DNA of 64,000 bases from the NCBI GenBank assembly GCA_029721435.1, contig CM056592.1:31179111-31243110 (forward strand), given 5' to 3'. Positions within the stretch are counted from its first letter, which is position 1. The number at the start of each line of letters is the position of its first letter. A program made the position numbers and the translations under genes. The notes under the pieces were generated by a model that was given only the letters and a program-made list of their open reading frames with translations, was not told where the DNA came from and did not search any database. Origin of the DNA: Gymnothorax reevesii (taxonomy: Eukaryota; Chordata; Actinopteri; Anguilliformes; Muraenidae). Below, piece by piece: positions 1-64,000 of this stretch.

Positions 1-2212
1 CACAATCATCCCCAAAGTGAAAATAGCTATTTCTTTAAAACCATAACCAAATGATCTTATTGTGAATGCAATCGTATCATCTTTATATGTTGAGGACAAC
101 CACCAAACCCTGTCCATCCAGCCAATGAAATTAAGGTCAGAACGAAAGAGTCTGCAACGTTACTAATATTTGACAGGCACTTTTCCCGTCTTTCTGACAT
201 AATTTTAGTCTTTGTGCACTGTCCTCAGACGCAAGTCTTGCAAGTATCCACAAGTTTCACCAGAACCCCATGGGCGCTGCCATGACAGAATGCCTACCTC
301 CACTGTTCGGTTTTGTTTTTCCGGTAACCTTGATGCCAATGACAGCCACAAACAGAGCCAGCAAGGCCAAACAGCAAAAACATGAGAAACTAGAAAAGCA
401 CTCAAAGAGCGCAGACCTCCGCCAGGGGGCAGCAAAACCCAAAAGCACGACGATTGGAACTCCGGCCCATTGGAAAAACTTGAAATCTTGAACTTTGGCG
501 TATCTCAGCTGTACTTTGGGCTAGATATGGCAAAATTTAATCACCTGTTCCTTGACTTAAAATTTTTAGAGAAGGAGGGTATAATCAAAATCGGTGCATC
601 ACTTTTTGAGTTATCTTGCTAAGGTAATAATGACATCAATAGGATGATCATCATGTAACCACTCATTGCTGAACATAAGCATACAACCTTCGGCAATGAA
701 AGCACAATAACGTCTTTGTAAATATATTTAATTGTTCCGATGTTTAGATAACTGAAGGGAGCTTTGGTTTAATGAATAATGTTGCCTTCCATAGAATAGC
801 TGCTGCATGACTACATGATTTCCCTAATCCGGAAATACACGAGCAGTCAACTGTCTCCATGACTCCACTTCAGCATTACCCGCGCTGTATGTTTTGTTTC
901 ACTAACAGTATGGCTGGGCCCAACAGCTGCCTTCAGAAATATGAAATCGTTGTTTCTTGAACAGCTCTTTACCCATTTTTGTTACGATGCAGGTAATTAT
1001 ATGCCTGCATACTTTTATAATTTCGTAATTCTACGCCATCAACGCCTTCAGAAAACACAAGGTAACTAGAGGCACTCCTTGAGTGTAAACCTCTGCCAAG
1101 GCAGCACAGTCCTAATCTTGCTGAGTGAACATTGCTCGTAAGAAAATTTCTCATAGCCCAGGTCATGACATATTTTTTACATGACCCTATATTTCACTTT
1201 TGCGAAAATCGCATTGGCTGACCGCAAGGGGGAAAGAAATCGCTTAGCGTTACGTCTCGCTGTTTCTACCAAGCCAAACTGAATACCGAGTGTAACGTTG
1301 GTTGAATCGGTATGGCCCAGCGCTGCAGGAGGCCAGTTAAGCGCCACTGACATAACTAAGTTCACGTTACTTAGCTAGGTAGTGGGCACGCAATACTTTT
1401 TCAAAACCATTATGAAACATTAGTTTGGTACCCAGCGAGCTAACATTAGCTAGCTACTCAGTTGACTGAATTTACAAAGCGTGACTCTGAGACTGAGTTA
1501 GCAGAGCGATGTAGTTAGTGCAGTATTAACATATATTGGGAGCTAAGGGAAATTAAATTCCTTTAATTAAAAAGGTCAGTTTTGTGATATACAGAATGAG
1601 AACATTATGAAAGTCGTTGAGTAAATTTTAGGCTTGTTGTTCATTAAACTTCGTTTCATAACTTTCATATTATGTGCCCACTTTTGTAAGATATGTATAT
1701 CTGCATCATAGGATTTTGCGATGGTTGCTGCGCTGGGCATATTGTTTCACCGATCGCCATCAAAATCCACCCTGGTGTAATAGCAACCCACCTACAAAAT
1801 ATCAGAGATCCATTCATTATTTTTTGAGTTGTCGTGTTCTCTTACAGACAAATGGCACCGATCACACAACTCCTGCCAACTTCGTTTGGCGGAGGTTAAT
1901 AATTAACTACGGACCATTGTTTTATGTCATCTACCCACTCCGTGAGAAGTGACTGGTGAGGCACTGTAACGGAATTGTCCTCGTGACATTCTAAAATATC
2001 TGTACTGTGTATCCATCTCCGTTTTGTTCCCATGTGTATTAGCTAAAAGCTGGCTTTTACAGCTAAGCAACCGTAAACAAACACATCAACCGGAAGAGAA
2101 GAATTGAGAGCCGCTATGATTTACGGATAACGTCACAAAGTCATGAAAAAGGTGGATAAAACAGTGTTTAGACTGCTGTTCATCCTCAGCACCTCTCCTG
2201 GTGTCTGTGCAG
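1..2212 (+). other. EEF2K intronic sequence, no exon recognised
   Basis: No frame here matches the upstream eEF2K domains, and the only open frames are short and unlike known proteins. The stretch is read as the intron before the penultimate EEF2K exon. Confidence 0.6.
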
Positions 2213-2391
2213 GACACAGGACTGGAAGGAGGCGGTGCGGTGGTACAACTGCGCCCTGAACATGACCGACTACGATGAGGGAGGAGAGTACGACGGCATG
2301 CAGGACGAGCCGCAGTACCTGCTGCTGGCCCGAGAAGCTGAGATGTTTCAGGAGGGCAAGTTTGGCCTGGACCCAGACTACCAGAAAGCAG
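2213..2391 (+). CDS. EEF2K: EEF2K penultimate coding exon
   Basis: The acceptor is GTGTCTGTGCAG and the donor is G/GTAAGG. The exon encodes the acidic DEGGEYDGMQDEPQYLLL stretch typical of the eEF2K C-terminal SEL1-like region. It ends in phase 1. Confidence 0.94.
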
Positions 2392-4354
2392 GTAAGGGCG
2401 TCAGACAAAATGGATCCTTCGTGTGATTATCATTTCCTGCCTTTTGTTGTAATTTTAAGAAATCACTTGTTCCACAATTATTGGCACCCCGAACAATTCC
2501 TTGGAAATAAATGTAATTGAAGTATTTCTGTCATTTCTACAGTAGTTTACAAAGTTGATCAGAGTATCTAGGAACATTTAACTAGTAATTCATCACTTCC
2601 TGTTTCCCTGGGGCACAAATATGTCGCGACACAGAGGCCATTTCTCCTATCCACTCTTCAACATGGGAAAGACAAAGGAAAACTCCATTCAAGTAAGGCA
2701 GATGTGTGTCGACTTTCACAAGGCAGGCAATGACTACAAGAAAATAGCCACTCGCCTGCACCAGCCCATATCTCCTGTCAGAGGAATCATTAAGAAGTTT
2801 AAAACAACTGGGACACTGGTAAACAAGCCTGGACGAGGACGCAAAGTTATTTTGCCACCACGCACAGTGAGGAGGATGGTAAGAGAAATAAAAAGTTCTC
2901 CAAAGCTCACTGTTAAAGAATTGCAACAAATGGAAGCATCTTGGGGTCACAAAGTCTCCAAAACAACCATCACACGCCATCTACATGCCAACAAGCTGTT
3001 TTGGAGGCATGCACGGAAAAAACCTTCCCTCACTCACAATCATAAACGTAAACGTCTGGAGTTCGCGAAGCGGTACTGGGACTTCAACTGGGACTCTGTG
3101 CTCATGCCTCAAGTACCTCATGCCCACTGTGAAGTATGGGGGAGGATCGGTGATGCTGTGGGTCTGTTTCTCTTCCAGAGGCCCTGGGAACCTTGTTAAG
3201 GTGCATGGCATCATGAACGCTTTGAAATACCAGGACATTTTAAATCAAAATCTGGTGGCCTTTGCCCGAAAGCTGAAGATGGGTCGTCACTGGGTCTTTC
3301 AGCAAGATAATGAACCTAAACATGTGGCCAAATCTACACAGAAATTGTTCACCAGACACAAAATCAAGCTCATCTCATGGCCATCTCAGTCCACAGACCT
3401 CAACCCCATTGAAAACCTGTGGAGTGAGCTGTAGAAGAGAGTGCAGAGGAGAGGACCCAGGTCGCTGGATGATTTAGAGAGATTGTGCAAAGAGGAATGG
3501 TCGAAGATCCCTCTTTCTGCATTCTCCCATCTTGTGAAACATTACAGGAGAAGATTAGGGGCCGTTTTGTTTGCAAAAGGGGGTTGTACAAAGTTTTGAC
3601 ATCAGGGGTGCTAATAATTGTAGCACGCGATTTGATGTAAAAGAATAATTTCTTAATGTGGGATTTTTTTTCCCACTGAAAAAATGCACTTGAATTAAAG
3701 GTTGGATTTCCCTCTTTTTTTTCATTGTGGTCCTGTATTATTTAGAAAAAAACTGAATTTATTAGAAGCTAAAGAACACATCTTAGCCAGGGGTGCCAAT
3801 AATCATGGAGGGCACTGTATCTGCATGTGCGTTTGCCTGTGGACAGCCTACAGGCTGCAGTTTTAGTTGGATCGTTTTCATATTTCACAGAGGGGTTGGG
3901 AATGGTCCAAGTGAGAAGTGATAAATTTTTGGTGCAGATCCGGATCAAACTGTGGATCACTTAGAAAATTTTGTTAACATTGGGGCAGAGGGCAAATTTT
4001 GACATTGTCTTTAATAACTCCATCAAAAACCTAATGAATCACTTGAACATCAACACACTACAGCCCTCCAGGGAGGGCAACAACCATGAGTAGTTTGATT
4101 CGGATCCGGATCTGACATATAAAACAACCTCAAAAATATCCGCCATATTTGAAGGTCATGGGCGCGGAGGGAGTATGTGGCCTCTTGACAGACCCTCTAG
4201 TTTTTTGTTTTTTTTAAACATACTGTCTCACTCTCTCACCCCAGGTGACCTGTTCACTGAGGCAGCCGAATCTGCGACGGAGGCGATGAAGGGCAGATTG
4301 GCGAATAAATACTACATGAAGGCCGAAGAGGCCTGGGGAATGATGGAGGAATAA
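2213..4354 (+). CDS. EEF2K: EEF2K, eukaryotic elongation factor 2 kinase, C-terminal two exons (5'-partial)
   Basis: eEF2K is the cytosolic, calmodulin-dependent alpha-kinase that phosphorylates eEF2 and slows translation elongation. Only the 3' end lies here: coding exons 2213–2391 and 4245–4354. The first carries the SEL1/TPR-like C-terminal domain (AVRWYNCALNMTDYDEGGEY, then DGMQDEPQYLLLAREAEMF). The second carries the conserved tail (EAMKGRLANKYYMKAEEAW, ending GMMEE and TAA at 4352–4354). In this family the C-terminal repeats and extreme tail are needed to engage eEF2. Splice sites are canonical (CAG before 2213, G/GTAAGG after 2391, CCCAG before 4245) and the phase-1 join gives an uninterrupted frame. 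The upstream kinase-domain exons are outside the window. POLR3E follows on the same strand, as in other vertebrates as I recall. Confidence 0.95.
2463..3817 (+). mobile_element. Tc1/mariner transposon relic in the last EEF2K intron
   Basis: The right inverted repeat is crisp: GGGGTGCCAATAATCATGG through CACTG, flanked by a TA at 3818–3819. The left end keeps ATTATTGGCACCCC at about 2477–2490 but its outermost bases are degenerate. The 1.35-kb body holds one broken transposase on the + strand. Element size and termini fit a standard fish Tc1. It lies in the same orientation as EEF2K. Confidence 0.85.
2663..3599 (+). pseudogene. Tc1 transposase, broken by an internal deletion and a nonsense mutation
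   Basis: It starts MGKTKENSIQVRQMCVDFHK with the N-terminal paired-like HTH, then a GRGRK basic (AT-hook-like) segment. Near 3103 the frame jumps from WDFNWDSVL straight to PTVKYGGGSVMLW. The block that normally carries the first catalytic Asp (the SDES region) is therefore missing and the frame has shifted. The second Asp (QQDNEPKH) and the Glu (NPIENLW) remain. A TAG at about 3432 interrupts WSEL/KRVQRR. Without the first Asp it cannot be catalytic. A reading that begins at 2621 overshoots the family start; the ATG at 2663 fits Tc1 proteins. Confidence 0.88.
4245..4354 (+). CDS. EEF2K: EEF2K last coding exon with stop codon
   Basis: The acceptor is TCACCCCAG. The exon reads GDLFTEAAESATEAMKGRL followed by ANKYYMKAEEAWGMMEE and TAA. 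This tail is close to the mammalian ending as I recall it, so the gene end is secure. Confidence 0.95.
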
Positions 4355-4760
4355 AAGAGTTTTCCACACCGGCTGGACTGTGTTGCTCATCTCGCATTTT
4401 ACTTTCTTTCTGAACTGTTTACATTTCAGTCTCATCGCATCTGAGACGTGTCTACCATTTGCATGTCTCATTGAATAGTTTCGGTCATGGCTTCATATTT
4501 TACATATTCCTCGACTGGTCACATATTGCATTGACCGGGCTCCCAAACTTTGAGTGTTGTCTAAATTTGTTACCGTATCATTCATATTTTATCATTTATT
4601 ATTCTGAATTTTTGGAGTTTACATTTGACTTATTCTCAAATATGCACATCTAACCTTTGCCTTACTACCAGATTGATATCATTTCCATTAAGGCTTTTTC
4701 CCAAGCTGTTAATGTTTATACTCATTTAAATAAAGTAGTTCAAGGGTCAGGTTTAAATGC
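4355..4760 (+). other. EEF2K: EEF2K 3' UTR (predicted)
   Basis: AT-rich non-coding sequence directly after the EEF2K stop. The first clear AATAAA downstream is at 4729–4734, so cleavage is expected around 4745–4760. Another AATAAA occurs near 5760, and a longer UTR cannot be excluded. Confidence 0.5.
4729..4734 (+). terminator. candidate poly(A) signal of EEF2K
   Basis: A canonical AATAAA hexamer about 375 bp after the EEF2K stop. It is followed by T-rich and GT-containing sequence. It has not been tested against transcripts. Confidence 0.4.
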
Positions 4761-5054
4761 TGCATTTAGCTTTTGTAATGGGGTATCCTGGGGTGTACTG
4801 GTCCTTTTTTATATAAACTGTGAGATTTTTCCTCTTCTGTGATCTAACCTTAACAGAGTTGGTGTGAAAAGATCACTGACAGCCTATCAGCCAGAAAGGC
4901 AGCTGTTCCTGTATTTGCCCCTCATCTAGAGGGTCGAGATGCTTGGAATTATTCCCATCATCTGACTTTCAGGCACCAAGGACTATATTGTTAAAAAAAA
5001 ATAATTAAAAAAGGGAGATGCCGGGGAACTCTACGCAGAATAATGTTTGTGATA

Positions 5055-6610
5055 TACAGGGAGGTCCTGAAGTGTTAGTCCAGTGGCACAATTTTTGTTG
5101 TTTTTGCTCTGTGCTCTTGCATAATGGATTAGAATCTAGATCCTGGATATGAAGTTTAGTGTCTGGTGTAATTTGTGCGTGTCTGCACCCATATAGGGAG
5201 ACCCGTGCAGAAGTATCAGTCCTTTAATGTATATTCACCTCCCCATTGCTCAGGGGAGAACGTAAGGGGAATTCAGCCTTACCTTTGGTGCTCAGCTGTT
5301 ACTGGGCTAACTGAGTGCGGTTGCATCGTACATAAGAGAGTTTAAAAATGGTATGGAGGTGATTCGAGGTCGGGACTGTCTATTACTGTTGTTTTCCAAA
5401 ATAAGGACCAAAGAACAGTCTATGCTAGTAAAATAGGATGTCAACTGGTTGAAAAAATCTGAATAAATGGCTAAATTTAGGTTTGTCAAAATTAGCTTCT
5501 AAATAGTGAATGTTCTGAACTGTTAAACAGTCTTCGGGAGTCAAAAATGAGCTGGTTGACCACATAAGACCACTGTAGTGGATAACCAAAGAGTACTCCA
5601 CTGTTTTCCGCAAAAATGTTTAATACTAAAGTAATCGGACGTCTTTGCCAGTATAACTTCAGAGAGTTTGCTGAAAATGCGAAATCACGTGTGAACTTTA
5701 AGCGCTTGTATGGTCACCTCGGGCTTAGCGTAAAATTTACCAATAATCTGATTTTCTGGAATAAAATCTTTAACTTCAATGAGTATTAGCCTGTCCCAAA
5801 GTGATGGAAACGGGGCAATATAGTGAAAGAAACTACTCAGGATTCAAGAGAACCATCTGATCTTTGAAACTATGCTGGATTTGGAATCGGACAAGGTCTT
5901 TATTATGATGTGTAGGTCGAAGGTAGCATCAGGAGATATTCTGATACGGACAGGAATTTCTCATTTGCTCAAATCCCTTAAAAGACATTGAATGGGTCTT
6001 AAGCTTGATGCAGGAGGTTGACCGAACATGTATTGACAAGGCCACACAAAGGTTTCTCAGGGCTGATTAGTGGAGCAAACTTTGCTGGCCAACCACTGAA
6101 CTTAAATCCAACTGAACACACTTGTTTTAATGAACAACGGAGGAAAAATGTCCTTGTGAACAGATATGAAGATAGCTGAGGTTCAGATCTTGCAGAGCAT
6201 CGCCTTTCTCAGCTTGTGGTGATCCCAATTAGTCAGAAATCTCAAGCAGTCTTCCAATGCAGAATTTGCAATCAAGTACTTCACGTAATGACTTTGAGAT
6301 GGATAATTTGAACAATTAATGTTGGTCCCTTAAACTTCATAGGAACAGCAAGCAGACTCTATTCTTGAAGAGCTCCATTCAGCTGCCAGGGTGCTAGTAA
6401 GGCCCTCTTGTGTCAGATCTTTGAGCTGTGAAATGTGCCTATGAGATTCTGCTCATTTTGAGAGGGCTGTAATTTCTGCAAGTCTCTCTGAATGTTGATG
6501 GAACTGCCGTTTTCCATTTGAAACCACCTGATCATTGCATCTTTTTCAATCCAGTGCGCATTAATACAGAGCCAAAATTACAAAAATCTTCTCTGACACT
6601 TCTGGGGTGT
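5055..6610 (+). mobile_element. very degenerate Tc1/mariner-like element (tentative)
   Basis: One frame near 6090 reads LNPTEHTCFNEQRR, resembling the LNPIEHLWDELDRR block around the catalytic Glu of mariner transposases. A stretch near 5745 resembles the region of the first Asp. The ends GGGAGGTCCTGAAGTG (about 5059) and CACTTCTGGGGTGTTC (about 6597) look like eroded inverted repeats. No long open frame survives. Confidence 0.4.
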
Positions 6611-7252
6611 TCTGTCTAAGATGCTATACATGTTAAGCTTTTTTAAAATGTATATTTAAAGAAACCAGATGCTGCATGATCAAATGTTTTGTTTTTTTAA
6701 GTTTGCATGAATATTAATTTTCTAAGCATGGAATTCTGTTGTAATTTTTTCTGAATAATTTCTTAATACGTGAATAAAAAAATATAATCTTTAAAATTGT
6801 AATTTTATTTTTTCTAACATCCCTCTGTGCCACATAATTCCCGAGAGAAGGGGTCAGTACAGTATCGTGCCTTCGCCCACAGTGGGCTGGAAGCCCTCTG
6901 TTTTTCAGTTATTTGTTCGAGATGTGCCCGTCTCGCTGTCCATCACAAATAAAACGGCTGCAATGTGTCTTGAAGCAGTGAAGGGATTTTCACCAGTTTA
7001 GGCAGTAACTCCCCTCATAGGTTTACTGAACTGATTAGGTTTTGAAGGCCATCAGGTCGAGGGTTGGGAACGCCGAAGGTCAGTGATATGTGGGAGCCGA
7101 AGATGAACAATTCCTGTGACGAAGCTCTGGCACATGGAGGCAAAGCAATCGCTTTGCTTTGTTAGATCTTCCTACTCTGTACTTTTCAGGACGTTTCTTT
7201 GCTCTGAGGGTAGTCCGCACACCTGACAAGTTCATCTATCAAACTGCCTGAG

Positions 7253-7682
7253 AGATGGGATCAAATTGATATAATTATATGTACATGATGACACGAGAAG
7301 CGATGGGATCAGATCGATATTATGAATAAATTCACACTATGACATGAGGTGAGATGGGATCAGATCAATATTGTGAATAAATGCACACAATGACGTGAGA
7401 TGGGATCAGATTGATATCATGAATAAATGCGCAAGATGACATGAGGAGAGATGGAATCATATCGATATCGTGAATAAATGCGCAAGATGACAGGAGGAGA
7501 GATGGGATCAGATCGATATTGTGATTTAATGCACATGATCACTTGAGAAGAGATGATCACATTGATTTTGTGAATTAATACGATGACCTGAGGAGAGATG
7601 GGATCAGATTGACATCGTGAATAAATGCACACAATGGCATGAGGAGAGATGGGATCAGATCAGTATTGTGAATATATGCGTA
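7253..7682. repeat. minisatellite, about 9 units of 45–52 bp
   Basis: Imperfect tandem units are built on GATGGGATCAGATCGATAT, then GTGAATAAATGCACA, then GATGACATGAGGAGA. Unit length varies because of small indels. No coding meaning is visible. Confidence 0.85.
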
Positions 7683-8037
7683 CGAAGGAACCATACATGT
7701 ATTTTGGGATTTAAATGACTTCAGAAAAATACTTCTCAATGCACACAAATACAAATTTGTTTAAAAATGCTAATAAAAATTCATTTCATAAATGTATTTC
7801 CGATCAACATACAAATATTTTTGTTTTAGATATACTGTATGGGAGAAATCCACTAAAGAATTAAAAGGAATCGCAATTTTCATCAGAAACAGAATTTGCA
7901 TGTTGCTCTATTTGTGTGTCTGTAAAGACTGTTGAACCTGCATTTATCCCTTCTGAACTCATTTGTGTGAGGGTTTTTGGAGACTCCCCTGATGTCACTG
8001 ATATACAATGGACCCTTTCAGTTAAAGGACGTGTTAA

Positions 8038-8370
8038 CCCCTTTGCGCAGTAGCCAATCTGGCTATTTGGGGGGTTACCTTATTTATTGCTTTTATTATT
8101 CAAGATTTCAGCTTCACAGACAGGAAACGAGTGCCTGAACTGAGTCTAGACACTTGAAGCATTTAGACTCCCATCGTATTTCAATTTAATTCATGATTTT
8201 CGTAGAGATAAGGGGCTGCAAACACAAAAAATCTTCATGAAAATTCAACATTGAACTGGAAAAAAAATAGTAATACTGAGAATCGAAAAACCTGCTGGGG
8301 CTTAAATCTTTACATTCTGGGATCATGAACTCCTTGACCACAAGTATTATTCATCTTGAACATTACACTG
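8038..8370 (+). mobile_element. left end of a piggyBac-like element, interrupted by a Tc1
   Basis: The sequence starts CCCCTTTGCGCAG right after a TTAA (8034–8037), the piggyBac target. It aligns over about 330 bp with the left part of the element at 34,582 (shared TTATTCAAGATTT, AAAAATCTTCATGA, AAACTCCTTGACCACAAGTA-like blocks). The match stops at 8370, where a Tc1 element with a TA boundary begins. The right end was not found. Confidence 0.7.
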
Positions 8371-8732
8371 TACAAACCCAAAACCAGTGAAGTTGGGACG
8401 TTGTGTAAATCGTAAATAAAAACAGAATACAATGATTTGCAAATCTTTTTCAACCTATATTCAGTTGAATACACTGCAAAGACAAGTTACTTAATGTTCG
8501 AACAGGTAAACTTTGTAAATTTTGGCAAATATTAGCTCATTTGGAATTTGATGCCTGCAACATGTTTCAAAAAAGCTGGCACAAGTGGCAAAAAAGACTG
8601 AGAGAGTTGAGGAATGCTCATCAAACACTTATTTGGAACATCCCACAGGTGAACGGGCTAATTTGGAACAGGTGGGTGCCATGATCGGGTATAAAAGCAG
8701 CTTCCCTGAAATGCTCAGTCATTCACAAACAA

Positions 8733-8845
8733 GGATGGGGCGAGGGTCACCACTTAGTGAACAAATGCGTGAGCTGATTGTCGAACTGTTTAAAAACAAC
8801 ATTCTTCAACGAGCAAGAAATTTAGGGATTTCATTATCTACACCC
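8733..8845 (+). pseudogene. 5' fragment of Tc1 transposase (N-terminal HTH)
   Basis: The frame MGRGSPLSEQMRELIVELFK, then NNILQRARNLGISLST, is the N-terminal HTH of the transposase whose C-terminal part is at 11,887–12,777. A small deletion removes residues after LQRA, and the sequence runs into a poly-C tract at about 8,842 where the insertion begins. Confidence 0.75.
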
Positions 8846-9502
8846 CCCCCCCCCTTCCCCCTTGGCTGTCCCCCTTACATTAATTTTCTTAAAACTATAC
8901 TTGTAAAACTAATCTCCATTATGTCTAAAAGCCCCTCAAAGCATGGATATAAAAGATGAATTCACCAAAAAAAAAAAAACATTTAAATATAATAATCGGC
9001 TCCTGAAATAGCTGCGGTCCTGCAGCGCGGAGTCTGCGCGTTGGCGTGTGTCAGTTGTCATGGACACAGTGTTGGAGTCTGCGTGCAGCGCAGCGGAGTA
9101 GGGCCTCTTAGCCACCCAATTTTCTCCAGGTACATTCACTTTCCCCCGGTGACGTTTTAACACACGAAGTTCAAGTTAAGTTAAATTTGTAATTGATGGA
9201 ATGTAAGCCAAGGCGATGGTTCAATGCGCTCATTAATCGCCGGTCAAAAGTGACTCACTCCCGTGTGATTTGTTGGGGCATTTTTCCCTTCGGTTAGCTT
9301 TGATTATGGTAAAAACAAGAACAGTTTATGATGCATTTGGCTAGATATCAAAAACAGGAATGTTTGAATCCAGAGGGTCATTGTTAAGTTTCGGTGTTCT
9401 GTAAACAATATCACAATAATAAAACCAGGTCCTTACTGTCAAGGCAGTGGCTACGGGCACGGACCCGTATCTCTAGCCTGTATGCTAAAGGTAAGGCAGC
9501 GG

Positions 9503-10486
9503 CAGGGTTCTCAAGTTTTGAATGCAGGCTAGAGTGAGATTTTCTTCGGGGGGGGGGGGGGAATGTGCATGTACTTCATTACAGTAATGAAGTAGTATAC
9601 TTTCACTTCGTTACTTTGACACTGCCATAATTAATCATTTACGGTATTATCTGGATTTTGGCGTTTTCGAGAACAACAACGGTGTATCTTTGTTCAGATG
9701 TGGCTGCCAGTGACATTTATGCACGCAGATAAAATATTGTATCACTAGATGGCACACTAGGATCAGTTATTGAATATTGACCACTGCCAGTGAACTCAAA
9801 TAAGAAGAAGTGACTCTTCATTCCCCCAATATCTGTGCTTTTTTTAATTTCATTGGGACGCCCCAGTATAACAATGGCTAAATTAAATAATTCTGTTGTG
9901 TATTTGTATCGTATTGTCAGTCGCAAACAAGAGATGTTGCGGTACCGCCTGTGACACCGGATCGGAGCAGGGTTTGTTTTCAGTCAAAATACACTTCAAG
10001 GAGGGCAGAGAGCCCTCACTCTCCCCGTAACAAGTTGCAAGTCAATTTATCTCACCATAACCGTCCTATGCTGTTAAATTGAGGTAAAAATGGACCCATA
10101 AAGCAAATGTCCTACATAGTTCCGCGACTTCAATAAGCAGTTATTGGAATAAAAAAAAGTGATGAAGTGATTACTTGATTTCGGATTTCTACTTTCAGCT
10201 CTTTGGCGTGTGGACACAATAGCATTCGCGCGCGTGTGGAAGACGTGATTATGGCGCTGCTATTTCACCTGGCAGCAAGATGTACTATTTTCTGATTGGC
10301 TGATACGTTGCTGGTTTAAGCAGAGCCGTCTGCCTTCGCCTCATCCATTCATAGATTACTAATCTCTTTTCCTGTTTATATTACTAATATGCGGCGAGTT
10401 TAATCACTTCTCAGCGTGAGAAATGTCATGTGTAGCGTGAGAGCGTGTGAACTTATTGAAATGCGGGAATGAGACTTGAGAGCCCT
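9503..10486 (-). mobile_element. non-autonomous hAT element, about 984 bp
   Basis: The left end CAGGGTTCTCAAGT mirrors the right end ACTTGAGAGCCCTG. A direct repeat GCAGCGG flanks it (9,496–9,502 and 10,487–10,493), fitting the 8-bp duplications of hAT with small drift. No transposase frame is seen. An inverted copy of most of it lies at 18,195–19,060. A poly-G run lies near its left end. Confidence 0.75.
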
Positions 10487-11057
10487 GCAGCGGTATTATT
10501 AGCCTCTCGTTTCATTCCATCACATGTAAAGGTACGGGCGGGTCCGTACTGACTACCATTAGCCCTTTTTGCAAACATACAGATGGTAGCTATGTCCCAA
10601 TGAATTTGGCATGTGTCAGCCAAACCAGGCAAAATTTCTTAATTATATTTCAAGTTTCAATGGAATTTGTTATTATTTTACCGTATTTATGTTTGTATAG
10701 ATCTGGCAATTCCGTTTCTTGACGTAGCTCATAAGTACTCCCGACAGGAGCAATATTCGACTTGGCGGAAATTCCACCACACGACTAGAGGTCTATGTAG
10801 CCTGACAATCATCAGACGATCCTCTTAGAAATCTAGCTGTTCTCAGTATGGAAACAGCGTGCAAAAGAGCTAGATATGGATATGTTTGTGAGATGCTTTG
10901 CTGCAACGCACAACAATCGTCGTCTGAAGCTCTCTTAAAAGAGATGGCCAATGTCAGTCCTGGACTGTGACTTAAGTACTTTTGCTGTATTTATTTAGAC
11001 TTTTATTTCATTAGGCCTAAATATTCACTCGACTACATCTTGGAAGGCATGATAATA

Positions 11058-11585
11058 CAGTGCGTCCAAAAAAAAGGGAAACTGGGAGTAAAATGGGAAG
11101 TATTCTGTTGAAACTTAGTATCCATAAAACTAATTAGGACTATTAATTACACAACTGTGTACTTTTTCACATCATTCAAAGAAAACAAAATTAGTCAGGC
11201 ATCGCTGGCAGAACTCATTGTTCTGTTGTCAGCTGCATGATTTGTGCACATGTCATGCAGCTAGAAGGGTTTACATTTAAAGCAGTACACATTACACAAC
11301 CTAAAGCACTGACAGCCCTGACAATGAAAAGCTGAAACTGATCATCCAGGTTCATGCGTGTTTAGGCCTGTCATCATTTTATGCAATTTGGCGCAAAGTG
11401 GTTACTGAATTACTCCAAAAGAGTAATTTTTGTTCAGTTGAGTGTGGCACAACCTCAGCTTACTTGACATCATTAGACAGAAGGCATAGTTATATAACAC
11501 CAAATGTCATTTTTAATCAAAGAATGTTAAGTAATTGTTATAGAATTAACCATTTATTCTTGGTTTCCTTTTTTGGGACACATTG
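11058..11585. mobile_element. Tc1/mariner-type MITE, 528 bp
   Basis: The ends are CAGTGCGTCCAAAAAAAAG and the complementary TTTTTTGGGACACATTG, each bordered by TA (11,056–11,057 and 11,586–11,587). The interior is non-coding. Confidence 0.65.
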
Positions 11586-11886
11586 TAAAATAAATACATT
11601 GAAGAATTTTTTTTCTGAAATTGTTCCCCAATTTTGATATGCAGTTTTAGGCAGATTGGTGAATCTCTGATATGTTGTCTCTGCTCTATTGGGAATAAAA
11701 TATGGGTTATTGAGATTTGCAAGTCATTATATTCTGTTTTTATGCACGTTTTACACAATCTCCCAACTTCCTTGGAATTGGGGATTTCCTAATACCGCAC
11801 TGAGGACGTCCCATGCCACCCCTCCCAGAACTCTTGCCACCCCTTTGCCACCCCGTTTTAAATTTTCTAGATCCGCCACTGGTCAA

Positions 11887-12777
11887 AAGGTTCAGAGAAT
11901 CTGGAGAAATCACTGCACGTAAGCGACAAGGCCGAAAACCAACATTGAATATCCATGACCTTCGATCCCTCAGGCAGTACTGCAACAAAAACCAACATCA
12001 GTGTGTAAAGGACATCACCACATAGGCTCAGGAACACTTCAGAAAACCACTGTCAGTGACTACAGTTTGTCGCTACATCTGCAAGTGCAAGTTAAAACTC
12101 TGCAATGCAAAGCAAAAGCCATTTATCAACAGCACCCAGAAACGCCGCCGCTTCACTGGGCCCAAGCTCATCTAAGACAGACTGATGCAAAGTGGGAAAA
12201 AGTTCTGTGGTCTGACGAGTCCACATTTCAAATTGTTTTTGGAAACTGTGGACGTTGTGTCGTCCGGACCAAAGAGGAAAAGAACCATCCGGACTGTTAT
12301 AGGCGCAAAGTTCAAAAGCCAGCATCTGTGACGGTATGGGGGTGTATTAGTGCCCAAGGCATGGGTAACTTACACATATGTGAAGGCACCATTAATGCTG
12401 AAAGGTACATACAGGTTTTGGAGCAACATATGTTGCCATCCAAGCAACGTCTTTTTCATGGACGCCCCTGTTTATTTCAGCAAGACAATGCCAAGCCACA
12501 TTCTGCACGTGTTACAACAGCATGGCTCCGTAGTAAAAGAGTGCGAGTACTAGACTGGTCTGCCTGTAGTCCAGACCTGTCTCCCATTGAAAATGTGTGG
12601 CGCATTATGAGGCGTAAAATACGACAACGGAGACCCCGGAGTGTTGAACAACTTAAGCTGTACATCAAGCAAGAATGGGAAAGAGTTCCTCCTAAAAAGC
12701 TTCAAAAATGGGTCTCCTCAGTTCCCAAACGTTTACTGAGTGTCGTTAAAAGGAAAGGTGATGTAACACAGTGGTAA
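11887..12777 (+). pseudogene. Tc1 transposase C-terminal two thirds, intact DDE triad
   Basis: After the insertion the gene resumes with the second HTH (RFRESGEITARKRQGRKPTL), and a stop or frame break occurs near 12,022. From there a long open frame to TAA/TGG at 12,777 contains SDESTFQIVF (Asp 1), LFQQDNAKPHS (Asp 2) and SPIENVWRIM (Glu). 34 residues lie between Asp 2 and Glu, so it is a DD34E Tc1 enzyme. It ends KRKGDVTQW. The protein is disabled only by its split and the upstream breaks. Confidence 0.85.
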
Positions 12778-14514
12778 AAAGGCCCCTGTGCCAACTTTTT
12801 TGCAATGTGTTGCTGCCTTTAAATTCTAAGTTAATGATTATTTGCAAAAAAAAAATAAAGTTTCTCATTTTGGACATTAAACATCTTGTCTTCGCGGTGT
12901 ATTCAATTGAATTTAAGTTGAAAAGAATTTGCAAATCATTGTATTCTGTTTTTATCTACGATTTACATAACGTGCCAACTTCACTGGTTTTTGGTTTTGT
13001 AGTTTCTCACCTGTCCATCCGTCTGTCTGTCCGCACTTTAACATGGCTATAACTTTTGATCGGCTCATGGTAGGACTTCGATACTTGGCATATGCATTGC
13101 TTGTGAGAAGGCGTTTCAGATGGGGTCATGACTTTTGACCTTGTGACCTTGACCTTGGAGCATGACGCTTGGTGACAAAAACTTTAACATGGGCCTCGGG
13201 GGCATCAGTGTTTCACACACATCTTCTTTAAGAATGAAACGCCCTGAAAGCGATACAGTTGGCATTTTTTCCTTACGAGCCGCAGCGGCTGGGGCTTTGT
13301 AGCCTAGCCTGCAGCTGCATGCATTGGCTAGGCGAAGCTGGCCTTATTAGCAGTAGTGCGGACATCTACAAGAAATCCCCTTCCTTCATCTCATCTCTCG
13401 ATTTACGACGGCTTTGCGATATATCGGGTCGCTCCGATTCACAAATCCGCGGCTCGCAGGAAATATGTGGCAGCCATGGTAAGAGTGGCCTGATCTATGG
13501 GCCAATTCCAGTTCAGGGGAAATGTCACGTCCCTTTTCTTTCTCTGTCCCCCTTCCTCCATGACCTGGAAACGCGTGTCTGAGTGTCGCTCCCAAAGTGC
13601 ATGAAACAAAGATGCCCAATCAAATTTCCTGCAAAATGTCTCCTCCAAACAGAAGATACTTCCCCTTTTCTCTCAGTCTGTGACTCCCATCCTCACATCT
13701 GACGATGCATCTTAAGAGAAAAGAGAAGTCGTTTCCTCTGAAGTGTCACGTGAGGTTATGTCCATTTCTGAAGATGGCACACTGCTAGATCTGCTGCCTG
13801 AGTTAGTCAGTACTGATTGACATCGTGGTTTACCGCCGTACGTCTTCAGGGCAGGCTGCTGTTGTGTATCCAGGCTCATCCCTCCCTGCTCCGAATGAGA
13901 ATTTTGAGACAGCCAGCAAGATGGCCGCTGTGGAGCAACCTCCGGTTCAAGCGAGCACAGCAAAATGTTTAGTGTAAAATCAACTCTTAAAGAGTCTATG
14001 TGGCCCCACTTTGGCAAGACTGGACTCAACTAGACTTTGTAAGAGTAAATTCCACTCCATAAGAGTCAAATTAACTCTTGCTGTAAGGATGGAGTAGCGA
14101 GGAAATATCGGCAAAGAGAATTGAAATGCACCCTTCGTCCCTCCCAGCTGAGATGGGAGTGGAGGAGACACATTAAACAAAATTAAACGTGTGCTCCGGC
14201 GCTGTTATTTTAGAGTGATGTCAATAAAATGTGCTGTGTGGCACAAGTGCATCATCTGCCATTTATTTTATGGAAGACCTCTGTTGTATTTCACAATTTC
14301 TGTCGAAGAATTATATTATTGTTCATGCACACTTATTTATTTACATTTAATTCAATTCCCAATGTGGAAGCTGTGTGTTAGTGCTCTCCTATATGTCACA
14401 GGTGTTGAAAGAACTTGCATGAAGGATAAACGAGTGCAGACTCCCTCATTGCACCCTGGGCAAGCCTCTTCTCTCCTCGCTTTTCCCTCATCAAGATGCG
14501 TTGTGGAATTCATC

Positions 14515-14765
14515 GTGGAGGCACTGCGGTAAAGTGTGCTTGCCTTGGGATTAAAAGGTCCTGAGTTTGAGTCCTTGCTACGGCTTTTGCGGTGTTTTCT
14601 TGGGCAATACACTTCACCCTCAGTGTACCGCACTCCACCCAGGTGTACAGTTGGGAATGAGCAAATTGTCAGGGAAACCTGACTGAATGCGGGGGAGCTA
14701 ACCTGCAATAGAGTAGCATCCCATCCAGGGCACTAGCAATATTCAAAAAATGCACCATCCATCCA
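14515..14765 (+). mobile_element. tRNA-derived SINE-like element
   Basis: The head GGAGGCACTGCGGTAAAGTG followed by GAGTTTGAGTCC resembles Pol III A and B boxes. The tail CATCCCATCCAGGGCAC resembles a LINE-type 3' end. The family was not identified. Confidence 0.5.
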
Positions 14766-15796
14766 GCCTTTCGTAGAAACATCCAAACATGACTGACAAG
14801 AGGTTTGATCGTGCACGGCCATTAACTGAATAAAAATATGGACGAAGCTGCCATTACATCACCCATTGGTCTCAGAATACCATTTATGAAGCCTCGATTT
14901 AGGCATTTTTCACCAGCGCCTTCTTATTGTTTTTGTACTTGATGTGATTCTTATTGGAGGAGAGATCTGGGGAGGAGTGAGAGGTGGGTTGATGAAGACT
15001 CATGATTCATGCCCACCTGACTGCTCCTGGCTCATGGATTACATCAATGGTCCTGATGGAATCTCACAGCACATTTGGTGAAGGAATTTTACAAATCTTA
15101 GTAAACTATATTGCTTGCTAAGTACTAAAATGATCTTATTCCCTATTTTCTTACACGTAAACACTTGGCAAACATTACATGTATGACTAATGACCTTGTA
15201 ATGGGAATCAAGTGTCGTTAAGTAAACGTTGAACATTATGTAACCTCATGCGGTAGCTAGCTTGCCGGCTAGCTAGGTTGAAACATGTTTTTGGTGACAT
15301 CAAGTTGTAAAATTCGCTCTGCTTATCTAAGGTTACATTACTTATCTAGCTAACTTTGAGTGTTGTGACTGCAAAGTGCAGTATGGTTTTTGTTAATATC
15401 GTTAATTAACAGCAGCCAACAATTAGCTAGCCAGGTTATAATGACGTTTCCTGCTGGTTTCCTGTAATTAATGAATCATAAAAGAATAATGAAGTTGTAG
15501 TTGGTTTTTCTGACTATTGACGTCTCAACATGCTGTTCTTTCAGTGGGCTGAAGACGGAAATTGGCTCGTTAAGTGGGCTAACCAAGAAGTTGCGCCACA
15601 GAACGTTAGCTAAGGTGTAACTTACTCTCCAAGTTAAATGAAAGCAGTACAGTGTTAAGTGAGTGTGCGTTTATGGTAACATTCTTTGATTAGGTGTTTG
15701 AAGGCTATTTTTATTCCGGTCCTGTTCACTTCATTGTTGATAAGGGTTTTTACCCATGCCCGACAAGGCGGCGTGGGTATACAGTTTAGCACTGTC

Positions 15797-15822
<26 letters not shown>
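15797..15822. repeat. (TG)n microsatellite
   Basis: An uninterrupted run of about 13 TG dinucleotides, followed by CGCGCG. Confidence 0.9.
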
Positions 15823-15828
<6 letters not shown>

Positions 15829-16069
15829 ACAGCTCGGCCACCACTGAAGCCAGGGAGACCAAACTTGGTGGGGTTGATGATCCTAGGGTACCCTGTCCAA
15901 ATTTACATTTTGAGGTCGAAAGGTCAAGGTCAACAAGAGGCGTGGGTGAGCATCTCTATAGAGTGTGCATCATCTAGTTTTTTTTTTCCCAAATGGGAAT
16001 AATTTATTAAGTGTGGGGAGGTCACATTATGAGTGCAGTTTCTTTTTGCCTTCTTTCTATAGGCTAGAA

Positions 16070-16376
16070 CAGGGGTGGGCAATCACGGTCCTGGAGGGCC
16101 GGTGTGTATGTAGGTTTTTATTCCTATCAATTACCCTGACTAATTGAGTTAATTGATTGCATGCACAAATATAGATTTTCGCAATGATTCGATCAAAGGA
16201 AAATGTTTTATGAAGGGAGACAAGACTAGTCTTTGTAGTTTCATGATAATTTAAAGAAATGCGCATGAAACGTCAGATTTCATAAATGGTTTGGCTAATT
16301 GAGACAATCAACTAATTAAAGAACAGACGTTGGTGTGAAAACCAGGGACAGATTCGGCCCTCGCTGCCCACCTCTG
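16070..16376. mobile_element. hAT-type MITE, 307 bp, with perfect 8-bp target duplication
   Basis: The ends CAGGGGTGGGCAATCACGGT and its complement-like GCTGCCCACCTCTG are flanked by identical GGCTAGAA at 16,062–16,069 and 16,377–16,384. It is non-coding. Confidence 0.88.
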
Positions 16377-17173
16377 GGCTAGAATATGACATACTTCTGT
16401 TAGACTGATAAAATAGGATACCTACATAGATACTTAAAACTAGTTATTGAGACCATAAAATAATGAGGACAAAGTTTACTGAAGTAAGAAGTCAAGTGAG
16501 AAGAGGGGTAATTTTCTCATTGACGACTTTTTGCAACGGCTGAAGTCGCCCCCTGCTGTTCATTAAATAAAATAATTGTTTAAGGCACTTCCGCATTGGC
16601 CTTACCTTTCAGACCCAGCAGAGCCATGTAGAGAGAGAGTCGCGTCAACTCCGTTCACTCCAACGGACCAATTTTTTTACAGTAATGGCGGGTCGTGTAT
16701 CTCAAAATAGTTCCCGGAAGTTAGCGACGAACACTCGTCCAGCAGCTGAGATGAGGCGGATTGGACCAGGGGCGCCGCCAGGCGGGGAAAGGTGGTAATG
16801 ATTCAGGGGGCCTGAGCAGTGGCAGGGGCCCTTCGAGGGGTCGCTGATAATACAATAATAATGTTGCCCTTTTAAACGTATTTCTAATAATCAAATTTCA
16901 AACAGTAATCATTCAAAATGAGCTAATTAAACATGGTTGTCGATTTCCACTACTTTTTTCTTTAGCTCTTCATCATATCATCATTTACCCCTCCCCATCT
17001 TGCGAAATGGTCCAGTCTGGCAAATGCTGGCAAACGCGCAATGCGTTGAACGAATGTGCTGATCCCCGAGCCAAGTCACTGCGCGCTTCTGCGTGGGCGT
17101 GGCCATAAGCAGGCAGGTGCTCACGCGTCGATTAAACCGCAGATGATGGAGTCTGTGCGGGTGAAAAACTGAC

Positions 17174-17654
17174 ATGAAGTCGGGTTATCAAAAACGGAAA
17201 GAAAGACGGGAGAAAGATGAGAGGAAAAGAAGAGGTAGACAACTGGTCACTCAGTTTTTCTCGAAGAAAGGTATGTTGCTCGTTCGCTCACTCACTGTCT
17301 GACCTTCAGTGTTTAAAATGCTAGCAGCAAATGGTAGGCTAACAAGCAGAAGTTTTGAAAGGTTGAATTAGCCAACCAAGAGAACGGTTTTACGGTTAGC
17401 CCGGGCACGGCTAAGAGTTTCCGGGCCAGTTTTCATTAAAAACTCATGTACCATTGTTATAACGGTGAACAAAAAGTAAGTGGGTGAGCTTGCAAGATAA
17501 ACTAGACTCATACGAATCCTCAAGATAAAATATTACGTTATGCTGGTGTTAACAAGGTTCATAACTAATGGGTGCCCAAATGTGCACAGATTCAGCTTCA
17601 GGAGGACATGATCCGCCGCCCACCCAAACGTCTGAAACCCGTGTTGGAGAAGGA
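17174..17654 (+). pseudogene. N-terminal exons of a hAT (ZMYM1-like) transposase
   Basis: Exon 17,174–17,271 reads MKSGYQKRKERREKDERKRR, then GRQLVTQFFSKK, and ends at a GTATGT donor. The second exon follows a CAG near 17,590 and reads DSASGGHDPPPTQTSETRVG, then a GTAAGC donor. Basic 'MKSGYQKRKE…' starts are typical of hAT proteins annotated as zinc finger MYM-type 1-like. The BED zinc finger and RNase H-like core that should follow are absent, so this is a remnant. Confidence 0.6.
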
Positions 17655-18194
17655 GGTAAGCAATACATAAAGGCTTTTATTTAGGATTATATGATATATG
17701 ATATTTAGGATTTGAATGAGGGAGCTTCCTACTAAGCTAGTCAATATTCCAGTGTTGGTTATGACGGTCGGTCGAGTCATTCATACCATGAGACGGCTAG
17801 GATTCGTGTGGAAGGTTTTTTTTTTATTTGTTTGTTTAACGACACGAACGTGAGGAGATGCCCACTCAGAAAAGACGGACGATTTTTACGGTTTAAGAAA
17901 GCAGTTGAATAAACTCAAATTTAAATGTCAGTCCTTGACACTTTTAAATCAGCTAATAATCACTGACACAGAGCCGAGCCCCTCATCAGCAGGGATGTAG
18001 TGGTCGGGGGACGCGGGGTAACGGTGTTCCCCCAGTCTTTTTGGCGAGATTTTCGAGATTTTTTTTTTTTTCTTTTGGCGAGATTTTTTTTTAATGTCAA
18101 ATAATTATTACAAAAATGCCTCTGTTATCATTTTCGCCATTGTATAGCTTATTATAAAGTAATAATACATACTGCAATTCACAAATATTATTAA

Positions 18195-19060
18195 CAGGGC
18201 TCTCAAGTCTCACGCTGAGAAGTGATTAAACTCGCCGCGCATTAGTAACATGGACTGTATATTAAAGAGATTAGTAGAATGGATGAGGCGAAGGCAGACA
18301 GCTCTGCTTGAATCAGTAACCTATCAGCCAATCAGAAAATAGCATTGCTTGTCGCAAGGCGAAATAGCAGCGCCGTAATCACGTCTTCCACGCACGAATG
18401 CTCCTATTGTATATCTCTGTGGTGTGCACATGTCAAAGAAGAGCTGGCAGTGGAAGCCCGAAATCAGGTAATCACTTCATCACTGATTTTTATTATTTTT
18501 TTCGCAATAGCTGCTTATTAAAGTCGAGGAACTATGCAGGATATTTGCTTTATGGATCACCTCAATTTAACTGCTTTGGACGGTTATGGTTGGATGAATT
18601 GCCTTGCAACTTGTCACGGGGAGAGAGGGGGCTCTCTGCCCTCCATGCAGTGTATTTTGGCTGGAAACAAGCCCTGCTTTGATCCGGTGCCCGCCTACTT
18701 GAGCTACCACTTCTTACAACAAGATGCGACGGATAACCCGGTCAGCATTCATTTGCAAATAGCCTACAACGCGCACAATCTTCCGCGACCGCGCCCATGT
18801 AGGAGACAGGAGTTTACTGGCAGTTGTGAATATTCAATAACTGATCCTGGTGTGCCATCTAGTGATAAAATATTGTCACTGCGTGCATAAATTTGGAGCT
18901 CCACGTCCACTGGCGGACACAACTGCGCAAAGATACACCGTTGTTCTTCTCGAACACGCAAAATCCACATAATCTGTTAATGGCAAATTAAATCAATATT
19001 TTAATTTGAAACGAGTAACTAAGTTCCCAGTGTCAAAGTTACTAAGTGAAAGTATACTTC
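18195..19060 (+). mobile_element. inverted relative of the 9,503–10,486 hAT element, right end truncated
   Basis: It starts CAGGGCTCTCAAGTCTCACG and runs colinear with the reverse complement of 9,590–10,486. Shared blocks include GAAGTGATTAAACTCGCC, GGATGAGGCGAAGGCAGAC, CCAATCAGAAAATAG and ATATTCAATAACTGATCCT. The match fades at about 19,056 before the expected other terminus. Confidence 0.75.
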
Positions 19061-19645
19061 TCATACAGAGTGGGGAAGCAAAACTTACACTGACATTTAA
19101 AGTACAAACAATCCCACAACCACTCCCCTGAATTGTGTGCACCTTTTATTGCTAATAATGGTGGACATATTGAATAATGGTATACCTATTATCATAATTG
19201 TCTGCTTTATAACCTCTTTTTTTGTGTCGCCTGCAAAGAATAACGGCACATGGGGATCACGTCCGGCGTCTGTCTGTCTGTCCGTCTGTCCGGTAATATG
19301 AGCAGTGTAATTGAAGATTTCTTAATACTGTTTGCAGAGAGTGTAAATATTTTTGTTGATGTCTAACACTTGGATCTACCTGTATTAATATTGTTTGCAA
19401 TGTTACTGTAAATTCATTTTTTTCTATTCAATTTGTTAATAAGAGTCTATCTTTTTATTGATCTTTTTATCTGTTATTTATGAATATTTGATTTTATAAT
19501 AAATGTGTGTTGCTTAAAAGTTAGCAGAAACTTCTTGCTGAATTTCTTGCTGTGCATGATGTCTTATGAAATAACTATTACCTAGTAATTCAAGGCATGC
19601 ACTGGTGATTACTCATGTTTCATAGGGCTCTCTGGCTCTGAAGCT

Positions 19646-19748
19646 CACACAATGTGCATCTGCTATAAAATCATACAACTCCATACTAAACCCATTTACA
19701 CAATGTGCATCTGCTATAAAATCATACAACTCCATACTGAACCCATTT
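19646..19748. repeat. 51-bp tandem duplication
   Basis: Two nearly identical copies of a unit containing CAATGTGCATCTGCTATAAA and TCATACAACTCCATACT lie head to tail. Confidence 0.85.
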
Positions 19749-19982
19749 TTATACTAGGTTGACTAATTTCTGGGTTTATACTGCCTGGTCAAGTATTGTA
19801 ACAGCAGTGTCAATTACAAAACAAGGTAATAATAGTAATGGTAACAGTAATAAAAATATATGAATGTGCAATGGAAAGTCTGAAGTGCAATTGTGATGAG
19901 GGTGGGCTATTTTGGGAGGGGGGGCACAAAATTCATATCTTTCATGGGGCCCAAAATTCCTGGCAGTGCCCCTGGAATGGAC

Positions 19983-22172
19983 CGTTCGTGATGATCTTTC
20001 CAAAGGTAAGACGATTTAAGAATTAGACTGTGTATTGTCAGCACATCTGAATTAAATTAACACGTACAGTAAAGCGTTTTCTTGGATTATCCCTTGTACA
20101 ATTCGAGATATATTGAACGTATAAGGGTAGAAAATTAGGCTAGGATACTAGCTAGGTGCAGTTAGCGACACAAAGAACATGATCCATCTTTATACTAATT
20201 CTTGTTGCATGTTACTGATGCCACTTACCATACTTTCTTAAACATCAGCAGCAAAAGCTGATCACAACTACTCAAGTTCCATAAGCTAAGTTGGGATACA
20301 AAGACCAGCCTCATCTCTCAGCACCATTTCCCATCCAAGCCCATAGGGTTAGACACACCTATTTCTCCTGTCTTTTTCTCCCCCTCTCTCTTTCAGCAGA
20401 AGAACTGCAGACAATTCAAAATGAGCGAAGGAAATCCCCGCAATGAGACAGACCCTGCACCCGGAGTCTTAACTCCCTAAGCTATACAAGCCTTTCCCCA
20501 TTCCTTAATTTTAATAAACTGGACAATAAGCTTCCAAATCGTGCGGTCTTTGGTTGTGAAAAAATGCATGTGCAGTGTTTGAATATGATCACCTCACATT
20601 TTTGTTGTTGTCATTTTGAATGATTGTTAGATTTCTTCTGTTGAATTGAGCCTACAAACTGAACATTTGTACTCAACCCCCCAGCGATTGAGGCATCCCC
20701 ACACAGCACAGCAAACCATGGTTGAGATAATATACAAGGACAACATGGAGGAGGGGGGACAGACAAGCTGCCTCACATGCTATTCATGTTTCTAATTTAA
20801 TTCAAGATTACTGTTTCATGAAGTAACTAGTACATTAGAGCAAAATAAAAAGATGTACAGAAAATGTATGGGTATAACAGCAAAGTTTGTATATTAATGT
20901 GTCTTGTTCTGTCTGGATATAGTGTTTAATGAGCCCTTCCTGAAAATGTTACTTTCCATGCAAGCCTAGATAAATGTGCAAAAAGTCAATGAAAAAGTTG
21001 TTCTGAACTTATGTATTGGTGTTTAGTGATAAGTGCAGATGTGCATAAAATTGTGAGCAGTTAAATCATAATTATTACCAGTGGATTTTCTAATATCTCT
21101 GGCTCTGAGACCCAGGGGCTGCGTCCATCTTTTTTTAGAGTATCGCTGTATGCGCAACAACCCATGTGGTACATTACTGCCACCTATTGGGTATATTTAA
21201 AAATTTCCAATGGTCTCTATATTAACAAAAGCCTGGCACCAACTCTGTATCCCTCCGCTTCTCCCTTCCTCTCTGCATTCCTGCACTCTCTCCTAAGATT
21301 TTACATCCCTGACACCCACGGAACCCACTCTCTCAAACTCCCTGTGTATCTTCCCCTGTTACATCTAATGCACCCAAAAACTCTCCTCCTGCACCCACCA
21401 CCAATTTAAGTCACATTGTTTTACTTTCAATCTCCCTGGAACAAATTATCACCATTGAAATAACAGCCAGAGAACTTCTATCCATTGTAATGATATCTCT
21501 ATTATATTGCTTCTCAACTCTGTGGATTACCTCTGCATACAAAAATTTTTTTTTTTTGTTCTGAATTTTAGACCTCTCCACTTCCTCCATATTTCCTCAT
21601 TTACACTGCAGTAATATGATAACATGTCTTCCCCTTCAGTGAAAGCACACTGCTTGCTCTTTTGACACGCTACATTCATCCTCGACACATCCCTCTTTCC
21701 TGCATCATCTTCTCCTGACACACTACTGCCATAAGCCCATATTCCTCACACCACCTTAACCCTAACCCACCACCTAACCCTAAACCTAACCCTCACACCA
21801 CAAAATTCAGCAAATCCGTTTCTGAACCAATCTACAGAGAATGAGACCATCATCACCTTCCCAAAGCTGGTATTTATGGCTGGGTTGCCGATTCAGAAAT
21901 CATTTGTATCCAAGGCTAATGTGCTGACATGGAGAACATCACGTTAGAAACAGTAAACTTTGGTGACTGAGCTATTTAAAAAAGCAATATTGCCTAATTA
22001 GTTGTATTCTTTCAACATATATGGACGAATTTGTTGGGAGAAAGGCAATGTGTCAGTAATCACTTACATGCTGTTGAAAATATTAAAGAATGTCTCCCAG
22101 ATGATGAGAATTAAGATATATCTGATGTTTCATGGTTAGTTTGCAACAGCAAAGTTCCGCAGTGGTTTGTGT
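19983..22172. other. intergenic, no gene recognised
   Basis: A non-coding stretch between the hAT element and the tRNA gene. It includes a short degenerate CCCTAA-type run at 21,755–21,795 and pyrimidine-rich tracts. No convincing open frame. Confidence 0.5.
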
Positions 22173-22254
22173 GGTAGCGTGGCCGAGCGGTCTAAGGCGC
22201 TGGATTAAGGCTCCAGTCTCTTCGGGGGCGTGGGTTCGAATCCCACCGCTGCCA
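22173..22254 (+). tRNA. tRNA-Leu (AAG anticodon)
   Basis: An intact 82-nt type II tRNA. The 7-bp acceptor stem GGTAGCG/CGCTGCC has one G·T pair and a discriminator A. The anticodon loop TTAAGGC has AAG at 22,207–22,209. There is a long variable arm and the T arm GTGGGTTCGAATCCCAC. The internal promoters are an A box TGGCCGAGCGG (22,180–22,190 area) and a B box GGTTCGAATCC (22,233–22,243). No intron. AAG will be read as IAG after A-to-I editing and decodes CUU/CUC/CUA. It lies about 100 bp upstream of the likely POLR3E promoter, same strand. Confidence 0.97.
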
Positions 22255-22261
22255 AAGTAGC

Positions 22262-22265
22262 TTTT
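22262..22265 (+). terminator. Pol III terminator of the tRNA-Leu gene
   Basis: A TTTT run 8 nt after the tRNA 3' end, the normal minimal Pol III stop signal. Confidence 0.75.
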
Positions 22266-22317
22266 AGTAAACCGAGAAATATCTTGGCAAGTGCTTCTCT
22301 ATGCTCCCTACGGCCTT

Positions 22318-22420
22318 GGTGGGAGCGCCCCCCAGTGGCTCCCAATGTACATAACGATGTGCATTGTGGGAAATTAGTGCGCAGCTCCTCCCCACGTGTC
22401 TTAGCAGCAACATGGCAGCG
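22318..22420 (+). promoter_or_regulatory. probable POLR3E core promoter (tentative)
   Basis: No TATA box is seen. The segment holds a CTCF-like AGCCACTGGGGGGCGCTC on the minus strand (about 22,322–22,340). It also holds GCATTGTGGGAAA (22,361–22,373), whose complement TTTCCCACAATGC resembles the ZNF143/THAP11 motif. AACATGGCAGC near 22,409 resembles YY1. Such motifs are common in TATA-less housekeeping promoters. The start site is not determined. Confidence 0.4.
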
Positions 22421-22731
22421 ACCTGATAAACGCCGCTAAACCATCCATTGGCACGTTACTTGTGGAAGAGTCGGATGGAAAACATCCACCTAACAGCAAT
22501 AATCTGCCGTACAGAGATTAACTGGCTACATCCAGCCGCTGAAACAAACGCAGGTGGGGAAAAGAAGCTGCTCCGGACGGTATGAAAAATCTGCAGGGTG
22601 GACGACAGGCCTTAGGAAAATGGATGAAATGTTTTTCCTCGAGAGATATTGGTCGCCTCTGATAGCAGCTAGCTAGTTGGTTAACGGTAGCCTGCTGGTT
22701 AAGTAGCAAGTTATCAAACACTGTCAACTCA
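22410..22731 (+). other. POLR3E: POLR3E 5' untranslated exon 1 (predicted)
   Basis: The coding exon begins with an acceptor and 57 nt of 5' UTR, so a non-coding first exon is required upstream. The best donor is GTAAGT at 22,732–22,737. The exon's 5' edge is a guess. Confidence 0.35.
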
Positions 22732-23607
22732 GTAAGTTATCGTTTAATTGATCGTTGACACGGTGTCGGAATTTGGCTTGTGATTCAGTGAGCTAACCCT
22801 TTGTTGTTCAGGATTAATCATAACTGGGTAACGTTATATGGACATCAGCAGCAACTTAGCGGAAAGAAAAACTAGCGACGCGAGTACGACAGCTTGATGT
22901 GCAGAAATATAGCGAAGTTAAACTATCTTGTGTCAAGCTGATCACCTTTCAGTCACGAAAAATCGGTCGCTAGCCGTGCGTGCTCGCCCAACGATCATCA
23001 TCGAATTAAACCAAGGTTTGTTGTGAATTATTTCGATGTGTTTGTGTTGGGTGTTTTCCCATAGATTGCATTGCCTAGTGACGCATACGTTGCTAACATG
23101 ATAAATCGAGCAAACGCTGTATGAAGAGCGGGATTGAAGTAACTATGATTGTTGCTCAGTCTGCTACGGCGCTCACGTTGTCGATGATGTACATCTGGGC
23201 CTGGATCTGCAACGGGAAAGGTTGCGATTCGCAGATCATCGGAATATTTCCGTCTCTATTATGGAGTTAAAGTCAAGTTCTATTCTATTCGGTGGGTTTT
23301 GTTGAATCGTCGTCTGTTATTATCGCGGCGTTATATTATGTCTTTGCTTGTCCAAGTATATTATGTTTGTCTTATATCATTTCACCTTAAGAACGCGTGA
23401 TTTGCGGGAGGTTCCCTATCTGCAGTGCACGCCACTCGATTGTTATTACATCCTTTATACGTGTCTTGAGTTAAATATGCGCCTTTTCAGAGGATGAGGT
23501 TCATTCGGCCGTCGCTGAAACAAATGCTGTATTGGCTGCGTCTGCGTGTTCGCTGTGTTGAGGTGGCTGTTGAGAATATATGCGTCAGCAGTTCCTTTAC
23601 CCCCCAG

Positions 23608-23703
23608 GTTTGATCGTGAGGGGCCGATCCTGTCCCTCTGAATAGTTCCTACGGTTCGACCAGCATGGCCAGTGGGGAAGACGATGACCCCATCATACAG
23701 GAG
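23608..23703 (+). CDS. POLR3E: POLR3E exon 2 (5' UTR plus start codon)
   Basis: The acceptor is CCCCCAG. The UTR is 23,608–23,664 and the ATG is at 23,665, giving MASGEDDDPIIQE. The donor is GAG/GTGGGC. The next exon continues with IDVYLAK, matching the family. Confidence 0.93.
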
Positions 23704-26700
23704 GTGGGCATCCATTTCCCCGACTGCTCTGGCCAGGAGGACTGTACTTGTGTGATGCAATGTTTGGTAACACTGATGTGCGACCTAATCATGCTGTCCG
23801 CAAAACATGGTCTCATGACTGCTGAGCGATTATATATAATCTTGAAATTAATTGCCAGGTGGAGGTGGTGGCAATCAAAGCGAAATATTACTGAAGTTCA
23901 TATTATGAAGTTATCGGTGAAATTATAATTGAAATCCTGTTTTGCTTGAGCAGTCGTCAAAGAGATGATGCAATCTTTTTTGCTTGTTATAAAATAAAAT
24001 TCTGTTGTATGTTTATGATGAATGTGTCTTGGCACGCTGCAGATTTTGTTTACAACTTTGCAATTATCTTTAGATTGACGTGTATCTGGCCAAAAGCCTT
24101 GCTGACAAGCTCTACCTTTTCCAGGTACGTTTTGCATTATTACAAGGAAATTTCATTATGGATGTATTGAGTGCAAAATCTTAGTTTAGCAGCTAATATA
24201 ATTGCTGACGTCATGTGGCTTGATGCAAGAATGGCATTGGCCCATGATGGGAAAGCAGTTTGGTGTGTGTGTTGATATTGTATATCACTGAAGCATGCTG
24301 CAGAAAGTTTTTATCTCAACAGCAGATGTTTTCAAAGTCCTCACATGTGCTTCCCAACTAGATATGATTCACCTGATTTTAACTCGTTGATCAGCCAGTT
24401 ATTTTTAAGTTATCTTTGTACACGTTCTCACCAGTATCCAGTGCGTCCCGCATCGATGACCTATGATGACGTGACCCATTTATCTGCCAAAATAAAACCG
24501 AAGCAGCAGAAGGTACATCTTTTATTGATATTTTATGTTGTGTTCATATTCCATGCGGTTCGATCATTCAAAAATGTTTTTTATTTGGCTTAAACTGGCC
24601 TGGTATGTTCCGGATTCTACTTTTATTAAACCTTGTGCATTGGGTGAGAAGTTGCTGCTGCAAACTGTTTAGTTTAGTTGCTGTTGCAAACTGCTAATTA
24701 CACTGGAGACCAGTAATGTGAAAAAAAACCATGTCAGTGTCACTTCTCCATCTTTGCAGTACATTTCTGGCGCTGGGTGTCGGTATATTTGCTTCAGCAG
24801 TGGCATTTATGGTAATTTAGCCTAGTTCTAGTGGTGTTTTTCCCGATTAAACGTGTTTTAGTATGTCACTTTGGCGATAACATCCTGTGAATACCTACGT
24901 TGTGAAAAGGAAAGAGTTGACTGGTAATGGTGAAGTGTCTGTTTATAGAAATATAATGCTGCTGATGTTCTGGAAAACAACCTTGATTAGGTTGAGTAAT
25001 TTCTTAACTTAAAATAGTATTTTGCTCACTGGCTACAGTTTCCTGTAGGGGGCCGCCAAGCTGTCACGGAATTACAGTCCCATTACATTTTGGGTTGTAA
25101 CTCTTTCAACTAAATAAGATAAAATCAAGTATGATATGTCATATTGAAGGTATTAACTTGTTCTTTAATATTATTAAGTGTAAATATATTTTTTGAGAAA
25201 TTTTCATTGAAGAAACAAGCAAAAACTACTCCGTCACGGAATTACACAAAATTGACGAGGTTTTTTGTGTCGCCTGCGAAGCATAGCGGCACATAGAGAT
25301 CACTTTGTCTGGCGTCTGTCTGTCCATCCGTCTCTCTCTGTCTGTCCGGTAGTCACACTTTCAGTTGGTAGTCACACTTTCAAACTAAAGCTTCGCAGGC
25401 GACACGTTCACCTGAACACTCTGGTTTAATGTTGTGTTTAACCATCCAGAAAGTGATGTTCCTATCATAGTTAAGTTATTAAACTTCAATATGCTCATAT
25501 TTAAGGTGTTTTTTGTTAATACTGTAAGTTATAGACACACATATTGACTTTAACCCCGCTTTATGGACAAGAAATGTCAAAGTCAATGTCACAGAATTAC
25601 AAGAGGCAAATTGTCACGGAATGACAACATGAGTATTAATTAGTTTCAATGTATTTATTTCAATATATTATACATATATACATAATTATTTACATTTTTA
25701 CAGCTTAGCAATATACTACAATGAGTTTTCTACGTATAATGACCAATCATAATACATACTTAAAAAATTTTTTTTAATCTCCATGTCAACATTGGCTTGG
25801 CGGCCCCCTGTAGTAGTCATTGCAAAAGTGCTTGCGCACCCACTGAATAATTTCAAATCAAAATTATGAATTATCATAGCGCATTTTCAAACTGTTTCTG
25901 ACAATTTCAGAAGTGTTTCTGGGTGTTTGTTTCTAAAAATCACAATTTGAGTTCACTTCCTCGTCGAAAGGTGGAGGTTGAGATGGCCGTTAACACCATG
26001 AGTCCCAACTACTGCCGCAGCAAAGGAGAGCAAATCGCTCTGAATGTGGACGGTATCAATTCTGACGATACCAGCACGTACTCAACGTGAGTCCCTCGGG
26101 TTGAATGCTTATCTTGTGAGTTTGTTAGTATGAGTGAAAGTGGCATGTAGTCTCCTGGAGTTGTGACGTGTGCTTGCGGTCAGTTAGAGCCGGTCGATGT
26201 GTTTGACTTTTTCGTCACTCTGTCTGACCCCCACGATGCAGGAAGATGATGGACAAGCAGACATTCTCATCCATTCAGGCCACGACCAACTCTTCTCGCT
26301 ACGCCGCTGCTGTGTTTCGGAGAGGTGAGATGCATCGGTTTCTGCTGGAAGGGTCGAGTAATGTTTTGCCCTCTGTGTAATATTCAGAAGGAAGAGTCAT
26401 TTTCAGGATTCTGATTCAGCTGCACTGTAGGAGTCACTGAGGCTGGAGAAAAGTTTCTGATGGCAGAGAAGGTCCCGAATGGTACTGCAGCCTGAAATTA
26501 TTTTAGATCAGTGCTCAACAACCCTGTTTCTGGAAATCTACCATCCTGTTGGTTTTCATCCTAAACTTTGCGAAGCATAGCTTTCGCTAAAGCAAGAAAT
26601 TTTTTTGCGGTGCTGATCAGTAGAGTTTCCTGTGTCAGTTATAGGTAGCAATGAAAATGCACTGGATGGTATATCTAGAGCCAAGGAGTTTGTGTCCACT

Positions 26701-29700
26701 GCTTTAGATGAATGGTCTTTTGTCCCGTGATCTCAAGCTGGATGTGGAACTAGACCTACAGAGAGTTAAGGTGAAAGCACAAATTTGTGGCACACTTTAA
26801 AATGCCGCGTAGAAGGGCCCTGTGCAGTCGTTGCAGCTCGTGCCGACAGATGTTTCTGTGAGGGTAAAATTCTGTGCATGACTGGCTTTTTCAGGTGAGC
26901 TCCACCTGACACCGTTGCACGGGATCCTCCAAATGCGACCCAGTTTCTCCTACCTGGACCAGGCAGACAGCAAACACCGGGAGAGGGAGGCGGCCAATGA
27001 AGGTGCCTTAGTGCCCGGCGATGCTAACGCTACTGCTATATAGAACCCTGTTCCTGGGCTACAGGCCATGCCGAGTCAGGGGTTTCATATTTGATATGAG
27101 ATTGTTTTGGCAGGTGGAGACTCCTCTCAGGACGAGGCCGAGGACGAAATCAAGCAGATCACGGTAAGATTTGGGAACGTGGATAAATGCATCCTCTTGC
27201 CCATCTTTTCTTAGCTCGCTGTCTTTAAGGGATTGCTGCCTGTCTGAGACTGCGGGAAGAGCATAAGCACGACGGTGCGTCTCTGATCGGATGTTCTGAT
27301 CCGTCGCAGGTGCGGTTCTCCCGGCCTGAGTCAGAGCAGGCCCGTCAGCGGCGGATCCAGTCCTACGAGTTTCTGCAGAAGAAGCAGGCGGAAGAGCCGT
27401 GGGTCCATCTGCATTACTATGGAGTCAAGGTGCAGAGCAGAGGAGAAGCATGAAACCTGCAGTTTGTACCTAGTTCTGCAACTGTCTATCCATCTGATCA
27501 AACCCAACAGTTCCTGTAAATGCATGTCCTTCGTGAAATTGGACAGTTGGTGCCTACTGACCAACTTATAGGTTGGAGTCAGATGATGTCATGAGAGCAG
27601 TTTGAGCACCCAGGACAACGATGACTAATTGTGTTGGATTTAGCCTGTAGGGCAAAGTGATGTCACTCAGTGCGTTTACATAACTTTCGAGAAAATTGAA
27701 TTATTGTGTTAGTCTGACTGTAAAGTCTTTTAAAACGCATGTAAACAAGTTAGTCAGACTGGAATCGCGCCAAATCAAATTTTTCATTGTCTGACTAACT
27801 CACCCACATAACGTGGTTAATAATTACATTATTCCTGCATGTATACGCTTGAATCGAACCGAGCCGGACTATGCGCTCTGAGCATGCTCCACATTCTTCG
27901 TGAAGGGCTTTGACTCGGAAGTCTTGCGGCCATGCAAACACCAAAGTGCTTAACGACAACTGAGCTTTTGAATTGCTCGCAAGATTGTACTGAACAGTAG
28001 CAATCCTCGTCTGCAAGGGTATTGCTGCTTGAACAGTCATGCCTTGGGGTCTCTTAATTGTTTCCGGCCGCGCGGAACGCGCAAAGCGGCGGGACATAGT
28101 ATTCCCGTCCGTCCGTCCGTCCGTACGTACGTACTTGCGTCCGTCCCGAATCCTTGTCAGCGAGATATCTCCAGAACGAATTGATGGATTTTCTTCAAAT
28201 TTGATGTCAACATGTATTAGTCTGATACCCCGGCGCCAGTCGATTTCGATGACCTTCGCGCCATTCTCAAGGTCACACCAAGAGAGTGTGCATTTTCACA
28301 CTGATCGCCTTGTCAGCGAGATATCTCAAGAACGAATCGACGGATTTACTTCAAATTTCATGTCAATATGTATTAGGGTGATACCCCAGCGCCAGTCGAT
28401 TTCGGTGACCTTCGCGCCATTCTCAAGGTCACACCGAGAGATTGTGGATTTTCACACTGATAGCCTTGTCAGCGAAATATCTCAAGAACGAATTGACGGA
28501 TTTCCTTCAAATTTCATGTCAGCATGTATTGGGGTGATACCCCGGCGCCAGTCGATTTCACTGACCTTTGCGCCATTCTCAAGGTCACACCGAGAGACTG
28601 TGGATTTTCACACCGATAGCCTTGTCAGTGACATATCTCAAGAACGAATTAACGGATTTACTTCAAATCTTATGTCAACATGTATTAGGGTGATACCCCT
28701 GCGCCAGTCCATTTCGGTGACCTTCGCGCTATTCTCAAGGTCACACCGAGAAATTGTTCATTTTGACACGATTTCACATTTTGTGGCGGGGGTCAAAGAC
28801 ACGTTCGTGTCAAATACTTGTTTAAACCATTAATCCGCATGATTTATCGAATGACTTGCTTTTCATCTGAATTTTCCTTCCGCTCGCCATCGGAAAAACA
28901 ACTCTCTCCCACCAGTCATTACTCTGACCCGCATCCAACTTGCACAGGAAGCCTGAGGGTGCGTTTCTTGAAAGCACTAGTTGGAACCACAGACTGAATG
29001 GACGAACGATGTTAGTTGGTAGCAGCTGCACTTCTTGGGAAACGCACTCTGGAGTAGCTGAAGGGGCACTAGGTAGAGCATAGCAGCGTTTTAGCCAAGC
29101 TTCGGCTGTCGCCATAACCACCAGCAGTAGCGTGCAGCTCAGTTGTGCAAAAGGCTCAGCGAACAGTCTATTAGATGTACAGCGCCGTGAAGTTGTGCCT
29201 TTTCTCCCCACTCGATCTTATACAGTCAGTGCAGTTGACATGCTACTGATTTTCCCCCATCTCACTTGTTTGTCAAATGTTTGATCTGTGATGTGATGGG
29301 TCAATCAGAAAAAGATGCAACACAAATTGGCTGAAAGGGGGGCATATCGCCACCTATCGGAGACTGGCATGCTTTGGTCAATAAATTGAATTTCGTCCAG
29401 CACATGTATACTAGGACAAGGACCGTAGTCCAATTGCATGGCCTAATCGAGCTATTACTGTTGCTTGACTTAGTCAGTTCGTTTACATGCACAGCTGTGT
29501 GCTCTGAGCACTTTGATTGGAAGGTCTGTACACCTGGTTATTCATCCAAACAGTCAATCATATATCTGCAGTGTAGTGCAGTGCAATCATCCTGGGATTT
29601 TCACACACACGAGACATAAGAGTGTTAACAGAAATGCGCAAAAAGCATCCGCTGCGAGGCAGTTCTGTGGATGAAGAGGCCATGCAGTAAGTCAGCGGCG

Positions 29701-32700
29701 AATGTCCAGAATGGATCATGCTGAAGGCAAGCCTGTGGTGGCTTGGATAACCGCTGTGGTGAGCTGAAAGATATCTTGCGATGCACAAAATATCAAACCG
29801 TGAGGTCAATTGGCTATAGCTGGGCAGCCCAATCCTGTCTCTGGAGATCTATAGTCCTGTAGGGTTTTACTCTTGGCGCATCTAATTCAACAGGTGGAGA
29901 TTAGGGGTGCAACGATGATGAATCGCTGCTTTTTTTTTTTTTTTTTTTTTAAAGTGTAGTAACGCCACCTGCTGCCATGGGGCGATCATCTGTGATCGGA
30001 GCTTTCCCTTTTCTATTAACCCCGTGATGTCCTGAACGGACAGTGCCAAACATCATAGGGCATGGGAAATGCTTCCAGAAAAAAGCTTGACTGGCATTAG
30101 TATTTTTCAGCTACGTCCTGAAAGCAGCCAAGCAAATGAAAATAGGAGAATCGTCTCCTATTAACCAATTGGGCAAAAAAAAGTAGCCTGTTCCTGTTTA
30201 CTTTGCTTGATTAGCAATCAAATGTGGAAGTCGAATGAGTAGGGCTGTTGAAGACATGTTTGATTGCTGCATTTTGAAATTTAAATTTAAACGGCACAGA
30301 TTTGCTCTACCACGCCATTTCGTGCGACTGCGATAATTCATATCTCACATTCACGTTTCATCCGATTTAAGAATTTTTTTTCCAGCTTGTGTATTTTTTT
30401 TAGACCAGGGGTCCCCAATCTTTCCCAGGAAGGGCCAGTGTGGGTGCAGGCTTTCGTTGCTACCAAGCAATTACACACCCGATACTACTTATCAACCCCT
30501 GGACTCTTAGCTAATAAGCTTGATTAGTAGCATCGAGTGTGTAGCTGCTTGGTTGCAATGAAAACATGCACCCACACCGGCCCTTTCTGGAAAAGATTGG
30601 GGACCCCTGTTTTAGACTCTTAAAATACAGGGCGATCTTATAACAAATCTGTTTTAAATTAATTTTAATCATGTCCTAAAATGCTTCAATGAGAGATGTA
30701 ATTCAGTGAAGGTTTTTTCTAATTGAAAAAATGCCAATAATTTGAACAATCTAACGCTGTACCCAGTTAGGTTTGTCTGCTTCTCACCATCACATCTTAA
30801 TCGTTATATGCCACAGAAATTGTTTGATTGTTATTTAGACCAAGTACACGGGAGCAGATGTAGGGAAGGGCAGAGCAGCTGCAATTAACGAAATCTAAAC
30901 TCGGACCTCCTCCTGGCGGCATTTAAATCGTTTAATCTGCTTCAGGTGTGTGTTTCAAGTAATTACATGCGACTGCCTACACAGCCCATGACTGCAAGTG
31001 GTCTCGTCACACTTCAAAAAAATCCTAGTTCAACATCGCCACATCCCAACTCAGCATTTCATCTCTCGTTGGAGCATTTTTTTGGAGATCTATAATGAGA
31101 AAATAAAAATAAAGAGATTCATTTTCAGATTGCCCTGGATTTCAAGCATCTAATAAATGCACTAGGTGGAAAACATTCTGTAAAGCGGATGAACCGTGAA
31201 TGTGAGATATAAATTCCCACGATCACATGAAATGGCCAAATTCATGTTCTGCGCTGTTCTATGGCCATTTAACTTTCAGAATGCGCCAGTCAAACATGCC
31301 TTCTTAATAAACAGTTCTTCTCATCCAGCAAAGTAACTAAGCGAATGTTTGATTGCTAATTGAACAAAGTAAATGGGGACATTATGAGACTAATCTAATT
31401 GGTTAAAAGGAAACTATTCTGTGGTCCTTTACTTGGCTCTGTGCAGCATGTCGCCGAAAATGTCCGTCAAATTTTTTTTCCGGAAGCATTTGTCATGCCC
31501 TTTGTTTGGCACTTTCGTTCAAGACTGCGTCGGGTTTAATGAAGGAAAAGCTCAGATGTTCGCCTCATGGCAACAGGTGGTGGTACTACGCCTTAAAAAA
31601 ACCGCGATTCAGAATCGTTGCACCTCTAGAGGAGATATTGTTGCACTGCTAATTGATATGTTAAATTAAGGTTAAAATGAGAACCTCCAGGTCAGTAGAT
31701 CTCGAGTAACAGGATTCAGCAGCCCTGGGCTACAACGTTAGACCACATTAGGTTCCCCTCCTGGCAGCCGAATACAGAAATCTGAGGATACATGGGGCTC
31801 AGACTTGCAGAAACGGGACAGTTACAGATGGGGAGAGGTACCCTGGTCTCAGTCACTGCTGCCGTATGCTGTTGGTTGTGTCAGAGTTTGGTGTCACGTG
31901 AATCCATGTAGCCAGCCTGCTGTGTCAGCGGTTCATGTTGATGAAGGTGGTGCAGTGTTGTGGAGCTCTTAAGTTCATAGACTTCACTTAAAGTTTCCCT
32001 TGCGTAGTTTCACCATTAAAAAAAAAAATGTTTTCATACTGTAGAATAATATTATACATATTCTGTTTGGGCTGGGCGATGAATTAGTTGTGAAGTTTAA
32101 GCACAATTAAAGTAATTGCCACTAGGGGGCAGACAGACGAGCTTGCCTATTATCCTTTCTATGATCCGTATATAATGCAGTGTTGAACAAACATCAGAGG
32201 CCATTTGAAAGGCTTGTATCAATCTAAGCAGTCAAAAAGGATTCGAACTGACACCCCCGAAGAGAATGGAGCCTTAATCTAGTGCCTTACACAGCTTGTT
32301 CAAGCTACCGTCCACGTTACATGATTAATATGCTCTCAATTTTTCCTGTAGAAAGACTGTTCATTGACAATATACCAGAGCGACATTTAAAGACTAAACA
32401 ACCTGAATGCCATCATGATATTTTCTGTTGCAGTTTGCTTAAAGTGAATTTCAAAATGGGCAAATTATACCTCTATAAAAAGCTAATGTCATGGAGATGA
32501 ATAGAATACTTGCTGGACACTCACCTTTTATTCTCTTCCTGTTTGAGTATTTTGAACAGCCTTACAACTCTTGCCCATCCCCCAGAAAAACAAAGAGCGA
32601 AAAATAGCCCCTTTCTGATGGCGTAATTTGTGGGAAATGGGCGCAAGGTGAGGAAGTGGAGTGAATCAACCATCATCTGCCTGTTGTTCATTTCTTGATC

Positions 32701-35700
32701 TCGTTTTTGTTTTATATGTCCAGCAAATTAGATTTATGATCCTCAAAAAGTATGTTATTGTTTGGCCACCAGGGTAGCTCACGCGGGTAAGACGCCAATT
32801 TGTGGATTAGTACTGAGCACCATGGCCTGGGTTGCAGCCCGGATTGCACCAGCGCCTCGTAACCTTTTCAGAGCAGCATACAATAGGCTTTGCGCTGCCG
32901 GGGAATAAAGTGGGAGGGACTGCCAGTTTCATATTATGGTATTACAGCATTGTTTATTGCTTAAGAGCCTCCTGTTAGCTGGCCAGGGGCTCATCAGTAA
33001 AATTCTAAGCTTGTACATGTTCTGGTTTCCCAAAAGCTTGGGTGCCAACTACATTTGCTACTTGCATAGCTAGTTGGACCATATACTGTCGGTGATTCCA
33101 GCTAAGTAAGGTAGCAATTATGCGTTTGGGGAACGGACCCTGGGACCTTGCTTCTCGCTCACTCACTCAAGGCTCAGTTTGGTGCTGGTCCGCTGGCAGT
33201 AGCTGTTAGCACTCAGCTGCATCCCGATTGTCGCCAATTTCTACCCCATATTCCTTCTCTCCTGCCTCCCCATCATCACTGTCGCTAGTTGTTGAATTTG
33301 CACTTAATTCATCCTCTTCAACTTTGATGTCCAAGTCAAGCAAAAATTCAGACTTTTTAGTGTATTTTGACGTGTTGCTTGCAATGTAAAATACACAAAT
33401 GATGGCCTGTGTTCCGTAATTGCCCCCACGAGTGATGTCACAGCACTTGTCCCGATTCACAGTGCTGTTCAAGGGCGATTTTGGGGGGTTGCTAAAAGCC
33501 CGTTTTAAAACAGTGATTACTCTATCCCATTATCACATCTGGGTTGAAAGTGTTGACAGTGAATATTGCGTGCTTTTTTTTTCATAATGCCAAATGTGAC
33601 AATTTTTTATGAATTTTCAAATCTGTATATGTCTGCTTAGGCCAAATTGGCAAAATTTGGGTGAAGGTGCGTGACAAGGTGTTATTTTCTGCAGCTGTTT
33701 CATGTGTGCTGGTGCACAGAGGATACCGCTGGGAATGCAGCCAAAGCCCTCTGTGCTTTGTTTTCTGTTCGCAGGATGAGGGGCCAAAAACTGTCATTTT
33801 CTCCATCCTCTTGATGTGGACACTAACTTTGAAGCACAACTCCTGCCCCATTAACATATCCGCATCAAACTTCACAAGCGTATTCTAGATGTCATTGCAC
33901 AGGGATTAAATGAGCCCAGTTATGCAAAAAGTGACAAGGGCCCCATGTGGCCCAACAAGAACCAGCCTATGACACACTGCGTCCCGAGGATTTCATTCAT
34001 TTGATCTTGTTTCCACAGGATGGGCGGTCGGAGCACGAGAGGCAGTATCTCTCTTGCCAGTCCATGGGCATGACGGAGAACACGGAGCTGGTGAAAATGC
34101 CCAGGTGCGTCTGGCTCTGTTGGGCACTGCACGCCGTCTCCTGTCACTGGGAGGGTTGGATGTCAAACCAGGAGGGTTTGCTGTAAACTGGGTAGAGACT
34201 TGTTTAAAAGTCCCAGCTGAACTGTTGTTGCTCTGACACTCATTCTGTTGCTCTCTGGCAGGGAGTATTTGGCCATGCTTATGCCCCCTGTAGCGGAGGA
34301 GAAAATGTGAGTTGATCCCTTTTTTTTTTTTTTAATGTTTGCATCCAGTCTTCACTGTAACATGGATTCATAATACACCTCAATATTATTCCCCCTCTTC
34401 ACCTGCCGTTACAGTGTGCAGCCGGCCGGTCCCAGTAATGTCCTGTCCATGGCCCAGCTGAGGACTTTACCCCTGGGAGAGCAGGTCAGGACCCTCATGA
34501 GGAACGGTGAGTGGGACCCACAGACCTCCTCAAACTGATGGATGTTGCTCGTTATGTTGAAAAGAATGTGAAGGTGCTTAACCCCTTTGTGCAGAAGCCA
34601 AATTTGGCTATTTTTGGGTTACCCACTTTAATGCTGTATAATTCAAGATTTAAGCTTCATAAAGAGGAAAAATGTGGCTCAATTCTGAAAAGACACTTAC
34701 AGCATTTAGAATTACATAGTATTTCAGTTAATTTTCATGATTATGGTAGAGAAAATGAGCTGCAAACATAAAAAATCTTCATGAGAATTCACCATTGAAA
34801 TTGCAAAAAAAATAATTCTGAGGATTGAAAAACTGCTGGGGCTTAAAACTATACATTTCTGGGGTCATAAACTCCTTGACCACAAGTACAATTTATCTTC
34901 AACATTACATTCTAGATTACCTACATGCTTTTAGCCAAATTATACACCTATCCAAGTGTCTCCCCAAAGTCTCAAAATGAAGTCCTGTCAAATCATAAAA
35001 AAATCATGTATATAACACAAATAAAGTTTTAAGGCATGAAATTTAATATGAACAAATGATTTTCTGGTTGAGTTTTGTATGAATTTATCAATCTCAGTGC
35101 AGTTAAATATCAATGGTCACCAGCAACCTCTCCAAAGACCAAATATGCCTTTTCTCCTTAATAAAGTTTAGAGTTTTGGCCATTTTACTTCAAAGTGCCC
35201 CAAGCCAGCACAAACACGCATTAAATAAACTTCTTATTAAACGGTTAGAACATTCACCCTGTAATGGAAGCTACCAGTCCCCTCTTCTAAGCTTACAAAC
35301 TCATTTCAACACTTATAAGGAACAAGTGCAACTCACTAACTCAGTAATATCTGAATTCTGAAATATACCTTATTTTAATAGAACAGACACTCCACTTTCA
35401 GGGAACAATCCATTGCCTCCCAGGATTCAAAAGAAACGTGCAATGAACGTACCAGGGGGTCCACCCAAATGCACGGGCAGTTCGCGTTTTTCACAGGAAA
35501 AAAACCTCGACATTCGACTTTGTAGAGTACGTATACATTCCAAAAACAAAACAACAACAACAACAAAAAAATAACAAAGTAGCAGCCTCACCTTTTTCAT
35601 GAATCCCTTTTTCCAGAGAATGAAGTATCCTGTAGCAGGAACACTCCGGTCCTGTTTCATTCGAAATAATTCCAATTGACCATATCCTTATCTCATTTAA

Positions 35701-38700
35701 ATCCCCTAAATGTAACTGAACACCTCAAGGCCAGTTTTGCGAACCTGTTTTATATAAATCGCGTCTATTTTAACCGCGTAATGTGCATAACGTAGACAGG
35801 ATACAACAGCGCATGCTGATACGCATTGGTTTGTATGCTCTGTGTTTGTCCAATCAATGTGTTTCACTTGCTCTAAAATGTTTAAACACTCGGGAATTGG
35901 ATAAGAAACGAGACAATCAATACATTTTTACCAGGGTAGCTTCACGAGAGCATGAAGTGTAACTCTACAATTACGCAGAAGAGCTTGAGTGTATGGTTGA
36001 GTGGTTGGCTATCAACGCCAGTACTCGGGTGGATATAATGAAGCGCTGGATTTGTCAATGAATGGATCTACGTGTAAATCCACGGTAGGGAACAACGAAT
36101 TTTTTTGTATGTGACAACTGTAATTAACAGTAGAATGTGAGAGAATCAATACCATGTCGATTTTTTTGCCTCAGAAAACTGATTTTTCTGAACCATTACT
36201 TGGAATACTGTTGGCTCACTGTGGCTTAGCTGGTTGCTACAGAGGATAACGATTTTTTCTGTGTCAAGATATCGTTTTTTTAAACTGCTGGATCGATACT
36301 ATAGGCAAGGATACTGACCAGTTTGCACATCAGGCTTAGCTGAGGAGTTAAATTCATGCAGCTCTTGAAAAACAGGGCGTGGAGTGAACTTCCCCATATT
36401 CAGAACCGCGTTCGAGGTCTGCTTGCTTGTGAATATTCAATAACTGATCCGGGGGTGCCATTTATTGATCGAGCACAGTAACAGCGTGCTTCCAATTTGC
36501 AGGTCTATAGATGCGGGCGTCTACATCTGCAGAAAGGGGTTAATAATGCCGCAGCATCCAGCTGTCTGTGAAACTAGCTAACATCTTGCTGTTTGATGCA
36601 CAGTATGTTATACTAAGTAGTGGTCTGTGATTGGCCTATTTGGGGCCGTGTCTGGGCGTATGGTCTGGTATCAAATGCGGAGTGTGCTGTTGGGTATGTG
36701 CTGTGGGGAGGTTAAGTGTGTTGTTGGTGGGGAGAGAGTGAGATGTATAACAAAACAGTACCATTCTGAACTTGAATTCAAGATTTTTTGGGGGCACGGG
36801 GGGGACCGGTGGATGAAAAGAATGTTTATTGTTTAAAATTAAACCACGAGGCCTGCATTGTTTTATGGTGGAGGTCTTTTCTCCAGTTGTGTAGCATGTG
36901 ACTGAAAGATCTCGTCTTTTCCCCAGTTAAGGTCATGCCCTTCGCCAACCTGATGGGGCTGCTGAGCTCTGGCACAGACTCCACTGCGGTGCTGCGCTGC
37001 GTACAGCAGGTGGCGATGTTGGTCCAGGGAAACTGGGTTGTGAAAAGGTGAACTGAGCTCTGCTGAAATAACTCATGAACATGGGTGCAGTCATCTTTAT
37101 ATGTTCCCGGTCATATAAAATATTTTTCATTATTCCATTATGCAGCTGATTTAAAATGAAATGCCTCTTGGTATTGTGGGACTTTAGAGGATCTCGCCTC
37201 GTTGGACATGGTGTCCTGTATCTGCTGGGCAATTACCATCCCAGAAAGCAAGAAATTGACACCATCACAGCTGCTACTTTATATGGTGCTCTGGACCTAA
37301 AGCTAATTATATCCCCGAAATACGAGTTTTGGGGATAGCATGGTTTCGCTGCCGTAGCTCCAGATTTTAGCTGTTAGCACGATAACTCGCATGGGCTCGT
37401 TATTTTTAGCATGTGGGTAGATATGGTAGAGAGGATGAACTGATTAGATTTTGGGCAAGTATGCGCTCCAAGGTTTGCCACCCAGTGGCGCTAACCTCAA
37501 ATTTGGCTCATACTGAAGTTCTAGTAAAGGGGAATCTAATAAAGGGGGCTTCGAGGATTGAGGAATTTCGGGAATATAACCCTTACTGTCGGCCGCCGAT
37601 AGCGTTGGCCTAGTTTTTTTTTTATTAAACTTTAAAATAAATTTAATTAAAAAGCCTAATGGATTTGGGTAATTTAAGGAAATGAGCTTGGAACTTGAGG
37701 ACTTGAGCATGGTGACTTTGGTCTGAGGAACAGAGACTGTATATTTACTCAACCTATTGTTTTTCATGTTGGACATTTCTTTATACTTTTAGCTAGGAAC
37801 GTCATTCAAACTGTAAAATGTTAAGCCACGCTCTAATTTTTTTACCGTTCAACTTCTTTGTAACTTCTTTCATTTTCTAATTATTATTTCTTAAATAATT
37901 ATTTTTGCAATTAATTCTGGGAACTTGGTGCTCCTCTGTATCTCCAGTGCTGTTCCTTCGTTAACATGCGCTCCTCTGTATCTCCAGTGCTGTTCCTTCG
38001 TTAACATGCGCTCTCTGTATCTCCAGTGCTGTTCCTTCGTTAACATGCGCTCTCTGTATCTCCAGTGCTGTTCCTTCATTAACATGTGCTCCTCTGTATC
38101 TCCAGTGCTGTTCCTTCGTTAACATGCGCTCTCTGTATCTCCAGTGCTGTCCCTTCATTAACATCCGCTCCTCTGTATCTCCAGTGCTGTTCCCTCGTTA
38201 ACGTGCTCCTCTGTATCTCCAGTGCTGTTCCTTCGTTAAAATGTGCTCCTCTGTATCTCCAGTGCTGTTCCTTCATGAACATGTGCTCCTCTGTATCTCC
38301 AGTGCTGTTCCTTCGTTAACATGCGCCCTCTGTATCTCCAGTGCTGTTCCTTCGTTAACATGCGCTCTCTGTATCTCCAGTGCTGTTCCTTCGTTAACAT
38401 GCGCTCCTCTGTATCTCCAGAGCTGTTCCTTCATTAACATGTGCTCCTCTGTATCTCCAGTGCTGTTCCTTCGTTAACATGTGCTCCTCTGTATCTCCAG
38501 TGCTGTTCCTTCGTTAAAATGTGCTCCTCTGTGTCTCCAGTGCTGTTCCTTCATTAACATGCACTCCTCTGTATCTCCAGAGCTGTTCCTTCATTAACAT
38601 GTGCTCCTCTATCTCCAGTGCTGTTCCTTGGTTAACATGCGCTCTCTGTATCTCCAGTGCTGTTCCTTCATTAACATGTGCTCCTCTGTATCTCCAGTGC

Positions 38701-41700
38701 TGTTCCTTCGTTAACATGCGCTCTCTATATCTCCAGTGCTGTTCCTTCGTTAACATGCGCTCTCTGTATCTCCAGAGCTGTCCCTTCATTAACATGTGCT
38801 CCTCTGTATCTCCAGTGCTGTTCCTTCATTAACATCCGCTCCTCTGTATCTCCAGTGCTGTTCCCTCGTTAACATGTGCTCCTCTGTATCTCCAGTGCTG
38901 TTCCTTCATTAACATGCACTCCTCTGTATCTCCAGAGCTGTTCCTTCATTAACACGTGCTCCTCTGTATCTCCAGTGCTGTTCCTTCATTAACACGTGCT
39001 CCTCTGTATCTCCAGTGCTGTTCCTTCATTAACACGTGCTCCTCTGTATCTCCAGAGCTGTTCCTTCATTAAAATGTGCCCCACTGTATCTCCAGTGCTG
39101 TTCCTTCATTAACATGTGCTCCTCTGTATCTCCAGAGCTGTTCCTTCATTAAAATGTGCTCCTCTGTATCTCCAGTGCTGTTCCTTCATGAACATCCGCT
39201 CCTCTGTATCTCCAGAGCTGTTCCTTCATTAAAATGTGCCCCACTGTATCTCCAGAGCTGTTCCTTCATTAACACGTGCCCCACTGTATCTCCAGTGCTG
39301 TTCCTTCGTTAACATGCGCTCTCTGTATCTCCAGTGCTGTTCCTTCATGAACATGTGCTCCTCTATCTCCAGTGCTGTTCCTTGGTTAACATGCGCTCTC
39401 TGTATCTCCAGTGCTGTTCCTTCGTTAACATGCGCTCTCTGTCTCTCCAGTGCTGTTCCTTCGTTAACATGCGCTCTCTGTATCTCCAGAGCTGTCCCTT
39501 CATTAACATGTGCTCCTCTGTATCTCCAGTGCTGTTCCCTCGTTAACATGTGCTCCTCTGTATCTCCAGTGCTGTTCCTTCGTTAAAATGTGCTCCTCTG
39601 TGTCTCCAGTGCTGTTCCTTCATTAACATGCACTCCTCTGTATCTCTAGAGCTGTTCCTTCATAAACATGTGCTCCTCTATCTCCAGTGCTGTTCCTTGG
39701 TTAACATGCGCTCTCTGTATCTCCAGTGCTGTTCCTTCATTAACATGTGCTCCTCTGTATCTCCAGTGCTGTTCCCTCGTTAACATGCGCTCTCTGTATC
39801 TCCAGAGCTGTCCCTTCATTAACATGTGCTCCTCTGTATCTCCAGTGCTGTTCCTTCATTAACATCCGCTCCTCTGTATCTCCAGTGCTGTTCTCTCGTT
39901 AACATGTGCTCCTCTGTATCTCCAGTGCTGTTCCTTCATTAACATGCGGCCCTCTGTATCTCCAGTGCTGTTCCTTCATTAACACATGCTCCTCTGTATC
40001 TCCAGAGCTGTTCCTTCATTAAAATGTGCCCCACTGTATCTCCAGTGCTGTTCCTTCATTAACATGTGCTCCTCTGTATCTCCAGAGCTGTTCCTTCATT
40101 AAAATGTGCTCCTCTGTATCTCCAGTGCTGTTCCTTCATTAACATCCGCTCCTCTGTATCTCCAGAGCTGTTCCTTCATTAAAATGTGCCCCACTGTATC
40201 TCCAGAGCTGTTCCTTCATTAACACGTGCTCCTCTGTATCTCCAGTGCTGTCCCTTCGTTAACATGTGCTCCTCTGTATCTCCAGTGCTGTTCCTTCATT
40301 AACATCCGCTCCTCTGTATCTCCAGTGCTGTTCCCTCGTTAACATGTGCTCCTCTGTATCTCCAGTGCTGTTCCTTCGTTAAAATGTGCTCCTCTGTATC
40401 TCCAGTGCTGTTCCTTCATGAACATGTGCTCCTCTATCTCCAGTGCTGTTCCTTCGTTAACATGCGCTCTCTGTATCTCCAGTGCTGTTCCTTCGTTAAC
40501 ATGCGCTCTCTGTATCTCCAGTGCTGTTCCTTCGTTAACATGCGCTCTCTATATCTCCAGTGCTGTTCCTTCGTTAACATGCGCTCTCTGTATCTCCAGA
40601 GCTGTCCCTTCATTAACATGTGCTCCTCTGTATCTCCAGTGCTGTTCCTTCATTAACATCCGCTCCTCTGTATCTCCAGTGCTGTTCCCTCGTTAACATG
40701 TGCTCCTCTGTATCTCCAGTGCTGTTCCTTTGTTAAAATGTGCTCCTCTGTGTCTCCAGTGCTGTTCCTTCATTAACATGCACTCCTCTGTATCTCCAGA
40801 GCTGTTCCTTCATTAACATGTGCTCCTCTATCTCCAGTGCTGTTCCTTGGTTAACATGCGCTCTCTGTATCTCCAGTGCTGTTCCTTCATTAACATGTGC
40901 TCCTCTGTATCTCCAGTGCTGTTCCTTCGTTAACATGCGCTCTCTGTACCTCCAGTGCTGTTCCTTCGTTAACATGCGCTCTCTGTATCTCCAGAGCTGT
41001 CCCTTCATTAACATGTGCTCCTCTGTATCTCCAGTGCTGTTCCTTCATTAACATCCGCTCCTCTGTATCTCCAGTGCTGTTCCTTCATTAAAATGTGCCC
41101 CACTGTATCTCCAGAGCTGTTCCTTCATTAACACGTGCTCCTCTGTATCTCCAGAGCTGTTCCTTCATTAAAATGTGCCCCACTGTATCTCCAGTGCTGT
41201 TCCTTCATTAACATGTGCTCCTCTGTATCTCCAGAGCTGTTCCTTCATTAAAATGTGCTCCTCTGTATCTCCAGTGCTGTTCCTTCATTAACATCCGCTC
41301 CTCTGTATCTCCAGAGCTGTTCCTTCATTAAAAGGTGCCCCACTGTATCTCCAGTGCTGTTCATTCATTTACACGTGCTCCTCTGTATCTCCAGAGCTGT
41401 TCCTTCATTAACACGTGCTCCTCTGTATCTCCAGTGCTGTTCCTTCATTAACACGCGCTCCTCTGTATCTCCAGAGCTGTTCCTTCATTAAAATGTGCCC
41501 CACTGTATCTCCAGTGCTGTTCCTTCATTAAAATCTGCTCCTCTGTATCTCCAGTGCTGTTCCTTCATTAACATGCACTCCTCTGTATCTCCAGAGCTGT
41601 TCCTTCATTAACACGTTCTCCTCTATCTCCAGAGCTGTTCCTTCATTAACACGTGCTCCTCTGTATCTCCAGTGCTGTTCCTTCATTAACACGTTCTCCT

Positions 41701-44700
41701 CTATCTCCAGAGCTGTTCCTTCATTAACACGTGCTCCTCTGTATCTCCAGTGCTGTTCCTTCATTAACATGCGGCCCTCTGTATCTCCAGTGCTGTTCCT
41801 TCATTAACATGTGCTCCTCTGTATCTCCAGAGCTGTTCCTTCATTAACATCCGCTCCTCTGTATCTCCAGTTCTGTTCCTTCATTAACATGTGCCCCTCT
41901 GTATCTCCAGAGCTGTTCCTTCATTAAAATGTGCTCCTCTGTCTCTCCAGAGCTGTTCCTTCATTAACATGTGCTCCTCTGTATCTCCAGTTCTGTTCCT
42001 TCATTAACATGTGCTCCTCTGTATCTCCAGAGCTGTTCCTTCATTAAAATGTGCTCCTCTGTATCTCCAGAGCTGTTCCTTCATTAACATGTGCTCCTCT
42101 GTATCTCCAGAGCTGTTCCTTCATTAACATGTGCTCCTCTGTATCTCCAGTGCTGTTCCTTCATTAACATCCGCTCCTCTGTATCTCCAGTGCTGTTCCT
42201 TCATTAACACGTGCTCCTCTGTATCTCCAGTGCTGTTCCTTCATTAACATGTGCTCCTCTGTATCTCCAGTGCTGTTCCTTCAATAACATATGCCCCACT
42301 GTATCTCCAGAGCTGTTCCTTCATTAACATGTGCCCCACTGTATCTCCAGAGCTGTTCCTTCATTAACACGTGCTGCTCTGTATCTCCAGAGCTGTTCCT
42401 TCATTAACATGTGCTCCTCTGTATCTCCAGTGCTGTTCCTTCATTAACATCCGCTCCTCTGTATCTCCAGTGCTGTTCCTTCGTTAACATGTGCTCCTCT
42501 ATCTCCAGTGCTGGTCCTTCGTTAACATGTGCTCCTCTGTATCTCCAGTGCTGTTCCTTCAATAACATATGCCCCACTGTATCTCCAGAGCTGTTCCTTC
42601 ATTAACATGTGCTCCTCTGTATGTCCAGAGCTGTTCCTTCATTAACATGTGCTCCTCTGTATCTCCAGTGCTTTTCCTTCATTAACATGTGCCCCTCTGT
42701 ATCTCCAGTGCTGTTCCTTCATTAACATCCGCTCCTCTGTATCTCCAGAGCTGTTCCTTCATTAACATGTGCTCATCTGTATCTCCAGTGCTGTTCCTTC
42801 ATTAACATGTGCTCCTCTGTATCTCCAGAGCTGTTCCTTCATTAACATGTGCCCCACTGTATCTCCAGAGCTGTTCCTTCATTAACATGTGCCCCTCTGT
42901 ATCTCCAGTGCTGTTCCTTCATTAACATCCGCTCCTCTGTATCTCCAGTGCTTTTCCTTCATTAACATGTGCTCCTCTGTATCTCCAGTGCTGTTCCTTC
43001 ATTAACATCCGCTCCTCTGTATCTCCAGAGCTGTTCCTTCATTAACATGTGCCCCTCTGTATCTCCAGTGCTGTTCCTTCATTAACATGTGCTCATCTGT
43101 ATCTCTAGTGCTGTTCCTTCATTAACATGTGCCCCACTGTATCTCCAGAGCTGTTCCTTCATTAACATGTGCTCCTCTGTATCTCCAGAGCTGTTCCTTC
43201 ATTAACATGTGCTCATCTGTATCTCCAGTGCTGTTCCTTCATTAACATGTGCTCCTCTGTATCTCCAGAGCTGTTCCTTCATTAACATGTGCCCCACTGT
43301 ATCTCCAGAGCTGTTCCTTCATTAACATCCGCTCCTCTGTATCTCCAGTGCTGTTCCTTCATTAACATCCGCTCCTCTGTATCTCCAGTGCTTTTCCTTC
43401 ATTAACATGTGCCCCTCTGTATCTCCAGTGCTGTTCCTTCATTAACATCCGCTCCTCTGTATCTCCAGAGCTGTTACTTCATTAACATGTGCCCCTCTGT
43501 ATCTCCAGAGCTGTTCCTTCATTAACATGTGCTCCACTGTGTCTCCAGAGCTGTTCCTTCATTAACATCCGCTCCTCTGTGTCTCCAGAGCTGTTTCTTC
43601 ATTAACATGTGCTCCTCTGTATCTCCAGAGCTGTTCCTTCACTAACATGTGCTCCTCTGTATCTCCAGTGCTTTTCCTTCATTAACATGTGCCCCTCTGT
43701 ATCTCCAGTGCTGTTCCTTCATTAACATCCGCTCCTCTGTATCTCCAGTGCTTTTCCTTCATTAACATCCGCTCCTCTGTATCTCCAGAGCTGTTCCTTC
43801 ATTAACATGTGCCCCTCTGTATCTCCAGAGCTGTTCCTTCATTAACATGTGCTCCTCTGTATCTCCAGAGCTGTTCCTTCACTAACATGTGCTCCTCTGT
43901 GTCTCCAGAGCTGTTCCTTCATTAGCATGTGCTCCACTGTGTCTCCAGAGCTGTTACTTCATTAACATGTGCTCCTCTGTATCTCCAGTGCTGTTCCTTC
44001 ATTAACATGTGCTCCTCTGTGTCTCCAGAGCTGTTACTTCACTAACATGTGCTCCTCTGTATCTCCAGTGCTTTTCCTTCATTAACATCCGCTCCTCTGT
44101 ATCTCCAGAGCTGTTCCTTCATTAACATGTGCCCCTCTGTATCTCCAGAGCTGTTCCTTCATTAACATGTGCTCCTCTGTATCTCCAGTGCTGTTCCTTC
44201 ATTAACATCCGCTCCTCTGTATCACCAGTGCTGTTCCTTCATTAACATGTGCCCCTCTGTATCTCCAGTGCTGTTCCTTCATTAACATGCACTCCTCTGT
44301 ATCTCCAGAGCTGTTCCTTCATTAACATGCGCCCCTCTGTATCTCCAGTGCTGTTCCTTCATTAACATGCGCCCCTCTGTATCTCCAGTGCTGTTCCTTC
44401 ATAAACATGTGCTCCTCTGTATCTCCAGTGATGTGCTCTACCCGAAGAACAGCTACAGTTCGTTCAGTGGCGTGCCGGCTGAAGTATTGTGTCGAGGACG
44501 GGATTATGTTGTGAGTGTCTGACTCGCCATCCATTTGGGCAGTAGCCTCAGCTCTAAATGAATAGCATGAGGATCGGTAAATAAGCTGCAGTTTTTGCAT
44601 CATGTATAATTTATTGGCTTCTCAAGAAGCACAGTGTTTAATTTTCTGAGTTAAATGGACAGTTTTGCTCCTACACGCTCACCCTGGTCGTATAAGTGTT

Positions 44701-47700
44701 TGTGCTCTTCTACTTGTTCTGTCTTTATGCTGTTGAGAAAGCCGTTCTGTTTCTTGCCAAATAATCATATTCATACTGAAGTCTTTTTCTTATTTACTTC
44801 TGAAGCTATGTCTCAGAATGAATTGATTTCAACAGAGTGGTAATCGTGTTAATTTATGGCAAATTCTATTCTTCTCTTAGATGTGGAGGTTTACCCAGGA
44901 GCGCTCTGTAATGCGCAAGGAAATTGCCGCGGTGATAAAGGTTTGTGTCATTTCCCAATGCATTATTGTTTTGTCATCTCCTCTGATTAATAAAATGCTA
45001 CATCTAATGCTTCAAACATCTGTCCCAATAAGAAGTGTCAACTATAAAAATTTACATTTTTTCTCACATTGTTCACCTCGGTTGTTGCTGTTTCTGGTGT
45101 AGCACATTCGATGAAGTTGTGACACCATTATTCTTGAATTACAATGTACCCATCTGTGTGTGTTAATGTGAAAATTTAATTTTGTGCATAATTGTTTTGC
45201 GATGCTAATACTGTCAGCATTGAGTCAGTGTTATCCTTGACATGGAAGAAAACAGCAGTCTGCTGTTATTGGTTCCTTGCAGATTTAATGGTGCCTGTGA
45301 TTAATTGTCATTTATTAACCAGGCCTGAGAGCTGGTAATGAAAGCTGGTTTAATGCTGCATGCTGGGCTGGGCTATGTTGATGCTGCCTGGCTGTGATTG
45401 GCAGTTATGTTGTCATCCTGTCCTTACCGGTCCGTCACCTGTCTTCTCTCAGCTGCCTCCCGAGGACGTGAAGGACTTTCTAGAGCAAATGTCGGTGTCC
45501 CGAGTCAACCGGGGATGGGAGTTCCTCCTGCCCACCGATACGGAGTTCGTCCGGAAACACCCCGACGTGGCTCAGAGGCAGCATATGCTGTGGCTCGGCA
45601 TCCAGACAAAGTACGAATTGCAATGCTTAATAGATTAGAATTGGGGTACGTAGCGCACTTTGTTGAATCTAGTAGGGTTAGGGAACGAATCACACAGTGC
45701 TGCCATGTGGGCGGATCTTCACGCTCTGCATGGCTGTATTCTTTTAAAAGGACAACAGAAGTCTTTCATTCTCTCCTAATGAAATGCAGTAACTGAATGG
45801 ACCGCATCATTCTGGCAGGGAGAGGATCTTCTTCGTACTGCTACTGTTGAGTTGTTTGGGAAATTGAACGACACACACAATGTTTTACCCTTTCGTTTCA
45901 CGCAGGTTGGAAAAGGTGTTTAATTTCTCCAAGGAGGACATGGCTAAGAAGCAGGAGTCCCAAGCAGGTAATAATTCCCGACGGTTCTGATCTGTGCACT
46001 GGAGCTCAGCAGGAAGTTCTTGGACTTGGCCCAGCCAGGAGCCCTTCTGTTTTGGGTTTGCATATTCTCTGCTGTCGCGTTGGGTCACTTCGGTTTCCTC
46101 CCACAGTCCAAAGACATGTCAGGTTGTACGGAGACTCAACATGACCCATTGGTCTGAGTATCTGAGCGAGTGGTATGTTGGCCTGTCAGAATGAACCTAA
46201 AATGCCGTTCGAATATTCGCGTTTATTAAACACATGATATTGATGCAATATCGAATATCCTACCTACTGTGTTTCCCACACAAACGAGATGGCAGAATAT
46301 TGCGAACGTCAAATACATCAACATAAACATAGGCCCTGTTTACACCTGGTATTAAAATCTGTTTTGTGAGATGGAAATGCAATCGGATTGCATTTGACCA
46401 CATACATTTACACCTGGTATTAACAAGTGTCTCCGCTGTCCACATTACAGTCCATCCTGCTGGTGTCACATCCTTCGTCTCCCTTCTCTTAAAGTGGTGT
46501 GCCTCGCTTACCGTAAAAACTAGTGGAGAAAACGCACCTTTTATTCAATATTTTCCCTTAGAAATGCATCACGTCTTACAAACAAACAAAGTCAACATAA
46601 GTCCTATTCAACAGTAAAATGGGTAAAATGTTGCAAGAGGTGAAGGAGGATGTTCCGATGGATATCCAGGAGAGGGCGCTGTGAGCTGGACCTTTGTTAC
46701 GTGTCCAAGAGCTTGGTATTCTGTTTCTCTGGTCTCTCGAGCTAGAAGCTGCGTAGTCCAACGCAACATGGCGAAAACTTCTAGAAAGATTGATAAAGCT
46801 GCACAAAAACTACACGTCGCGCACTGTGGTGAACAAAATGGAAATCACCACTTTGTTTAAAGTAAATTGAAGTAGTTTGGAACAACTTGTTTACGCATCT
46901 TTTATAAATGAATGGTTACAATAACAGGCTTTGAAATCTTTTTTACCGACAGAATACCGCACAAAATATACTGCTTCTTGCATACCAAAGCAACTTATCT
47001 ACTGAATTTTACTGGAGGTGTTTCCGCCCATGTTGTATGCGGATTGGAGACGCATTTACACTTGTGTTCAAAGTTGCCGGAATCCATCTCAGACCACATT
47101 GAGAAGTGGTTTGAAAGATTGAATCGCAGTCCGTCCTCAATACGTCTTGAGCGCATTTACACCTTTACTTTCAGGTGGTGAAGCGCTATCCGATTGCTGT
47201 CCGATCACAAAAAACGCATTTTAATATCAGGTGTGAGCGGGTGAGTCTGAACTCCGGACCATGACACATCGCAAAACTTCTGAAATGACAACACACCAGG
47301 CTCATTCAAGTTTGAATGAGATGCCAACCGTTCTGTTTTATTCCGTGAGACAGTGATGTTAATTCCACAACATCATTAGCTTTCATACCCCAGTTAAATC
47401 CAAAACTCGTGGTTGCAAATGATACTGCACTTCAAAAAGCACATCTTCTCCAGTTTTTAACCTAATAAAAGCCAGCACCTGCTGCTGGAAGGCTGACTCG
47501 AACTTGCATAGTTTGTGAGCAACTTTTGTTCGGTCCTCATTTTTACTGTCGCTGACTGACCAAAACCCTAAGTATTCCCAAAAGGTACTTTTTAGATTCT
47601 TCGGGGTGGTAACCAGTTATTTTCTGAACCAGGGCTTTATAGTGAAATGGAGTTCTCCGCCATCATTACTGCATAAAATATCAACGAGGTGGTGTGACTC

Positions 47701-48839
47701 CTGCTCCTGGCTGTCTGTCAAACCGACATTCACTGCGCACGCCCGGCACAGAGATGGAACCGTTTCAAGACAGCGAGCCTCTCTGCATTATAGCGTGTTG
47801 CCGCTATACACTGCACGCACCTACACAGGGATAATTATCTTAACGTGACCTTTAATATTTGTTATTAAATTTTCATGTTGGTGGTTCGTTTTATTGATGA
47901 GTAATTTATTTGTATCCGAGTATGGAATATTCACGACAGCCCTAGTGGTGCGTGGTTAGAGTCCTGCTTGTCGTACGAAGAGTCTGATGGGTGACACAAT
48001 ACAGCTGTAATATGGCTGAAAGTGTCGTTAAACGATAAATAAATAATCTCAATTCATGAGTAGCTCTGGTCTCATTCATTTTTTGGGTAGTTTCAGATCC
48101 CCAGTCCTGTCACTAGGTGCACAGCTAATTAGTCATTATAAGCCATTTCTAAGTCTGTTCCTTTGTGACATCATATGGTGAGGTGACCACTCAGAGACGA
48201 GGACTGATCAACTTCAGCGGGACAATTAATCAGTTCCTTCATTATTCTGATTGACGACTCCTCTTGTGATGTCACTAATAACAGATTTTGAAAGGGCTTT
48301 TTGGTGGCTAAATGGCTGCGCCTCTGGTGACATGACAGGGGACCTTTTAAGGTTGGAGAAAAGGCAGCTTTACTGTCCCCTGGCCCGCAGACGCAGTGCA
48401 TGCGAGCGGCGAGCAGAGGCTCCAGGCTGCCAGAGAACAGGCCAAGGACAAGCAGGCCTCTCTTCAGAAGGATCTGGAGCAGAGGCGCCAAACCGCCGCC
48501 AAAAGCGCCTCCGTCAGAGTGAAGGAGGAGCCTGTCAGCGACACCGAGGAGCCCATGGATACTTCCGTCTCCAACGGCGCTCTGAACGGTTACCCGGACG
48601 ACGTCTCCCCCTCCGACCCCTTCAACGGCCACAGTGGCCACGGCCCGACCCAAGAGCTCCTGGACTTTGTCGGGGCCACCTTCCGCAAGCACTATGTGCT
48701 GACACTGAGCGAGGTGAAGCGCCTCTTCAACCTGCACCTGGCCAGCCTGCCGCCGGGACACTGCCTGTTCGGGGGCATCTCGGACCGACTCCTGCAGGAC
48801 GCTATACTGCTCAGCAGCTGTCGACAGATCCTGGTGCCT
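23608..48839 (+). CDS. POLR3E: POLR3E / RPC5, DNA-directed RNA polymerase III subunit, 17 exons, 3'-partial
   Basis: RPC5 is a nuclear Pol III subunit. It pairs with POLR3D (RPC4) to form the TFIIF-like subcomplex used in initiation, termination and reinitiation. The ATG is at 23,665 (MASGEDDDPIIQE). Spliced exons give 1,800 nt, exactly 600 codons, without a stop. Landmarks in order: IDVYLAKSLADKLYLFQ, the TYDDVTHLSAKIKPKQQK strand of the N-terminal dimerisation domain, HLTPLHGILQMRPSFSYLD, a QDEAEDE acidic linker, VRFSRPESEQARQRR, VMPFANLMGLL, a SUMO-type VKEE, and a winged-helix-like stretch LTLSEVKRLFNLHLASLPPG ending QILVP. The human protein is about 708 aa as I recall, so about 90–110 codons are missing; they were not found before 64,000. 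Intron 13 is mostly minisatellite. Confidence 0.97.
24074..24124 (+). CDS. POLR3E: POLR3E exon 3
   Basis: A 51-nt exon encoding IDVYLAKSLADKLYLFQ. Acceptor CTTTAG, donor CAG/GTACGT. Phase 0 on both sides. Confidence 0.96.
24435..24512 (+). CDS. POLR3E: POLR3E exon 4
   Basis: 78 nt encoding YPVRPASMTYDDVTHLSAKI and KPKQQK. Acceptor TCACCAG, donor AAG/GTACAT. Confidence 0.96.
25043..25813. mobile_element. MITE in POLR3E intron 4, with a smaller MITE nested inside
   Basis: The ends CTGTAGGGGGCCGCCAAGC and GCTTGGCGGCCCCCTGTAG are inverted copies of each other. Inside, TCACGGAAT is repeated several times. No coding sequence; the family was not identified. Confidence 0.75.
25267..25405. mobile_element. 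139-bp MITE with perfect 16-bp inverted ends
   Basis: It runs from GTGTCGCCTGCGAAGC to GCTTCGCAGGCGACAC, an exact inverted pair, and sits inside the 25,043 element. A related half copy (GTGTCGCCTGCAAAG, then the same GTCTGTCTGTCC run) is at about 19,223–19,300. Confidence 0.75.
25971..26086 (+). CDS. POLR3E: POLR3E exon 5
   Basis: 116 nt encoding VEVEMAVNTMSPNYCRSKGE followed by QIALNVDG. Acceptor CGAAAG, donor AAC/GTGAGT. Confidence 0.95.
26242..26324 (+). CDS. POLR3E: POLR3E exon 6
   Basis: 83 nt encoding KMMDKQTFSSIQATTNSSRY and AAAVFRR. Acceptor GATGCAG, donor GAG/GTGAGA. Confidence 0.95.
26895..27002 (+). CDS. POLR3E: POLR3E exon 7
   Basis: 108 nt encoding GELHLTPLHGILQMRPSFSY and LDQADSKHREREAANE. 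Acceptor TTTTTCAG, donor AAG/GTGCCT. Confidence 0.95.
27114..27163 (+). CDS. POLR3E: POLR3E exon 8
   Basis: 50 nt encoding GGDSSQDEAEDEIKQIT, the acidic linker. Acceptor TTGGCAG, donor ACG/GTAAGA. Confidence 0.94.
27310..27429 (+). CDS. POLR3E: POLR3E exon 9
   Basis: 120 nt encoding VRFSRPESEQARQRRIQSYE and FLQKKQAEEPWVHLHYYGVK. Acceptor GTCGCAG, donor AAG/GTGCAG. A 6.6-kb intron follows. Confidence 0.95.
28152..28775 (+). repeat. four tandem 156-bp units, open in one frame
   Basis: Units start at 28,152, 28,308, 28,464 and 28,620, exactly 156 bp apart. Each carries CCTTGTCAGCGAGATATCTC, GTGATACCCCGGCGCCAGTC and CATTCTCAAGGTCACACC. Because 156 is divisible by 3, one + frame stays open from 28,039 to 28,833 and repeats LVSEISQERIDGF every 52 residues. 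A (GTCC)n and (GTAC)n tract lies just upstream. I read it as repeat DNA, not a gene. Confidence 0.9.
30406..30609. mobile_element. hAT-type MITE, 204 bp, perfect 8-bp target duplication
   Basis: The ends CAGGGGTCCCCAATCTTTCC and GATTGGGGACCCCTG are inverted copies. Identical TTTTAGAC flanks lie at 30,398–30,405 and 30,610–30,617. Very likely a young insertion. Confidence 0.92.
32119..32132 (+). promoter_or_regulatory. candidate CTCF site
   Basis: CCACTAGGGGGCAG matches the vertebrate CTCF core at every position. Occupancy is unknown. Confidence 0.5.
32228..32309 (-). pseudogene. tRNA-Leu(AAG) relic, antisense in POLR3E intron 9
   Basis: On the minus strand it reads GGTAGCTTGAACAAGCTGTG, then TAAGGCACTAGATTAAGGCT with the AAG anticodon, then CTCTTCGGGGGTGT. 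The B box AGTTCGAATCC (32,239–32,249) differs from consensus by one base. It aligns along its length with the intact gene at 22,173. The A box, D arm and 3' acceptor strand are decayed. TTTTT directly after the B box (32,234–32,238) would end a Pol III transcript at once. Confidence 0.85.
32768..32925 (+). mobile_element. tRNA-derived SINE-like element
   Basis: GGTAGCTCACGCGGGTAAGA (A-box region) and GGGTTGCAGCCC (B-box region) form a tRNA-like head. The tail contains GGGGAATAAAGTGGGAGG. The family is not named. Confidence 0.6.
34019..34104 (+). CDS. POLR3E: POLR3E exon 10
   Basis: 86 nt encoding DGRSEHERQYLSCQSMGMTE and NTELVKMP. Acceptor TTCCACAG, donor CAG/GTGCGT. Confidence 0.95.
34262..34306 (+). 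CDS. POLR3E: POLR3E exon 11
   Basis: A 45-nt microexon-sized exon encoding REYLAMLMPPVAEEK. Acceptor CTCTGGCAG, donor AAT/GTGAGT. Confidence 0.93.
34415..34506 (+). CDS. POLR3E: POLR3E exon 12
   Basis: 92 nt encoding VQPAGPSNVLSMAQLRTLPL and GEQVRTLMRN. Acceptor GTTACAG, donor ACG/GTGAGT. Confidence 0.95.
34582..36539 (+). mobile_element. piggyBac-like non-autonomous element filling most of POLR3E intron 12
   Basis: The ends CCCCTTTGTGCAG and CTGCAGAAAGGGG are inverted (12 of 13) and each is flanked by TTAA (34,578–34,581 and 36,540–36,543). It is 1,958 bp, or 81% of intron 12. No transposase frame. Its first about 340 bp match the fragment at 8,038. Near its right end it shares about 70 bp with the hAT-type elements at 9,503 and 18,195. 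Confidence 0.8.
36927..37047 (+). CDS. POLR3E: POLR3E exon 13
   Basis: 121 nt encoding VKVMPFANLMGLLSSGTDST and AVLRCVQQVAMLVQGNWVVK. Acceptor TTTTCCCCAG, donor AAG/GTGAAC, a weaker donor. It precedes the minisatellite intron. Confidence 0.95.
37048..37928 (+). other. 5' non-repetitive part of POLR3E intron 13
   Basis: About 880 bp of ordinary intron sequence between the donor and the minisatellite. AT-rich, with no recognised elements. Confidence 0.6.
37929..44428 (+). repeat. 6.5-kb minisatellite of 3' splice-site units ending on the exon 14 acceptor
   Basis: About 163 head-to-tail units of 38–40 bp. A typical unit reads, in order, TGCTCCTCTGTATCTCCAG then TGCTGTTCCTTCATTAACATG. Each carries a branchpoint-like TTAAC, a pyrimidine tract and CAG with no AG between. 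Variants include GCGCTCTCTG (39 bp), CTCCTCTATCTCC (38 bp), CCAG/AG for CCAG/TG, and TTCGTT for TTCATT. Units in the first half are mixed in length. From about 42,541 to 44,400 the period is exactly 40 with no indel. The array occupies 88% of intron 13. Confidence 0.97.
44429..44510 (+). CDS. POLR3E: POLR3E exon 14, acceptor formed by the last minisatellite unit
   Basis: 82 nt encoding SDVLYPKNSYSSFSGVPAEV and LCRGRDYV. The donor is GTT/GTGAGT. The acceptor TCTGTATCTCCAG is the final copy of the intron 13 repeat. Confidence 0.95.
44881..44940 (+). CDS. POLR3E: POLR3E exon 15
   Basis: 60 nt encoding MWRFTQERSVMRKEIAAVIK. Acceptor TTCTCTTAG, donor AAG/GTTTGT. Phase 0. Confidence 0.95.
45453..45610 (+). 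CDS. POLR3E: POLR3E exon 16
   Basis: 158 nt encoding LPPEDVKDFLEQMSVSRVNR, then GWEFLLPTDTEFVRKHPDVA, then QRQHMLWLGIQT. Acceptor CTTCTCTCAG, donor AAA/GTACGA. Confidence 0.95.
45906..45967 (+). CDS. POLR3E: POLR3E exon 17
   Basis: 62 nt encoding KLEKVFNFSKEDMAKKQESQ and A. Acceptor TCACGCAG, donor CAG/GTAATA. Confidence 0.93.
45968..48390 (+). other. POLR3E intron 17
   Basis: A 2.4-kb intron with no extra exon. It contains one TIR element (about 46,334–47,241) and otherwise unremarkable AT-rich sequence. Confidence 0.7.
46334..47241. mobile_element. TIR DNA element / MITE in POLR3E intron 17
   Basis: The left end CCTGTTTACACCTGGTATTA, followed by AAAATCTGTTTTGTGA, mirrors the right end ACAAAAAACGCATTTTAATA then TCAGGTGTGAGCGGG. 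The internal 'TTTACACCTGGTATTAA' is repeated at 46,410. Possibly PIF/Harbinger, which I cannot confirm. Confidence 0.6.
48391..48839 (+). CDS. POLR3E: POLR3E exon 18 (longest; SUMO motif and winged-helix-like region)
   Basis: A 449-nt exon. Acceptor TGGCCCGCAG, donor CCT/GTGAGT. It encodes a basic and acidic linker with VRVKEEPVSDTEEPMDTS (a psi-K-x-E SUMO consensus). It then reads ELLDFVGATFRKHYVLTLSE, VKRLFNLHLASLPPGHCLFG and ISDRLLQDAILLSSCRQILV, the conserved C-terminal winged-helix-like part. The exon is markedly more GC-rich than its surroundings. Confidence 0.96.
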
Positions 48840-51229
48840 GTGAGTACTGAGCTGGAGCGGTCCGATTCTGAAGCGGTTTTTGTGCTGTAGGATAACGCCT
48901 CACAGAGCCCTCAAACCCCAAAATCCTGACCTGGTTTTCCCTTTTTCTAGAGGATTGGCTGAACTGTTAGTGCTGCTGATTGGCCAGACCCTCCTCACAA
49001 CTGGCTGTCAGTTAAACAGAGGGTCAGAAACCAGCATGCCTTTGAGGATTGATTTTGAGGAATAGGGCTCTAATTGGTTGTTTTAATTGTTCAAACATCA
49101 TCACCCATATTATTTGGTCAAGTACAGTGGTTTGGTTATTTGCTTGGCTTACGTTTGAATTGAGAAAACTGAAAATCTTGAGCTGCTGTTGCCCAAGTCC
49201 AGCTGGGAGAATTTAGTCATTGGTCAGATTTGTGAAGTTTACTTCCTTTTAGCTGATTATGGTAAATTTCTCAAGCTTACCGGCCTTGGGTACTGTTGAT
49301 CAGATTAATCCAGAATGCCAAGCAAGCCAAATGTTAAAAATTGCTTCTGCTTTCAAAACCAATCATAATTGACAATCAAAACATGAGATGATTTTGTTGA
49401 ACTTAGACATGTTGGGTTTGTTTTATCCTATAATTGGTTGTAATTATTGCTGCCTTTTTCAACCACATTGTCATGAATTTGACTAGTGATTGAATTCAAG
49501 CTTCCTTGATCACGTGCTTAATTCTTTACTGAGTATGTCCCAGTCATTCTGGAGCACTGGTGAACTTTGAACCTTGGGTTCGTTATACTGAGGTTCTCCA
49601 CTGGATGTCACTTTACTTTGCATTCAAAACATCAAAAAAAGCTTTGGAAGGAGTGTTGTGATGAGACTTGAGCGTCAATCTGTCATTGGCATGACCATGG
49701 GCAGTAAGATTCTCAAACTGCTTATACAGGAGGTAACAATAGTGCAGGGATTAAAGTTCTTCGTCATTAGACAGATTTCCGTCATTTGGAGTCCATATAG
49801 GTCATTTACTCTGAGATCAGTGCGAATCCGAGGGGGGAAAAAAAAGAAAAAAGGGGGTCGAGGAACGCTAATCCGCAAGGTTGGCATCCATTGGTACCAA
49901 TTACGTCACGTTCGAAATACCCACGCGTTAATTGTGTCCAATTTGAGCTTTCTACCTTGATTGTAACCACAGCGAACTCGGCCCATTTCACTAAATGGGG
50001 AAAGTCGCCTTTCTTTTTTTTTTTTTTTTTTTTACGGAAAAACATGTATTCGTGGTTATGATTCATATCTATTCCCGTCTACTTTATATTGTCCCTGGAC
50101 ATCTGTGAAACGTCTGTCAAAATGTATTTTTCTTGATATTTAAAACGATTTTTATCTTGTAGCTCGGTAATTGATTCCCGTACACCAGAGAGAGCCTGAA
50201 GGCTATCAGAGTACGGATGCCTCAACATTTACAGACCAACTCTGGCATCTGGGGAGGTAAAATGGCCATGTGATCATAAAAATGTGAAATTTAACAGCAA
50301 ATATCAACTGCGATATCTTGGCGGTGGATAAGTCTGGAGTGCTACAATTGCTTGTTTGTTCTGAAGTAACGTTACAGGTACGACTTTTCCTGTACAGTAT
50401 ATAACGGCCATAGGCCTATGTTAATCTTAAACAACGGACTACCACACATTTTGATTAGTATATATTTCATTTCTGTTAGCGTTTTCCTGGGCTGCCTAGC
50501 AAAGCTAATTCGCCGCTATTTATTCCTTTTATTAAAAGTTGCTTTCTGTGTCAAACCATTAAACGCAAGGAAAACATTTACCGGAAAAACGTTAAAAATA
50601 GAACATAATGCTAATGAATTCAATATACCACAGTGTAGGCTACTTTAAATGAACGTACTGCTTAACGAAACTAGTGTTTGTCAAATGCAAAAATTTTAGT
50701 CTTTTACTTCATGCCGAAGGAAAATGAAAGTGCCAGGTGTGTTTTTCTGTAGCTATGGCTTGCCACAAAATAATTCAGTATGGCGATAGTGGGGGGAAAA
50801 AAGTGCGAACTCGCCATCAGTCTGAAGCGTGACACAAGGCTGCTCTTCACTCCCGGGTGACTGCCACCGCTACGGAGTTTCAACAATTCATTGCCGTCCG
50901 TTTGTGCAAACAAAAAGTACACTTGTACACTGTTCTTTTACAGCGAAACATGACCTCTCACTGTGGTGTTATAAGTTACATAAAACATATATCGAAAAGT
51001 TGTATACGTGGTTGATTATTTGAAAGAGTAAAAACTGAGACAAGACCATTGACTGAATTTAACAGTCAAATTTACGCATTGTCTCCTTGTTATTTTAACT
51101 GTAAGCAGAGTCCTGCATGCATTTACTGTGGTTTACAGTTAATAGGGAACCTCTGTTATAAACTGATTGCATAATTACAGTTAAACTAACTGGTCAAAAA
51201 AAAGGGTGCCGGTTTATAACATTGTAAAC

Positions 51230-51425
51230 CCTGTATTTGATTGAAAATGGTACAAATACTAAGACAACATATCAAATGTAACAAATATTTTTCAAAAACA
51301 ATAAAATTTATCTGCTCATTTTGAATTTGATGTCAGCAACATGTTCAAAGAAGTTGGGACAGGGGCAACAATGGACTGGAAAAGTTGTGATGCTAAAAAA
51401 TACACCTGGTGGAAATTCATTTTTG
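51230..51425 (+). mobile_element. Tc1/mariner left-end fragment
   Basis: TTTGATGTCAGCAACATGTT, then AAAGAAGTTGGGACAGGGGC and CTGGAAAAGTTGTGATGCTA, is a familiar left-end region of fish Tc1-like elements. It resembles 8,540–8,600 here. No right end was found nearby. Confidence 0.55.
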
Positions 51426-51673
51426 GTCTGAATGAGCTGACATTTTGGATTTTTTTTTGCATCACTAATACGTATTTATCTCGTGAAAATCTAGTAAAAG
51501 TCTTTTACTACGTGGTGACAGATGTTTTGTATATCTGATGATCTGACATGGAATGACCCTCTTTTCTCCCTGCAAAATTTTAGTTAAATTTCGCACTGAA
51601 TTGTTTGAGTATGGCCCATCAACTGTGCGATTTGGGATAAATTTGGCTCCCTTTGGAACATTGGTTTAACTGG

Positions 51674-51990
51674 AGGCACAGTGGTGCAGTGGTTCGCCCT
51701 GCTGCTTCACAGCATGAAGGTCGTGGGTGCGAATCAGGCCTGGGGCCTTTCCGTGTGGAGTTTGCATGTTCTCCCCGTGTTTGCGTGGGTTTCCACTGGA
51801 CATTCTGGTTTACCCCACCCAGACAAACATGCATTACAGGAACACTCCTGCCACCACCCCTGATGGAGGAACTGGCTTTAGAACTGGAGTTGGTCCCCAG
51901 CACTGCTCTGTGGCTGCCCACTGCTCCTTACTATAGGATGGGTCAAATGCAGAGGACAAATTACCCCCAGGGGGGTCAATAAAGTGCATC
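51674..51990 (+). mobile_element. fish tRNA-derived SINE-like repeat
   Basis: GGCACAGTGGTGCAGTGGTT (A-box head), GGTCGTGGGTGCGAATCA (decayed B box), then GTGTGGAGTTTGCATGTTCT and CCCGTGTTTGCGTGGGTTTC are hallmarks of an abundant fish repeat. It ends GGGTCAATAAAGTGCATC. The short open frames here are repeat translation, not genes. Confidence 0.75.
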
Positions 51991-53047
51991 TTTGTTTCTA
52001 GTGAATGCAATGTCCAACCAACTCTAAGCTTAAGAATTTATTTCTGTAGAAACAAAAATAGAAGTTTACAACATTCGATGGCTGTTATGCCCCCGCCCTC
52101 CAAAGAGGAATGTCCGTCCGTCCGTCGTCCGTTAACTTTTCGTTTCCGTGGGATAACTATAGAATCCCTCGTCGGATTGATGCCATTTCTTAATGGCGCA
52201 TTGAGAGTGGCTAGAGGAAGGTTCCATTCAAAAACCAGCGTCGTGTGATATCTAATATGGCCGCCACAGCGGCCATCTCAATATGCCCTGGATCAACATA
52301 CAGGCGGGGGCATATGCCACGCTCTGTGTTGCTCTTGTTTTTCAATAGGTGGCACTGTAGGATTCATAAATGTAAAATTGACCATGTCGAAGGGAATGAT
52401 GTGTTTGCTCAAAATTGCATGCAGTGTCTGGAGGCACTGGTCATTAATCTGTTGACGAGAACAGTACTCTTCTCTGTGACATTTCACATTGGAAATTTAT
52501 GAGCTGAACAGACATTTTTAAAAAGTTTTCTTGATTGTAAAAGGGGCTTCCCATCTGTTGCAAGTATGTAATTTAACTGATCCAGGACGCCTGTCAGGTG
52601 AATGTCTCCAGTTTTGGAGTGGATGTGCACTTATCTGTTGGGTAAACATTTTTATTTTTTTTAAGGGTTTTCTTAGCTCCGTGGATGAGACCGTATTGAT
52701 GGATGCAGTAGTGAGACGATACTTTGGCGTAGCTTAAGGCCCATGCAGATTCATTAATGTCTTCTTTTAAAATGACAGGCTGTCTGCATGAGCTGATGTG
52801 ACTTTGCTCCTTGTCTCATCTCTGCAGTCAGTTATGTGCTACTAACCAGAGCCTACAGGCCCACTTACGGCGTTACTCCTCTTCCAGGGACCATGAAGGG
52901 GTTAACATAGGGGTCCTGACATCCTTCCTCAGGGTTTTTGCTCAGCTTGACCTAATGTTCATGCCAAAAGCGGTTTTGTAGGTTGTCAATTTTGTTTAAT
53001 CCAACAGACAATTTTGTACTTTCACTGTCTGCATCACAGACCAAATA

Positions 53048-53593
53048 CACTGCCTGGCCAAAAAAAAAGTTGCACACTCAAATATTTAGTTGGAACCCCT
53101 GTAGCTTTGATTACAGTGAATATTCGTCTTGTCATTGTTTTGACAACTATATGCAATGCCAGAACATTTCTTTTAGATCAGAAATGCCATGATTTTTGTC
53201 CAAGATCTTGTCTTCTCGACATAATGGTTGAACCACTCGGTGGTCTTGAGTACATCCTAATAACTTTTATTATGTTAAAGGTCAGGACTTTGTGGTGGAA
53301 AATTTGTTTGTGAAAATGATTCCTCCTGCTTGGTTTTGTCATTCGTGGTTTTCTTTGCTAAATACAGGCCAATAACTTGCCCGTTCTGAAATACTGTGAC
53401 ATCGTTTCCACCATCAGGGAATGTGTTTTCCGACATGATTTTGTAAGAAATGAATAGCAACGCACTTCATCAGTCAGGGTTAAAATGATTATTGCCATCT
53501 GAAACATATTAATAACCGCAATAATGATCCAATTTTAGAATTTGTTCATTAACTTCCAAACAGTGACTTTTTTTTTTTTTTGGCCGGGCAGTG
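53048..53593. mobile_element. Tc1/mariner-type MITE, 546 bp
   Basis: The ends CACTGCCTGGCCAAAAAAAA and TTTTTTTGGCCGGGCAGTG are inverted, with TA on each side (53,046–53,047 and 53,594–53,595). The interior is non-coding. Confidence 0.85.
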
Positions 53594-54254
53594 TAGTTCT
53601 GCTGATGTTAGTCTCACTGCAGTTTTTTGTTAAGTTGGCGTAAAACTTGTACCAGTGCAAGTGACCTTATTTCTAATCAGGCCACATCGCAGTATTAATA
53701 AAAACTGAATGAGGGCGCAGAATCCTGAATTTTGCAACAAAATGTTGGAAATGAATTGCATCACCTCTTTGTACTGAACTTGAGGAATGAGCCGTAGGTC
53801 TCAGTGGTATACATTTGTGGTATACACCTGGGAGAAATCGTTTCTGAGTCTCTCGTCATTGATATGTAAAGCTTTGAGAAATTCTGCGCAGTTCTTACAC
53901 TTCCTCTTACTACCCCGCCCAGAGGGGGAGGGGGTATTGTTATTGGTGCTGCATTTCTGTCAGCATGTAGTGAAAAAAACGATTTGCTTGAATTCCATAG
54001 TTTTCTGAGAGTGTGTGCAATGGTCCAATGATCTCCTGACTAAATTATGGACCTAATTAAGTCAAAGGTGATGGAAATCCGGGCTGTAAGTGTTGCGCCT
54101 GGTACCACTTGTTTTTATTGCTGTCATCACTGTGGACCGACGGTCAAAGGTGGCATTTCAGAGGCGTATAACTTATTTACGACTCGCCTGTTTGTGCTGA
54201 GAATGCGCTGGATTCAGTGATGCCTCACAAAATCCACAGGGAACAGCAGGCACC

Positions 54255-54849
54255 GGCCTCAGTCTCTCGCTCCTGCTGTAGGGGGCGCTGGCCTCAGTCT
54301 CTCGCTCCTGCTGTAGGGGGCGCTGGCCTCAGTCTCTCGCTCCTGCTGTAGGGGGCGCTGGCCTCAGTCTCTCGCTCCTGCTGTAGGGGGCGCTGGCCTC
54401 AGTCTCTCGCTCCTGCTGTAGGGGGCGCTGGCCTCAGTCTCTCGCTCCTGCTCTAGGGGGCGCTGGCCTCAGTTTCTCGCTCCTGCTGTAGGGGGCGCTG
54501 GCCTCAATCTCTCGCTCCTGCTGTAGGGGGCGCTGGCCTCAGTCTCTCGCTCCTGTTGTAGGGGGCGCTGGCCTCAGTCTCTCGCCCCTGCTGTAGGGGG
54601 CGCTGGCCTCAGTCTCTCGCCCCTGCTGTAGGGGGCGCTGGCCTCAGTCTCTCGCCCCTGCTGTAGGGGGCGCTGGCCTCAGTCTCTCGCCCCTGCTGTA
54701 GGGGGCGCTGGCCTCAGTCTCTCGCTCCTGCTGTAGGGGGCGCTGGCCTCAGTCTCTCGCCCCTGCTGTAGGGGGCGCTGGCCTCAGTCTCTCGCTCCTG
54801 CTGTAGGGGGCGCTGGCCTCAGTCTCTCGCTCCTGCTGTAGGGGGCGCT
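54255..54849 (+). repeat. 17 tandem 35-bp units, each with a CTCF-like core
   Basis: 595 bp is exactly 17 x 35 with no indel. Each unit reads GGCCTCAGTCTCTCGCTCCT then GCTGTAGGGGGCGCT. Substitutions are few (CTCCTG to CCCCTG in a run of units, GCTGTA to GCTCTA once). GCTGTAGGGGGCGCT matches 13 of 15 positions of a CTCF core. A lone partial unit is at about 55,548–55,575. Confidence 0.95.
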
Positions 54850-55992
54850 GGGCTCACCCCTGGATTCCACCTGGCCCGTATTTGCAGCGTGGCCTGAGCG
54901 ACGCTTTTTTGCTGTATCTTGTACACAACTTCATGTTCCACTGAACGCAGAACATCAGCGCAGCGTCCGGCCAGCTGATACAATCGACCTGCTCAGATGT
55001 GGCATATTTCGTCATTTTTACCGGCATATTTGTGCAACGATCTTTAATACTTTATTTTTTCTGCTTTAATTGCATTTAATGTCATTTCCATCTTTGTTGT
55101 GCTGTAGAGCCTACCATGTCCAGCCATGAACACCAAAATCACGACTTTATAACTTACTTTTCAAACTAATTTTATCTCAAAGATTTGTGGCTGGTTTCTC
55201 TTAGTTAAAAGCGTATTCTCCTTGATAGTTACTTCCTGCCTGGCACGATCTGGTGTGCGATTCCTATTGGCACAAATACTAACGTAGTTGGATCCAATAA
55301 ATGTTCATGGTCTAACAATGGGAAACGTATCCCTGCTATATTCAGATCAGTGCAACTGCGGCTCGCCAGCTGCAGAGATAGACTTGCCGCGTATTTTCGT
55401 CGGGGCAGCGCGGAGAGCTGGTTTTGGGACCCTGCTGAGACGTGCCATGGTGCGGCTGGTGGAATCACCATCATTGTCTAGAATGGTTGCGGATCAACTC
55501 TAGCAACCGCGTCGTGGCAGGAACGCGGCCAAGACGCTCCCGGTGGAATCAGTCTCTCGCTCCTGCTGCAGGGGTTCAGCCTGGGTTTGGCTGTGATCCA
55601 GGCTTTGTTCCTGACTGCTGGGGCTGTTTTTTTGCAAGGGATGCGATGAGTAATGCAGTGGCTGTGGCACAGATTCTGCTGATGTAATGGAAGGATGTGA
55701 GAGGATTGTGAGGTCCATCTCGAGGACCTCTGGTCAGTGTTCAGGCTGTTTTCTATCCTCTGGGAACAAGATATTTCATGTCGCGAGTCTGTGTTCGCCT
55801 CGCAGATGATGTTTTACCATGTTAAGGTAGTTTCCCCCCACAACCACCACCTCCCAGTTAATTCCTCTTGATTTATATGGATAGCTGTAGAGTGAAGTAA
55901 TCTGTTTGCAGTTGAGATGTTTTCTCAATGATGCGTTCAATGGCTGCATTGGATGTTTGCGCAGGCATTTCGAAGGGGGTCGATTGACTGTA

Positions 55993-56630
55993 CATTGCTG
56001 TGAGAAAGTATTTGCCCCCTTCCTTATTTCTTATTGTTTTTTTACGTTTATCTCACACAGATGTTTCAGATCATCAAAGAAATTTTAATATTAGACAAAA
56101 ATAACCCAAGTAAATACAAAATGCAGTTTTTAAATGATGATTTCATTTATTGAGCGGGAAAAAGGTATCTAAACCTACCTGGCCCTATGTGAAAAAGTAA
56201 TTGGCCCCTCAACTTAATGACTGGTTGTGCTAACCTTTGCTTCACATCGCTGTGGAAGAATTTTAGCCCACTCTTCTTTGCAAAATTGTTTAAATTCAGC
56301 GACATCGGAGGGTTTTCGAGCTTGAACAGTCATGCCACAGCGTCTTAATTGTATATAAGTTCGGTCTTTGACTAGGCCACTCCAAAACCTTTTTTTTTTT
56401 TTAAAGCCATTCAGAGGTGGACTTGCTGGTGTGTTTCAGATCATTGTCCTGCTGCATAACCCAAGTGCGCTTAAACTGTTGGTCAGACATTCTCCTTCAG
56501 GATTTTAAGGTAGAGAGCAGAATTCATGGTTTCATCCATCATAGCGAGTCGTCCAGGTCCTGAAGCAGCAAAGCCGCCCCAGACAATCACGCCACCACCA
56601 TGTTTGACTGTTGGTATGATGTTCTTTTTA
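55993..56630 (-). mobile_element. Tc1-like element, first fragment (split by a 4.4-kb insertion)
   Basis: It starts CATTGCTGTGAGAAAGTATT after a TA and contains the widely recognised fish-transposon stretches TGGCCCTATGTGAAAAAGTA, AGATCATTGTCCTGCTGCAT and CACCACCATGTTTGACTGTT. It stops at GATGTTCTTTTT (56,617–56,630). The matching continuation is at about 61,053. Confidence 0.7.
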
Positions 56631-57819
56631 CCCAAGGGCAAAATATGGCCATCAGGTATTGAGAAGACCTTGCACCCATCTGTCTGTCTGTCTGTCCGTC
56701 TGTGTAGACAATAACTCCATTCCTATTAATGTCAGGGTAATGAAATTCACAGGGACTGTTCTTGGGACATGTAGCTTGGACAAGTTCAAAGATGGGTAAC
56801 CTTGACCTACTTGAAGGGGTCAAAAGGTCACATTCTTTCTCACAAGAAACATGCATATTTACATAGTGTAAATTCTATTTGCCCAGAGTGCAACGTGTTC
56901 AGATTTAGACATGATTTGCCACCTAGATCAAATTTTACTTGAATAACAAACTAGTTGGCAACAAAAATGTGGTCTAGGCAAAAGTATGCCAGTATGAGGG
57001 AAATGATGCCATAGGTTTGGCTAAATATCGGTAGTTGTCGTCGGATTCAACTGTTTACCGTGATAAAGGTCGATGTTGTATGTGCTTTTTAGCTTCGTTT
57101 TGGAGTTAAACGTCTGGGTGCATAATTCGCCATAAAGCAAAACGAAGATGATTATCATTTTTGTCGACAGCACTCTTTGTAGTAGCCAACTCACGTTTAT
57201 GGGTTTGTTTCTGAAAACAATAGCTAATAGTATAGAGCCCAGAAGCTCGATCATGTTTTGGATTAAACTTAAACGATCATGCTAATCGTTAGCTTTTGTG
57301 TCTTTCTGTCTCAACGTCAGCGATACGCAGTTGGCTGCTTGGAGTTCGGTTGAGAATGACACATGGCCGAGTCGCACGTAACCAACAGGCATAATGTCAG
57401 AGTAAAGTAGCGAAAAATGCTATAATCATTGTTGTATAATTACTAACAGTTAGCAGGGTAGTCGACTGATTGTTTGTTGTGGTTGCAATGAACACTGTTC
57501 TGATTGCATATGTGAAGAGCTGTCCAGTTCTGCCTCTAGTCGACTGTAGGTCGGCTCTCAAGGTCAAGGTCGGCGAAAATACCGACTAATTTGCTCATCT
57601 ATTTTCTGCTATTTCTGACCTGTGACTGGGTAGCAGCGTTTAGAATACTGGGCCATTCTGATCAATGGCTAGCAAATGGTTGCTTGTGTAAGGCACCAAG
57701 GCAACGCACCTTATTATCTGCACCGAAAAACCATAACTTCATGCATGGCTCGGCATTGTATTTTAAACGCAGCAAAACAAAGCTAAAGAACCCTAAGTGA
57801 TGTAATTTTATTTTGCCTC

Positions 57820-59765
57820 TTTTAGAGCTTCTAACGACACTGAAATCATCACTGAGCTATTGAAATCAAAGGAGAATGTAACTGGTGAGAAGTTAAAGGC
57901 AGTAAAACGAACCATAGCGAACAAAATCCGAGCTATGTAGGACAAATGGTGGCAAGAACGCGCAGAAGAGACCCAGCGACATGTTGCCACTGGAAACTCA
58001 AAGGAACTGTTTCAATCGCTAAATGCTATCTACGGACCTAAGAAAAGTTCCACTGTCCCACTGCTCAACTCGGATGGTTTCACACAGCTAAGGCCATCAA
58101 ACATATAAAGTGTAATAAAAGCGCGGGCCCTGATGGAATCCCACCAGAACTGCTTGTGCACGGAGGACCCATGGTTGCGAAACATCTGCACAAAATAATT
58201 GTGAAGATCTGGAATGACGAGACCATCCCCGCTGAGCTCCGCGACGCAACAATCATCACCATCTTTAAGAAGAATGATCGCCACAACACCAGCAACTATT
58301 GCGGCATTAGTCTGCTAGCCGTAGCTGGGAAAGTCATCGCTCGTTTACTACTGAACAGAATGTGTGATCCCATCGCTGAAGCTGTACTGCCTGAAACCCA
58401 GTGTGGATTTTGCCGAAATCGTGGAATGAATGACATGATTTTTGCCCTCAGCCAGCTCATGAAGAAATCGCGAGAACAGTACATGACCATTGTTGACTTC
58501 ACGTTTGATCTTGTAAACCATGAGGCACTGTGGGTAATCGTAGGAAAGATAGGATGTCCTCCAAAATTTGTCAACATTCTAAGGCTCCTACATACCAACA
58601 TGTGCGTGAAGATCTCTGTAGATGGCGTGTTAACTCAAGACATGCAATACAACAATGGCGTGAAACAAGGATATATACTTGCTCCCACACTCTTCTCACT
58701 CTTCACTGCAGCTCTCTTCACATATGCCTTTGTAGACACGCCTGAGTAAGGCATTTACCTCCGCTCCAGGATGGATGGCTCACTCTACAACCTTCGTCGC
58801 CTTGTATCCAGCACCAAGTGCCTGCGGACACTCATGAGAGTTCCAATGCGCTGACTGCACTTTTGTTGCAAATTCAGAAGAATCCCTCCAGCGCATCATG
58901 GACAGCTTCTCGGCTGCCACAAGATCCTTTGGCGTTATCATCAACACGAAGAAAACAGAAGTCATGCTTCTCTCAAATTCACAGACATCCCCGATCACTG
59001 CCAACGACACTCCTCTAGCAGACGTCCAAAGCTTCAGATACCTCTGCAGTACTGTATCAAGTGACTGCACCATAGACAAAGACCTTTATAACCGCATTCA
59101 ATGTGCCAGTACATCATTTGGCAGGCTATGGAAACGCCTTTGGTCATCGCATGACATCAAAGTTACCACCAAAATTGCGGTGTATAATGCAGTTGTGTTG
59201 TCAGCTCTTCTGTACAGTGCCAAAACGTGGACGCTATACCGTCGTCACATCACACGTCTCCGCCGCTTTCAGCAACGCCATTTACGTGCAATTCTCCGTA
59301 TCTCGTACCAACAGAGAGTGACTAACGAAGTCGTGTCAAGAGCAAACACCATGGACATCGAGGTCATCCTCTCCAAGATGCAACTTAGGTGGGCAGGCCA
59401 CATCGCTCGCATACCTGTCAACCGACTCCCCAAACAACTACTCTTTGGAGAACTTGCTGAAGGAAAAAGATCTTTCGGTCGCCCACTCCTACGATGGAAA
59501 GACACTCTTAAAGTCACTCTTAAACAATGTAACATCTCACCAGACACATGGCAACTTGAGGCATTGGAGCGTTCCAGCTGGAGAAACACCACAAGTGTCG
59601 GCCTAAAATAGTTGGACGATCTGAGGCAGCAAAACAACGCCCTTAAACATGCACGACGTCACGCGCACAGGGACGCCACCGCTGACGGTAACCCGAGAGC
59701 ATTTTAGTGTCATCACTGTGACCGAAGATGTACAAGCCGCATAGGCATGCTAAGTCATGAGCGTG
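57820..59765 (+). mobile_element. 5'-truncated non-LTR retrotransposon (LINE)
   Basis: The reading frame begins mid-protein with EIITELLKSKENVTGEKLK and runs through the RT domain to a C-terminal CHHCDRRCTSRIGMLSHERA zinc-finger-like motif. 5' truncation is normal for LINEs. The clade was not determined. Confidence 0.85.
57837..59611 (+). pseudogene. LINE reverse transcriptase ORF, several breaks
   Basis: The surviving open part 58,156–58,749 carries TIPAELRDATIITIFKK, YCGISLLAVAGKVIARLLLN and NGVKQGYILAPTLFSLFTAA (RT motifs). The later part 58,898–59,611 carries FGVIINTKKTEVMLLSN, SALLYSAKTWTLYRRHITRL and LRWAGHIARIPVNRLPKQLL. Stops occur at about 57,940 and 58,106, and a frame change at about 58,840. 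The catalytic FADD box reads CADC (about 58,845–58,856), one Asp codon short, so the enzyme is dead. Confidence 0.85.
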
Positions 59766-60045
59766 CCTGTAGAAAATAGGAAGTTGGACTCAACGCAGAG
59801 AGTCATCGTCGTCTCGACGGGCAGCTTCTCTCTCTCACTTCCCTCGTTAGAGCTTCTCTTAGTTATGGTAAACCCAACCCATTATTTTCATCAAACTCAG
59901 AATATTTGTGCTCATAGTAGAGGAAGTATTTATTGTTCAAAAAATTGATCATAAATGAATGTAAGGCCATCTCCTTTGCACGACAGAACTGAGCTTTAAG
60001 TTACCTGGAATTCAGTGCCGATCTCGTCTGTAATGTGAATATAGG

Positions 60046-60060
60046 CCACTAGATGGCAGT
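60046..60060 (+). promoter_or_regulatory. candidate CTCF site
   Basis: CCACTAGATGGCAGT fits the CTCF core at all 15 positions. It lies in the insertion that splits the Tc1-like element, so it may have arrived with a transposon. Confidence 0.5.
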
Positions 60061-60079
60061 ATTTACCTTTTTTTTGTTA

Positions 60080-60525
60080 AGCTCAGACTGGAGTCATGTT
60101 TAGACATGTCCTGGACATGTCTGGGGCAAGTCTCAGAAAATAAAAAAAAAAGAGGTCTAAATGTGGGTGGGGTCTGCAAAAGAGTATATAAGGAAAAGAA
60201 TTGAGACAGTAAAGTAGTAGGAGAAATTGCAAGAAGAAGGATACACGTGACCAGACCTGTCATTTCTGTTCAGAACCTGTGACGTTTCTTTTGTGGATTT
60301 CTTTGCCTGTGTTTGAGCATTTTCTTCATCCAGGACATCACCAAGCCACCCCACCAAAAAGGGACTGTAATTATTTCTGTTTTTTCTTATTTATCAATCT
60401 TGGTCTTTAGTTGTAGGTTGTTATTAGTCTTTGTCTTTGTTTAAAAATTAAATGTGTTTTAGTTGTTAAAACTGTGTTCTGTCATCCCTTGCTGTTGCTG
60501 TTGTGTTATAAATGTAATAACAAAT
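60080..60525 (+). mobile_element. possible solo LTR (tentative)
   Basis: GTATATAAGGAAAAGA (TATA box) near 60,183 and TGTTATAAATGTAATAACA near the end are followed by AATTGGGGCC, which could be a primer-binding-site remnant. No second LTR or gag/pol was seen. Confidence 0.3.
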
Positions 60526-61052
60526 TGGGGCCATAACACGTCCCACTGACATTAATGCGCTGCTTTAACTAGTGTTTGTTCAGTAAGACATACACTATCG
60601 CATGCTTGCTTTTGTTTATCTGTGGCTTTCCCGCTAGATTCATTATTTAATATTATTGAACTTGTCAATCTCGAGTCACTTGCATTGTCTTTAATATGAT
60701 GGAAGTGAGTGAGGTTCCTACTCCGGAATTCCCTTTGCCAACACGTGAATTTACAGCCTGGGAAAGTCCTGAATGGAATGATGAAATCGTCAGCCAATCA
60801 GTGTGATCGGAATGAACCTTTATATGAGCAATTTATGACTGATATGCTAATTAAGCACAAACCAAATATAGTAGTGAGTGAAGTGGCGATTGGACTTGAT
60901 GTACATATTGGGCAGCCGTGACGCAAAACCTAAGGATATTATTTTGCAACTCTCCAAAATTAGGCTTTCACCAGCGTGGCGCTTTGGCCAATTTTCAGTC
61001 GCCACATGCCTCACCATTGGCAACGTGGAGAGCGGGTAGCACGCACGCACCC

Positions 61053-61312
61053 TGCTGATGTAATGGGACGCATACCTTTCAAAAAGTTCCACTTTTGTCT
61101 CGTCAGTCCACAGAATATTTTCCCTAAAGTCTTGGATGATCAAGATTTTTTTTGGCAAATGTGAGACGAGTCTTTGTATTGGTCAGCAGTGGTTTTTGCC
61201 TTGGAACCCTTCCATGGATGCAATTTTTGCATTGTGGAATAATGAATACTGACTTCAACTGAGGCAAGTGAGGCCTGTTGTTCTGGGTTCTTTTATGACC
61301 TCCTCTGTTTGT
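61053..61312 (-). mobile_element. Tc1-like element, second fragment
   Basis: TGATGTAATGGGACGCATAC, CAAAAAGTTCCACTTTTGTC and TCGTCAGTCCACAGAATATT continue the family where the fragment at 55,993–56,630 stops. The usual distal third of the element is missing. Confidence 0.65.
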
Positions 61313-61337
61313 CATCTGTACTTGAATTTGTTTAGAT

Positions 61338-61573
61338 CAGTGGTTCCCAGCCCAGTCCTCAGGACACCCTGTCCTGCAGGTTTTTGCTTCAGCTCCACTC
61401 TTTCACTCCTGATTCATTTAAGGGCTTCATACTGATTGGTTGAAAAAGATCTACCTGAACAGGGTGTGCATGAAGGTGCATTGGGCCCTAAATAGATAAG
61501 GTGTGCAAAAGTAAAGCTGCAACAAAAACCTGCAGGACAGGGGGGTCCTTGAGGACTGGGTTGGGATCCACAG
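61338..61573. mobile_element. hAT-type MITE, about 236 bp
   Basis: CAGTGGTTCCCAGCCCAGTC with CTCAGGACACCCTGTCCTGC on the left mirrors GCAGGACAGGGGGGTCCTTG and GACTGGGTTGGGATCCAC on the right. A target duplication is not clear. Confidence 0.75.
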
Positions 61574-63599
61574 CATGAAGTGTTGCTTTCTGAGATCTTC
61601 AGCGTACTGCATTCATCGACAATAGAATAAATTCAAATGTTAATTTATTTTTATGAAATTAGCAATTTCCTATGACCGCCACAAGGTAGCATACTTTGAT
61701 GTATTTATCGGTGTTGAGAACACTTGCCCCCCCCCCCCCCCCCCCAAACTATTTTTCAGGCCCCAGTATGTATGTAATGAAATCAATCAGCCAAAAATCC
61801 TGATTTAGGCTTCTGGTGGTTTTGTATGGCTGAAACTGTTGTGGTGGTGCTGAGAATGAAGAAATGTGTGCAGTAGGTACTTGTAATAAGTGATTTGGAC
61901 TTGAATGCAGCACTGACAGTTTTGCTCTCATAATATCACAGTTGTGAATCGACATGCCAATTATCATTGAGCTATTGCCAGTCTGACTGGATTTTCGAGA
62001 AGTGGCGTTTGTGTCTGCGCAAACAGCTTTTGGGTTGTACCTACATGATGGTGTCAATCCATACAGTACTTAAAGGTTACTTCCTGAAAGACCTGGAAGC
62101 CAGCCGGCACCATAGTACATGATTTGTCCGTGGAGTACAGTCTGTTTTGTCTGTTGCAGTTAAATGGTTATTGTGGGCATGTTGCAGCGAAGGCGCATGT
62201 GCCTTGTAGGAGAGGCAGAGTGATCGTTGGACATGAAATCCCTTAGAGCGTAATATAGCATGCAAATAACGCAGTAATGGAGTACTAAAGTGATGTCACG
62301 TTGGTGTGAGAAGTAAAATTTCCCATTCATTTTACTCAAACTGTTTTTTCAGTACACTTTTAAATCACTTCCCATTGTTTTCAAGTCTCCATCTCTTTTG
62401 AGATTTTCTATTATGTTTACGACTAAAAACAATACAATTTTTCTTGACCAGAATCAGCTAGCTTTCAAACCATTTAAATTTTTCGCCACCATGCTAATCA
62501 TCTTTGTAGTCTAAAAACTACACGTCCCATAATCATCCTGATTCCCGGGCTGAAGGAGTTCAGAACACGTTAGAATTTTCCTGTCTCAAATTTTCCAGTG
62601 CCTAGCCATAGCCGTTTGCTTAATTAGTTGGCCACTCTACGTTCTACTTGGTTGCGCTTTCCTTGCTAGATATCAAGTTTAACAATTTGCGCCAATTTAC
62701 TTTAATAGCTAGGCATGTTTGCCCAACATTTGTTTTCTTAAAAACTTGGTAGTCAGCGAACGAGCTAATCAGCCTTGTCAACGCATAACAGACCGCAAAC
62801 TAGCTGTCAGCAGGCTAACTTAGCCAGCGAGCTAGTTTACCGACTTCGGTAGTTGGCCAACTTCATATTTGGCGCATTTAGTTAAATGCCAGCTCACTAA
62901 ATGCTCACAGCTCAATGCTCGCTAATCTTCACTGTTTTTATTAACTTAGCTCGCTCTCTGATATTACAAATTTGCAACCCTGTTACCAACCAATTTTTTT
63001 GCCATTTTCACCCAAAATAAATCAAATGAACACCATTAACTATTTTTGTTTTTTGACGCACGAGGGAAGACCTACACAAAGCCATTTAAATTGTTACTCG
63101 GTCTTCTTGGAGCCACGATACAAAATACACCAGTTTTTTTTAACTCAGTTACAGCTTGACCTGGCCCTTTAGTACTCTATTCAGCCCTAGATGTTTCTGC
63201 CTTAGAGGAATCCTCTATATGGAAGTTTCCGTCAGCAAACCAATTAATCGCTGTTTTTTTTCTCCGCGCTGCCCCAGCAGTCTTATCACTGATTGGTTGG
63301 GACCTGGTAATATGGTGGTAACAATCCTGTGTAATTGAGATTAAGTCTTGTTTTACCGTGATTGAGTCTGAACGAGGGTTGGGGTCAGTGCCAAAATTTG
63401 ATACACCAGGGGTGGAATTGTAATTGGAATTGAAACGTATTATTCGGAATTGAAATGGAATTGGAATTGATAAAATGTCATTGACCACAACCCTGTTCTC
63501 AACTTTTGGGAACTGTATAATTCCTGGAAGCTTTGCTTGGTCTGAAGTGAAACATGAATCCTACAGACGGCCTCAAGCCTGTTCTCGTGCTCTGAGGGG

Positions 63600-63718
63600 T
63601 TTCCACATATGCTGTAGTATGCACACTTTAGTTGAATTATTTCCATATGCTGTAGTATTCACACTTCAGCCCAAGTATTTCCATATGCTGTAGTATGCAC
63701 ACTTCAGCTGAAGTATTT
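63600..63718. repeat. three tandem units of about 38 bp
   Basis: Each unit contains TTTCCATATGCTGTAGTATG then CACACTTCAGCTGAAGT, with small changes. Confidence 0.8.
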
Positions 63719-64000
63719 TCATAATACTTTAAAATCAAAAATCATCTTAAGATGGCCCTGGTTTTAAAGCGTTTAAAAATATACGCGAAGTGGAAAACAT
63801 TTAGTGAAGCATATCAAGCGTGAATGTGAGAAATTAATTTTCGCATTGCAAGCAATGGAAAAATGCACCGAATTAATAATTGAACAGGACTAATTTGAAA
63901 AAGTCATTAATAGCTCTTGATTCTGGTTACCTACAGTGAAGGTGGAAAATATTTTGTTTCAGCGTATTGAACTGGTGTAAATTGTTTACGCATTCGAACA

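Follow-up and report, generated by a model that had tools for sequence, protein, structure and literature searches.

The POLR3E intron that precedes an 82-nt coding exon in the moray eel Gymnothorax reevesii is largely minisatellite (6501 of 7381 nt, 88%), built of 164 tandem units that each end in an acceptor-like AG, and the native reading frame passes through the last of them. We consider it probable that this is a splice-junction minisatellite of the 'mirage' type, grown by duplication of the junction, whose last unit is picked via exon definition. The analysis covered a window of 64,000 nucleotides (contig CM056592.1), to which all coordinates refer; the POLR3E features described lie on the plus strand.

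An acceptor array in POLR3E

The host gene is POLR3E: the joined exons match human RPC5 (PDB 7asv_B) along the full 587 residues given, with an E value of 1.7e-271. Splice sites were scored with Shapiro–Senapathy-like matrices, not MaxEnt, and all splice-site scores given here are to be read accordingly. The exon preceding the array (36927–37047) ends GTGAAAAG|gtgaac, and the array-bearing intron (37048–44428) opens with the donor AAG|GTGAAC, which scores 7.6. The following exon (44429–44510; 82 nt, SDVLYPKNSYSSFSGVPAEVLCRGRDYV) starts in phase 2 and is succeeded by the donor GTT|GTGAGT (44511–44516; score 5.5) and an intron of 370 nt; these exons were numbered 13 and 14 in the sequence-only reading, whose labels these are. 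Joining at AG 44428 keeps the reading frame open and produces the junction WVVKS|DVLYPK, which is common to all five fish proteins compared, namely those of G. javanicus, Albula, Conger and Anguilla and P0002, which is 97% identical and comes from a 2867-nt contig, a putative transcript.

Tandem Repeats Finder (TRF) delimits a minisatellite at 37928–44434 with a period of 40, 163.6 copies and 90% match, so that by this program the array extends 6 nt into the exon and spans the junction 44428|44429. The acceptor signal of the junction is itself part of every unit: C[CT]AG occurs 164 times, spaced by 40 (133 intervals), 39 (21) or 38 nt (9), and the last occurrence, at 44427–44428, is the authentic acceptor. 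The sequence-only reading had described a 6.5-kb minisatellite of about 163 copies whose final unit is the real acceptor, and both statements hold, the latter by the open frame and the junction conserved in the five fish proteins. The remaining 5' part of the intron (37048–37927; 880 nt) is unique and contains no degenerate units above background, the best score being 19 against a median of 17 and a 95th percentile of 25.

Nearly all units are plausible complete acceptors, and the authentic one does not stand out by its local score. Among the 163 complete units, 135 have a full yUnAy branchpoint and 131 the motif TTAAC, and in 162 no AG intervenes from the putative branch A to the acceptor. 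By the matrices used, 139 of the 164 units equal or exceed the authentic acceptor, which is itself counted among the 139. In a ranking of 16 acceptors, the authentic one stands tenth. The earlier claim of some 160 near-identical acceptors is thereby borne out, and the unit AGs do not fall far below the real one. The TTAAC of its account describes the typical copy but not the authentic last unit (44389–44428), which reads TAAAC around its putative branch A (44405); this is a weaker branchpoint that departs from yUnAy, and near decoys should therefore compete well.

The AG is invariant across the 163 complete units, as are six further columns, so that selection on the decoy AGs is not separable from the uniformity of those other columns. 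Mean pairwise difference, examined as a check on polarity, is 4.1 of 40 positions in units 1–80 and 3.2 of 40 in units 101–163.

Proposed origin of the array

We propose that repeated duplication of a segment with the branchpoint, pyrimidine tract and AG of the intron's 3' end, perhaps together with the first exon bases, gave the 164 units. Growth would have been tolerated on the intron side only, the coding exon holding the last unit in place. An exon-derived part of the unit is weakly supported by the resemblance of the exon start to the unit start, which match at 7 of 11 positions against 0–5 for the other 15 exons (p 0.013). An 8-bp match, ATGTGCTC, fits a different register, and among about 5000 random 20-mers 68 matched equally well; one other exon, at 24435, reached the same local-alignment score. 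The test for a half-unit origin of the 40-mer gave p 0.06. A dispersed repeat was rejected as the source of the unit: an 80-base query returned 92 matches, all in this array, in a search that scored one candidate place and skipped very common words.

Alternatively, an ordinary intronic minisatellite may have reached the acceptor by chance and replaced it, in which case the likeness of the units to acceptors would be a by-product of a pyrimidine-rich sequence. The unit is indeed 69% pyrimidine, and its exon-derived part is weakly supported, as set out above. Arrays are also common here, with 30 arrays and a total of 18.5 kb across 22 stretches, each of 10 kb, and a single array nearly fills one of them; 20 of these stretches, lying outside the neighbourhood, were taken at one fixed, non-random position (10 Mb) on each of C1–C20, and the counts vary with TRF settings, which differed between this survey and the POLR3E and EEF2K arrays. 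Against a chance encounter stand the full branchpoint in most units, the AG in all of them, and an array edge at the junction, a position that random placement would rarely give and that is seen again in neighbouring EEF2K. We regard this explanation as unlikely.

The placement of the array edge at the junction in POLR3E is beyond chance. Of the seven intronic minisatellites of POLR3E and EEF2K, three begin or end no more than 20 nt from a splice junction (P 1e-4 under random placement) and four lie away from junctions. With the POLR3E acceptor array left out, two of six remain within 20 nt (P 0.0024), one of six within 5 nt (P 0.02) and two of six within 50 nt (P 0.012); the three thresholds were chosen after the arrays had been seen, a few of the EEF2K intron boundaries carry errors of 1–2 nt, and the exon end at 28443 has no assigned place. 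One of these arrays starts at the first intron base of an EEF2K intron, that is, at a donor. Another, in the last POLR3E intron, stops 18 nt before the acceptor of that intron; none of its 15 ACAG sites exceeds 5.4, against 10.9 for the real acceptor, so it repeats no strong acceptor.

Proposed choice of the last unit and predicted fate of the upstream acceptors

Under the preferred reading, exon definition would select the last unit. The 82-nt exon would be defined by cross-exon pairing of its own donor (44511) with the nearest acceptor, and because of this the upstream units, although local equals of the authentic acceptor, would mostly be ignored. PMC9225289 places exon definition above 250 nt of flanking intron, with the sites closest across the exon favoured, and reports that an exon between long introns is efficiently included only if shorter than about 500 nt. 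Both introns here exceed the first value (7381 and 370 nt); ten upstream units are compatible with an exon of up to ~500 nt and would be the rivals under that size limit. We expect most splicing at 44428 and occasional splicing at the final few decoys, among them 44388, 44348 and 44308. The minigene proof in PMC9225289 covers 5' sites.

The alternative 3' sites of that study resemble the present case in being near-equal competitors at exons with long flanking introns; they were compared in pairs, whereas the POLR3E array presents 164 competitors. Both of its 3'-site groups prefer the upstream site overall and the exon-definition class merely reduces that preference (PMC9225289), an observation that counts against a choice of the last unit by exon definition.

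Two further ideas were considered and rejected. RNA structure does not distinguish the authentic acceptor: the last 322 nt fold with a z of -1.19, and the 8-mer ending at the authentic AG is no more accessible (unpaired 0.011) than those ending at array AGs (mean 0.021), values that compare with 0.15 in the unique part of the intron and 0.13, 0.02 and 0.06 at three other POLR3E acceptors. Such low predicted accessibility could damp all units, yet does not pick one. A sink for PTB was set aside; the array holds one TCTT and 20 CTCTCT within 6.5 kb.

Use of an upstream acceptor would lead to a premature stop from 162 of the 163 units and to an in-frame insert from one. The latter unit (44269–44308; +120) is joined at AG 44308 with the frame open and free of stops, adding 40 residues, while the penultimate unit (44349–44388; acceptor 44388, +40, with TTAAC) meets a stop 13 nt past the join. 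Nearly all mis-spliced products would thus carry premature stops and presumably enter mRNA decay. This preponderance of stops, together with the lower expression and increased exon skipping that accompany longer ABCA7 VNTR alleles (PMC5954066), would suit an array acting as a dose regulator of POLR3E, a sink of poison acceptors that routes some transcripts to decay. However, stops are expected without selection, since an insert breaks the frame at two of every three lengths and stops are present within the unit. A weak protein search for an array-encoded tail, in which none of the eight candidates was scored, also found no match, and such a tail was set aside as well. A regulatory role is, in our judgement, very unlikely.

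Stepwise removal of the intron by serial or recursive splicing through the units, which the sequence-only reading had entertained, deserves next to no weight. Recursive splicing at ratchet sites shares with this array the presence of acceptors, here many and serial, within a long intron, but ratchet sites require AG|GT, and this is found at none of the 164 unit acceptors; the sole AGGT of the array (41333–41336) lies elsewhere. Of the 564 GT sites in the array, one scores 4.6 and the rest, near zero, at most 1.5 bits, against 4.2–10.5 for the 16 authentic POLR3E donors. An assembly artefact can be given hardly any credence either: tandem arrays are hard to assemble, but cutting this one at its AGs leaves 75 distinct pieces, similar units recur in runs of 11 (offset 27) and 10 (offset 56), where 200 random reorderings of the units gave 10 once and 11 never, and the genome was built, according to PMC10387071, with HiFi reads of mean 12.62 kb, which exceeds the array length.

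Significance and comparison with known systems

Experiments on splice-site choice mostly set one copied site against another. Contests of this one-against-one type are cited in PMC9225289. Here, a single intron of a core gene offers 164 near-equal acceptors with the native frame passing through the last, and thus constitutes a natural test of site choice. If RNA uses the last unit alone, exon definition suffices to silence 163 rivals; if other units are used, the error rate becomes measurable as a function of distance. Throughout their genomes, moray eels may even tend to grow minisatellites from splice junctions, on both sides, and one vertebrate genome would then offer duplicated splice sites in an extensive natural series, although we rate this somewhat below an even bet. 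Such a series would span weak copies (the EEF2K donor array) to full equals (the POLR3E acceptor array), would yield the rule for the spliceosome's choice between near-identical sites, and would show possible origins of new introns or exon ends.

In lancelets, PMC3087553 and PMC3902484 describe mirages as minisatellite-like tandem duplications across intron/exon boundaries, on the 3' or 5' side and many with AG/GT, exemplified by Adh3, the globins BflGb6 and BflGb9, troponin C and PGBD5, and reportedly leaving splicing undisturbed. They share with the POLR3E array a tandem repeat at an intron/exon boundary that often includes the splice signal. The BflGb6 mirage has six and three units of 150–160 bp in two haplotypes, whereas the vertebrate POLR3E array numbers 164 units of 40 bp, most with branchpoint, tract and AG. 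The recurrence in EEF2K suggests that mirages occur in vertebrates too and could be counted genome-wide.

The human ABCA7 intron-18 VNTR is likewise intronic, adjoins an exon and carries a splice site per unit; according to PMC5954066, its 25-bp unit bears a donor, one allele measures 9711 bp, and one-unit retention and length-dependent exon skipping are reported. It differs in gene, sequence and side, since the POLR3E units carry an acceptor instead of a donor and the array lies at the 3' end of its intron. The earlier assertion that no case of this size had been described therefore stands in part: we found no acceptor-side array of such size in searches of one open-access library that covers few subscription papers, but the kind is already known, if little studied, from lancelet mirages, of few units in the cases considered, and, on the donor side, from the ABCA7 VNTR. 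What is new is a vertebrate acceptor array of such size and unit equality, together with similar arrays nearby.

Array anatomy and the acceptor it supplies

TRF delimits a 40-bp minisatellite at window positions 37928-44434 (period 40, 163.6 copies), at the 3' end of a POLR3E intron, and 164 C[CT]AG acceptor sites were counted within it, confirming the array that a sequence-only reading had described as some 163 complete 3' splice sites. Across the 163 complete AG-to-AG units, the AG and six other columns are invariant, with a mean pairwise difference of 4.0 positions in 40. Of these units, 131 carry TTAAC, 135 the full yUnAy and 156 U-n-A, and in 162 no AG intervenes from the putative branch A to the acceptor; the geometry proposed in that reading therefore holds for the typical unit, but not in full for the last one, which supplies the real acceptor and has TAAAC rather than TTAAC.

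POLR3E encodes RPC5, and its sixteen joined exons match human RPC5 (PDB) across all 587 residues given, in a comparison that omitted the first coding exon and cut the last exon at its donor. The protein is 98% identical to its G. javanicus counterpart, as fits a near relative of that species, and 97% identical to the fish protein P0002, whose source sequence of 2867 nt fits a transcript in size. Assignment of the real acceptor to the last unit is upheld by the native reading frame, obtained through the AG ending at 44428, and by the resulting junction, WVVKS|DVLYPK, which is common to G. javanicus, Albula, Conger, Anguilla and P0002 (WVVKS|DILYPK in human RPC5). Joining at 162 of the 163 upstream acceptors would lead to a stop within 360 nt; the only one both in frame and open is 44308, located 120 nt upstream. 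No protein with a tail encoded by the array was found when protein sequences were searched (eight candidates, none scored), which is weak negative evidence.

Selection among near-equal acceptors

Acceptors and donors were scored with approximate position matrices of the Shapiro-Senapathy type. By the acceptor matrix, the real acceptor scores 6.9, tenth among the sixteen POLR3E acceptors; of the 3336 AGs in the rest of the window, 4.1% reach this value. Unit acceptors average 7.3 (minimum 2.9) on the same matrix, with 139 of 164, the real one included, scoring at least as high as the real acceptor and 58 strictly above it. Local sequence therefore does not single out the real acceptor, and the earlier picture of near-identical competitors upstream is borne out.

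The simplest selector of the last unit is probably exon definition. The following exon (44429-44510) spans 82 nt; the intron before it measures 7381 nt and the one after it 370 nt, each longer than the 250 nt that PMC9225289 gives as the border beyond which exon definition takes over. According to that paper, the site nearest across the exon has the advantage, and efficient inclusion of an exon flanked by long introns requires a length below some 500 nt. Ten of the upstream units lie within 500 nt. The 82-nt exon would thus be defined across itself, favouring the nearest acceptor, that of the last unit. The minigenes of PMC9225289, however, tested 5' sites, and in its 3'-site groups the upstream site is preferred overall, a bias that the exon-definition class only reduces, so minor use of the last few decoy acceptors is expected. 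For the human ABCA7 intron-18 VNTR, a reported figure of 2% may, judging by the order of the text, belong to retention of one unit.

Serial or recursive use of the units, raised as a possibility by the sequence-only reading, is not supported: none of 164 unit acceptors is followed by GT, and array donors score at most 1.5 bits except AAG|GTGCCC at 41335 (4.6 bits), against 4.2-10.5 for the 16 POLR3E donors (approximate matrix). The sequence-only interpretation is thus supported in part, for near-equal acceptors with the last one real but not for recursion.

Other arrays at splice junctions and in the genome

A second POLR3E minisatellite, in the last intron (L010:215-1075, outside the window; 53-bp unit, 16.4 copies), stops 18 nt short of the acceptor and includes the likely branchpoint, TTTTAAC, which it seems to supply. 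None of its 15 ACAG sites scores above 5.4, whereas the real acceptor reaches 10.9 (approximate matrix). On the donor side, the adjoining gene EEF2K, its identity checked against PDB, carries an array (L032:9112-10000 to L031:1-528; C20:31168222-31169638) of 26.8 copies of a 53-bp unit that starts at the first intron base (CGG|GTACGA). From this donor the frame runs to the next exon found, an exon in between being possible; a nearby alternative donor leads to a stop. GTACGAG occurs 27 times. The authentic donor, CGG|GTACGA, has a score of 6.5; among the 26 other copies, 25 read GCT|GTACGA and score 1.4 (approximate matrix).

Placement was assessed for seven intronic arrays of at least five copies in the 32 introns of POLR3E and EEF2K, a small, two-gene sample with thresholds picked after the arrays were seen. 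A junction lies within 20 nt of an array edge in 3/7 (P 1e-4 under random placement) and within 5 nt in 2/7 (P 3e-4); the remaining four have edges more than 20 nt from junctions. Excluding the 40-bp POLR3E array, the corresponding values under random placement are 2/6 within 20 nt (P 0.0024), 1/6 within 5 nt (P 0.02) and 2/6 within 50 nt (P 0.012). An EEF2K intron also holds 44 copies of a 41-bp minisatellite (L032:4747-6553), its end lying some 115 nt upstream of the next acceptor, and 17 copies of a 35-bp unit (97% match) lie deep inside a 24-kb POLR3E intron (window 54255-54856).

Minisatellites are common in this moray genome (30 arrays totalling 18.5 kb in 220 kb read, 20 kb of it adjoining the window), so the length of the POLR3E array is not surprising; the surprise is its place and content. 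One 10-kb stretch sampled at a fixed position (L022:6-10000) consists almost entirely of some 270 copies of a 37-bp minisatellite unit. Within the window, four copies of a 156-bp unit (28152-28769), which could belong to a dispersed repeat, lie inside a 266-aa stop-free frame (28033-28833). An Rfam tRNA match (22173-22254, 57.3 bits) between EEF2K and POLR3E may be a tRNA gene or a SINE head. The open frame at 11959-12777 looks like that of a Tc1-type transposase, and the one at 58042-59611 like that of a non-LTR reverse transcriptase.

Relation to known splice-junction repeats

No acceptor-side array of such size was found in searches of one open-access library. The POLR3E array displays the anatomical features of mirages, the splice-junction minisatellites of lancelets, but differs from them in how often and how completely the signal is repeated, and in its vertebrate host. 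Its unit may or may not hold exon sequence: the exon start agrees with the unit start at 7 of 11 positions (p 0.013), but a different register matches over 8 bp and one other exon scores equally well in local alignment. Its donor-side counterpart in humans is the ABCA7 intron-18 VNTR, for which splicing effects have been measured. The POLR3E array extends these known splice-junction repeats in a testable and possibly general way.
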